A stretch of DNA of 64,000 nucleotides, from positions 8,131,726 to 8,195,725 of the forward strand of contig CM028327.1 of assembly GCA_016647705.1 (NCBI GenBank). Reading direction: 5' to 3'. The notes beneath the pieces are model-generated. The model saw nothing but the letters and a program-made list of their open reading frames with translations, ran no database searches and was not told where the DNA came from. Origin of the DNA: Eucommia ulmoides (lineage: Eukaryota > Streptophyta > Magnoliopsida > Garryales > Eucommiaceae). Positions within the stretch are counted from its first letter, which is position 1. Each line of letters begins with the position of its first letter. The position numbers were made by a program, and so were the translations under genes. This document shows, one piece after another, positions 1 through 64,000 of the stretch.

Positions 1-651
1 AAACACACCTGAATCACCCTCGTCCTCCTCCTCTTCCCATTCCAACATATTAAGGTAGTATCTAATGTTCTCATAGAGTGTGCCAGCTAGAAAATCGGCT
101 GCATCTCGACCGTTGAACCCATCGTAGACCCCACAAAAGAGCCAACCGTTTTCCTCTGAACAAACTGCCTGAACCCTATCTTCTCCGGCGGCACCTCCGG
201 CCACCTGAACCTCCATGGCACTCAAAAAACCCTCACTTCTAGAAGGAGCACTCATCGATTTCAAGGCGAATGTATCATTTTCAGACAACTCGGTTTGAGA
301 AGAAGGGCTACAACTCAAGTATGAGGCATTGCTTTGGAGGGAAGAAGATAAAAGGTCTAGTTTTGAGAAGGAGGGCGAAGAGGGAATTCTTCGAAATGAT
401 TTGGGCGAGTCGTAATTTGGGAGAATTTCCGATTCGAATAGGCCGTTGCATATGTTGGTGTTGGCTAGAGTGCAGTTGGCGCTCAGGGCAGCGCCTGAGA
501 GACAGGAGAATGAACTGTTGTTTCGTTTGAGTTTTGTTTCGGGTGGAAAGTCAGGATCATTGGTGGTGGTTTGTGGGTGAACGGTACATTGATAGCCGAA
601 ACTGACTTCGATTTCGTTGTTTGGATCGTTTGTTGTTGTTTCGCCATACAT
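1..651 (-). CDS. Protein phosphatase 2C, POLTERGEIST-like / PP2C40 type, first coding exon (partial)
   Basis: The minus strand encodes the first 217 residues of a PP2C-family Ser/Thr phosphatase, starting at ATG 651-649 and open to the window edge. It opens MYGE and carries the block CLSGAALSANCTLANTNICN, then AMEVQVAGGAAGEDRVQAVC, WLFCGVYDGFNGRDAADFLA and GTLYENI. These match, from memory, the N-terminal half of Arabidopsis PP2C 40 (At3g16560). The metal-binding signature is YDGFNG (D177-G181), the variant of the POL/PLL-like clade rather than the common DGHGG. The family dephosphorylates phospho-Ser/Thr with Mn/Mg; the rest of the catalytic domain lies beyond base 1. The start is supported by a strong acceptor (TTTTGCCTGCAG) ending at 664, so the exon runs 1-663 with 12 bases of 5'UTR. 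A GT at the extreme left (CAG then GTGTGTTT) could be a splice donor, so the last few codons are uncertain. Confidence 0.93.
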   Translation of the reverse strand, partial: MYGETTTNDPNNEIEVSFGYQCTVHPQTTTNDPDFPPETKLKRNNSSFSCLSGAALSANCTLANTNICNGLFESEILPNYDSPKSFRRIPSSPSFSKLDLLSSSLQSNASYLSCSPSSQTELSENDTFALKSMSAPSRSEGFLSAMEVQVAGGAAGEDRVQAVCSEENGWLFCGVYDGFNGRDAADFLAGTLYENIRYYLNMLEWEEEEDEGDSGVF

Positions 652-719
652 GGTTGTTTATAGCTGCAGGCAAAAGAAAATGGTTAGATTGTTAATTCGA
701 TTTCTTTCCCTTCGGATCG

Positions 720-2110
720 TTGTTTTAGAGGTATTTGAGACAAGTTCTTCAGGGCATTATTTGGTTTAGTTTTCATAACAGTTTCTAAAAATTTAAGAAA
801 CAGATTTTGAAAATTGTAAAAAGTTATTTGGTTTATATTTGAAAAGGTTACCAAAAAAAAAAAAAAAAAACCAATTTCTAAACAAGGTAAAAAAAAATGT
901 TTTAGAGGTGTTTGACACAAGTTCTTTAGGCCCTGTTTGGTTTACTTTTTGAGTACTGGTATAAGTTTTCAAAAACACTAAATACAAATGTTCAATGGCG
1001 GAGCCAAGGATTTTTTTTTTTTTTAAAAAAAAAAAAAAACTAAAACTTGGTCTGTTTGGGTAAGGTATTTGATTTTGACATGGAATTTATAAATTTTAAG
1101 AAAATTTTGAGTATAAAAGATTTTGAAATCTGTTCTCGAAACCAAACATCTGAACCAAACACAGCCTTATAGATTTCTAATCAATAATTAAGAAAAATAA
1201 ACAATGAAAATAAAGAAGTAATAATGTTTAGTGAGGTAATAGATTGTATTATCAAAATTAACATGAAAATATAAGTTTTATTGAGAAATTTAAAAATTTT
1301 AAAAGGAGAATCGTAAAACACTTTCCATATATACACGGGCCTTAGTGAATATTTTCTTTTTCATAACTTTTTCAAACCTAAACCAAGCAATTTCGAAAAT
1401 TGTTTTCGAAAACTAAATCAAATAGTAGGTCTTATGATCTGTTTGGTTTGCAATTTGAAAAAAGAGAAGTTTGTCAATCCAATTTTTTTTAAACATGGTT
1501 GTCAATCAGAATTCAATTTCTTTGCTTTGATCATTTATTCCATTGTTAATGATACCAATTAAAAAAATCGTAACAAAGGTCAAAATACCAATTATCATCG
1601 TATAGAAACTTCAAACAAATGGAATCACCTCGAAGAAAACTTGATTAGAGGTGTTTGACACAAACTTCTTTAAGATCTGTTTGGTTTGCAATTTGGGAAA
1701 AAAAGGGTTTTTGAAACCCGTTTTTTGAAAACATAGTTTTTTGGGCAAGTGCTAGACAAGTTTTAGAATCAATTAAAAACTCAATTGGAGGTGTTTGAAA
1801 CTCTATTAAAAAATTCAAACATATGAAATCACCTTGAAGAAAGTCAACTAGAGGTGTTTGCCACAAGTTCTTTAAGAAGATTTACTTGTTTTGCAATTTG
1901 AAAATAAAAAGAGCAGCTCAGTGCACGAAGGCTCCCGCCATTGTAGGGTCTGAGAAGACTAGTTTTAGAATCAGTTCAAAACTCGATTAGAAACTTCAAA
2001 CACATGAAATTGCCTCATAAGATCTCGATTAGAGGTGCTTGACTCAAGTTCTTTATTTAAGATCTGTTTGGTTTACAATTTGAAAAAAAAAGAGGGGGGG
2101 GGGGGGGGTT
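720..2110. repeat. Five imperfect copies of a short dispersed repeat
   Basis: A unit reading roughly GAGGTGTTTGACACAAGTTC followed by TTTAAGATCTGTTTGGTTTG recurs near 728, 905, 1645, 1850 and 2033. The copies sit inside the proposed PP2C 5'UTR intron, all in the same orientation, which suggests local duplication of a MITE-like end ('CTGTTTGGTTT'). A run of 15 G closes the stretch at 2094-2108. Confidence 0.45.
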
Positions 2111-2531
2111 GTTCAATATGAAATCCATTTTTCTAAAACGCAGTGTAAGAATCAGTTAAAAATATAATATTTTTTTACCAAACAAACCCAAAGAATCCTC
2201 TCTATTTCTTACATCATCAAGACAGTTTATCCTTAATCCTTCATCTATCCAAAAATCACTAAGTTAGTCCCAATTGGATTTGATTTAGTCAAAATAATCA
2301 AATTAAGATTAATGATTAGTGGTTAAATTCAACTAATATATGATCTAAGCTACAATAAACAATATAATATTAGAAATTCAACTGAGAAACCAACGCCTAA
2401 TATGAAACCAACACATACAAAGAGGTCATTTGTTGGCTCTACTCACTTTGACATATACACAAACACTTGATGTGCTTAGAGAGAGAGAGAGAGATTGGCA
2501 CAAAAAGATCCACATATAATACATAGATTGT

Positions 2532-2791
2532 TGTTGGGATGATCAGGTTATAAATGTGAGGAAAAGTCTCACCTCATAACTAACTTTTGGGATTAAGAGA
2601 GGTCTAAGATCACTCTACACTGGTATCAAAGTTATTATGACTCAATAGCCACAAAGGGAGAGACTGGTCGAACCTTAGACGACCAAATACTCGATGTGTG
2701 AAGGGAAGATTATTGGGTCGACTAAAGACTCGATGTGTGAAGGGAAGATTATTGGGTTTATCCATTGTCAGACGTGGGACTGATGGTCAAG
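2532..2791 (+). mobile_element. TRIM-type LTR retroelement remnant, copy 1
   Basis: A short LTR beginning TGTTGGGATGATCAGG (2532) is followed at 2621 by TGGTATCAAAG, close to the initiator-Met tRNA primer binding site used by TRIM elements, then about 120 bases of internal sequence and a second LTR start (TTGGGTTTATCC, about 2752). The internal part contains a short tandem duplication (GACTCGATGTGTGAAGGG twice). It is a degraded non-coding fossil; related copies lie at about 9232 and 22100. Confidence 0.6.
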
Positions 2792-2939
2792 TGAAGAAGG
2801 TTAAGGCCAAAACCACCCTATAATTGCAACCAAATTGAAGGAAGGGTAGCATAAAGCACTTCACAATGAATGTATCATTATTGACTCTAATGACTTTGAC
2901 ATACACACAAACGCCTGGTGTGCATCTCTCTCTCTCTCC

Positions 2940-2971
2940 CCGTGTGTAGATAGAGAGAGAGAGAGAGAGAG
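2940..2971. repeat. CT/GA microsatellite
   Basis: Short CT and GA dinucleotide runs lie on both sides of 2940; a similar GA run is at 2479-2493. Confidence 0.8.
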
Positions 2972-3082
2972 ATTGGCACAAAAAACATCAAACTAGTTAA
3001 CATGATAGATATACGAGTTCAATGAAACTAATAAATGTATAAAAACATTATAAATCGAAGAGAATATAAGAACAAATCTCAC

Positions 3083-3470
3083 CTTCTTGATGAACGAAGC
3101 AACACCCAGATCAAAGAAAAAAAAAAGGCTTGAAATCCTCAGAATGCGAACTCGATATGGTGATATATGGAGTGGGAAAAAGAATCAAAAGTGGGTATTA
3201 TTCAGTAATTTAAAGTGAAAAAATGGGGAGTTGAAATTCGCAAGAGAATCTGGTATAATATGCAAAAAAAAAATTGGATGGTTAAGAGAAGATGTTACCG
3301 AAAATAGGGGAATTTAAATTTGGGTGGCGCTGCTTACAGGTGGAAGAAGCAGGACGCTTTCAATAAAAAATTTCAGTGATTCCCGGCAGTTCGTTGCCGA
3401 TGATGAGAGAGAGAGAGAGATGCGTTGGTGATGGTGAGAGCTGCTCAAGTAGTCGGATCCTTGGCTCCAA
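3083..3470 (-). other. Probable 5'UTR leader exon / promoter edge of the PP2C gene
   Basis: This stretch is less AT-rich than its surroundings and pyrimidine-rich on the minus strand, with CT/GA runs (around 3409-3420), and ends in a good donor at 3083. It has no long open frame and no start codon in a good context, which fits a non-coding leader spliced to the PP2C start exon. The transcription start was not identified. Confidence 0.4.
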
Positions 3471-3604
3471 AATTACATAATCTGCCCCCTTTGGGGTTCC
3501 AAGGGCCATCTTAGTTCTTAGGTGATTTCATCCTTTTATTTTATTTTTATTTTTTTTTTATTTATTTATTTATTTTTTTTGGGTGAGAGAGAAAAAAAAA
3601 AATT

Positions 3605-4370
3605 GGGTCAGTTGTATTTTACCCTTATAGTTTGACTGAATTGCATTTTACCCGCTATAGTGTTTTTGTAAACACGGGTTAATGGCATTTTAAGTCCATA
3701 ATTTGATCGAATTGCATTTTATACTTCCATGGTATTTTTCGTAAGCATTCTCCATGTGGTTCAAAAATTGGAACGGTTATATTTTTTTTTTATTAAAGTT
3801 AATAATCAAACCTCAAAAAATAAGAATTAGTAAATCACTTAATATTACTTGATATTTAACCCCGTGTTGAATTTGGCAATATACATTTGCCCTTTGTTTT
3901 TTTCTCCTCCCGGGTCGAATCAAGTCGGATATAGTGATAAATTTGTTATATCACGAAATTCGTTTAATTATTTAAATTGTTACACTTATGTCTTAACTCT
4001 TAATCAAATAGGAGTAAATAATGACAAAAATACTATATTAGTATAAAGTGTAATTCAGTCAAACCACAAGAGGATAAAGTGTCATTAACCCTGTAAACAC
4101 TTACCCCGGTGATTCAAACTAAAATGTGACGGTTAAATGAAAATTTTATCCTTATATTAAACTTGTCCTTACTTGACTAACCTACCGTTATAAATGTCAA
4201 TTAATATTCAATAATTTATTAATTTTGACTTTTTGAGATCTGATCATTAACATTTACAAAAATTGTAATAATTGCACTTTAATTTGAAATCAAAAGAAGT
4301 TAAATGCTTACAGACTATAAAAATAAAGTACTATCCGGTCAAATCATAACGAGCAAAATGCCATCAACCC
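3605..4370. mobile_element. Mutator-like MITE (outer copy)
   Basis: The left end (GGGTCAGTTGTATTTTACCC, 3605) and the reverse complement of the right end (GGGTTGATGGCATTTTGCTC, ending at 4370) form long imperfect terminal inverted repeats that share the 'TTTGACCGAATTGCATTTTA' theme. It is split by the related element at 3676-4091. No coding capacity. Confidence 0.5.
3676..4091. mobile_element. Mutator-like MITE with perfect 9-bp target duplication (nested copy)
   Basis: The 416-bp element starts GGGTTAATGGCATTTTAAG and ends, read on the minus strand, GGGTTAATGACACTTTATCC. It is flanked by identical 9-mers TGTAAACAC at 3667-3675 and 4092-4100. A 9-bp duplication with long TIRs is the hallmark of Mutator-like elements. 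It lies inside an older relative (3605-4370). Confidence 0.8.
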
Positions 4371-4791
4371 AGATTTTTTTGCATGAGAGTCGTATTAAGT
4401 ATAATATATAATAGTTGAACACTAGTATTTTTAAATTTAAAGAAATAAATTTTAGGGTTAATTACATTTTGAACCTCTATAATTAGACTGAATTATATTT
4501 CGTATCCTTAAAATATTTTTAGTAGCATTTATACTTCACATACTTAAGACATAAGTGCAATGGTTTAAAAAATATCATGATTTATATATATATTTCTCAA
4601 TCCATAAATAGTGTCATTAGAGTGTAGACAAAGGGATGCAAGACCCACATTAGACTAGCAAGAAAATTAGAGCCTCAAACTTCATTTTTATCCATTTTGG
4701 GCCATGCAAATTTATTGGTGGAGCATTTGTATCACGATCGACACACACACATATATACTTATATAGGATGAATTAGTTATCGGATTAATTA

Positions 4792-5193
4792 CACTTTATT
4801 CCTGGTAGTTTGACCAAATTATAATTTACACATCGATAATATTTTTGTATCACTTAGCTCTTGTAGTTAAGATTTAAGTACAATTATTAAATATTTAACA
4901 TAATTACTTAAAATAACAAATTTATCCTTATAATCGACCTGAACCGAGAGAATAGAAAAAGGAAAAAAAAAAAAAAAGGACAAATAGGCATTATCCGACC
5001 CGACTCGATACAAAGCATAAATGTCAATTAATATCAAATAATTTATTAATTGACTTTTTAGAGTTTTGACTATTAATTTTAACGAAAAATATAACATTTA
5101 CACCTTAGTCTAACCACATAGGGTTAGTGATGACGAAAATACCATAAAGGTGTAAGAGACAATCTAATTAAACCAGGCCAAGTATAATAACCC
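4792..5193. mobile_element. Mutator-like MITE, third copy of the GGGTTAAT family
   Basis: The left arm GGATTAATTACACTTTATTC and the right arm (minus strand GGGTTATTATACTTGGCCTG) form imperfect inverted repeats of about 90 bases around a short core. The flanks give no clear target duplication. Partial ends of the same family are also visible near 4455, 7063, 7530 and 24250. Confidence 0.5.
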
Positions 5194-5631
5194 TTTTTAA
5201 TTTAAGTTTAATATTTAAAAATAATAAAAAGGAGAAAATAATATTTTTTTTTGTTTAGCTTTTCTTTCTCTCTCTACTGCTATTTTTCTATTTTTTTTCT
5301 AATAAATGCAAAAAAAAAAAAAAAAACTAAATAAAGGGTAATTCTATCCTTTTATGTAAAATTTAAATAAAAATTTTGATTTCACCCATTTTTAACATAT
5401 TTGTTAAAATTACACACACAAAAAAAAGTGAATTTTCTAATTAAATATAAGTAGAAGGAAGTAAAATGTATGTTTTTAAAGTAGAGGGGTCAAAATGAAA
5501 CACGTTTAAAGTATAAGGGGGATAAAACGCAATTAACCCAAGATAAAAACATTATACAATCATCTCCCTAAGTTTATATCTATATGCATATATAGAGTAC
5601 CAACATAGAGTACCAATACAACCCACCCTAA

Positions 5632-5966
5632 GGTAGTGTTTGGTTGCAAAAAAATTGGAACCTCAAAATTGGAAATTAAGGTGGTGTTTGGTAACTACTC
5701 CCATCCTAAATTCTCATCCTATTCCCAGATTTTTGGGATTTATTTTTGAGCATAACGTTAGATAAATTCTATTTCCGTTTCCATTCCATTCCAAATTGAG
5801 AATTGTGCCCACTTTTTTTTATAGGTTAGAGAAACAAAACAAAAAAAAAAAAATTGCTTCCAAGATTTCTCATCCCATTTCCATGGCGTAAAAGGATACG
5901 CTCGTCATTTTGTGATTTGTTAGTGAGATCCACACTTCAAACTTTGTAAGCCACTTTTCTTTCTCT

Positions 5967-5997
<31 letters not shown>

Positions 5998-6759
5998 CTT
6001 CTCTTTTCTTCTTCGTGTCTAGTTCTTCTCTTTTTTTTTTCCCGATCGTCTCCATCCCATCTCCGGTTCATTGTTTTCCTCCGGTCAACTCTTCCTCTCG
6101 TCGTTCGGCCATCGCCTGCGTTGTCTTCGTCTGTCCATCCGCCATCATCCATCGTCATCTTCGTTCGGTGCTTATAGGGTTTCAATTTCGATGTCGAAAT
6201 TGAAATCGAAACCCTGTCAATCGAACGGTTTTGGTTTCCATCGTCGTCGTCCGACCTCCTCATCAATAGAACCCTTTCAATTTCGATTTCGTTTTCGAAA
6301 TCGAACAACATGTTCGATTGCTATTTCAAAATCGGATTTCAATTTCCATTTTGAAACCCAAATCGGATTTCGATTGTCGAAATAGTTTTGATTTCAATTT
6401 CAATTTCAATTGGATTTTTTAGGATTTCAATTTCGATTGGATTTTAGGATTTCAATTGAGATTGGGATTTAGGATTTGATTGCATGATAATTTCTTGATT
6501 GTGGTTTAGGGTTCATTCTTAATTTCTTGGATAAAATTGTTATCAAATGCAATCTGTTCCCAGATCCAAAAAAAAATTATAGTTACCAAACGCAATTCTG
6601 TTCCAAGAAGAAAACAAAATTATCATCCCATCCCATTCTTATCCCACTGCATGGGATGGGCACGAAACGATTACCAAACGGGCCCTAAGAAAAGAACCCA
6701 TGAAATTTTTTAAGTTTTCATATGGGTTGATTTCCAATTCCATGATACCAAACACTACC
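5632..6759. mobile_element. Tourist-like (PIF/Harbinger) MITE, outer, carrying an inserted second element
   Basis: Termini GGTAGTGTTTGGTTGC (5632) and, inverted, GGTAGTGTTTGGTATC (ending 6759) are flanked by TAA at 5629-5631 and 6760-6762. Removing the inner insertion leaves a MITE of about 119 bp, the usual size for this family; solo relatives lie at 13198 and 14147. Confidence 0.8.
5680..6685. mobile_element. PIF/Harbinger-like non-autonomous element (1006 bp) nested in a Tourist-like MITE
   Basis: Termini GGTGGTGTTTGGTAAC and, inverted, GGGCCCGTTTGGTAATC are flanked by TAA at 5677-5679 and 6686-6688. The interior holds a poly-T tract (5970-5998), a less AT-rich stretch rich in CATC/CGTC triplets (6040-6310) and palindromic TTTCGATTTCGAAAT-like runs. 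Open frames here are low complexity and I recognise no transposase. Confidence 0.8.
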
Positions 6760-7095
6760 TAAGGTTGCTCAACACAAAGCCCTATTAAGTAAAACCACAA
6801 TGATATAGGCATTTCAATTCAAAAGAGTAGCATTATATATATATATATACATATATTAATTCATATTAATACCGTGAGTTGAATCGAGTAAGATGTTATC
6901 CATTTACCCTTATTTTATTTCCCTTTCCTTAATTCCCTTGGATTGGGTCGGGTTGGGTGTAAAAGAAAATTTGCCATTTTACTCAATCCTATTAAATATT
7001 TAATAGTTGCCCTCAAATTTAAACCACAAAGGATAAGTGATGGTGCAATTCAGTCAAATTACGGGGAGGCAAAGTGTAATAAACCCTACGTGCGT

Positions 7096-7160
7096 GCATA
7101 TATATATATATATATATATATATCCCTACGCGCATGCATATATATATATATAGATATAGA
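7096..7160. repeat. TA microsatellite
   Basis: Two TA runs separated by CCCTACGCGCATGC lie just past the AlaX stop codon on the minus strand, probably within or beyond its 3'UTR. Confidence 0.8.
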
Positions 7161-7190
7161 TATTATGTTCTAAGGAGAAACACCAAAGAA

Positions 7191-10100
7191 CTAAGCTTCA
7201 ATCTTGTAGAAAACTTTTGTCAATCCCTTCTTTGTCCGAATTTGAGAAACCTGCAAGATTAGGTCAGCATTCGGTAAGGAACAAAACAGAAACATAATCT
7301 TGTTCTAAATTTTATGGGAACAGAATCGGAAAAAGAAAAAAAAATAGAAACAGAAACACTAGCCAAACGATATCTTAGGTAATGGAATGACACCTTCAAG
7401 CTAGTAATCTCGGAAATGTCCGAAACATGAGTTCCACCACAAGGACAACCCGGATTATCTCCTAATTTCACAATTCGAGGAGTGCTTCCCTGAAAAGGTT
7501 TACGAAAATAGGGGAGCAAAATGTACCTCGGTCAAACCACATGAAGATAAAGTGCAATTCAGTCAAAATATAGGAGTTAAACCACATTAACCCTAAAAAA
7601 ATGATACTAATGACCGTTCACATTCAAGCTCAATAGTATCAAAACGTGTTTGATATGCAGGATTCAATTAAGGAATGAAATGATTTCAGAAATGATCATT
7701 TCATTCTCATATTTGGTAGGTGGGACTAGTTTATTCCCAATCCTAGGTATTCATTAATCCACAAATCATGGAATAAGTCAATCCCAAGTAAAATATGGAA
7801 TTACTTAATCCGGGAATTAGGAAAGTAAAAAGGGTAGTGCTGATCATTTTGTTTGTATTTGATTTTGGTTTAATTTGGTTTATGTTTAAATATTCTCTTT
7901 TTTTTAAAAAAATAAAAATTATTCCTAACACTAACCAAACATTGGAATGGGAATGATTATTCCAATAACACATTTAATCCATTTTGTCACTAAACATAAA
8001 ATAGTAATGACCATTTCATTCCAATACCACAGTAATTTCAATTCTATTATCATTCCATTCTATTCCATTTCAGCGTACCAAACGCAGAACAGAACAAAAG
8101 TGGCCTTTGATTAGTGTTTAAATGCCTTTTAACCCCTTTAACTTTGATCTTGTTTCATTTTGTGCCATCTACTTTAAAAATCTACACTTTACTCCCTTCT
8201 ATCATCAAAGTAGAGGAGTTAAAATGAAATAAGATCAAACTACATGGGGGCATAAAAGGCAATTAATCTAAGAAAAAAATAAACAGTGAATTTTTGCTGC
8301 AAAAATCTTAACCTTGGGTATATAATCAGGAAGACCACCACAAAGCTCAGAAGCTTCTTCATAAGGCAAAATATTAACATAAACCTGAAAAACAAAATTA
8401 GCATATAAATAAATAAAATAGAATTTAAAAAAAAAAATTGGGAAAAAAAGAAAGAATTAAACATACTTTTCCTCCTCCTGATATTAAATGATTGGCTTCT
8501 ACCTCCAACTCCTTTTGCTTGTTCTTGAATTCATTAGGTGGAACTGTGCCTTTATATTCTACAAATGGCCTGGGAAAAGGTCAATTTCGGAAATAGCGAT
8601 TTCATCAACAAATTCTTGAAAAAAAAAAAAAGAATTAAAATGAGAAAACAATAGTTTAATATACCAATGAGGAAAAAGGGGGGAAAAAACATTTCAATTG
8701 TGCAAATTCGCTCTGAAAACCTTGGAAATAACTAGCGACTAATCCAGAAAATTGATTAGGGGATGCTAAATTTTTTTAGGGAGTTTATTAGATATTTTTA
8801 CGAGTGAAGGGGAACTTATGTAAAATTTTAAGGATTTTTTTTTTTTCTTTCTAAAAGTACAAGGATAGTAGTGAATTTTTTTAAAAGTTCGGGGAGAGGG
8901 GGGTTGAGTTCCCCTGGGCCCTTAATAGCTTCGCCGCTGGAAACACACTCGTTTTTCTTGAAGTGATTCTGATATTTAGAGCCATTCCAAACACTACCTA
9001 AGAAACTCGTAGCTACTTTCGGCTTAATCTAAATTATGATAGCATGGCACAATATTCAACTAAAAATGAAACTATATACCAATCTCATAAATCAGGACAA
9101 TATGGAATTTGTTAGCGTAGATATGAATAAATCAGATTTCCAATCCTTGATTGGATCTTATTTTAATTTTTTTTTTTTCCCCAAATATCAACTTCCTTAT
9201 ATCTCTCTCCGTCTCTCTTCTCCCTCCCATCTTGTTGGGTTATTAGATATAGAAAGGATTGGTGGTCAGGTCATATGTGTGATAGAAAACCTCACCCTCT
9301 CACACATCAGGCATTTGGTTGGCTAACCCTTGACTAATCTTTCCCTTTGTGGCTATTGAACCAGAGTTGTTGTAACCTGAACTCTGATACTAGTATAGAG
9401 TGGTCTTGGGTCTCTCTCAATCCCAAAAATTAGCTCATGAGGTGAGATTTTCTCTCACATTTATAATCTGACCAACAGCTCCTTCCACATCTGATGTGGG
9501 ATAAACCCAACACGTCTCTAGGCCACAAGAAACTTTATTTACACTTTGCACCTCAATAATAAATAAATTTACCTTTTGAACCTTCATTTTTCAAATTTGT
9601 TTTCTTATCTCCAAAAAAATTTAACATTTTTCTTAAACTCAATTCAATCTTTGGAACAAATTGATTAATAATTGTCCTTATTTCGAAATATTCACGAGCA
9701 TAGAAATATAGAGGGCTGTTTGGCCTCAAAACTGATTTAAATCATACATACCCATCAGGAAAATGGTAGCCTTTGGTTGGCTCCAAGTTTTCTAATCCGA
9801 CTTTCTTCATACATATATCCAGCAAATGCCCTGCCGAGTGTAGCCTGCAGAAATATAAATATATAAATACATGTTATATACATATATATGTATATACACT
9901 ACTATATACGCCATATTTTGAATATAGTTAATTTTGAAATATAAATATAGTGAATTTGATACATTAATTTTGAATATCCTATAATTAGTTCAAATATAGT
10001 AATCATGAAAAGACATTTTATGGGGAGTTTTTGTTATTTAGTTTCTCAAGAAAATCTAAATAAACAGTTAAAACGTCTCCAGCAATTTAACGGTAAAAAA

Positions 10101-11654
10101 TTTCTTAAATGTAAACATAACCTGATATATATATCACGGTTTGAGTCGTAGAAACAGTCTCTTGCAAAAAGCATGGTAAGACTGCATACAATAGACCTAA
10201 ATGGTCCAACCCTTCTCCAGACCCCGCGCATAGCGGGAGCTTTGTAACACCGGGCTGTTCTTTTTTTATATATACTAGTGATTGCCCCGAAGGTGACTTC
10301 ATATAAAAAATAATAATTGATAAAAAGTGTTAATTTTTTTATATGTCATTTCTTTTTTCGTTGGAAGGAGTAATTAAAAACAAAATACAAGGAACAACAT
10401 GATCAAATAAAAATTTTAAGTTGCAAGATAAAATTTGATTTGTAATTACAAGGACAAATAATGCAATTAATAACCGCTTGGGAAGTGGAGGTGAGAATTA
10501 TTTGGGCGCAAATCCCCCCCCCCCCCCCCCCCCCCACCGATTTTACAAAACAATCTCATCCATCATTTTTCATTAAAATCAATCTCAACCCTTAAACAAA
10601 ACACAATTTCAAACATTGTCCTGATTTATAATACATAAGTTATGACGGTATTTCAAAATGTTTTTCAATAATGATTGAATTGATTTTGATAAATATTTCA
10701 CACTTCCACTTTCTAGGCAATTTAATTAAATTATATTGTTCACCCTTTAAGTTTCACATTTGTGTTTAATTGACCAATTTTGAAATGTCTTTTTGTTAAT
10801 GGTTGGAATTGATTTGAGAAATATGGATGGACCAGATTACACTATGTAAGTTTGGGGAAAACAAAATTCATGCCTAAAAATTTTACACCTCCACCTCTAA
10901 AGCAGTTGAGTTAAATTACATTTTGTAACCTTTAAGTTTTATATATATACTTTATTAGTCAATTTTTATAATATATTATTTTTTTACACTCGTAAATTTG
11001 AAAATCAATAGTGTCTTCATGCACGGAAAATCCCTAGCTTTATGGGAAAACCCGAATGTTTATATATATATAGCAATGATTAATCCTCCAAACTCCAAGT
11101 AAGTTGAATATTGATACCTAGAATTAAGCTTGCGCCTGGATTCATCCACATGTAGCTCAACTTCAACACCTTCCTCAAGCATAAACTCAATACCAGCAGC
11201 AGCTTCACAATTCTCAAAGAATCCATAGTGAAAAACCTACCCACAATACCAAAAAATCTCATCAAATCCCTCACAAAAACACATAATCAAACACGGATTA
11301 GTGAAAGAACATACGATTCCGTCCTTCGATCTAACATCCTGAACAACAAATTTGAAATAGGGATGGATAATGAATCCATTATCGGAAGGCTGACCACCGC
11401 CTTGCGGATGGAAGATTGTTGAATCAAGCACCAACGAAATTCGACCATTGTCATCCTTCGAAACAATTAATAAATCCCTTAAATCAGTTCAAAATCTAGG
11501 GTTTGTAAATTTCGGCGGCGATTTTTGAAATTTGAATGGAATTTGAATTGAAATTTGAACTAACCAGAATGCGAGAGAGGAGAGTGGCCCTCGATTGAAG
11601 CTTGACCATGTCTTGGTAGTACTCGAGCTTCGTTGGATTTTGAGGATTATCCAT
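7191..11654 (-). CDS. AlaX-type alanyl-tRNA editing protein (8 exons, 257 aa)
   Basis: Exons on the minus strand: 11565-11654, 11315-11455, 11118-11236, 9752-9844, 8467-8569, 8313-8384, 7394-7489, 7191-7250; all borders are GT-AG and the frame is kept throughout to TAG. The product is a free-standing homologue of the alanyl-tRNA synthetase editing domain, which hydrolyses Ser-tRNA(Ala) or Gly-tRNA(Ala) mischarges. It has FHPQGGGQPSD (residues 45-55), RLHSAGHLLD (117-126) and GCPCGGTHVSDISE (220-233); H119/H123 and C223/H227 are the expected zinc ligands of the HxxxH and CxxxH motifs. The length fits plant AlaX proteins without the catalytic domain of AlaRS. Introns 3, 4 and 6 are swollen by a Helitron end, a TRIM copy and MITEs, whereas introns 1, 2, 5 and 7 are 78-143 bp. 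The start ATG at 11654-11652 opens exon 1. Cytosolic or organellar location cannot be told; no obvious transit peptide is seen. Confidence 0.93.
7640..8095. mobile_element. Degenerate MITE-like element in AlaX intron 6
   Basis: The left edge CGTGTTTGATATGCAGG and the inverted right edge GCGTTTGGTACGCTGAAATG resemble each other, and both arms are rich in GGAATGAAATG-type motifs. Target duplication is not clear. Confidence 0.35.
8118..8266. mobile_element. Short foldback MITE (149 bp) in AlaX intron 6
   Basis: The two arms, starting TTAAATGCCTTTTAACCCC and (inverted) TTAATTGCCTTTTATGCCCC, pair over more than 50 bases, so the element is almost all stem. Confidence 0.6.
9232..9512 (-). mobile_element. 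TRIM-type LTR retroelement remnant, copy 2, rearranged, in AlaX intron 4
   Basis: On the minus strand an LTR of about 120 bases runs from TGTTGGGTTTATCCCAC (9512) to about 9393 and is followed by a primer-binding-like TATCAGAGTT and TRIM internal sequence. At the far side a piece of LTR (9232-9300) lies in the opposite orientation, so this copy is rearranged. Non-coding fossil. Confidence 0.6.
10275..10300 (-). mobile_element. Helitron-like 3' terminus in AlaX intron 3
   Basis: CTAG at 10275-10278, preceded by A and followed by a short GC-rich CCCCGAAGG segment, resembles better preserved Helitron 3' ends at 32803, 32993 and 56262 in the same orientation. The hairpin here is weak and the 5' end was not found. 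Confidence 0.35.
10514..10535. repeat. Poly-C run of 22
   Basis: Uninterrupted C homopolymer in AlaX intron 3; its length is likely to be imprecise in any assembly. Confidence 0.9.
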
Positions 11655-13015
11655 TGCTGTAGCAGTTTTCTCAGTGATCTCTGAATCGGATTATGCTTCT
11701 CCTTCTCCGAGTCTGCGCCGGTTGTTATGAATCTTTTGGTCGTGCTTTGAATTACATATTACATGCACTGTAGAAGACGTAGTGACTTGGTTGGGTTTGA
11801 ATTTTAGTCTATAATTTCTGAATTTTTTCAGAAGTGTAAACATAAAAATTACTATAATTTTTATGTAAAAAATTATTGTAACATACGTTGAGTTTGCATT
11901 TTTGACAGAATTATTAGACTTTTCAAAAAATTATTGTAGTACGTGAACCACATAAGTTAAAATTTAATTTTGTGGATTGTTAAAAAAATTAAATAATTAA
12001 ATGAAATTTTAACACTATGCACTCATAAAATTTTGAAAAAAATCTTATTTTAGTCCCTATATTTTCAATTTAAACACATTAAATCTTGAAATATTCAATT
12101 CGTGTTAAATCAATCTAAATTGATAATTTCGTCATTTTATATGACAAAAATCAGCTAAATGTTAAATATGTAATCATTCACATGAGTAAATTTTGTCATA
12201 AAAATGACAGAAAGATTAACTTGATACGATTTGCATATTTCAGATTTTAATGTGTTCAAATTAGAAGAATAAGGACTAACTTAGAATTTCTCTAAAGCTC
12301 AATGGTGCAAAGTACAAAAAGCTCAAGTAATGGAGAGAGAAGGGGGAGAGAGAATGAGGTGACAGAAATCAACTAATTAATTCTATTTTTTCTAATTTTA
12401 TTTCTTTAATTCAACTGTGCAAAATATCTCCTTGTATAGTGGTAAAACTGTTAGATTTAAAATTTTGTTCCAACGGTGTAAAATATCTTACAAGATTAAT
12501 ACTGAATTATTTTATTATATACAAGTGTATACCCGTGCAGGAAGTTTTCAATTTTAATTTGAATCATTAAGTTAGAAGAGGGAGAAAAAAAATAATAATA
12601 AACGTCAATTTAGTATTTAAAATAAATTAGAGAGCGAGAGAGAGAAATAGAACAAGTATTTGGATGAGAGAAGTGCGCATGAGCGGTGCGAGCACTACTG
12701 ACAATGGCAATGGCAAAGGCGTGGAGTCTGTGTTCGTGTGAGAGAGAGGGGCAAACACGCCCTAATGAAATTAGTGTCATTTCCACATCTCAAAACCACA
12801 AATAAATACCAAACAAAAAAAGAACGAACAATTGTATATTTCTTTGTTCAAACAAGAATAGAAGGGAAGTAAATTTCGATTGAGTCACACATAAATGGAT
12901 TAATATACAAATCAATTCATCAAAAATAAAATAAATCATAATGAAATTAGTTTCACTTCCACACATCAAAATCCAAAAAAAAAATAGAGTAGGGAGAGTT
13001 GTGAGATATCGGATC
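11655..13015. other. Gap between AlaX and HSBP genes
   Basis: The first 110 bases on the right of the AlaX start (minus strand upstream) are the likely promoter/5'UTR of AlaX. The rest is AT-rich; a TIR element occupies about 12017-12333 and a sequence at about 12520-12760 (TGTATACCCGTGCAGGAAG followed by a GA-rich stretch) resembles the Helitron-like copy at 32993-33260. No gene is seen. Confidence 0.5.
12017..12333. mobile_element. TIR element related to the one at 13697-14013
   Basis: The left arm reads TTTTAGTCCCTATATTTTC and the right arm, inverted, reads GAGCTTTTTGTACTTTGCACC; the copy at 13697-14013 has the same layout. It is about 317 bp, with no target duplication resolved. Confidence 0.45.
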
Positions 13016-16000
13016 TTATGTCAAGCCCTCGCTTGGTTTTGGCATTGTAGAAGTAGAAGGAGAGCCCTCTTGCCCTATTTCGGTTCGAAGATCATTGATG
13101 CTCTGTTCTAGCTCGTCTATACGGCAGCCCATCTCATCGAGTGATTCAATAGTTAAATGTAACAAATCAAAATTATTAACTCTCTTTCGAGTCTTAAGGC
13201 AGTGTTTGGTTTGGTTTTATAAAATCGGAATTTAGAAATTGAAAATCAGAAAGAATGCATCTAAAAATCTAAGAAAATTTACAAAGTTTGATTCGTATCC
13301 ACCAAACGGTACCTAAAAAAAAAGGGCAAAATATGTAATCTTTTCCATGATTACTATGAGAAATAAATAAATAAAATTAAGTCCCGTGGTAATGCTAATT
13401 TTAAGTATTTTTTAAAATAAAAAATAAGTAATTTGACAAAAAAAATATTTTTACTTAAAAAAAAAAACACAAAAGGGTTTTAATCCATCAATCTCCTATC
13501 TCATAACATAAAACTCGAAGAAATAAATATTAATTATTTTTTATTTTTTGAAAAAAAATACTTAAAAAATATTTTTATTTTATTTTTTTAAAATTAAGGG
13601 CAAAATAAACATTACTATTAATTTTTTTAGTTAAAAACACAAAATAACTAAAAATAATGCAATCAAGTGTTATGTGAAACTCATAAGAATATAGAGGTTT
13701 TTGCACTTTACACCCTAAAATTTCAAAGAAATTCCACTTTAGTCCCTATACTTTCAATTTGAAAGTATTACACCCCAAAATATCCAAATAGTATCAAATC
13801 AGTCCAAATCAATAACTCTGTCATTTTTTTTTTAACGGAAATTAGCCACGTGTCAAAAACAGAATCATCCATGTGGGTAAAGTTCATCATAAAGAATAAC
13901 GGATGGACAGATTTGACACGGTTTAGATACTTGAGGATTTAATATGTTAAAATTAAAAGGACAGGGGATAAAATGGGATCTCTCTGAACTTCAAGGGTGC
14001 AAAGTGCAAAAAGCTCAAAAATGTATGGAGATATTGAAAAGGATATTCTTGGAAATAATAGAGTCAGACATTGCTTGAAACCTAGTTTGCTGAAAGAAAA
14101 AAACAATCAGCAAATAACAGGCAGAAATTCAAATAGAAAGCCTTAAGGGACTGTTTGGTTTCACGAAATTGGAGCCTTAGAATTGGGATATACAAATGAT
14201 CACATGTAAAAATTTAATCGAGATTACAAGCTTTCATTTCCAATTCCGAGATTTCAATTTCGTGCTACCAAACATGACCTAAGAGAAAAGGAAAGCAAAA
14301 ATCTCACCATTTGTTGAAGAAGATTTTGAACCTAAAAGACAAAAAAAAATAGCCAACGGTAAGTATTAGATAAACACGGTATTTAAAACGAGTGGAACTT
14401 CTAATTTATGACAGAACAATGACATAAGGACCGTCGGGTCGTCCTTCAATTCGCAAAGTTGTATTGTTTTTCGAATATTCAAGTTATGAATTGTTATAGT
14501 TTCGTGTTTGGCTGTAAAAGTAACCGTTTTAGTTCTAGTTCATGCTATTTTCTGGTGTAATTAAAATAATATAAAGCTTAGAAAGTTTAGGGATTTTGAC
14601 ACTTTGCACCCTTGAACACATAATACGTTGAAGTTCCGTAATCATCCCACTTCTGTCCAACTCAATAACTCCATTTAAATTTTCAATGACAAATAATCAA
14701 CTGTCACGCACCCAACTATTCTTAAGGTGACTTTATAGCTTTATAGCATTTCCAACCTCTTCCTTTCCTCTTACGAAATTTTCTACGAAAAAACATGTAT
14801 ATAATATAATATATATTATGTTATATGTATATTTTAGAATATTTGGGCAGAAAGAAAGAGGCTAGAATTGCACATAAAACTTCTTAAAATAGTCATGTAC
14901 ATAATAGGTGGCTCATTTCCATCAAAAATTTGTAATGGGGATAATGGTTCGGACTGTATTGGGAAGATTAAGAAACTTTAAGGTGTTGTATGTTCAAATA
15001 GAAACCAAACAAAGTGAACTAAACTAATAGAGTTGTATTATTTATGTTAAAATGTGTGCGTATTTATATATTATATGTTAAATGTATATTTCTGAGTATT
15101 TGGGTGAGAAGGAGACTAGAATTGCTCATAAAGCTTCTTAAAATGGTCAGGTGCATAGTAGGCGTCGTTTTCCATAAAAAATTGTAATGAGGATAATGAC
15201 TTGGACTGTATTAGGATGATTAAGAACCTTTAAGGTGTTATATGTTCAAATCGAAACCATGGGGAACAAAGTGAGATTTTGATCAAACTTCACGGAAACA
15301 AACTACAACGTGTCAAAACCCCCCAAAATTAACTAATTAAAACGTGTGCGTGTATATATATATATATATCATGTTATATGTATATTTTAGAGTATTTGGG
15401 CGGGAAGGAGGAGACTAGAATTGTCCATAAAACTTCTTAAAATAGTCAGGTACATAGCAGGTGACTGTTTTCCATAAAAAATTGTAATTGGGATAATTTG
15501 GACTGTATTGGGATGATTAAAAAACTTTAAGGTGTTAAATGTCCAAACAGAAACCATGGGGAACAAAATGAGATTTTGATCAAAGTTCAAGGGTACGAAG
15601 TGTCAAAACCCCCAAAAATTAACTTCTTGTATGTTTTTTTTTTTCCCGAGAAAATCATAGTTAAATGAAGAAATATACAAATCAATGCATAAAAAATATG
15701 ATAATTCATAAAAATAGAATAATTTAGTCAACCAAACGGGCCCTAAACCTTCTCAAGAAACATGATTTCTTTACAAAAACATAAGCTTGCAACCTGTAGA
15801 AGGTTTGGAACTTACGAAAATTGTCATATCAGCAGTACTCTGTTTCGAATCATCTGTAACATGCCCGTCCTGCCATAAAAATCAGTGAATTTGTATAAAA
15901 AAGTAATTAAATGGATAATTAAGGGAATAATAAGATTTTATTCAATCATTGTGAAGGTCAGATCAAGAGAGGTGTTCTAACTTGGCCTCGTTTGTTAAGG

Positions 16001-17331
16001 GCCGGTTTGGTTGTGTTTTCAAGTAGTAAAACAAAAATAAAAAACGATGTTTTTTCCAATACTCAATAAACACTTTTACAAAAACAATTTCCCCAAAAAC
16101 GTTTGTTAGTGTTTTCTATTCCTTGACTTATGTTTTTGTTCCCAAAAAGGGGAACAGAAACATATACACGAGAAACAAGAAATCAGTCTTTGTACAGTTC
16201 CTGATTTTTTAGCACAAATTTATGGGGAACATAAAGAATTGAATTGTTTTGGATTTTATTGATTAACCAATGTTTTCAGGAACATAAACAGAAATCTGAG
16301 AACAAAAACACTAACGAACACCACCTAATTTGCTAAAATCACAGTTTTAGATATTCATATTCCCAATGTTGAAGCAAAATGCTTAAAAAATTTAGCAGAT
16401 GCGCATCTACGAAAAGAAAAACATATCGAGAAATCTAACGCCCAATGCATAATCGTCTACTGCATTCAAACAAATTTCCAGAGAGATGCTTCGATAAATC
16501 GAATGCGATTAATCCAAACCCTAACTGAATACGAACAGATTCAAAGGACAAGGAAATCAATGCATAAGATTATGAGAAACAGAAAGAATTGAATCATTCA
16601 TGATTTTATTGATTAACCAATGTTTTCAGGAATAGAAACAGAAACCTGCAAACAAAAACACAAACAAACACCACCTAATTTACTAAAATCATAATTTTAG
16701 AAATTCATATCCCCAATGTCAAAGCAAAATGATTCAAAAAATTGGCAGATGCGTGATCTACGAAATGAAAAACACATTGACAAACAACAAATCAAAAAAA
16801 ATTCCAGAGAGATGTTTCGATAAATCAACTGCGATTAATCCAAACCTAACTAGATACGAACAGATTCAAAAAAACAATGAAATTAATGCATAAGACAATG
16901 AGAAACATAAAGAACTGAATTGTTCCAGATTTTATTAATGTACCAAGGTTTTGGGAAACAGAAACAGAAATCTGAGAACAAAAACACTAACAAACGCCAC
17001 CTAATTTACTAAAACAGTTTTAGATATTCATTTCCCAATCTCCAAACAAATTACTTCAAAATTTTAGCAGAAGCGTGATCTACGAAACGAAAAACACATC
17101 AAGAAATCTAATGCCCAATCCATAATCCTCTACCGTATTCAAACAATAGATCAAACAAATTTCCAGAAAGATATTTCGATAAATCGACTGCGATTTAACC
17201 AAACCCTAATTAGATACGAACAGATTCAAACAACGAAATCAAACCATAAGATAATGAATTTCATCATCAATCAATGCCAAACGAGGCTCGCGCAATTCAA
17301 ATTTTCAACTAAAAATCGAAATTATTACCAT
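13016..17331 (-). CDS. HSBP: Heat shock factor binding protein, HSBP1-like (5 exons, 82 aa)
   Basis: Minus-strand exons: 17329-17331 (ATG only), 15816-15869, 14308-14331, 14047-14089, 13016-13140, ending TAA 13018-13016. The frame is continuous across all joins and gives 82 residues, typical for HSBP. The product contains DSKQSTADMTIF, VQNLLQQM, QTRFQAMSDSIISK and IDEMGCRIDELEQSINDLR, the conserved coiled-coil core that oligomerises and binds the trimerisation domain of heat shock factors to damp the heat-shock response. The heptad-rich segment spans about residues 20-65; the tail is Ser/Thr/Pro-rich. Three introns are GT-AG, but the last one begins ATATCCTTTT and ends CAC: only this AT-AC splice restores the K-I-D-E reading known from the family. 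Exon 1 contributes only the start codon, directly followed by GTAATAAT. Introns 1, 2 and 4 are enlarged by MITEs and tandem duplications. Confidence 0.92.
13198..13313. mobile_element. Tourist-like MITE (116 bp) in the HSBP U12 intron
   Basis: Termini GGCAGTGTTTGG and, inverted, GGTACCGTTTGG are flanked by TAA at 13195-13197 and 13314-13316. The element sits about 38 bases from the branch-point-like motif. Confidence 0.75.
13697..14013. mobile_element. TIR element in the HSBP U12 intron
   Basis: Arms TTTTTGCACTTTACACCCT and, inverted, TTTTTGCACTTTGCACCCTT can be followed as imperfect inverted repeats for about 60 bases. Its edge lies only about 33 bases inside the intron from the 5' splice site. 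Non-coding. Confidence 0.55.
14147..14279. mobile_element. Tourist-like MITE (133 bp) in HSBP intron 3
   Basis: Termini GGGACTGTTTGGTTTCACG and, inverted, GGTCATGTTTGGTAGCACG are flanked by TAA at 14144-14146 and 14280-14282. Both arms continue into GAAATTG. Confidence 0.85.
14591..15616. mobile_element. TIR element with internal triplication in HSBP intron 2
   Basis: The left end GGGATTTTGACACTTTGCAC and the inverted right end GGGGGTTTTGACACTTCGTA form TIRs. Inside, a unit of about 260-295 bases (marked by TATTTGGG near 14840, 15098 and 15392, and by AAACTTTAAGGTGTT) occurs three times as imperfect tandem copies. No protein-coding frame is recognised. Confidence 0.5.
15999..16325. mobile_element. 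MITE with TAA duplication in HSBP intron 1
   Basis: Termini GGGCCGGTTTGGTTGTGTTT and, inverted, GGTGGTGTTCGTTAGTGTTT are flanked by TAA at 15996-15998 and 16326-16328. Its right part is included in the tandem repeat that follows. Confidence 0.6.
16238..17270. repeat. Three tandem copies of a unit of about 330-350 bp in HSBP intron 1
   Basis: The motif TTTATTGATTAACCAATG or its variants begins near 16255, 16604 and 16933, and each copy continues through CACCTAATTT, AAATTTCCAGA(G/A)AGAT and GATACGAACAGATTCAAA. The unit includes the right end of the 15999-16325 MITE, so the amplification came after the MITE insertion. Confidence 0.7.
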
Positions 17332-17640
17332 TTTTTTTTTCGATTTTCCTGGAAATAATTGCTCCGGGCTTCGGTTTTCCGGCGGCGAGAAGAGTGACAA
17401 TAATTGGAATTATGTAATAAATAACACTAAATACACTATTAGCCCCCAAACTCTATAATATAATCAAAAGAAGCCATTATACTTTTAATTGTATTAATTA
17501 AACCTCAAAAATCATATACAGATAACAACTAATTTTAAAACATGTAAATAAAATTAAAAAGGGTTTTTTATTTTTTAGACCAAATTTAATACTCTCTCTC
17601 CTCAATTAACCTTTTAAACTAAAAAAATTATTATTTAATC
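17332..17640. other. HSBP 5'UTR and upstream region
   Basis: On the minus strand the start codon follows a run of A (17332-17340) and a leader from about 17400. Upstream the sequence turns AT-rich. No heat-shock element could be called with confidence. Confidence 0.4.
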
Positions 17641-18720
17641 TTCAATCAAGTTAACATCCGCCGATAGCTTCTCTCTCCGTCCGGCGATCTCTCTATACTC
17701 TCAGATGATCCTAATGGCAGTGGTTATGGCTTCATTGTTTAGACCATATATACACCATATGCCATTCAAGCCGCCATTGCCCAAATTATTGTTGTCAATC
17801 GTTGCGAGCCTCTGCTGCGATTTTCGTCAGGGATTATTGAGCACGGATCATAGATTTTGTTGCTATCAAGTTTGATCTAAGGTTTAAGAACCATATCTTT
17901 CACTTTGAAGAGGGCGTCGCTTCTGTTAAATCGGGATCAAAAAAAATTTCTGTCACATTTTTGACAGTTTGGCTCTGATCGGAGCTGGCAGCTGATTGCG
18001 GTGGACGTCGTTTGTTGTTGTTCCACGATTGCGGTGGTGTTGGAGTTGATAATCCACGATTGCGGTGGACGTTCGTCTTCCAGATTTGGATGTGTGATTA
18101 AATGTTTCATATCTTTATCAGATTTGTTTCTGATCCGGAATGTTCATGTGATTTTACATGGTTTTCTAAGAATATTTGAACTGTCTTTCAGATCTGTTTT
18201 GTTGATCTTTATTGATTTTTTGGGTCTATTTTGATTGTAAATATTCTTTTTGTTGATTTTTGAATGAATGTTCATATCGATTGGGTTTTGGGGGCAAGTT
18301 CGTTGTGATCTCGTTTTTATAAATGTTCATACTATTTTGTGTTGATTTTGTTTAAGTGATTTTTGGTGAATGTTCGTTGCATTTTATTTAGTGAATGTTT
18401 GGTTCATATTTGTTTTGATTTGTTTGGTTTTTGTTGATTTTGGTGAAGTTGTTTATTCATTTGCGAATATTTATTTTTTTTTGTTGATTTTTCTTGTTCT
18501 TTACAAATGTGCATATCAACTTCTTTTTTTTGGAATATTCGTTGTGATTTATTAAAGTTCATAATGGTTCAAATTTGTTTTGAATTTTGATGGAGTTGTT
18601 ATTTATTAGTTGTGAATGTTTTCTTTTTGTTGATTTTTTGTTGTTCTCTGTGAATATTCATATCGATTTATTTTTTGTGAAAGTTCGTTGTGGTTTGATA
18701 ATCGTAAAATAGAGAGAATC
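17641..18720. other. Unassigned stretch with degenerate T/G-rich repeats
   Basis: 17650-18070 is less AT-rich and looks like a decayed or captured coding fragment (a short plus-strand run reading YTPYAIQAAIAQIIVVNR at about 17747-17800), but I do not recognise it and it is interrupted. From 18230 to 18700 motifs such as GTTCATATCGATT, GTTCGTTGTGAT and TTGTTGATTTT recur at irregular spacing as a degenerate repeat. 18721-19039 is plain AT-rich sequence. Confidence 0.3.
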
Positions 18721-19039
18721 GTGCGGACATAACAAATAATGTATTTGTTCAACTAAAATTGTGAACATTCACCGCACTAAAATTAGCCCTACCATTTATT
18801 AAAATATTTTAACAATAGCAAAATTTTAAAAAATGTGAATATTCTATAAAATGATATTTTATGTAAATTATGGACAGAAGATGATCAAAGAATAAATGAT
18901 TATTTTATAAGAATTAAAAAATTTATTACAATAGTAAAAGATCAATTTTCTGAGTTATATATCTCTTGGGACCAAATAATAAATTTTTCAATTAATAATA
19001 ATATAAAAATTACATAATTTAAAAAAAAAAAAAAAAAAA

Positions 19040-19670
19040 TGACCTTTTTTTCGAATTTTCTTCTGAATTGTAAGAAACCAATTTATCGCCGCCCTTAACC
19101 ATTAAAACTTCACCGCCTTTTGTCCTAAATAAATGCTTTAAATACTCACGATCACGAAATTATCATAACCTCCAACGTAGGCAAAAATAACCACCAAGAC
19201 CACCTTAAAATCATCTGTCAAAGGATCATAACAACAACACAACATTCCAATGTTGCATGTAAGAAATTTAAAATTTAGAACTTTGCAAGAGGAGGACCTA
19301 TTTGAGGGGTTCCACAAGTACAAATTATTGCCAACCGATATAAGTATCAAACCGTTGCACGAGCTCCTAATTTTTGTATAAAATTCCAAATTGGTCCTAT
19401 CTATTTTTCTCCTTTTTAGATCAGGCCGATCCCGAGTGTTTGGATCAGGAAGATCTTGAAGAGACAAATCATTGCCAAGTAAACGATAGTAATTACGGAT
19501 ATTACCCCTGGATAGAACAAGCGCTCATGACCGTTGGATTGAAAGTTTGAATCTCTGATTCGATATCGAAGAACGCCATAGCTTGCTGACGGATTTGAAT
19601 TTGAGGAGAGATTTTACCAGTAATTTTGACAGAATTCGAAGGACAATATCGGTAAGTAAAAAAAGAAGAA
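19040..19670 (-). pseudogene. F-box / F-box-associated protein pseudogene
   Basis: The minus strand starts with an F-box-like segment (DIVLRILSKLLVKSLLKFKS, VSKLWRSSISNQRFKLSIQ, about 19650-19520), followed in another frame by YYRLLGNDLSLQDLPDP and the F-box-associated core SCNGLILI, NLYLWNPS and CYDPLTDDFKVV (19467-19138). A last piece in a further frame (GGEVLMVKGGDKLVSYNSEE, about 19050-19125) matches the usual C-terminal region. At least two frameshifts, a stop near the end of the F-box part (about 19531-19533) and a missing central portion show that the gene is dead. Intact homologues act as SCF substrate receptors. The plus-strand frames over the same bases are shadows. Confidence 0.75.
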
Positions 19671-21326
19671 TTCATCTTTATATATATATGTTTGAGAGGA
19701 TCTATATATATATAGGAAAAAGACAGGACCCTAAAATATATCTAGGGTTTGCATGGAGTTCCTTTTCCTGTGGGGAAATGGAAATTGCATAGTCCTTAAA
19801 TTACATTTTATACCCTTCATGTTTACTTTCGTTTGCACTTTACCCCCAAGTTTTATGTCCGTTCCGTTTCCTATGGGGAGTTGGATATGCCGTGGGATGC
19901 CCCTGTATTGGATCAAGGGTTTAAGAGTTTTTGACACTTTCCGCTGCTAAAGTTTGATTAAATTTTATTTTGGTCCTCATAGTTTTTAATTTTAACATAT
20001 AACTACTTAAACTTTCTTAATCATCATACTATAGTTTAAGTCATTATCTCGGCACACTGAGAAATAAGAGATCCTAAGTCAAATTAAAAAATGAAGCCCT
20101 TAATAGGAATGACAATAGTTCGGTTTTGGGATGGTTTCACTAGAAATCAAAATCAAAACCGTTAGACATATACCAAACCCAAAATCAAAACTCAAACCGT
20201 AGGTTTTTAAAAACAGTTTTAAAACCGAACAGTTTAATTTATGGAAAACCATAATCAAAACCGCAAAACCATTTAGATTTTTTAATTTTATATAAAACCA
20301 AAACTAAAATCACCGTGAAATCGCAAAACCTTTGTTTTTTATATATAAACAAAAACATATTTAAAATACCAGAATAAATTATAAGAACCCTGAAAATTAG
20401 CCTAATAAAGCCTATAATATATATGTGTGTAAACAATAGAGGTCAAAATGTAAATAAATAAATAAAATGAAGGAAATATATATATTAAAGATATACCTAA
20501 AATGCCGGTCATGAGGTTCGATTTCATGATTATTATTTCAAACTCACTTTAGCTTTCAATTTCAAAACCAAACCCATTTAAATAGTTTCAAAACCGAACC
20601 ATTCAATTTAATTTAGTTATCTGTCATTCGGGTTGAATTGACATCCATACCCCTCAACGAGTAAATAATTTTTTCAAATATTTATAATTCTTTTATAAAA
20701 TTAAAATTTTAGAAGAAAAAATATATTTTTTTAATTAGACCTAATAATCATTAAAAACAAAATCGGGATCAATTTGAAGGAATCCCAATATTTAAGCATC
20801 TTAAGCGATCAATTTGATTAACTTGTCCAAGGGTCAGTCCTCTATCTGTCACTCAGACATTCCCCACCCCCCACATATATAGGGAGGAAGGGAGAGATTG
20901 AAAATACCCCAAAGAAAAAATTCCCGCAGTATAGTTGAATTCTCGGCAATTGATTGCTTTATCATCCAAAATGGTATGTTTCGGGTCCGTTTAGATAATG
21001 AAGATCTAATTATAGGTTATATTTCAGAAAAGATCTGACATACGGAAACTGCCAGAAGAGGAGAGATAATATAAAGTAAAGGAAGTAGATAAAACAAGAC
21101 CAAAGGAAAAGGGGGCAAAAACTAATTAACTATTCATATAAAATTTCAACCATCATACATCTTCATTCATTACTTCTTTCTTAGTTCAATCACCAAGCAA
21201 TACAATCTACCTAATCAGTATGCTCTAACTTTCTATTTTCATCTTCAAATAAATAGTAAAAAAAATTACAAAAATTCATTAAGCTGCCCATCTAAAAATC
21301 TCTGAAATAATAACCTTACATTTGTG

Positions 21327-21376
<50 letters not shown>

Positions 21377-21392
21377 CGTGTATATATAATCC
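19671..21392. other. Gap between F-box pseudogene and BPM stop codon
   Basis: No gene is seen. 20100-20660 is a repeat rich in AAACCGAACC/AAAACC motifs whose edges (GGAATGACAATAG and, inverted, GGGTATGGATGTCAATTC) suggest an old TIR element. A TA/TG microsatellite at 21328-21385 lies just past the BPM stop on the minus strand, so it is probably in or near the BPM 3'UTR. Confidence 0.4.
21328..21385. repeat. TA/TG compound microsatellite near the BPM 3' end
   Basis: TA repeat followed by about 17 TG units (21340-21373) and a TATACGTGTATATATA tail. Confidence 0.85.
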
Positions 21393-24300
21393 TCAAAACA
21401 TCCTTTGCTTCACTCTTCTCCCATTCGAATCACAGCCGTCGATTATGATCTCATCGTGACAAGAAGTGCCCGAATGTTGGCCGATCCTAGCCACATATTC
21501 AAGCAACTCAGTGATCACCGAAGGGCAGCTCTCTTTCAAGTACTCAAATCCATCAGTTTGCATTACCGCTGTCGAAAAAGGGCAATCTAGTCATTTCACT
21601 TGTTTCAGTGTGGAAAAATAAAACATATCATAGTATAGATTAAGGTAGTGTTTGGATGTGCGGAATTGAGGGCTCAGACATGGAATTGAAAATGAACAGA
21701 AAAAAGGGTAATTTAGTCATTTCACTCGTTTCTAAATAGATTCTAGATTAAAGTAGTGTTTGGACTTACGAAATTGAAGGCTCCCAAATGGAATTGAAAA
21801 TGAACAGATAACAAGCATTAAACAAGCGCCGCCTTTCGGTAGCATTTGGTTTCAAGGAATTGGAAAGCCTGGAATTGAAATCGAATCTACGTAAAAACTT
21901 GAAAATTGTTCATGCATTCATTTCTAATTCCAATTCCGAGCCACCAATTGGGATCAGAACATATAAAAAAATTGTTCCCGCTTCTCAGGGACATTTTTGG
22001 GAGAAAATAATTATATATATATAATAATAACAATAAAAATAAAAATAAAAACTAAACACCATCTATATATTCCAAGTCAAGTATATTTTGCTTATAGAAA
22101 ACTACTACTTATATCCTGACCACCAACTCCTTCCCCATCCGATATTGGGATAAACCCAACAACTTCTCCCTCATGCATCGGGCCTTTGATCGGCTAACGC
22201 TTGACCAATCTCTCCCTCTGTGGCTATTGGGCGAGAGATGTTGTAACTACGCTCTGATACCAATAAGTATTTCTCAACCCTAAAAACTACCTCACGAGGT
22301 GAGCAGTGAGCCTTTCCCTACACTTATAACCTAGGAAGCACGGACATGGACACGGCGACACAAAAAATTTCAAAAAACTCCGACACGGCCACGGCTTAGA
22401 CACGTCAATAAATAAATGTATAATTTATGAATTATATATTGTCATTACGTAAATTCTTTCAACCAAAAAAAGAGTCATTATTTTTCCTTTAACTTTAAAA
22501 AAAAAATATTTCAGTTTGACACATTTTTTAACAAGAAAATTAAAAAATAAGTCAATTTTATATTCAAAATTTATTTGTTGGCCAATTTTAGAAATCAACC
22601 TTGTTTAAAGGATTGAAAATAATAAAAAAAAAAAAAAAAAAAACAATTACACATAGCATTTTTTGTTCAAATACTAACTCATTTTTTATTGGATCAAATT
22701 GAAAAGAAAAAATAAAATTTCAAACATAAATATGTTAATTTAAAAACCATAAAGATTATTTGAACAGCCATCCCAAGTTTAAGAGTTATATGTGTAATTT
22801 AACATAAAAATCAACGGGAGGGAGGAATTGATGACTGGGGCTCACCTGCTTGGGAATCGGGATGGTGCATGTATAGTGTATATTTATATACTTATAAAGA
22901 GAGAAACCGAAAGCTCTTGCCACCATTGAACCCTCAAAAGTCAAAACTATCGACTCTCTCTCAAAAGAAAACGGTAGATCTCAAATCTCAATCTCCTCGG
23001 TCACGATTGAAGCAAACAACCAGAATTTCCTCACCACAATGCTCTCTTTCTCAAAAGGTAACGATAGATTCTATTCTCAATCACAAACCATGTCGCCTTT
23101 GTCGTGTGAATGCGTGATTGAGATGAGGGGGGAACCGAGGAGGAGAATTACGCTGCAGAGAGGACTATGGTCTTCGACACGACCTTGTGAGGTGTCCGAC
23201 AAGGCTCCCTCACGTATCGGAAATTAAGAAAAAATAAAGAAAAAATATCGCCACGTTCCGACACGGGCACGTGTCCGACGCGTGTCGGACACCAACACTC
23301 TACCTCCGATGGAGTGTCTGTGCTTTCTAGCTTATAACTTGACCATCAGCTTTTTTTACATCCGATGTGAAATAAATCCAACAATTTTTAGTCCTATATC
23401 TTTTTAAATACTAAAACTGCATTATTAAAATATAATGCCTAATCAGGGCCGGCCCTCGGACTAGGCCAGCAAGGCGGTCCTTTATGGCCCCCAAAGGTTG
23501 GAGCCTCTTCAAATTGACCCTATATTAATATCATGCCAAAAAATAAAATGGTTCAACCACTATATCAAATATATTATTTCTTTTGACATTTTAGTTTTAT
23601 AAAAGTATTATAAGTTATTTAAAAAAAAAAACATCGAGCGATCCCGTTTTCAAATTTCTCCTGGTACCTCTGATTTCCCAGAGCTTGCCCTGTACCTAAT
23701 CATAACTAACTACAATTTAAACGTTCATAGAATGCTATTTCTTATTTAACAACTTGAATATAAAATGAGATGCAAAAATAATTAACACCATAAAAAAATT
23801 AAAAAATAAAAATACCTCTGAGGTTTTCGGGTTGTGCGATGAATCTAAGACAGATGGATTTGAGCTGAGCACAGTGATGTTGTTCGGCCAAAGCTAACGT
23901 GGTGGCTACAGTGTTAATTGCAACATCTTCACAAAGCCTGGATTCGCATATCACTCTCAGCCTCTCCAGTCCATACTGATCGGCTGCTGCAAGAAGATGC
24001 TGAGCCATAATCATGGAAGCCCATTTCGAACAAAGACCGGAATCTTCTTCATGCAAATCCGGTAGATCATCCCAATATATGAAATGGAGTAGCATCTGAA
24101 TTTTAAAAAAAAAATAGAGTTCTTATCATATAGTCTTCTATTTTTGTTTTAAAAGTTTTTTTTTTTTTCCTGTTTATGGAAAAAAAAAATGTAGTCCTTA
24201 TCTGTTTTAAATACAAATTTAACACTAGTAACTCCATACATTGAATTTAGGGTTAATTAGACTTTGTCCGCCTATTGTTTGACCGGATTGCACTTTACAC

Positions 24301-27300
24301 CCGTGCAGTATTTTCATTATCAGTTTGATGAACCCTAGGTTTATTGATAACGACAAATCAACGGATTGAAAGGAAAAATGTGTGAATTTTATTGAAATCG
24401 AAAAACGAACAAACCTCCCGGTATTCAAGAGACCTGGTTCTCTCCCGAAGCCAAAACTTAATATAAATAACTTCACGATATCCTACATACTCTATTCTCC
24501 CCATTTTATAGCCTACCTCTTACCATACACGACCCCTATCATACAAGGTAATTATTAATAATGAAATAATGGGTGATAAAGCTTTCCTAATTTTACCCAA
24601 CATCCTTCCCAAAATATTCCGTAAATCAAGGTAATTCGGAACGGTCATTTCCTTTTTTGCGACGTGTATAACTATACCTAATTGGTGGTCTATCATTACT
24701 TGCCGCCCAAACTTTCACCTTGTCTTCAAGGGGAAACTGAGAAAACTGTTGTTGAATGGTTTCAAACTTCTCCCAAGTGGCCTCAAACTGTGGCATATCT
24801 TTCCATTGAATCATAACTTCAACAAGAGTGGTACCACCAGTGTCCAGGTTGCGCACTCCAAGAACTTCAACCGGCTCTACTCGCAATTCCAGGTCGGGCG
24901 ACAATTGTGGTGGCAAGAGGGAAGAAGAATTGGCCTCCTCATGGGCTCGACGAAATTGGGATACATAAAAGACGGGCTGGACGAACGAGTTGAGAGGTAA
25001 GGACAACTTGTATGCCACCGTGCCCACACGAGCCAAAATTTCAAATGGTCCATAGAAACGCGGGGCAAGTTTTTCGTTGCACCGTGTTGCCGAGGATTTT
25101 TGTCGATAGGGTCGTAACTTCACGAAAATTTTCTCCCCCACCTCAAACTCTTCCTTTCGCCGCTTTGCATCGGCCATGGTCTTCATCTTCTGCTGAGCAC
25201 GCAAGAGATACATTTTGAGTTCGTCTAACTAGATGTCGAACTCTTTCAAGAGCTGCTCTACCGAAGAGACCAAAGTACCCCCTGTTTTGTAACGGATGAG
25301 GGCGGATTCAGCCCATAGAGTGCTTTGAACGGGGTACAGTTAAGGATGTTATGGTACACGGTGTTATACCAGTACTCCGCCCCGGCTAACCATTTGAACC
25401 AAACTCGCGGCTTTTCCAAAACGTAACATCATAAGTATGTTTTTAAGCAGCGGTTCACCACTTCAGATTGCCCGTCTGTTTGAGGATGATAAGTTGTACT
25501 ATGCCGCAACTCCAATCTCTATAGGCGGAATAGTTCTTTCCAAAAAATGACCCAGAAAAACTTTACCGCGATCAGAGATGATAGTGTTAGGGATCCCATG
25601 CAGGCACACGATTTCTCGAAGAAATAGCTCTGCCACTGTCTTAGCTATAAACGGGTGTTTTAAGGGCAAGAAGTTGGCATATTTGGTCAACATGTCTACC
25701 TCCACTAGTATCGTATCCATACTTTCTGACTTGGGCAACCCTTCTATGAAATCCATGGTTAAATCCTCCCATAGCTGGTTAGGTAGAACCAGGGGCTGTA
25801 GCAACCTTGCCGGTGACATGGACATAGATTTGTTTCTTTGACACACCTCACACTGTTGTACCCACTTGGAAACGGCCTCGCGCATGCCCACCCAGAAAAA
25901 AATTAGCGGCTATTCTCTTGTAAGTGCGTTCCTCCCCGAAATGGCCACCCATAGGAGATGAGTGAACCTCCTTCAGAATAGAGGGAAGCAAGGTCGAATT
26001 TTTGGGCAACATCAGACGCTCCTTGTAGTAAACCCGATCATTTGTCAAGGAAAATCCTGTAGATCGCACTTTTCCCTGTTGCAGGTTACCCTTGATTTTT
26101 GTCAGAAATTCATCTCTACCCATTTCTTGCTGCAACGTCTCCCAATCTAGCCATTGGGTGCCAATAAGCTGGTTTAACTCCGGAGGAGGTAGCATCCTTG
26201 ACAATGCGTTAGCCACCTTGTTGCTCGCTCCTAGTTTATATTGAATTTCAAAGTTATATCCCAGTAGCTTGGCCATCCATTTTTGATAGTCTGGTGCCAC
26301 GATTCACTGCTCTAATAAGTGCTTCAAACTTTGTTGATCCGTGTGAACTATGAATTTCCTCCCAAGCAGGTATGGCTACCACTTTTGAATGGCTAAGACA
26401 ATAGCCATTAATTCATTTTCATAGATCAAACGTAGCTTCGCTCGTTACCTTAGTGCCTAGCTATGGTAAGCCACCAGTGGTTCTTCTTACATCAAGAAGG
26501 CACCTAACCCAAACCTAGATATATTGGTTTCAATGACGAATGGTTTGGTGAAGTCTGGGAGGGCTAAAACAAGAACCTTGGTCATGGCTTGTTTGAGAGC
26601 CTCAAATGCCTCCATAGTCGCCGTATTCCACCTGAAACGGTTCTTCAATTGCTCAGTAAGAGGCCTCGCAATCAACCCATACCCCTTGACAAACTTACGG
26701 TAATACCCCGTAAGTCCCAAAAAGCCTCGCAACTCTCGAATTGATCTCAGTTCTGGCCACTCAAGCATGGTTTGCATTTTAGAATTGTCCACCTCTACGC
26801 TGTCGCCTGATATCACGTGTCCCAAATATTCCAAACGGGTACAAGCAAAAGAGTACTTCTTGTGGTTTGCATATAGCCGATACTTGGCGAGAAACTGAAG
26901 ACCACCACCAAGTGATGTGCATGTTCTGCCATACTACGACTGTACACTAAGATGCCATCAAAAAATACTAATACGAAGTGATGACGAAAGACCTGGTTCA
27001 CGAGTGCTTGAAATGTTGCGGGTGTATTAGTTAGCCCAAATGACATGACCAAGAATTTGTAATGACCTTCATGGGTTCTAAAAGCCGTCTTGGGAACATC
27101 CTCGGGCCATACTCGGATCTGATGGTACCCAGACTTCAAGTCGAGCTTGGAGAACACCGTCGCTCCATGTTACTCATCCAGCAACTCATCAATTACTGGT
27201 ATGGGAAATTTGTCGGCCACGGTCTCCCTGTTTAGGGCACGATAGTCTACATTGAATCTCTAGCTCCCGTCTTTCTTTTTTTACTAGTAGGACCGGGCTT

Positions 27301-30300
27301 GAAAATGGGCTCACGCTGGGTTGTATAATCTTGGCTGCCAACATTTCTCGTACTAACTGCTCAATTTCCTCCTTTTGCACCTAGGGGTAACAGTAAAGGC
27401 GAACGCTGATAGTCGAGGTCCCTTCCTTTAAGGTTATGGCATGCTCCTTTCCACGGAATGAGGGTAATTCCATGGGCATCTCAAACACTTGTAATTTTTC
27501 AATACTACTTGGATCTCTTGGGGGACAACAGTCTTCTCTTCTTCAACGACCCCTACAACGCCAAGCTCCACTATATACCCACCTCCTTCGTGTCTAAAGG
27601 TGCAAAACATGGCTTTGAGGGATACCCGCGTTTTGTGCAGAGAGGGATCCCCTTGTAAACTTACTAGGGTGTTCCCCACATTGAATTTCATAGAATGAAT
27701 CTTCCAATTAATGTGAGTCACCCCAAAGTCTCCAACCATTGAATTCCCGGGATGACGTCAGTACTTCCCAAATCCAGCGGTAGAAAGTCCTCTACTATCT
27801 CTACCCCTTGTAAAATCAGGCCTACTCCTCGGCATATCCCTTGTGTTTTGGTGGCTGAGCCTATTCCCAAAATCACCCCGTAAGGTTCCGTATTAGTGAT
27901 GGGGAGCTTCAGGGCTGATACAAGCTTGTTAGAAATAAAATTATGTGACGCCTCACTATCAATAAGTACGACCACCTTTTGGTTACTACTCTCGCCTGCC
28001 AGTTTGAGCGTCTTAGGCGAGGTAAGTCCCACCATTAAATTTAAGGACACCTTTACCACCTGATTTTCAACTTTCTCCTCTTCCACCAGCTTGATCTCTT
28101 GTTCCTCTTCTTGAATCTCATCTTCCGCCGCTTGTGTCTTCGCTTTGTACTCTTGGAGCAGGACCACTTGCAATTCTTGCTTCTTGCAACGATGTCCTGG
28201 TGAGAATTTGTCGTCACATTTATAACAAAGGCCGTGATCTCGCTTATACTATAATTCCGCCTCCGTTAATTTTCGAAATCCTCCCCCTTCGTGAGGCTTT
28301 GTTGGAGGCTTGGTTTCCACTATTGTAGTGCTTCGGCCCGCCGGAGTTTTGACGGGTGGGTAATTAGGGTGCCCAGGCCCACGTGAATAATCAGGCCCAA
28401 TTGAGGCTCAGTTACCCTTGAGCTCTAAATTCTTCGCTTCAATTTTCATTGTTAGGTCCATAGCACTCTCAAGCTCGTTTGGGCCCAATACATTCAGCTC
28501 AGCCCTAATGTCACTCCTTAGCCCATTTATGAATCTAGACTCCAACACTTGTTCAGAGATGTCTTCTAATATTGAGGCCAATTGCTCAAATCTTCTTCCG
28601 TAGTCCCTCATTGTTCCACTTTGCCTTAAAGCCATAAACTCCTCATATCGTGAACCATTGGGAAGAGATCGGAACCGCAGCAGGAGCTGCGATCTGAGTT
28701 CCTCCCAACTCAGGAATGGCCTTCTCTTGTTCTCCCATCCAAACCAGACCAGAGCTTTGCCTTCAAAGTTGATGATGGCTGTCTCTAGCTTCACTACGTT
28801 GGTCAAGCAGTGTAAAGCGAAGTATCTCTCTGTCTTCAGTATCCAGCCGTCGGGGTTCTCTCCATCAAAGGAAGAGAGTTTGATTCTTTTAGGTCGGAGG
28901 TCCCATTGCACAGCCTGAGTCCATTCCTTGCCATGGCCGCCGTCGGCGATGCCGCTTGCCTATTCCGATACCCACGCCGGCGCCGGCGCATGTTGTCCGA
29001 CAGCTTCGGGCCGTTGTTTGTGGTTGTCGAAAGCCAAGATTGCGTCGATGGCATCGTTCCCTTGCCCTGGTACCTTCGCCGACGCCGTCGCACATCATCC
29101 GACAGTCTCGGAACGTCGTTCGGGCTCGTCGGTTGTCCAGATCTCGTTGGCGGCGGAGCTCGCCTGGTCCGGCGCCTTAGCCGACGTTGGCACATGTCGT
29201 CCCACCGCCTCGCGACGTTGTTTGCGCTCTTCGTTCGCCCAGATTTCGTTGTTGACTCGATTCTGGCCTTGGGCTTCACTTTCACACGCTGTTGTTTCAT
29301 TCTACATCTTCAAGAGTTGGTCGATCTTCCTGGCCAATGCCACAAGACCTTGCTCCAAATTAGGTATTTTCATCATCTCCTTCTTGATTGCTCCTAACTC
29401 CTCTGCACGGTGTTCATGGTTCCTTCTACTATTTCAACCCTAGTATCCATCCTTATTACCATAGGCCCATAAACTACTTAGATGCTAAATGATGAACTCT
29501 AGGTTTATTGATAACGACAAATCAACGGATTGAGAGGGAAAATGTGTGAATTTAATTGAAATCGAAAGATAAACAAACTTCCAGGTATTCAAGAGACCTG
29601 GTTCTCTCCCTAAGCCAAAGCTTAATATAAATAACTTCACGACATCCTACATACTCTATTCTCCTCATTTTATAGTTTACCTTTTACCATACACGACCCC
29701 ACTCATACAAGGTAATTATTAATAACGTAATAATGGTTGATGGAGCTTTCCTATTCTCACCCAACATCCTTCCCAAAATATTCCGTAAATCAAAGTAATT
29801 CGTAACGGTCATTTCCTTTCTTGCGATGTGTATATACCTAATTGGTGGTTTATCACAGTTTCCCTCCCATCTGAGTTAGAGTTAAAGTACAACGATTACA
29901 TTTTCCGTTATCTTCTCCCCAATTCTAAGCCTTAAATTTAACAAACAAGAGAGAGGAAGAAGCATAGACTAAAAGTGCAACGGTTGCATTTTTTGTTTTC
30001 TCCTCCCTAGTTCTAAGCCTTAAATAGCACAAACAAGAGAAAGGAAGAAAAAACACATTCTATTCCATTTATCTTATCCCCAATTCTCTCAATCCACGCA
30101 AAACCTTAAGCTTGCGTTTGGGTAAGGTATTTGACAAATTCAAGGTATTTGACAAATCCAAATCTCTTGTTTGGATAACTATTTTAACTGACGTATTTGA
30201 TCATGTAATTTTACAATTTCTTTGTTTGGATAAGTGAAGTATTTGTAAACAAAATTCTCAAAATACACAAAATTTACAAAATTTACAAAAGAACAAAGAA

Positions 30301-32738
30301 CCCTAATTGACAAAAATTCTCAAAATTCACAAAAATCATTACATCGGATCTTCACAAAATAAACAAATTGGACGGTGACCGAATAGACGAAGGACGACGA
30401 TGACCAAAATGGACGAATTGACGAAGGACGACGATGACCAAATTGGACGAAGGATGACGATAACCAAATGAAGCTTCAATTCCCGCCTCTGTACAACGAC
30501 CAAATTGGACGAAGGACGACGATGCAAAGACGAAGACAACAACGATGACTTGCGAAGACGACGGCGATGGACGAAGTTGCAAACGAAGACGACGGCAATG
30601 GACGAAGCTGCAGACGAAGACGACGACGAAATTTGAACCCTAAAACCTAGATGTACACCAAATTGGACGACGACTGAACGATGGCCGACAAACAAGGAAA
30701 CGACGGACGACCAAGAAGCAGGAGACCACTGCGAATAAGGAAGAAGACAACTACGAAAAAGAAGGAAGAAGACGACTGCGAAGGAGCAGGAGACGCAATT
30801 TGTGAAATCCTCTCTTGGATGAATTTGGGAAATGACACCTATTTCAAAGTTATTTCTAAATCCCTCGTTGGCCGACAAACAAGGAAACGACGGACGACCA
30901 AGAAGCAGGAGACCACTGCGAAAAAGGAAGAAGACGACTACGAAAGAGAAGGAAGAAGACGACTGCGAAGGAGCAGGAGACGCGATTTGTGAAATCCTCT
31001 CTTGGATGAATTTGGGAAATGACACCTATTTCAAAGTTATTTCTAAATCCCTCGTTTCACCTTTTTTTTTAAGATACAAGGTTTTGACAAATTCCTTTTT
31101 ATAAATACCCAAACAAGGTATTTGTTAAAAAAGAATTTTGAAATCCCTTACCCAAATGAAATCCCTCCCCCAAATCGCTTACCCAAACACAACTTAAATT
31201 TACCAAACAGAAAGAAAACACATTCTCTTCCATTTCGCTTCTCCCCAATTCTATCAATCCAAACAAAGCCTTAAATTTCCGAAACCAGAGAAATGGAGAA
31301 AAAACACATTCTCTTCCATTTCTCTTATCCCCAATTCTCTCAATCCACGCAAAGCCTTAAATTTACCAAACAAGAGAAACAGAGAGAAAGCACATTCTCT
31401 TCCATTTCGCTTCCCCCCAATTCAATCAATACAAACAAAGCCTTAAATTTAACAAGCAAGAGAAACGGAGGAAAAACATTTTCTTCCTCTCTTCTCCCTA
31501 ATTCTACCAATCCAAACAAAGCCTTCAATTTATCAAACAAGAGAAACGAAAAAAACCACATTCTCTTCCATTTTTCTTTGACCCAATTCACAATCCAAAC
31601 GAAACCTTAAAGTTACCAAACAAGAGAAACGAAGAAAAACCACATTCTCAGGCCCCAGGTTTTTGTAATTGCCTCAATTCAGTGACTCGTGGAGTTGCAA
31701 TTTATTTTCTGAATGTGTTAGTTTATAGTGTAAAAATTGATATGCCTATTCACCCCCTTCCCACGCTATTTTATTAAAACCGGAAATTTTCATCTTCATC
31801 ATCGATCTTCTAGACTTTCTCCCCATTTCTCTCAATCCAAATGAAGGCTTCAAGTTAGCAAATAAGAGATTGACAGAAACCCCAAAAATTCCCCTTTCCC
31901 CCATTTTTCTAAATCCAAACGAATCCTAAATATATATAAAATTAAATTTTAAAAAATGCATTGTTTTACTAGATAGGGAAGAGTCCTTACCTTGAAAACC
32001 GGAGCCTCTACTTCATTGATTTTGACGCGCTCTGTATTATGATCTTTCATTGGACCGTAGAGTTGTGCATGGAAAACGGGAGATCGAGCAGCGAGAATCA
32101 CCTTATGAGCCGTGAAAATCTCACCGTCCACTTCAAAGATGATATCGGATCCCAATCCAGTCTCCAATAGCTTTCCAAAATGTCGGCCAATATCAGACGG
32201 TGGAGAAGCTATGGAGTAAACTTTGGGGCCCTCCCTCTGAGTCCTAACAACACCGACGGTGCAACGGATCGAAAGACAATCATTTTTGAGGTATTCAGAA
32301 GCTTCTAGAACCGTCCTCTTGATTAACCGTTTATAACCCCTACATTTTCACAAAATAAAAAACAAAAAAACATTTGTATTATAAATCAGGACAATATGGG
32401 CTCCACACATAATTTATTGTCAATAGAACAATTGAGATCTATTAGAAGAGATTTTGAGTTAATCTCAACTATTTAATTGAAGAGATACTTCATCATTTGG
32501 ATTACATATAGAGAAATCTTACCTTCTGTATACATCTACGTTATAAATCAGGACAGTGTGAATATAACTTATCATCATTTGATTAACTTGAACTTTTATT
32601 AGAATGGATTTCATATAACTCCGTCTACACAAACATTTCAAATCATCTCGAATGCATTCATCCGTCTTTTCCAACTCACAGTGGTCTTTCGTTTTTATTC
32701 GAATGGGTTATATAAAATCTACACTAAATTATGTTTCC

Positions 32739-32785
<47 letters not shown>

Positions 32786-34035
32786 GTGCACACACACACA
32801 CACTAGTATATACACTATGCCTAAAGGCATTAATTCTAATTCAATACATTAACCTTGAGTATCCTATACATAGTTCAAATACATTAACTATGAAAAGACA
32901 CTTTATTGAAAGTTTGTCATTTAGTTTCTCAACAAATCTAAATCAAAGGTTAGAAATATCTAAAACATATATACAACATATATATGTATACACTAGTGTA
33001 TGCCCCATGCATGAAGGCACAGATTTTAATTTAAATAATTAAACTGAAAAAAAAAAAAAAAAAAAAAAAAAAAAGGTTAAACATCAAGTGCGATGGTTTC
33101 GGTATGTTCAATAAGAAGATGGAGAGAGGGTGATTCATGAACGGATGGGAGCCAAAAGGCATGCATGAGTAGAGAGAGAGGCGGGGACAATCAGGGATGG
33201 CGATGGCATGAAGTCTTTTTGTGAGTGTAAAAGAGAGAAAGAGGCGCATATCAGAGATTGAAGATAGATGAGGTGCCGACTAACCCTAATGTTTGCTGTT
33301 TGATTTCAACAATTGCATCTAAAATTTGATCCAAAGGTCAAAAAATGTTTCAATTTTTAACACAAATAAAAAAAACCCTTTATTACACTATGAATATTGC
33401 TTCCAAATTTCATCATTTATCTCCCAGGCATTAATTCAAACACCTTGTATGCATTCAACTCTTGACCGTTGATTAACCACCATTTCAACAATCTTGAGCA
33501 AAAATTCCCATATCCGGATTCACATTATTCAGATTCTAAAAATTAATTCACCAAGTATGAACATGAATTTGATTATTAGAAAGAAAAAAAAAAATGGTAA
33601 AAAAATAAGTAGAGAGACTCACCACATGCTTCCCCTGTTCTTGAGCGTGTACGGACCGCTATCCAAAGCCCTCCCAAAATGCGTATGAACTTTGTGCCTC
33701 CCGTTGCCGCTCTGATCCAACAGCGATAATTCAAACAACGCCCTCACGTCCTCCTCGTTGCTCACCAGTGCGATGAACAGAGACACGTACGTCGCGTTGT
33801 CCTCGACGCACTTCCCGTCGGGGTAGAAATAGATCGCCCAGCAATGTCCGCCGACCACGAACGTGTCGGAAAATATGTATTTTCCGATTCCGATACCCTT
33901 CGACAGCGAATAACCGGTGATTTTGAACTCGTGGGACCCATTCACTGTCTCGGTTCGGTAGGTCGACGTCGTGGTTGTCGCCGGCGAAGACGAATTCGAG
34001 AGACTTCCAGCTTCTTCCTTGAAAACCCTAACCAT
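21393..34035 (-). CDS. BPM: MATH-BTB protein, BPM type CUL3 adaptor (4 exons, 405 aa)
   Basis: Minus-strand exons: 33623-34035, 31991-32339, 23816-24095, 21393-21568; GT-AG borders, continuous frame, stop TGA 21395-21393. The start is ATG 34035-34033 ([10 protein letters not shown]). The MATH domain (about residues 25-155) shows [38 protein letters not shown] and [12 protein letters not shown]; the BTB domain (about 200-315) shows [35 protein letters not shown] and [13 protein letters not shown]; the C-terminal BACK-like part shows [20 protein letters not shown] and [19 protein letters not shown]. Plant BPM proteins bridge CUL3 to substrates such as ERF/AP2, HD-ZIP and MYB factors for ubiquitination. 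The length is typical. Introns are 1.28, 7.9 and 2.2 kb, made up largely of transposons (a chromovirus, a Harbinger-like element, TRIM, hAT, Helitron ends), so a 1.2-kb coding sequence spans 12.6 kb. Confidence 0.95.
21644..21960. mobile_element. Truncated Tourist-like MITE ends in BPM intron 3
   Basis: TAA followed by GGTAGTGTTTGGATG (21644) and, 110 bases on, TAAAGTAGTGTTTGGAC repeat the same left end and flank in tandem; a third related piece (GGTAGCATTTGGTTTC) starts near 21838. Matching right ends are not clear. Confidence 0.4.
22100..23383 (-). mobile_element. TRIM-type LTR retroelement, copy 3, interrupted by a hAT element, in BPM intron 3
   Basis: On the minus strand the 5' LTR starts TGTTGGATTTATTTCACATC (23383), is interrupted by the hAT insertion, and resumes to the perfect initiator-Met primer binding site TGGTATCAGAGC (22262-22251). 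The second LTR starts TGTTGGGTTTATCCCAATA at 22161. The short internal part matches copies 1 and 2. TRIMs are non-coding; this one looks structurally recognisable but decayed at its far end. Confidence 0.7.
22331..23330. mobile_element. Non-autonomous hAT element (1000 bp) with 8-bp target duplication
   Basis: Termini CTAGGAAGCACGGACA and, inverted, CTAGAAAGCACAGACA (14 of 16 match) are flanked by identical octamers CTTATAAC at 22323-22330 and 23331-23338. Subterminal ACACG/GTGTCCGACACG motifs cluster at 22340-22400 and 23250-23295. An 8-bp duplication is diagnostic of hAT. Interior open frames are short and unlike a transposase. Confidence 0.88.
24250..24325. mobile_element. Left arm of a Mutator-like MITE, cut by the chromovirus
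   Basis: GGGTTAATTAGACTTTGTCC and GACCGGATTGCACTTTACAC are the family's arm motifs; the arm stops at the LTR retrotransposon insertion at 24326. The other arm beyond 29860 was not recognised. Confidence 0.45.
24326..24695 (-). repeat. 3' LTR of the chromovirus
   Basis: It is 370 bp, TG...CA bounded, paired with 29490-29855, next to target duplication CAGTT. Confidence 0.9.
29490..29855 (-). repeat. 5' LTR of the chromovirus
   Basis: It is 366 bp, TG...CA bounded, and followed on its right by the target duplication CAGTT at 29856-29860. Confidence 0.9.
30110..31194. mobile_element. PIF/Harbinger-like non-autonomous element (1085 bp) inserted in the minisatellite
   Basis: Ends GCTTGCGTTTGGG and, inverted, AGTTGTGTTTGGG are flanked by TAA at 30107-30109 and 31195-31197. 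Joining the flanks gives CCTTAAATTTACC, exactly as in intact minisatellite units nearby, which confirms both boundaries. The interior is rich in GACGA/GAAGA triplets and has a 187-bp direct duplication. Long open frames over it are low-complexity, and no transposase is recognised. Confidence 0.85.
30684..31057. repeat. 187-bp direct tandem duplication inside the Harbinger-like element
   Basis: GCCGACAAACAAGGAAACG starts at 30684 and again at 30871, and both copies run to AAATCCCTCGTT with few differences. Confidence 0.85.
32743..32800. repeat. TA and CA microsatellites in BPM intron 1
   Basis: TA repeat to 32781 followed by a short CA run, next to a Helitron 3' terminus. Confidence 0.85.
32803..32992 (-). 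mobile_element. Helitron-like 3' terminus (copy b) in BPM intron 1
   Basis: On the minus strand the end reads hairpin ATGCC-tttA-GGCAT (32830-32817), a 10-base spacer, then CTAG (32806-32803) with T as next host base. These are the Helitron 3' rules (short hairpin, 10-12 bases, CTRR, insertion in AT). The 5' end is not found and another terminus starts only 190 bases to the right. Confidence 0.55.
32993..33300 (-). mobile_element. Helitron-like 3' terminus and body (copy c) in BPM intron 1
   Basis: CTAGTGTATGCCCCATGC followed by ATGAAGGCAC aligns base for base in length with the terminus at 56262. The body to the right includes a poly-A tract (about 33047-33074) and a GA-rich stretch similar to 12600-12760. 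The far boundary is uncertain. Confidence 0.5.
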
Positions 34036-34300
34036 CGGAGAATTCAAGCTGATTGCGATTCAGTTTGGAAATTGAATTGAATTCGTAATTTAGGGTTCTT
34101 CAATTTTACTAAAGAAGATCCTCTGATTTTCAATTCGAATTTAGGGTTTCCGATGGAAAATCGAAAGCTTCGATTTGTGATTTGGGTTGAGCAAGAAGAT
34201 GATGGAAGGCTCGAAACTGGAGTTTTTGTGGGGTTTATGATTATGCTCTGTTGAGGAATTTGAGAGAGAGAGAGAGAGAGAGAGAGTCAGCTATGGTGGC
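34036..34300 (-). promoter_or_regulatory. BPM 5'UTR / proximal promoter with GA microsatellite
   Basis: The region upstream of the BPM start holds several AGGGTTT-like leader motifs and a GA run at 34262-34286 (CT on the coding strand), common in plant 5' leaders. The TATA box and transcription start were not fixed. Confidence 0.4.
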
Positions 34301-34418
34301 AGGGCCGTTGGCTATAAGGACGTGTTTGGTATGCGTTTATTACAAACGCGATTTTCACCGCCAACGCACTTTTTAACAGTAATATTATAAAATAATTTAA
34401 TGTTTTTTTATTAAGTTT

Positions 34419-35743
34419 TTTATTATTTAGTTCTTATTTAAAAGACCATCTAGAATTCAAATCATTTTGAACTGTTCACTTGCCATTCAGACCTTAATTA
34501 AATTTTTAGTCTTTAGGTAGACAAAATAGAATATAAAAAGACACATATACCCCTATCTCACACATTTATACATTTACGTTAACTATTCATCTTTTGTTTT
34601 GTTTCTGATTCACATTCATTATTCTCTCTCTAAACTTACACACGTTCACTTTCTCTCTCTCTAAACCCTTCTCAAATCCATACTCTTCTCGTACGAATCA
34701 GCCATCGCCATATCCTCCATTTTCAGCCAATAAAAACCCCTAGACATCTCTCTCTTCTTTTTCTCTCTCTAAACCAAGACTTATGCTAAGAACAGCTTGT
34801 GAGATTGATTAGAGCAAGTACTCACCATACCAAGAACAGTTTCGAGAGATCCAATCGATTTCCATCGCCGACCACTCCTCCACTATCGCCAACTTGCATC
34901 GTCATCGTTATCGGTAAGTTTCTATGGTGAGTGTTGAATAGTCCATTAGATTGCCGGTGAGAGGGTTGTTCTTGGCGGCAGCGACAAAAACCCTTCATCT
35001 GGTGAGGGTTGTTCTATAGCCCGTACAACTCTTACAGAGGCCTAGGCCAACCCCCTCTCTCTAAAAATGAGGATCTCATCTACCGTCGTCGTATTTTCTC
35101 AGATCTGGTTTTTATTTCAAATCTAAAAACATGAGGGTCTTTAATTTCAGGCTCAACTATCTCTTTCTCTAAAAACATGAGGGTCTACTCCACCGTCGTC
35201 GATCCCAACACCGCCGTCTGGGTTCCCATTTCAGATCTAAAAACGTGACGGCCTTTTTTTTTTTTTTTTTTTAAGGGGAATAAGGTTTGTGGGTGATGGG
35301 TCCGAAAGCATGAATGCATTAACGATACCCCAAAAAAGTTTGCATTAACGTTAACATCAGTGTATTTTTCCAGACAACATGAATTCGTTAACATTAACAT
35401 AGGCGACCCAGAAAATTGTGTATTAACGTTAACGCAAACCAAAAATGTCACACATACTTTTCTAGATAACAAGATTGCGTTAACGTTAACACAGACGATA
35501 CCCCAAAGAATGCGCATTAAAGTTAATGTTAGTGTGCTTGCTTTTTTTATTTATCATACGTGGGTTTCCCAAAAATAACATGAATGTGTTAACGTTAACA
35601 CATGAGTCTCCTAGTAAAATGTGTATTTAACGTGATTTTCATATACATGTTTCTCCCTGAACAACGCGAAACGCGTTAATGTTTTACACATAAGAGTTTT
35701 GGCATTTGTTTGATTTTTTTTCAAGTGATTGTATTTGGGATAT

Positions 35744-35778
<35 letters not shown>

Positions 35779-36693
35779 GTGAGGATATGATTGGTGGTAG
35801 AGGTGGGAGGGTATTTATTTTTACGTTAACGTTAGTATTTCTGTGTGATTTTTTTACGTATATTTTTCTGGACAATATTAAATGTGTTAACGTTAATATA
35901 GAGAGAGACAAAAAATGTGCAGTAATGTTAACGCAAACCCACACAAAACAGATGAGGTATGATGAGTTAACATTAACGTAACATACAAAATAAATAGGGG
36001 AGATCGTTAACGTGAAAAAAAAAGGTCAACATACAAAAAAGAACGTCAAATACAAGAACATGAATGTGTTAACGTTAACACAAGAGACTCTCTAAAAAAA
36101 TATATTTTAACATTAACGCAAACTCAACCCAAATACCTATTCAGCTCAAAAGGATAAATACCCACATATGGTAGTTAACGTTAACCTGCACAAGATAAAG
36201 TATGTGATAGGACGTTAACATAAATATTCAAGCAAAATACGTTAACATACAAAATCCCCCAAAACAAAATACGTTAACGTTAAAATCCACAGCTCGATGA
36301 TAAAAAAATGCGTTAAAGTTAAACGCATACAAATAGATGAGGATATATGTGGCAACGTGAAACACAAAAAAAATAAAAAATGAAAAATACGTTAACGTTA
36401 AAAAATATGAAAAATGTGTTAACGTTAACGTGCAAAAAAAACATAGATTCAACAATGTTTACGTGAATTCAAAATGTATTTTTGTAATATAGTGCCTGAA
36501 TAATTACGTTAACGTTAACTCACTGTTTATCCATTTTGTCTTGTTGCATATGACAAAATGGTATATTCGTATTTATTGCTGAACAAAATAGGCAAAATTG
36601 CAAAGACTTTTTTCTAAACATTCTATGGGTAAGGAAAAATAGTTTTCAGGTCTGAATCCTAAACACCTATTCAACAAATCACTAAATAATAAA
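34419..36693. mobile_element. Unclassified TIR-like element upstream of BPM, carrying a GTTAAC motif array
   Basis: Both edges carry TTATTATTTAGT in inverted orientation (34419-34431; 36681-36693), and, further in, ATTCAGACCT inverted (about 34486 and 36657). Between lie a leader-like CT-rich region (34610-35180), two poly-T tracts (35257-35272; 35746-35775) and the GTTAAC array. The class (Mutator-like or hAT-like) is not settled and no target duplication was found. Confidence 0.4.
35343..36522. repeat. Interspersed array of GTTAACGTTAAC-type motifs
   Basis: More than twenty copies of GTTAACGTTAAC or one-off variants (ATTAACGTTAAC, GTTAACATTAAC, GTTAATGTTAAC) occur about every 30-90 bases. 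The 12-mer is its own reverse complement. Exact copies lie near 35478, 35588, 36068, 36174, 36418 and 36508. The intervening sequences are unlike one another, so this is not a plain tandem satellite. Confidence 0.85.
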
Positions 36694-36899
36694 ATCTCTT
36701 TTTTATTTTTATTTATAAAATAATTTATTTATAAATTATTATCAAACTATTTTTATTTTTTTTAAAATTTTTAATTAATGTTTCAATTATATTAAACATG
36801 ATAACAAATAAAAATTTATGTTTAACCTATGTAACTAAATAAATTCAATTTAATTGACGAAAAAATTAAAATATTACTTAAAAGACAAAAAAACAACGT

Positions 36900-38778
36900 A
36901 AAAAAATATAAATATCCATGTCTTCACGGGGGCGGCGATGGTGAGCCCGACGTAGTAAGGGTAGCTCTGCTCCGCTTTCGGGCTCCTTGCTCGCGAGGTT
37001 GGGGGTCATCTCTAGGTGCGTGTCAATTGGAGTCGATTATGTAGTCTTCTGATTCTTGTGCCCACTTCTCTTGCCCTACGAGCTGGAGAGCCATTCCCCT
37101 AAGGGCGGGGGTTAACAACAGGCGCAAGAGGAGGACTTAAAAGTAAGTTTGGAACTTGCTAAGCTAGCATTCCAAGTTGTCGATGTGCGAAGCTTCTGCG
37201 GCTCCAGAGGTATGCTCTACATAGGGACCAGAGGGCAAGGTAGACGGACTCGTGGGCGGCAAATTGTCTTCATTGGTAGGGGCTTGGGTGTCTGACTTTA
37301 GGACCTTAGATATGTCTCTGGAGGGCTGGTTGTTCAGATTGCTATTAATTGTGGGAACTTGATCTCTTTGTCTAATGATGTGACCAGGCATTGTGATTAT
37401 CAAGTCTTAACCAATCAGGGAGCTGATGACCATAGGAAGTCTTCTAGTTCTCTTCCGAGTGGCTAACTTCTCAACTATAGTCTGGTCAGATTCCACGTGT
37501 TTTGTTTTCTTGATGAGGTGGGGTGTTGAGTTGGAGTCCTGGAGAGTTGGAGAGCTCCGCAATCAATAGTAAAATATTTTCACAAGTCCAAGTTGAAGTT
37601 TAGAGAGCTAACGTCTAGAAAGTGGGTACCAACACAAAGACCCGCTATGGTTGTGCCTAGCGAAACCCCTTCGGTGTGAGAGTAAGAGCTCGGGGGGAGA
37701 AGGACAAATATATGCTCCAAGTTATATGTTTGAGCATTACCATGAGTATTGAATGCTTGGGTATTTATAGGAGTAAAGTACAATTAGCATTGCTTAATCG
37801 AGGTCCTGAGCATGATTAATTGGTGGAAACCTTGTGCTTGACTAATAAGAGAATGATTGAGGAGATTACGCGATATGGCCGGGCTTTTGACCTATAAGGC
37901 GGGCCCATGAGCTAAACCACTTGGCTTTGAGGAGAATTGTTGATGGATAACTCGATCCCAAAAGACCTAAAATGGTAGAGATATCCTGAATGGTGCACGA
38001 ATGGAGAAACAAGCGTAAGTTACAATGATAGTCGACTAGAAACAAGGAGAGAGGGTGTTGGTCGGCCAAAACCACAAGGGCTACACCTTGAGTAGTTGCC
38101 AAGAAAAGATAGCACAGTAGAACCCATGGTCGGTCTAATTCTAAAAGGGTTCACTGTTGGCAAATTGACCAAACCACTTTTAGTAGGATCGGTCTGGTGA
38201 ACGAGGTTGACCTTATCTATTGGAGGTTAGCTGATAAACTAGGTTAACCTCATCTACTAGAGGTCAGCTGGTGAACTGAGGTGACCTCATCTGTTGGAGG
38301 TCAGTGGAAGAATTGGACTAACTTAATCTACTAGAGGTCAGCTGGTGAATCGGGCGGAACTCATCTGCTGGAGGTCAGCTGGAGAATTGGGCTAACCTTA
38401 TCTACTGAAGGTTAGCTGGTGAACTGAGGTGATCTCATCTGCAAGAGGTTAGCGAGAGAATTGGGCTGATCTCATATATTGAACGTCAATTGGTGAACTG
38501 GGTCGACCTCATCTGTTGGAGGCCAGCTAGAGAATTGAGTTGACCTCATTTGCTAGAGGTCAACTGGTGAACAAGGCTGACCTTCTCTGTTAAAGGTCAA
38601 CTGGTGAACAAGGATGATATTATTTGTTGGAGCCAGCTTGTAAACTCAGTTATCCTTATTTACTAGTAGTAAACTTATGAATTGAGTTGATCTGATCCTC
38701 TAGAGGTCAGCTTGCGAACTGATGTAACCTCCCTCATCGTTGGTTCTTAACTGATCCTGGCATCTATTTATCTAAACT
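36900..38778 (-). mobile_element. LTR-retroelement fragment (probable Ty3/gypsy LTR and leader), minus orientation
   Basis: On the minus strand a TATAAATACCC box lies at about 37770, followed by a transcribed-LTR-like region (CCGAAGGGGTTTCGCTAGGC, about 37675) and, leftward, a leader/gag-like stretch with a short frame (37403-37164) I cannot assign. Upstream of the box the sequence carries the 38-bp minisatellite. The right part may continue past the solo LTR at 38784-41154. A broken fossil whose exact ends are not determined. Confidence 0.45.
38190..38735. repeat. 38-bp minisatellite with a palindromic core, about 14 copies
   Basis: Each unit has the form GACCTCATCTGTTGGAGGTC followed by AGCTGGTGAACTGGGCT. 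GACCTC and GAGGTC are inverted repeats around an 8-base loop in each unit. Copies decay to the right. Confidence 0.85.
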
Positions 38779-38783
38779 CATAT

Positions 38784-41154
38784 TGTTGATCTTAAGGTTT
38801 TGATGAACAATTAAATGTTGATATTTTTGGTAGAACTAATGTGTTTATTGAATGTTTCAGAAAAAAAGTTCCATTTATTGATTATATTGAAGATGTCATG
38901 AAGAAAATATCAAAAGTGCAAAGATGGACAATAAAGAAATGAAGAGTCTTGAAGATCTTGAAAAAAGTACGTGAAAACAACTCAATACTCTTATACTCGT
39001 AATGCAACTCGAATTAGGATCACACACGACACTATTAAATGAGTTATATTTTTGTGTGTTGATATGATGAATTTTAGGATTCTAATTAGTAATTAAATAA
39101 GTGCTCCTATGTGAAATTGAAAATGAAAATTGACCTAAGTGAAAATCATAATTAAAGTATTTAAAGTTAAAGTTTAGGGTTATTTCAGTCAACCGAAAAA
39201 AGTAATCGGTTAACTGAATCAAACGTTGGGTTTTGGAGCAGAAATTAGTGATAGAATTGACTAACCAACATTAATCAGTCAATTGATCAGAAAGGATCGG
39301 TTAATTGATTGAAATAGTGAGGTTTTTGGAGCAAATGGTGAAGTCCCTGAACTGATCGGTCAACCGACCAATAAGTGATCAATTAACCGATGGACTTGAG
39401 GTTTAAAAGTTGGTAGTCTCTGAACCAATTGGTCAACCGATTGGGAGGCAATCGGTCAACCGATTGTGCTGGAGTTTGGTAGGGAAAACTCTTTGAACCA
39501 ATCGGTCAATCGACCGAGGAGGGATTAGTTAACCGATTGGGTATTATGTTTGGCTTGGTTTGCACGCTGTATTAATCGGTCAACCGACAGGACAAGGATC
39601 GGTCAACTGACTGTTTCGATTGAGATTTCGAGGATCTTGGTCTTCTGGTAAAAAACTAGACGTTTTTTATGATTCTAAGGGAGAAATTTGAGAGATCTGA
39701 TCTTGTTGAAGATATGGTTCATATATTTTGAATTCATACTGATTTGGTTTACATAATTAATGATTCTCTCAATTTGATTAGTTAAATATTTCCTATCTTT
39801 GTGATTGATAATTGATAAATATTTTATGGACTTATGTGAGAGTTTTGAAAGTTATTTTTAATTGAAATATCCCAGAATTGAAAGGAATTATTATATGGGG
39901 TCTAAGAGTGCCTTTTAGAGGCATATCTTTTGAAAAGTAGCCGTTGGAGGACTTGATACCGGTCTATATAATTAGACTTATAGGATTGTAATAAAACACA
40001 TCAAGAACATCAGTTCCTACACTTTTCTAAGAGTTATCATTTTGCTGAGATTTATTCAAGAGATATATTGGGTTAGTTTATTGATCTAAAGCGCTGATTG
40101 TTTTGGCGTCACCGATTTGTGCTGTCTTGTAATTTTGTTATATTTTTTTGTGTTATCCCGGTGAAATCTTTCCAAGCTATTATTTCTTATTGTGATTTCA
40201 TATTATTACATTTGCTTGATTGATGAGATCTTTAGAAAATCGTTTTCAAATCTAAAAGCTTGAAAAATCATTTTAAAACGATTTTGGGTGATTATCTGAT
40301 TACGTGCTTTAATTTGTGTTACCTACGCTTACTTATAATCAGATGTTAATTTGCCTCACATTATATCTATTATGTAGCAAATTTTGGGATATTAATCAAA
40401 TATATTTATTTTGAGGTGGTAGAAGTTACTTGTGGGAAAAAACTCATATTTTTGTGTATTTGTGAGTTTAAGTGGATTAGACACAGTTGGGTAGGTGTCT
40501 GATTAGGGTAGCAAAGTTTCAATCTTTTTCGGTAAAAAGATTAGGGTTTGATCTCTGTCCTAAGTATAAAAAAGTTAGGTTATTCATTTTCCTTAAAAAG
40601 AACTAGGTTTTGATTATTCCTTAATTGAATTGAGTGAATTGTGAAAGTTTTATCCTTATCTGTGAAAATGATACTTGTGAGAGTTGTGAGGTTTGATCTT
40701 TAGCTTGTAAAAAGATTAGGTTTGATTTTTATCCTATAAAAAGATTAGGTGGTAATTCTTCTTATAATAGAATTAGGTTAATCTTTAACTTGGTAAAAAG
40801 ATGAGGTTTTTCCTTAACTTGGGAAAAGAAAAATTGTAAGGGTTTGGTTCCTACCTGGTAAAGGGATCAAGGGTTTAGTGGTTGCGAATCTCCGTAGAGC
40901 TCAGAGGACTGGATTAGGCAAGCTAGCTTGCTGAATAAGGATATACCTTGGTGTGCTATTTTATTATTATTTTTATCATATTCTGTTTGGGTGTGCACTT
41001 AGAAGATAAATACTTATCTGCTACGTAACGAAGATACTAATTGATTTATGATAAATTGATTATATGATAAATGAAGTGTTGAAAGATTTAATTGTTTAAA
41101 TTTTTATAATTACTAAATTCATCTTCCCCTCTTGGGTAGCTCACTAAGCCAACA
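38784..41154 (+). mobile_element. Solo LTR, family S, copy 1 (2371 bp)
   Basis: Starts TGTTGATCTTAAGG, ends GCCAACA, and is flanked by the 5-bp duplication CATAT (38779-38783 and 41155-41159). It matches, inverted, the elements at 45819-49506 and 57385-59516. The interior has an array of GGTCAACCGATT-like motifs (39185-39615). The look is that of long Ty1/copia SIRE/Maximus LTRs (inference). No internal coding region. Confidence 0.8.
39185..39615. repeat. AATCGGTCAACCGATT motif array inside solo LTR copy 1
   Basis: About ten near-palindromic TCGGTCAACCGA variants are spaced about 30-60 bases apart; the two sister LTRs carry GTCGACTG/AGTCGACC arrays at the same place. Confidence 0.75.
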
Positions 41155-42096
41155 CATATTATCGTTGGCTGACCCATTGGTGGACTGGCCAGTTAGTGTT
41201 CTGTGGAAAAGGCTAATGCTGAGGCCATGGAGGAGTGGAGAAGACAAACATGTGGCTAGGGTTCTAGGCATAGTTGGATGCCTTCCAAAATTACCCACAT
41301 CAATAATCACATTTTTTGTTCTCTTTCCAATACCTTCACCTTCACTCCCTACTATCTCCTCTTGTTGTGTCTCTAGTTCACCACTACTTTTTGTTTTTGT
41401 TGGAAAAAATAGAAGGTGACATATACTCTATTTTTTGGTGTGGGGAGAGAGAGAAGAAGAGGGTGAAAAAGACTAACAAGGAGAACGGAAGGAGTGAGAA
41501 AGAAAGGACGAGTGAGAGAGTGAAGAAGAAGAAAAAAAAAAAAAGACCAACAAAACCCTTTAAAAAACGTAAAAGACTATTATACCCTAAAAAATCATGT
41601 GCATTTAACATGATAGGTTTTCTATAGTTTGGTTGTAAAAACTACCAGAATGACCAATTAAAACCACTTATATATTTAAAGGGTTTAAATTGAAACAAAA
41701 AAATTTGTTGAACTATAAGGAAATTTTTTTTTCTCAATTTCTCAATGAATAAATTAGGAGGAAGAGGGTCACAGTTATAGGAAATGATGGGGCGTGAAAA
41801 ACACGAGAAAACCTTAAAAACTAGGTCTGACCGCTAAAGCCCAGTCCAAATTAGACCGGTAAAGGGCAAATTCGGAACAAATACAAAGTGGAATCTTCTG
41901 GAACCCTAGCGTCCGCAAGTATGTTTTTGTTTTTTTGGCGTTGAGATGCAATGAAATAGAGAGGCCCATTTTCCTTTTTTCTTGGCCCTTTTTTTTTCCT
42001 TCGTGGGCCCCCATCCCTTTAATAAGTCTATCTTTTTTTGGTTTGACCACAACATTGAGCCCATAGACCACATTCTCTCCTTATTTTATCTCTTTA

Positions 42097-42127
<31 letters not shown>

Positions 42128-42154
42128 TAGTTGACATGTGAAGGGCCCACCATT

Positions 42155-42187
<33 letters not shown>

Positions 42188-42483
42188 CTCTCTCTCGATT
42201 TTTTGCTCTTTTCCCCCCTTTCTCTCTCATCTTATTCCATTTACTCTCCCCCTTTTCTTCATTCTTTCAATTTCAACCCCTTTTCTTTTTTACTTTTCAA
42301 ATTTTAAATTTTCTTAATTTTGATTTTCTTTGTCTATTTTTGTATTTTTGAAATAAAATAAAAAAATAATAAAAAAAAAGTTAACTATAAAATAAAGTAT
42401 AAATTTTTTGAAAGATGGTCAAAATATCGTGTCTATAGCTGCTTAAAATTTTTGAAGGGTGATCAAAATATCGTGTCTATAGA
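41155..42483 (-). mobile_element. LTR-like end of a Tat-type element plus flanking repeats
   Basis: The right edge contains a duplicated GATCAAAATATCGTGTCTATA (ends near 42438 and 42483) followed by GATGCTCCTCTTTA, which on the minus strand reads as a purine tract next to an LTR start. CT/CA microsatellites lie at 42090-42127 and 42153-42180. The left LTR boundary is not resolved; open frames here are low complexity. Confidence 0.4.
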
Positions 42484-42779
42484 TGCTCCTCTTTATCATG
42501 TGAGTTTCACTTGCTTGACAAATATAAGAGACCACGTCATTTTAATCGTTCTATTTTCTGGATTTTTCTAAGCATGTTTTTTCTATTATTTTTTGAAAAT
42601 TTTGTAACAAAAGACAAAATTTAAAAGAGAGATTATTTCAGGGCGTGATGGAAAATGATGGAATGAAATATAGATGAAATGGGACCGAACCCTACAAGGA
42701 TTGCCTACGTATCTTGACAGTGCCAAGAATCAGGTCACACGTAGTTCAACTTATGCCCTAGGCGAGGCGAGGAAAGAAT

Positions 42780-43690
42780 GCAAAATGAAGTGGCACTCAT
42801 GGAGAGGCAATGCAAAAATATAAAAAACCATCATTGAGAGACAAATGTAAAGTGAAAAAGTCATCACAGAGAGTTAAAAATGTAACATAAAGTACCATCA
42901 CGAAGAGGCAGAATGCAATGAAAAAACCATAATGGAAAGGCGAAATACAAAGATGAAAAAGCCACCATGGAGAAGCATAAATGCAAAAATAAAATGCCAT
43001 CATGGAGAGATAAAATGAAAAAATGAGATGCCATCACGGAAAGGCAGAATGCAAATGAAAAAGCCATAATGGAGAGGCATAATGTAAAAAGAAAAAGCCA
43101 TCACAGAGAGGCATAATGCAAAAATGAAAAGCCATTACGGAGAGATAGAATGTAATATGAAAAAGTCATTACGGAGAGAAAAAATGCAACATGAAAAGCC
43201 ATCACGGAGAGGTTGAATGCAACATGAGATGCCATCACGGAGAGACAACAATAAAAGAGCCATCACAAAGAGGTTGAATACAACATGAGATGCCATCACA
43301 GAGATGCAACAATAAAAGAACCATCACAGAGAGGCTGAATGCAACATGAGATTCCATCACGAAGAGGCATAATGCAAATGTAAAGCCATCATGGAGAGAA
43401 ATAATGCAAATGCAAAGCCATCACGGAGAGGCTGAATACAACACGAAATGCCATCACGGAGAGGCAATAATAAAAAAAGCCATTATGGAGAGGCTTAATG
43501 AAAAAATAAAATGACATCATGGAAAGACAGGATGTAAATAAAAAGTCATCACGAAGAGACAAATGCAACATGAAATGCCATCATGGAGAGACAAAAAAAT
43601 AAAATGTCATCATGGAGAGGCAAAAAAATAAAACACTATCACGGAGAGGCTGAATGCAACATGGAATACCATCACGGAGAGGCAAGTGTG
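42780..43690. repeat. Minisatellite of about 35-45 bp units, around two dozen copies
   Basis: The consensus is close to GCCATCACGGAGAGGC followed by ATAATGCAAAAATGAAA. The units alternate between types ending AACATGAGAT and AAAATGAAAA. It lies within the Tat-like element. Confidence 0.85.
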
Positions 43691-45818
43691 AAATAATAGC
43701 AAGATATAAAATGTGCCCAGCCTACGACTGGGGCTACCAAGCTCAAAACTCCCTAGACGTAAAAACAGACAAATTTCATATAATGTGCCCCAGCCTGGGG
43801 TTGGGGCTGACACTTTAACAAACGAACCTTTCAGGGTAAAATGCATATCTGGATGCTCATTTAAAGTTTTTGAATTTTAGCAACAACAATTTCCAATTCG
43901 AGTTGGCAAGAAGATGAAAGATCCTTAGCGATAAGAAAATCCATGCTCCCAGCCCTTTTGAGATATCTGTAAGATATCACTACTAAAACAAAGTCTTAAT
44001 CTGAAAAATTATTACCTTTGATGACTTGTAATTCTGTACCCCACTTTCGGTCATAATCGTTTCGGCTGATGGCGCTTAGATCGGAGCAGTATCGAGAGAT
44101 TCTTCCTTTTGAATTTAGAAGTTTCGCTTTTCAACTTAGGGCTCGACATGCCTCAGGGTGATTTGATGAGATTTTTTTTTTAAATTTCTGAGATTTCGCT
44201 TTTCAACTTAGGGGAAGGCCCAATATGTCTTATAAAGGTCTCATTGACTTGCTCGACTGAATTTTTGTCTTTTTAAATTTCTAGGTGTTTCGATGCTTGG
44301 GGTTCTAATACTTCTGCATGCTTTGTGTTTTCTCAAAGTCCTACAAAACTGATTTAGTCTGAAAATGGGCAAATGTCAAAAATTACTAAAACGAGTACCT
44401 TCAATGCCTGATATGATTTTCTGTGGGATCTTGAGTCGGAATGCAGAGAAATATGGTTCCAATACATTTTTCAAACCACGACCAATGTTTCTTTTTACAA
44501 ATTCTAATTCCATTCAAATCCATCAAGTTTTGATTCCAAAAAATATCGTTTACCTGCCAATTTGAACCGAGGCGAAAAACTTGAACAAACTAATCTATCA
44601 TCTTTCTTTCCTCTTCAAATCTCTTCTACATTTGCAGCAGCATTTCTTACTCGGTTACCCCACTTTTTTTTCTTTTTTTTTAACTTACAATGGTTCAGGG
44701 GCAGCCAAGCTTATCATTGAACTTGATATTCTTTGCGAATTGAGATCTTCGTGCAACATTTTAGAGTCTCTTCATTAGGATCATTGGCTTAGGATGATTG
44801 TGCTCCATTTTTGCCATTGGGTAACTCAGAGAACAGGCAAACCAAAATGTTTATACTTGGTTTTATCAATTACTAAAGGACTACCGAAGACAACTTGATT
44901 ACCTTGCAATAATATATCAAAGCATCGTTAGGACAATAGATACCAATCTTGACTTTCGAATCCCTCGGTACTCTGGAATTGCTATCAAATTTGGTCGACG
45001 GCCTTTTGATCTCACTATCGTTTGGTAGAACAAAACCTTTCTTTATTGCTATTCCCATTGGATCGTGGTCTAGCTCTGTATTGAAATCATATACTTGCAC
45101 CCTTGCTCAGTCACATCACATACAACATATGTAGACAATTTTGGGTATCTCAAAGAGTAAGATTCAAACATTAGATCACAGTTTTGGATAAAACAATATT
45201 GAGTTTATTGAAATTTAAAAGTCATTACAGAGAAAAATTCTTTTCGATTCAAAAGACCAACAGGATGAAAATGTAAGTATACGAAAATGTCCTAATTTTA
45301 TCAAAGCTTCTAGTAAATTAAAAGTAAACAAAAAAACCCAGTTTTGCAGCCTTTAGATTTTTTAACTCGAGCCTCGGGCAAATAACTCGCTCCCATCTCC
45401 ACCAACGTTTTGGTAAGGATTGACATCACAACTCCCAAAAGGTGCATGCTCAGGCAGCGAATTTAACTGGCAATTTGGCGTTGTGTCCTCAATCTTTCTG
45501 TTGGGAAACGTGAGAGCCCCCCTCCGTATGAACTCTTGGATCTTATGTTTCAAGTAATAGTACTACTTCTAGGCTTAGGCTCGTAGGATGGAAGAAGTGT
45601 CAACATCCTCTACTTCAAGCAACTCCAGTATAGCTCGATGATTAAGACTGGAAGATCTAGCAATTCCTTGTCATCGTTCCGAAAGTTTCCCCTAGTAGTG
45701 CGAGGTGGATAACTTGGGTGGTATTGGGTTCCTAGTTTTAAGGTGTGGTTATGAATTTGAGGTAGGGGTTTTTGGTTTGGCTGATATAAGGGTGTATGGT
45801 AAGCGAGTGTTTGGTAGG

Positions 45819-48800
45819 TGTTGGCCCAGTGGAATACCCAAGGGAGGGTTGTACGACGAGGTTTTGTTACATGCTCACGTATTGACTACTTGCAAGTGTA
45901 CGAGGTTAAAGTTTTAGTATAATATGATCTTTAGGATCGAAAATCGTATCCATAGGGATTGGTTGTCGTTATTATCGAGTATCGCATTTATCATGACCTA
46001 ACTTTATCTAGGCTAAAAACAAATGTATTTAATTAATTTATATTAATATTAATATTAATATAACCTAAATTAACTATACTAATATAATGAGATATTTTAG
46101 GGGGAAAAATTGTCTAGGGATTAACTCGGTTTACGAATACGTGTTCGATCTCCATTGACTTACGTTTATGGTGTTCAACCTATTTGACAATCTCAGTTTA
46201 TAAACTCCCCCGCTACCTCTCCCGAGTGTAAGACGGGAGAATACATAACTTCATGTCAAAGAAGAAGTTCCCATCAACGTCTTAACGACTCTAGGTCACG
46301 TGAGTCTCACCCCAACGTCATCGATTACACACAATCCAACTCCCAACTGGGTTATTTGATCGTTGCGTTGTGTTTACCCTATCGACAATCTCGGTTCTAA
46401 AACTCCATCGCCACCTCTCCCGAGTATAAGATGGGGGAATTCAGCGAAGAAGTCCCCCTCAACATCTTAATGACCCTAGGTCACGTGAATCTTGCCCCAA
46501 CGTCATCGATTGTACGCAATCCAACTCCCTCACAGGTTATTGGATCATGGCGTTCATTTACCCTAGTTCGAATCCAAGGTTACTTCTTCCGATTGTCAAA
46601 CCCCGTATTTTCTGAATATCATTCTAAGTTTAATAAACAAACAATACGACAAACACAATCAAACTACGAAGAACAATCATAAAAGCAACACCGAAATCAT
46701 TCGAATCATATATTTATAAATATATTGTTAATCCCTATATAATCCACGTTTAATTAACGGCCATAATCATATTTACAAGAAAGCACGAGCTAAACATGCT
46801 CACAAAATCCTAAGTTAAAGAAATAAGGGAAGAAATCGAATAACTTAGCCTCGTCCAAAGTTTAGCTGCTAAGAACGTTCAACGATCGCTTCATCGTCTT
46901 CCTCCAGCTCGGGATATGAGCTCCCCCTCTAAAACTCCTCAATCCATCCCTAGATATGTTCTAAGGGTAGTAGCATGCAAGAAAGGCCGAAAATAAGGGA
47001 GGATGAGAGTTTAAATAGGGAAAATATCTAAAAAATATCTTAAGTCTGTGCAGAGGTCACCGCTATAGTGGTGAGTAGGTCGGTTGGTTGATCGCCTCGG
47101 CGGTGAAGAAGGCGGTGGATTAGAAAGATCATCTTGCATTTTCACTGCCTAGTCGGTGAGCGTTCAGCAAGATAAGTCATTCTCTGCATTTTCACCGCCG
47201 CGGCAGAGGTCTGGACACCGCGGCGGTGGGCTTCTCTCAGAATATTGCCACCTTGCTTGTTTTTCATCGTTCTTCGATTGTTCTTGGTTCGATCTCATCG
47301 TTTTCGATCCAGTTTCCTATCTTTTTTCCCTACACACATGATTTATACAAAAAAGTATAAAAACAAATTAAAACACAATAAAATAAATATAAAAACTACT
47401 CTAAAACTAACAAAATCGGTTTGAAAATATATAGGTAGATCACACCTATCAGGGGTAAATTAGGTAATTAAAAATATCAGAGAGAAAATACTTTAATAAC
47501 TCAAATAATTAATTTTAATCCTAAATTAATTATTATCTTTATATCACAGCGAAAATATAAAATCAACTAGGTGCATACCAAACAACAAAAATAAATAAAA
47601 TAAAGATTGCAGCACATCAGAAATTTATACTGGTTCACCAAACTACTTTTGGCTAATCCAGTCCTCCGAGCCTCATGGAGAGTCGCACCCACTAATACTC
47701 AAGATCCCTTTAAAGGTAGGAACCAAACTCTCACAACAATTCTTTTACAGGCTCAGAATCAACCTTTACAAAATCCTTTTCACAGGCTAAGGAAGAACCT
47801 CTACTTTTTACAGGCTCAAGAATAACCTAATTCTTTTTAACACAAAGGCAAAAGAATCAAAACCTCACCAATACTCCAAATATTCTTTTACCCGGTAAGG
47901 ATTGAACCGTTACAAAATTCACACAAAATAATTCAATCTAGGAAGAATTAATACCTCAATCTCTTTACAGGAAGAGACTAAAATTGACTACCCTCTAATT
48001 AAATACACCCAACAGTATTTAATCCGTCACTCAATTTACCAATGAAAATTGACAAACGATTTTTCTCACTCGAAACTTCTACCACCCTAGATAAATTAAA
48101 ACTCAATTAATATCCCAAAACTAGTGATAGAAATATGAGATACTCAAAATCTGATTTTTAACAAAAAATGGGTAGCACGTAATTGAACACGTAATCAGAT
48201 TCAAGAAATTGTTTATAAAATATTTTCTTTAATAAAAAAATTAGAAATAATTTCTAAAGATCAAACTCCAAAAATAATCAAGTAATACAATGTAGAAAGT
48301 AATTAGAAATATCTCACCTGGAATCCACCAAAAAAATAAATAGAGCGATGTTACTTCAGATTCGGTAGCAGCAATGATTGACGGCCAATGATTCTCAATA
48401 TAGTCTCTTAGAAAAGCTCCCACAAAAAACTCAGTATGACATCTCTTAGAAGAGCTCAATGTGATCTCTTAATCACTTTATATGATATGAAAAAAGCGCA
48501 GGTCTTTATATATGGGATTAGAAACATCTCTCTAAAGGCTAGTTTCTATTTATCATGACACTTATTTTCTCTCTTAGACCCCTTATATAATTATGATTAC
48601 ATTTTGGTTCAATTCACTTAATTATAACTTTTAAATCTCTCAATTAAGTCCCTCAAATATTTCTCAATCTCAATTAAATAGAATAGAAACAATTATATTT
48701 ACCAAAGTGAAAAATATTCAAATTTAATAAACCAAATCAATAGGAATTAAATAATAGGTGTAGCATATCTTACATATCATAAAATCCCTAAAATCTCTCA

Positions 48801-49506
48801 TAAATCCCAATAAAAAAAACGGCTACTTTTAGATATAAATTCGAAATTCCACAATATCCTGAAACTGACATACCAGTTGACCGACCAAGATCAACAGTCG
48901 ACTGCTCGATTCAGAATGTAGTCAAACCAAAGATTTTGTGCCCAACGGTTGACCTATTTGTCGACTTAGAGATTCAGAGAGTTTCATTTCTCTTCATCGG
49001 TCGACTTACCTGTCGACTTAGAGATACAGAAAGTTCACCTATTTTGTCTGGTCGACTTACCAGTCGACTTAAGGATACTGGATCTCTTTTCTAAACTCGT
49101 TTTTAATTCATTCTCATTGACGTTTTCTCCCCTTTAACCATTTTCTTTTCTTAATTAACTCCACTAAATACGTAACTCTAATTTTAATCAATTATAATTT
49201 TTTTTAATTACACATAGGAGTAAATACTTTAGCTAATTAGGATCCTATTAAAAACACATATATTTATAAAAATCATTTAAAAATCTTTTTGTGTCATGTG
49301 TGATCCTAATTGAGATATTAAGAGTTGAAATTTAAACTTGAGTTGTTTTCCCTAGGTTCTTCAAATTCTTCAACCTTTTAATCTTTCATCATCTTTATCA
49401 TTAAATCTTCATCATATGGAACTAATAAACTAAAATACTTAAACAAATTGTTAGTCCCACAAAAAACATTAACGTTTAATTGTCCATCAAAATCTCAAGA
49501 TCAATA
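45819..49506 (-). mobile_element. Solo LTR, family S, copy 2, inserted in the Tat-like element and itself interrupted
   Basis: Starts TGTTGGCCCAGTGGAATAC, ends AAGATCAATA, flanked by the 5-bp duplication GTAGG (45814-45818 and 49507-49511). Without the nested insertion it is about 2.08 kb, matching copy 3. A GTCGACT-type motif array lies at 48865-49075. Confidence 0.8.
45850..47451 (-). mobile_element. Solo LTR of a second family (1602 bp) nested in family S copy 2
   Basis: On the minus strand it begins TGATAGGTGTGATCTACC and ends GTCGTACA; the flanks AGGGT (45845-45849) and GGGGT (47452-47456) are a 5-bp duplication with one difference. The interior has a tandem duplication of about 198 bases (ACCTCTCCCGAGT near 46215 and 46413). 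The TGATAGGTGT/ACTTGCAAGTGTACG signature resembles plant Ty3/gypsy LTRs (inference). Confidence 0.75.
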
Positions 49507-51430
49507 GTAGGCTTGAGGGTAGTATTGGGGAGTGTGGTTTTGGTAAGGTGGAGGTGCGTTCTGGTAGTAGCAGGGATGGCTTTGGGAATATGGCTTGTTC
49601 CGGGGGTAATGTTGGTTTTGGTGATTTTGAGGGAGGTGGTTACGATATTAGTTGTTTTTAGTTCGGGTAATTTTGGGGATAGGAGGCTTGGGGGTTGTTT
49701 TGGTAAAGGGTTTGCTAGGGAGAAATGATAACAGCTACCTCATCTTCTTTTTTCTTTGGAGGAGTTGATCTCGTTGTCGGGTCGGGCGAGACCCCTTCAA
49801 TCTTTCCGCTCCTTATTCCTTCTTCTATCACTTTGGCTTGCTTGATCGCATCGCCGAAAGAAGCCACTGCAATGCTTGATAGATCTCGATAGAATGGCGG
49901 CGCTTGAATTGACTTGAATATCTCTAACTGAGCCTTCTCGCAAAGCCTGGGGATAACTTTGGTAGCCTCTTCGATCCAACAGGCAGTGTATCTCTGAAAG
50001 TTTTCATCTTTCTTCTTCAGTATCTAGTAGAGGATATTGTAGTTTGGTGCGACATCTTTGTTGTACACATACTGATCACAAAAGGCCTCTACCAGATCCT
50101 CGAAGGTCTTGATCCGCATTAGGTTTAGGGTCATATACCAGTTGAGAGCCAGTCCTTTCAATGATCTCTGGAACATCTTCAGGCAGAGATCTTCATTATA
50201 AGCATAAACTCCTAATTCTCCCTTGTAAATGCTGACATGGCACTTTGGGGGGCTAGTATCGTCATACTTTGTGAACTCTAAAACTACGAAGTTTTCCAGG
50301 TATACTACCCGGGTTAGTGCTGACAACTCTTTGTATGTCGCTTTTTTGGATGAATTCTCCCTTTTAAGCTCTTCCACTGTTCTCTCCAATTCTTCTATTT
50401 TTAGAACCCAAGCCAGAGATGGTTTATTATCTTCTCTATTTTCTGTTTCGATGGTCGAGGCTGGTTAATTGGCATTTGGATTGTTGGATGGAGCAACGAC
50501 CCTCTCCGGGTGAATGAGGATCTGCGGCGCAGGAGAAGTCGGGCCGTCGGGTGAGGCCTGATAGACATGTCCTTGGCTGGGATATGTCGGCACTCCATAG
50601 ACGAAGGGATAAGAGCCCATCTAAGGTCCATAATAGACCAGTATCGTGAAGTTCGGGTCGACGTGGTTTGGATTCGACATTGAGTCCCGACACTTAAAGG
50701 GTTTTCATTTTTAGTTACATGAGTTCCACTGGATGGGAGAACAAGCACCTCGTGGGGTTGGCTAAGTTCGTTAATATTTTTCCTCAGCATGTTAATGGTT
50801 TATTGCATCCGAGCTATCTGGGCCGTACGGGGATATTTGAGATTGCTTTTCTGATGTCATCCTAGAATGAGTATGGGCCCGACTACGAATAAAGATCGGA
50901 CTTCAGATGGAGGGAACCGAATTTGTTATTCTGGGATCAATTTTTCTGTCTCGTCCTGTTCTTACAACAAACCTATTTATTAGTCCACGTGGGTCTTCGG
51001 TAGTCTTAAAATCCACTCGAGTTCAAAGTTCTTAATTCCGATAATGACCAATTAAAACAGATAATGATTTATGAAAATTCTTTTGTAATTGTCATCGGTA
51101 TTGAAAACTTTGAACTCATTTATTTTTTAAAACTTCCTAAGAAGTCATCAATCCATCAAGAATAGAACCCTCTTTGACGTCTTGTATTCATAGAACATAT
51201 GGGGATAATATGGATATAAGATGATCGTACTTGTGTCGGAGGGTTTACAATAATATAAGAGTCCGAGAGAAAAGAAATAAAAGAAGAAAAGAAACAAACA
51301 TCACAACTTATTTACAAAAATAGAAGGAAAAGATAACAAAATAAAATATAACATTCGGACATGGAATAGTTGGACTTATTCGGACATATTAGGCTCGACC
51401 CTATATTTATCCCCAGTGGAGTCGCCAGCT

Positions 51431-52925
51431 GACGCGCCTCGTTTTTCCAAAAAAGAAAAGAATATTAAATAATAATTATAGCTTAAGAAGAGGGGTTTTT
51501 TAAAGCGCAGGTTTCCTCAAAAAATATACTTAGATTATTTTAAAAATAAGGAGTCGCCACTTAGCATTGGATTTAAATGGTGTGCTAGGTCATCGAATTT
51601 TTAGAAAATAATTTAAAAGGCCTAAGTAAAAATTGACTCAAAAAAATAAAATAAAAGGGTCAAACCAAAGATTTATTTAAAGGCTCGAGAGTCGATTACA
51701 CTCGGGGAAGGTGTTAGGCACCTCAAGACACCCATAAAAAAATGGTACCTTATGTCCAATTAGTTTAGACCAAATGTTTTATTTTATTTTGAAATCATTT
51801 CTTTCTAATAAAATCTTTTTGGTATTTTCACAAATAAGGTGAGATAAGTTTTTGGATTTTGGGAATGTTCCCCCGGTATAGCCTCTTATCGAAAGGATTC
51901 GATAAGGATGGTCCCCAGGGGGGTATTCATATATGTTTCCAAAAGATTTCTTTACTTTAAATAGGTAAACTACAATAAGTGAATAAATATAAAAATATGA
52001 ATGCAAAAACTAAAATTATATGAATTTTATTTTTATTTATGCAAAAGTGACAAAAAAAAAAAAAATAAAAAAAAAATAAAAAGAAACTAAAGAGTTTAAT
52101 TTAAATATGCCAATGCAAAATGATATGAATACGGAGATTAAATAGGGAATGCTACGTGAATTAATGTGATTATGCGTGGCAATGATTTAATTATTTGATA
52201 AAAAAATGCAAGTATATGCCTTGACTAAATGTGAAGAAGCAGTATGAATTATAAAATAAAATAAAATACCTATATGCATGAAATATAAAAAAAAGTGTAA
52301 GTGGTGAAAGTGTCCTAAACATGCCGTCTAAATAATATAAGAAAAAAAATATGCTAGATGGATGCAAGTAGTGTCTATTTTAAGTTTGCCCAATTAATTT
52401 AAAGAAATCCCGATTTGAAATTCTCTCAAATTCTATGGATATGAGAATCGGGAGAGGTTTGCGGAAATAATTTTGTTGGAATTAATCTTTCTGAAACTTA
52501 AGCGGAATCCCACGAAAAAATTTACCGAGGAAAGAGATTTCCTAAAATTATTCGTTTCTAAATTCCACTTAAGTCGGGGAATGGAAACATAGCCACGGAA
52601 AACTCTCTCATGGTTTATCGAATCGTCAAATTCACCTTAAGGTTCGTTAGGATTAATTCCTACAAACTAAGATTTTATTATTTTTGGATTTTTGTATTTT
52701 TATTTTATTTTTTAGGATTTTTATAACAAGAATAAAAACAAAATAAAAAATACTGAAAAATAAATAATGAAAACATCCTTCACCTAACTCTCGGGGGTTA
52801 AGTTTAAACACAAGAAACCCATCCCGGCGTTTCCATCAGATGACTTATTTCCATTTTTATTTTGAATTACAAACAAAAATAAAAAAAAAATGCAAATAAA
52901 ATAAATTAAAAAAAGTATAAAACAA
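51431..52925 (-). mobile_element. 5' LTR (partial) of the Tat-like element
   Basis: Next to the primer-binding-like site, the sequence TGACGCGCCTCG and, further on, GGAGTCGCCACTTAGC, GAGTCGATTACACTCGGGG and GTGTTAGGCACCTC are motifs common to LTRs of Tat-type elements. The right boundary blends into Helitron-like sequence near 52926, so the LTR is taken as incomplete. Confidence 0.5.
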
Positions 52926-55900
52926 TAAAAATGAAAAATTGACATAATTTTCTGTATATACAACATTTATCACCTATTTTATTTGAATATCAATAATAAT
53001 TAGCAATCGAGACTAACATTTTGCACTTATTTTATTTAAAACATCAATATTGTACCATTATGTGCAAGTAATAAATATATTGTACCGTAAATCATTCTTT
53101 ACAAACACATACTATTTATATGCTGACACAAAACTTCCAATTGTTTTTCTTTTATATTTCATCACCAAACCAATTGCAAAACCTAATAGTATCAATCAAA
53201 TGCCAATAGATCCAAACCTACTAAATAACAAACAACTCAAATAATCAACAATCTAAAAAAACAACTATAGAAACCAATTAAAAAACCGATGAAAAACAAA
53301 ATATGAACTTATGCCCACTCGCTCATAAGTTAAGTGATATCAAATCAAAATATCATAAACAAAGAAATCAAATAAAATCCCTAAAAGGAATTAAATCAAG
53401 CTTGGGGCACGATCCCTAAAATGAATTAAATTCCTACAATAAAGAAATAAAATCGAAATCCCTAGTTGATAGAAATACATTGAAAAAAACAGGTATATCT
53501 CAAAAAGGTTTTTTTGATAATAAGTGACAATCGTCTCCAATTCTAAACATGAGAAACAACAAAAATGTCACATAATCTCCTCTATTTATACAACTTTTTA
53601 CACATATTTCATTTGAACATCAATAATAATAACAATGGAACAATAATAATAACCAACAATCTAGACAAAAACTTGCACAAATATAAAATAATAAAAATAC
53701 ATAGCACTGGTTATATGAAAATAATAAATAAATTGTACTTAAATCATGAGAAAATTATAAGCATCATTTCTCCCATACTATCGATTCCCAATAAGAAAAA
53801 GAAAGATATGCATTCTTTATAAATACACTATTTATTTATGTTTATTAATGTCTTAATTTTACCTTCATCTACACCATAAAAAATGTTTAAAATACGGAAA
53901 AAAAACAAAAAACAAAAACAAAATTAGACATGAAAAATTACACAGAAATAATAATATGAAAGAATTCAATAATTACAACATAACTTTGCTTGGAGAAATA
54001 TCTCAAAATTTAAAATATAAAGATCTATTCATGTTTATTAATGTCTTAATTTTATCTTATCAAAATGATAGATTGCGATAATAATCAATGACGTCTCTAG
54101 ACATAAATCATACGCGGTAGGAGTTAACTACTTCGAGCATCTAGAACCACAAAATTGGAATTAAAATTGAACATATTGTATAAGTTTAGAAAATTACATT
54201 GGTTTATTTCTGATTCCAATTTTAAAGACCCAAATTTATACTACCAGACACTACCTAATAAACAACAAAACATACTCGATGGATTGTTCTACTACTTAGA
54301 ATTGAAGCATCCTCATGACGTCAATGGTGTTGCTATCTGAAATTCAACATATAATCATATTTATGTGTGGAATAAAAACATGCTTATGTAATATAATTTT
54401 TATGAACATAAAAGAACATTTAAATAACATTTAAAAGTATCATTCAAAGAAAATACGAGATCGAAGAAAATTCCAAGATTGAAAAGTGTTATAACTCCCT
54501 TTCATGTATCAAATTCTCACCTTAATAAGCATTCATGCTTCGGTTCAGTTCTACAAAACCTATCCTAAAAATATAAGAACAAAAACATATTCTTTTAGAA
54601 ATGAAAAGAGAAAAAATCAAAGCAAACCAAGTTATATGATTCCAAATAAACATAAAAGTAATTTAGAGTAAAATCAAAATTTGAGGAATCATGAAAAGCT
54701 CTTGTCTCCAATTATAGAATTTCCATTCCATTGCAACAAAGAAAATAGAGGTACCCAATGCATAAAATTAGTATTGCATAACCATGAATAATATTAACAA
54801 ATTATAAAGAATAAACACAAACATCTCCAATAAACACCTATAATGCATCAAATATATAATAACACCAAAATCAAAACTAAACCAGAATCAAACTAGCAGG
54901 CAAAAAACTATAAACTGAATCAAATTAAAATTGTTAGTGGATTAGTGCATTAGTGCATTGTGCAAGTGTGTTTTTTTTCTTCACCTAAGGTTACGATTTT
55001 GTTAAAAAACAAAACATCACAGAACATTCAGTTGGTTCCCAAAAAATTCTCTTTCTGTCCCCAATTTTCAATTGGGAAATAACATGAAAATTTCGAAACA
55101 GAAACAATAACAAATGGAGATTTAGCTTACAACTTAGATATTAAATCGTATAACTAACCTTCATACGACGTTCGATTGAGGAAATCAACAACCCATCGAA
55201 TAGAATTTCATATTCATCACCTCAATGTGTGTCACATCTTAAGAATTATCAATTAAAAAAACTACAAAAAAATTATCCAAAAATCATGTTCATTTAGATT
55301 AGAAAAAAAAACGTTTGGGTAAGGTAACAGATTTAGAAATTTGGTAACAGAAACACTAAACAAAATCCACCTTCCATAACGATAACACTAAGTAGAAAAT
55401 AAAAACCTACTGTAAGATGATGCAAAGATCATAGTAGCAAGAAAAACAACACTAAATAAATTGAAAGAAAGTCATACTGTTACATTATAAAATGAAGGTG
55501 GGAATGTTAAGAGTACCCCTTACCTGATGAATTGTTGATCGACTTGGAGATGCATTAGTTGATTTGAGAGAGAATTTGGGAATAAGTTTTTTCTTTCAAA
55601 TTTGGGAACATATCAAAATTGAAAAAATATAGATATAGTCATTTGGGTTTTTTTCTAGGAATCGGTTCAGTAATTGTTGGGTTGTGGTTGTAATCAAAAA
55701 CCCTTTTCAATCTCCAAATCAATTCTCTAAATCCAAAAGAGTTTGAACAAATTTAGAAATCTCAGAACTAAAAAAAAATTGTGGTAGATAATTGTGGTAA
55801 GACCTACACAATTCGGCATTAGATCTAGAGAAATTTAACTTACATTTAGCCAAATCGAGTGAGAGTGAGAGATAGGTAAGTAGCGGCTGAGAGGATTGAA

Positions 55901-56261
55901 AGAGGCTGAAACGATGACACAAAGGCATGGCGGTTGGGATTGGAGAGCGGCGCAGGGATAGTAGTTCTGGCAATGGAACGGTGCTGACAGAGATGACGAC
56001 GATTCGACGATGGAACTACGATTCGGTGATGGAAAAACGATAGTGTGGTGGCAGCGATGGCCTACAAAAGGAGGAAGAGAGGGCGAGAGAAAGAAGAAGC
56101 GAGAGTGAGGCAAGAGGTAAAAAGTTTTAACCCTAATTGTGTTTTAACCCAAATTTTTATTTTATATGTTGGTTAAGATGATCTGATGGTTTAAATAATG
56201 TCTAGAGTTTTGTATCTCATCCAACGACCATGAATATATTAGTCTTAATTTGTTATATACA
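52926..56261 (-). mobile_element. Helitron-like element, copy 1 (3' end missing)
   Basis: 52926-53040 matches the 3'-proximal part of the neighbouring Helitron-like element (56300-56440; shared ACATAATTTT, GTATATACAACATT and CTAACAATCGAGA-like blocks), and 56100-56260 matches its 5'-proximal part (62130-62286). The interior includes a less AT-rich, GA-rich block (55840-56110) with no recognisable protein. No Rep/helicase is seen, so it is non-autonomous. Confidence 0.5.
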
Positions 56262-57384
56262 CTAGTGTATAACCCGTGCCCGAAGGCACATGTGTAAAAC
56301 AACAAAACAAAAATTTACATAATTTTTCGTATATACAACATTCAACATCTATTTCATCATATCTATAATAACTAACAATCGAGAAAAACATTCCACACCT
56401 ATTTAATTTGAATATTAATAATAATTAACAACTGAACATCAATAATCTAATAACATTTAAATCTTATAACAAAACTCACCTAGGACATTGCTAAAATAAG
56501 ACGTTCTTAAAAAAAAAAACAAAAACTAATCTATAATAATTTGAGCTTTTTCAGTAGAAAGTTAAATATAATAAGTTGAGACAATTACAATTACAATAAT
56601 ATTTTCGAATAAACAATATTTGTCGTGAATAGGTAAACATCCATTTTCACCTCTTTATCGACCTACAAAAACAAAAAAAATAATTAAATTTTTTTTGGCA
56701 TAACCTCCCCTATTTATACAACATCCAACACCTATTTCAGTTGAACATAAATAACAACTAAAATCAAGACTAAAACTTATACCGATATAAAGAGTTTCCC
56801 AATAAGTGAATAAGACAAAGAAAGATTATGTATTCTTTACATTCCAATCAAATTTTCATCTCAATTTTTAATAAATCATGAAATTTCATTACAAATTTAA
56901 ATACAATAATTTAAGACGATCACATTTATACTTTCTCACAAATAATAATTTATAATATAACTCATCCACAATCCAACCCAATAAACAATGATATAAATTT
57001 GATAAGATCAACTCAATATAAACACATTAATGCGTTCCGCATATTAATCATCAAAACTTTTGATGGTAAAGTTTTGTACATCAAGAAAAAAAAAACTTAA
57101 ATTAAAATGATAAAAATCATTCTTTTCCACATATATTTCAAAGAAAATGGTAATTTTTACTTCAATAAAACAACCTTACTTAAGAAATAAAAATTATTAC
57201 AAAAGAAAATCCTAATTCAACTACATCTACAATTTAAATATTTTACTCCACTGTTAACACAAAGTAGCAACACACGTCAATTAAAATTTCTAATACCCCA
57301 AAACCGTAATCTGTAGCACCTATCATCACAAAGAATTATAGTGCACAACTTATTTTTACTATTCCACAACACTGGTTTCAAAAG

Positions 57385-59516
57385 TGTTGGCCCAGTAGAA
57401 TACCCCAGAGGGGGGTGAATTGGGTAATTAAAAATATATCAGAATAAAACTTGAATAAATCAGATAATTGATTTTATGCCTAAATTAATTATTATCTTTA
57501 TACTACAGCGGAATTAATCAATCAATTAGGTGCACACCCAAACAGTAAAAATAAACAAATTAATAATACAGCACACCAAGATATATCCTAGTTCACCAAG
57601 CTACTCTTAACTAGTCCAGTCCTCTTGAGCCCCACGGAGATTTGCACCCACTAATTCTCAAGACCCCTTTAAAAGTAAGAACCAAACCCCCACACCGATT
57701 ATTTTATAGGTTCAAAATCAACCTTTACAATTTTTGTTTTTACAAACTCAGGAAAAATCTCTACTTTTTACAAGCTCAAGAATAACATATCTTTTTACAG
57801 GTTAAAGATTAACCTAATTCTTTTTATCGCTATGGCTCAAGAATCAAAACCTCACAAAACACTTTAACTATCATTTTCACAGGTAAGGATAAATTTTTTA
57901 TAAAAACACTCAAAACACAATTCTAATATAGCAAGAAACACTACCTCAATCTCTTTACAGGAAGAGACTGAAACCCGACTACCTTTGATTAAATACCCCC
58001 AATAGTATTTAACCCGTCACACTACTCACCAAAACAAAATGATAAGTAAAAAATCTCACTTGGAGCTTCTACTATCCCAGATAAGTAAAAATTCAATTAA
58101 CATCTCAACTAGTGATAGAAATATATGAGATACAAAAATATGATTTTAACAAGATATGAGTAGCAAATTGGAGCACGTAATCAGATTCAAGAATTTGTTT
58201 ATAAAAATATTTTCTTCAAAAATCAGAAACAATTTCTAAGATCAATTTCCAAATATAGAATAAAAACGTTAAGCAATATGGAAAGATATCACTCGGAATC
58301 CACAGAAATAATGATTAGAACAATGTAGTTTTAATTCTGGTAGCAGTAAAGATAAACAACAATTGATCTTCAAAATCTTCTCTCAGAATAACTCACAATA
58401 TCTAAGATCGATAACTCATATAAAAGCTTTCAATTTGATATGATATGATTTATCTTATTTTCTGCTTAATGATTAATGAAATTCGTAGATCTATGTAAAG
58501 GAATATGAAATCACCCTTCTAACGGCTAGTTTACATATGTCATGACAATTAATAGCACTTATAGACCCCTTATATCATAATGACTCTATTTATGTTCAAT
58601 TTCACTTAAAAAATAACTTTCAAATCACTCAATTAAATCCCCAAAATATTTCTCAATCTCAATTAATAAGAATAGAAACTTTTTCATATACCAAATTGAG
58701 AAACATTAATATTTAATGTACCAAATCAATAGGATTTAATTAATATATGAACCATATCTTAAATATTACAAAATCTCTTAAATATCTCTTAAATCCTAAC
58801 AAAAAACGACTACATTTAGATATGATTTCAGATCAAACATTATCTTGAAACAGAGCACTTAGTCGACTGCCCAATCGACTGAGAGATTCAAGATGTAGCC
58901 TACTGCGTTCATCAGTCGACCGCTCGGTCGACTTGCAGATTTAGAGAGTTTGTCAAGCTTCCACCAGTCGACCGCTCGGTCGACACGCAGATTCAGAGAG
59001 TTTGTCAAGCTTCCATCAGTCTACTGCTTGACTGATTCCTTACTTCTAGATCTTTTCTTTGATATCGTTTTATACTCTTTCTCTTTTACATTTTTACCCC
59101 TTTAACTAATTTTTTTTCTCAATTAGCTCCACTAACTTTCTCAAATTCCATTTTAACCATTTATAAATATTTCTTTTCAAATCACATAGGAGCAAATAAA
59201 TTCATCTTATCAAAACACACATAAATAATAAAAACATTTTGTGCTCTGTGTGTTCCTAAATGAGATATTAAGAGTTGAAATTTACCTAGGTTGTTTTCCT
59301 TAAGTTCTTCAAACTCTTAAATCCTCATCATCATCTTGACATTTTCATTTAGCATCCATTTAATTTAATCTTCAATATCTTCAACTTCATCATTTAGCAT
59401 CTATTTAATTTGACATCTTCATCACTGGAACTTTAAATCACTGAAACATTTAATTAAAATATTAGTTCCACCAAAGTATCAATACTTAATTGTTCATCAA
59501 AATCTTATGATCAACA
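57385..59516 (-). mobile_element. Solo LTR, family S, copy 3 (2132 bp), nested in a Helitron-like element
   Basis: Starts TGTTGGCCCAGTAGAATAC, ends TTATGATCAACA, flanked by identical AAAAG (57380-57384 and 59517-59521). It can be followed along its whole length against copy 2 (TTTACAGG-rich region, then AGTCGACCGCTCGGTCGAC motifs at 58855-59030). Confidence 0.85.
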
Positions 59517-61362
59517 AAAAGGTTTCTTTCTAGGAGTTTGGTTAGTTATAAATATGATCAAGTGAAAGTAAACATTATAAAGAAATGTGAATATGACATT
59601 AAAGAGATTGTAGTGTAAGGAACCGTCCAAACCATTTCTCACGGTAAAGAATTAGCGTAAAAATATATTTTGATAATACCAACAAAAACTAAGAGAACTA
59701 AAGAGACCACACCACTAAAAAGTAAATATTAATTAATAAGAGGTTATTAACTTTGATGGTATACCTTGTTGGCGAAGATACATCTCCTAATTCAAACCTA
59801 AACACTTACAAAAAATTCAATCCATTCTCATCAACTGCAGAGTTAAAACATTTCAATAGAAAATTATGATAAAATAAATTATATATTCCACTTACAAATT
59901 TTTTTAAATAAAAAAATAATAATAAAACAATTAGTCTATAATCAGAAAAGATTGTCAAAAAATAAGATGGACAAATATAATTACAATATTGCATCAACTT
60001 TAAATAGGGACGAAGATGTTAAAATATTAGTGTACATGCTCTCATTTTTAGGTTTTGTTCCAATGTTTTCAAAATTAATGTCTATGAACATAACAAAATT
60101 GTTTTAAGAAACTTAGAAAGAAAAAAAATGGAATAGAAACACAAAACAAATGCCAATTTGAGACTACCTAATTTGCTATTTTTTAACACTCCTCAAGAAC
60201 TTGGCCAATGCAATTGCCTAGCCAATCGTTCTTGCCCTTCGAAAAAAACTACCCTATAGAGAGTAGATGCACTGCATACTACCATAAGAGCAAACCTGAA
60301 AAAATCATTTTTTTTTTTCGTATTAAACTTTCTTAAGCCAACACTTTTTAATACACATACATCCAATAGAAAAGATGAGCAAATATTATATAAGACGGAC
60401 AATTATTTTAAAATTACATCAACTTGGAACAAAAATGTTAAAAATGTTAAAACTAAATTTATTAAATCAATTTTGATCCATCTAAGTTCCAAAACATGAC
60501 AACTAATCATATGTGTATCATTTCTATATAATTACTCATTTCACAAAAAGCCAAAAAATATGAAAGTAACAATCTTCCAATTAAAAAAATAAAACGTTAT
60601 TGCCAAGTAAACAAACGACACACCAACAATGAACTAAATAAGCTAGAATTTATGCAATTCTATGATAGTAAAAGTTCTAAGCCTAACAAAAATAACAAAT
60701 AACAACTATTACAATTAATTGAACTACAAAAACAAAGTTTTGGATGAAAATGGGGTCTATGTGATATCCAAGGTTGCAACAACATCATATACATAAGCAA
60801 TAAGCAGGAGTATCACCCCATGATAGGCAAAAGAAAAAAAAAATAGATTTTATGTTCTACCAAGCATTATTGAAAGGCTATTAATATTAAAAAAATAATC
60901 AGTGTATAAAACAATAACTTTGCTTCAGAATTACCAAATCGAAATAGTTCAGAAAAATAAAGAACTCAAGAAAAAAATATAAAGTACTTCACTAACAACT
61001 TAAAATAACTCTACAAAAACAACAAATAGAAACTATACTAATTGGTTTAACTACGAAAAATATAGATGAAAATGGGGACTATGTGATATGTGATATCCCG
61101 GGGAACTATTGCATAATTGTTTTGTAACTTGAAATAGGCAACAAATATCCAAGGTTGAGGCAACATCACATACAGAAGTTATAAGCAGGTGCATTATCTT
61201 GGTATCCTAAATTGATGAATGGAACCCTAAATCGCCAATTGAACCCTTATTTCAAATAGAAGAAAATATGGACATGCTCAAGAGATTCAATCTAGGGTAA
61301 ACAAATAAATTAAAATCTTAAGACATAAAATGCACAAATTTTCTAACACAGGAATTTGAGAG

Positions 61363-61404
61363 TGTGTGTGTGTGTGTGTATGAGAAAGAGAGAGAGAGAG
61401 AGAG
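61363..61404. repeat. TG/GA compound microsatellite
   Basis: TG run then GA run at the edge of the GA-rich block of Helitron-like copy 2. Confidence 0.85.
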
Positions 61405-62288
61405 TAAACCTTACCTTGCAGTTACTCAAATCGGCGATGTAATTGCATAGCGGAGCATGGTGGTGGCAGTTCAACGGAGTGTAATTGTGGTTTGGTGCAG
61501 TGGAGTGTGCTTGACTTTCAAAGGCTTTGATAGAGGAACTCATATATTAGATGACGATCGATACAATTGAGAGCTAGAAAGCCACAAACAGATTGGAGTA
61601 AGGCGACAACCGTGGGTGTGAGGGGATAGTGAGACGAAATTAGATCTGGGTTATTTTTCCTTTTTGTGTGAAATTAGATATCGGTAACCGACAACAAATT
61701 TGTAGGTGATAGAGACTAAGAAGGAGACAATTTTGCGAAGATGGAGACGTCGGAGAGAGAGAGAGATGGTGTAGGCAACATGAAACAGAGCAAGGAGAAA
61801 TTACCTGTACGACAGCGGAGCATGGGAAATGGATAGGGAGATGTGACACTTGGGTAAAGAGAGAAAGACGTGGCGAAGAAGATAGGAGAAGTATTCCAAA
61901 GTTGGATGAAGAAGATTTTCCCGTCAGCCAGATTTTTCCATCGGCCTAAGTCGGAGGAAAAAGATTTTTAGAGAGTACTCGCCGATCTTCGCAGTCCTTG
62001 CCGACACCACTAATCATCTATGAAGTTGCGACGCCGCTGTCTAGGGAATAGGGAAAGATGAGCTAAGAGAGAGAGAGAGGGAGAGAAGGAAGAGAGGAAA
62101 AACGAGAGTGTGACAGAGAGTCTAATAGTGAGGCGAGTGGTTAATTTTTTTTTTACCCTAATTACGTTTTAACATCAAATTTTATTTTATATGTAAGTTT
62201 AATTTGATCCGACAGCTACCAATATCTAGATGTTTGTCTTTTGATCTGACGACCCTATTTATAAGTGAGCTGATTTATTATATAGATA

Positions 62289-64000
62289 TCTATATAATCA
62301 AATAGGACGTACATAAGTGCTTTAGGCGAATCTCAACCACTTTTTATACCCTCATAAAGAATGATCCAAATTGATTATCTGATTTAACATAAATATAAAA
62401 TATTTTTTTATATAAAATATATAAATTTTGATTTTTTATTTCCTATTTTACTCATTTCTTCCTTATTTTCTATGACCTACTAACCTAGCCCCTAATTTAA
62501 GCCGTTCAGTTCAGCTGCACAACCACACTCCTTGAACCATAGCCCTCAAGCACATTTTTTCTCTCATCTTCCCATTTTCACTCAAGATCTCTCATTCTCT
62601 ACCTAAATCTGTCGACATCATTCCCTCATGGATTTGCAGTCACTGGTACATCATCATCGCGCAATCTCTCTCAGTCCACAAGCCCTCTCTTGTCCTCTTC
62701 CATCTTATGTCGCGCCCTCCACCACTGTCCCCATCGATCATCGTCACCCTCCATCCCAAAATCGAACCCTACCTCAACTCTCCGTCACAACTTTCTACAG
62801 GAGGTAAGTCTTCTCGCTACACTTCTCTCCATCTCTCTCTCTGTCTTTCTAACAGTATTTACCATGGTGATGTCACCCAAATTTACAATTTATTTTCCAT
62901 ATTTTTTGTTGTGCATTGATTAGTGTTGAGGTTTAGGGATCGATTTTGATATTGTGTTTTGGTTTAATTTCAATTCGAAGGAACTCAATTTGTTGTTTTC
63001 TGTTTATCTTTGTATACTAAGTTTAAGTTGGTAATCTTAATTTTTTTTCATGTTTTTTGTATTCCATTTATAGAAATCTATCAACAATTGATCAACAAAT
63101 TCCTGAGCTTCAATTAATTTTTTGCCCATTTTGTCATCTGCCAAAGAACACTCTGATTACAAATATTACAAGTATTTTAAGTACTTCTTTAATATACAGA
63201 TATGCATTTTTTTTTCAATGAATATATTTATGGGGTAGGATGATTATGTGGGCCTTCTCAAAAATCTGTTTTTGTTCTAAAAAAAATCTGTTTCAGTAAA
63301 TGTATTTGTTTATTTTAATATGTGGAAATAGATTGTAAATTTGAGAGTGTTGTTGTTCGACATCAATTGAAACAATGACAAGTCGTTCTACTACACGATG
63401 TGTGTCACGTCGTAATCCCCCAACTGCACTTCCTTGACAGAGCTGAGTAACTCGGGAATATGCGATGGGATTTTCAAGATGGTTAGTTATCTATTTGAAT
63501 TCTATTATTTTTACTCACATTCTTCCTAAATAAATTCATACCAAGGATTTCGATGGGTCCGATTTTGATCTGAATCCAATTAATTAGTTATTTTTATTAT
63601 ATTTGTATTATTCTTAGTTTTTGCTTGCAATCGGGTTCAATTAGTGTAATTTTGTATGCTTTAGATTTTAGTTTGCAATAAGCATTTTGATTGTTGTCAT
63701 TGAACGAGAATGTCGTACAAATAATTGTTGTATTTTCTTTTAAAAAAAAATAGTTAACTTTATATTATTAGTTATTATTGTTATGTTGATTTAAAAATCA
63801 AAGTGTTTGGGAATATTGTATAAACAAAGCAAGTTATTTTATTTTTTAAATGTTGGTTATTGTTGTGTTGACTTGCAAAACGATAGTTGATAACTTGGAA
63901 ACAAATGGTGTTTTGTCATTTTTTTTTGAAATGTTGGCTAAGTTTTATTGATTATTATTGGTTATATATTGTTCTATTTATGTAAAAACAAGAGTTGGTA
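62289..64000 (+). mobile_element. Possible Helitron-like element in plus orientation, running off the right edge
   Basis: From 62289 the plus strand reads TCTATATAATCAAATAGGAC, a close counterpart of the minus-strand 5' end that starts three bases to its left. About 100 bases in, GATTATCTGATTTAACAT and ATATAAAAT motifs parallel the other copies. Beyond lie a CT/CCAT-rich block (62500-62820) with a possible donor AGGAGGTAAGTC and a T-rich stretch to the edge; I recognise no protein. The far end is outside the window. Confidence 0.35.

Follow-up and report, generated by a model that had tools for sequence, protein, structure and literature searches.

What kind of intron closes the coding sequence of the HSBP gene in this stretch of Eucommia ulmoides DNA? 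The preliminary description proposed that it is an AT-AC intron of the U12 type in a gene that encodes a heat-shock regulator. We analyzed the whole stretch of 64,000 nucleotides (hereafter, the window), in which the HSBP gene lies on the minus strand of contig C3 of the 947-Mb genome. On the sequence evidence set out below, we put at roughly 95% the probability that the last coding intron of this gene is an ordinary, functional U12-type AT-AC intron that predates the split of the two HSBP copies found in the genome. The coding parts of the gene are as follows:

17329..17331, minus strand: candidate start codon, an ATG that closes an upstream exon and is followed by GTAATA, from a pattern search, one of two candidates and of low confidence
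15816..15869, minus strand: HSBP coding exon DGHVTDDSKQSTADMTIF, 54 nt, followed by GTAAGT, a U2-type donor (tblastn with an HSBP query, and sequence)
14308..14331, minus strand: microexon VQNLLQQM, 24 nt, with the U2-type flanks TTTTAG and GTGAGA (tblastn with an HSBP query, and sequence)
14047..14089, minus strand: HSBP exon 3, QTRFQAMSDSIISK plus one base, 43 nt, with a phase-1 end (tblastn with an HSBP query, and sequence)
13016..13140, minus strand: HSBP last coding exon (exon 4), IDEMGCRIDELEQSINDLRTEIGQEGSPSTSTMPKPSEGLT, with a codon split with exon 3, and the stop codon (sequence)

The start codon must be placed on a further exon, upstream of the exon that encodes DGHVTDD. Two introns precede the AT-AC intron and have the borders GTAAGT...TTTTAG (1484 nt) and GTGAGA...TTTCAG (218 nt). 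The part of the joined protein that starts at VQNLL matches the HSBP1 family PF06825 with 79.4 bits (1.7e-22; cut-off of 28.6), and the longer protein matches the HSBP1 structure 3ci9 at 7e-11. The protein predicted from the spliced sequence is a member of the HSBP1 family.

Between exons 3 and 4, the following features were located:

13141..14046, minus strand: U12-type AT-AC intron, 906 nt, phase 1 (sequence; the same intron is present in the paralogue at L006:3171-1958)
14037..14046, minus strand: U12-type 5' splice site ATATCCTTTT, which contains the ATATCCTT of PMC2426677
13152..13157, minus strand: probable branch site TTTAAC, a weak motif whose last A is 12 nt before the intron end (sequence)

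Exon 3 ends in ...ATTATTTCCAAGA at 14047, the intron, which is 74% A+T, starts with ATATCCTTTTCA at 14046 and ends in ...TTTAACTATTGAATCAC at 13141, and exon 4 begins with TCGATGAGATGGGC at 13140. The preliminary description had the intron start with ATATCCTTTT, end in CAC, and carry a TTTAAC motif with its A at 12 nt from the 3' end, and the minus strand (14046-13141) confirms this reading to single-base precision. The junction cannot slide in either direction, as the intron is preceded by an A but ends in C, and it begins with A where exon 4 begins with T. We listed all GT-AG, GC-AG, and AT-AC splice pairs that have a donor within 14079-13950 and an intron of at least 60 nt and that keep both DEMG and ELEQSINDLR in frame. 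Among the 24 frame-keeping pairs (21 AT-AC, two GC-AG, and one GT-AG), a single one, AT at 14046 with AC at 13141, yields an intact ...SIISKIDEMG... without gain or loss of residues. The claim that no other splice restores the SIISK-IDEMG junction is thus upheld across the GT-AG, GC-AG, and AT-AC pairs that keep the frame.

The mere presence of the donor motif carries little weight. A single ATATCCTTTT is present in the window, where 0.66 would be expected by chance over the two strands (~5e-6 per position), and RTATCCTT shows no enrichment, with five occurrences found and 6.33 expected. The donor exceeds chance because it is placed at the exact boundary defined by the protein (~5e-6), not because the motif is present. 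The published AT-AC consensus consists of the donor ATATCCTT and the branch motif TCCTTAAC located 10–15 bases from the intron end (PMC2426677). The donor matches it at 8/8 positions, both in the window copy and in the paralogue. The branch motif matches at 5/8 positions in the window copy, without the TCC part (the chance of at least 5/8 being ~0.23), and at 6/8 positions in the paralogue (chance of ~0.04), and a TTAAC would be found by chance at 10–15 nt from the intron end with a probability of ~0.017. The branch A lies 12 nt from the intron end in the window copy and 13 nt in the paralogue, both within the 10–15 nt range, and the optimum for this distance is reported as 11–13 nt (PMC3584512). 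Because its branch motif matches at only 5/8 positions and lacks the TCC part, the HSBP intron of the window could be spliced inefficiently.

The second HSBP gene of the genome, on contig C5, is a diverged paralogue (L006). A protein search of the 947-Mb genome with E values up to 10 returned four places, namely, two exons of the window gene and two exons of the C5 gene, and it missed the short exons in both. The paralogue has matching exons, including a 24-nt microexon that reads VQNLIQQM (L006:3328-3351) where the window copy reads VQNLLQQM, and its candidate start is an ATG followed by GTGAGT at L006:8533. Its intron at L006:3171-1958 (1214 nt) has the borders AAGA/ATATCCTTTTTTC ... GGCTTAACTGAAAGTGTTAC/TCGATG, interrupts the gene at the same base and in the same phase as the window intron, and carries the same series of signals, ATATCCTTTT ... 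CTTAAC ... AC. The two proteins are 65% identical, with a shorter C terminus in the window copy, and the exons share 72% DNA identity over 207 nt (69 codons). The dN of the pair is 0.15–0.17, and its dS is saturated under NG86, which returns no value, and ~1.9 by LWL85. When the two introns were aligned end to end, the score of -58 was no better than that of shuffled sequences (mean of -70.5, sd of 10.7, 30 shuffles), and BLAST with the low-complexity filter off gave only scattered local matches between them, A+T-rich or repeat-like, with a best E value of 6e-6. That ATATCCTTTT, TTAAC, and AC are common to both introns after such divergence has selection on U12 splicing as its best explanation. 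Judged from this comparison, the AT-AC intron is very probably older than the HSBP duplication.

When 1160 stop-to-stop frames of the window, each 30 aa or longer, were compared with a 69.8-kb region that surrounds the paralogue, 22 rows were obtained at 1e-4. They comprised HSBP exons and short stretches that by eye resemble repeats, and no shared neighboring gene was seen. A search of prokaryote and virus contig collections found no HSBP relative there, a result that is uninformative on other plants.

Part of the interior of the window intron is made up of a repeat:

13694..14016, no strand assigned: inverted-repeat, MITE-like element within the intron, with two 113-nt arms that are 76% complementary (sequence)

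Of the 906 bases of the intron, 323 belong to this element. Its ends resemble TTTTTGCACTTTGCACCC, and the one nearer the donor lies 30 nt from the start of the intron. A related copy, 71% identical, is found just downstream of HSBP at 12007-12324, and a partial end at 14594. Short repeats at 13190-13330, in the U12-type intron, and at 14139-14280, in a U2-type intron, have a common TTAAGG...TGTTTGGTTT start, and beyond these starts, no mutual match was obtained at 1e-5.

Several other features of the window were noted. On the minus strand, just downstream of HSBP, exons of an alanyl-tRNA-synthetase-like protein at 11100-11660 match positions 486-550 of the 552 of PF01411 (39.5 bits), and this protein may be an editing protein of the AARSD1 kind. 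At 10514-10535, amid an A+T-rich region, stand 22 consecutive C. Also on the minus strand are a MATH domain exon (33619-34047) and a BPM/SPOP BACK exon (23799-24095), with broken retrotransposon genes in the form of a reverse transcriptase (26813-27157) and a Tf2-1-like SH3 domain (24626-25213). The MATH and BACK exons (23799-34047) may form one BPM-type gene with a long intron that holds these broken retrotransposon genes.

The genome also encodes a component of the machinery that such an intron would use. At least four U6atac matches scored over the Rfam cut-off when 46 of the 44,191 first-look candidates were scored, and none of the 14 control genomes had a match. The best of them reached 86.8 bits over its full length and contains AAAGGAGAGA and a T run; this AAAGGAGAGA stretch is the one that we take to pair with the donor. 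The U6atac-like copies, L013-L016, are located on C17, C13, C5, and C13, respectively. In L014, the AAAGGA stretch is changed to AAATGAG and much of the 3' stem region is absent, and this copy is probably a pseudogene. An Rfam search over the whole window gave no match.

U11 and U6atac read the U12-type donor, and U12 pairs with the branch region. In the HSBP transcript, U11 and U6atac would thus read ATATCCTTTT, U12 would pair with the region of TTTAAC, and AAGA would be joined to TCGATG by the minor spliceosome, so that the coiled coil SIISKIDEMG is restored. The splice signals, the reading frame, the paralogous intron, and the U6atac genes are all present in the DNA, and it is from them that we infer splicing of the RNA at 14047/13140, the spliceosome used, and these snRNA contacts. 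The splice signals would have been kept by selection since the copies separated, and the intron interior would have been replaced, in the window copy partly by the MITE-like element. The identification of an AT-AC intron of the U12 type in HSBP made in the preliminary description is supported by the splice signals, by the identical intron of the paralogue, and by the presence of U6atac in the genome.

Other readings of the locus have to be weighed against this one. That the intron is an ordinary GT-AG or GC-AG intron with coincidental AT-AC borders is hardly credible, as the one GT-AG and the two GC-AG pairs that keep the frame all remove conserved residues of the coiled coil and bring in residues encoded by the intron. 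It is slightly less implausible, although still very improbable, that the AT-AC intron is spliced by the major (U2) spliceosome. AT-AC introns spliced in this manner are known, for example, in sodium-channel genes, but these have a G at position +5 (PMC2831892), whereas both HSBP copies have a C at this position along with the full U12 donor. In addition, no polypyrimidine tract is visible by eye before the AC in either copy.

The remaining alternative concerns the gene rather than the type of its intron. The window copy could be a gene in decay that has lost the splicing of its last intron, with the C5 copy being the working one, and the repeat element 30 nt from the donor, the weak branch motif, and the shorter C terminus of the window copy all point in this direction. 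However, its four coding exons found are all open and its splice sites are intact. The dN of 0.15–0.17 against a near-saturated dS over 69 codons also points to purifying selection for the two copies taken together, not for the window copy by itself. We regard decay as improbable, if somewhat less so than splicing by the major spliceosome. A functional U12-type AT-AC intron is the reading that we retain.

If the HSBP intron is spliced slowly or poorly by the minor spliceosome, its retention would follow, the coiled coil would lose its second half, and less functional HSBP would be made. Retention leads to an early stop in both paralogues. The window copy would read SK-NILFNISIHF-stop, ending 10 codons into the intron, and the paralogue GK-NILFSLLLFNLNGYSKYKII-stop, ending 20 codons into it; in both copies, IDEMG and all that follows, the second coiled-coil half, would be lost. 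As no later coding intron exists, the retention product may escape junction-dependent decay. One could imagine that the U12-type intron acts as a stress-responsive gate, where stress alters the capacity of the minor spliceosome, and with it the ratio of spliced to truncated HSBP and the speed of heat-shock shut-off. In its broader form, this proposal would have flowering-plant HSBP keep a U12-type AT-AC intron before the second coiled-coil half as a brake, with a heat-changed minor-spliceosome capacity setting the amount of working HSBP and the duration of the heat-shock response. HSBP does attenuate the heat response in Arabidopsis (PMC12582567), stress-activated p38 in human cells stabilizes and raises U6atac and increases minor splicing (PMC3728624), and heat alters the splicing and lowers the transcripts of Brassica rapa HSBPs, the introns being unnamed in the section of the source that reports it (PMC10499616). 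On the other hand, only 21 of the 786 altered introns in a heat study of an Arabidopsis TFIIS mutant were annotated as U12-type (PMC8886746), and a pan-eukaryotic survey of more than 3000 genomes argues that minor introns may owe much of their evolution to neutral processes (PMC10639083). Our literature search found no account of a heat-sensitive plant minor spliceosome. The published stress data that bear on a link between HSBP and minor splicing are at most suggestive, and both the gate and its broader form seem doubtful to us.

Comparison with other plants bears on how widely the intron is shared. Arabidopsis HSBP1 is described as having five exons of the classes 0,0,0,0,2 (PMC10499616). 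In our model, the start phases are also 0,0,0,0,2 if the separate ATG exon is counted (ATG, 54-nt, 24-nt, 43-nt, and the last exon with its two split-codon bases). We infer that the published notation gives the start phases of the coding exons; if so read, the equality of the two series indicates that the position of the AT-AC intron is probably common to Arabidopsis HSBP1. In rice OsHSBP1, exon 5 was targeted (PMC12922113), which is consistent with five exons. Both of these plant genes belong to the HSBP family, as does the window gene. Two Brassica rapa HSBP genes are reported with two and four exons and other classes (PMC10499616), and these exon counts, as published, do not fit a strictly conserved HSBP structure. 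The portions of the publications considered do not mention the intron class for the HSBP genes of Arabidopsis (AT4G15802), Brassica rapa (PMC10499616), rice (PMC12922113), or tomato (PMC6678839, in which neither "intron" nor "exon" appears).

Among the closest known parallels are other U12-type AT-AC introns, such as intron 4 of plant CBP20 (PMC5932401). They resemble the HSBP intron in their AT-AC ends, the U12 donor typical of the class, a branch A near the 3' end, a high A+T content, and a constant position despite variable length (in CBP20, 76 to 2733 nt). Unlike CBP20, the host gene here is HSBP, a negative regulator of heat-shock factors, and the branch site is weaker (TTTAAC without the TCC). 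As with the human minor introns gated by U6atac abundance (PMC3728624), the host gene of the HSBP intron is a regulatory one that also has major-type introns, and retention of the minor intron would remove function; unlike them, the HSBP intron belongs to a plant gene, and any gating of it is hypothetical. AT-AC introns are rare in plants, as the preliminary description had stated: a representative Arabidopsis annotation counts 81 of them beside 117,732 GT-AG introns (PMC5716242). Their share of the annotated Arabidopsis U12 introns is given as ~26% (PMC7367187) and, by another count, as 4.8% (PMC5932401). No paper joining HSBP and U12 introns was found in the literature searched, with intron databases (U12DB, ERISdb, and IAOD) and supplements being outside this search, so a prior listing is possible. 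The HSBP intron is a member of a well-known class and perhaps already listed in the U12 databases.

The HSBP intron is at present a well-supported but unexceptional case of an intron class that is already known. In each of the two HSBP copies found in this plant genome, the last coding intron is of this rare class, and annotation pipelines that expect GT-AG borders would misplace it, damaging the conserved coiled coil. If other plants also have the intron, it would connect minor splicing with the shut-off of the heat-shock response in a specific way that can be tested.
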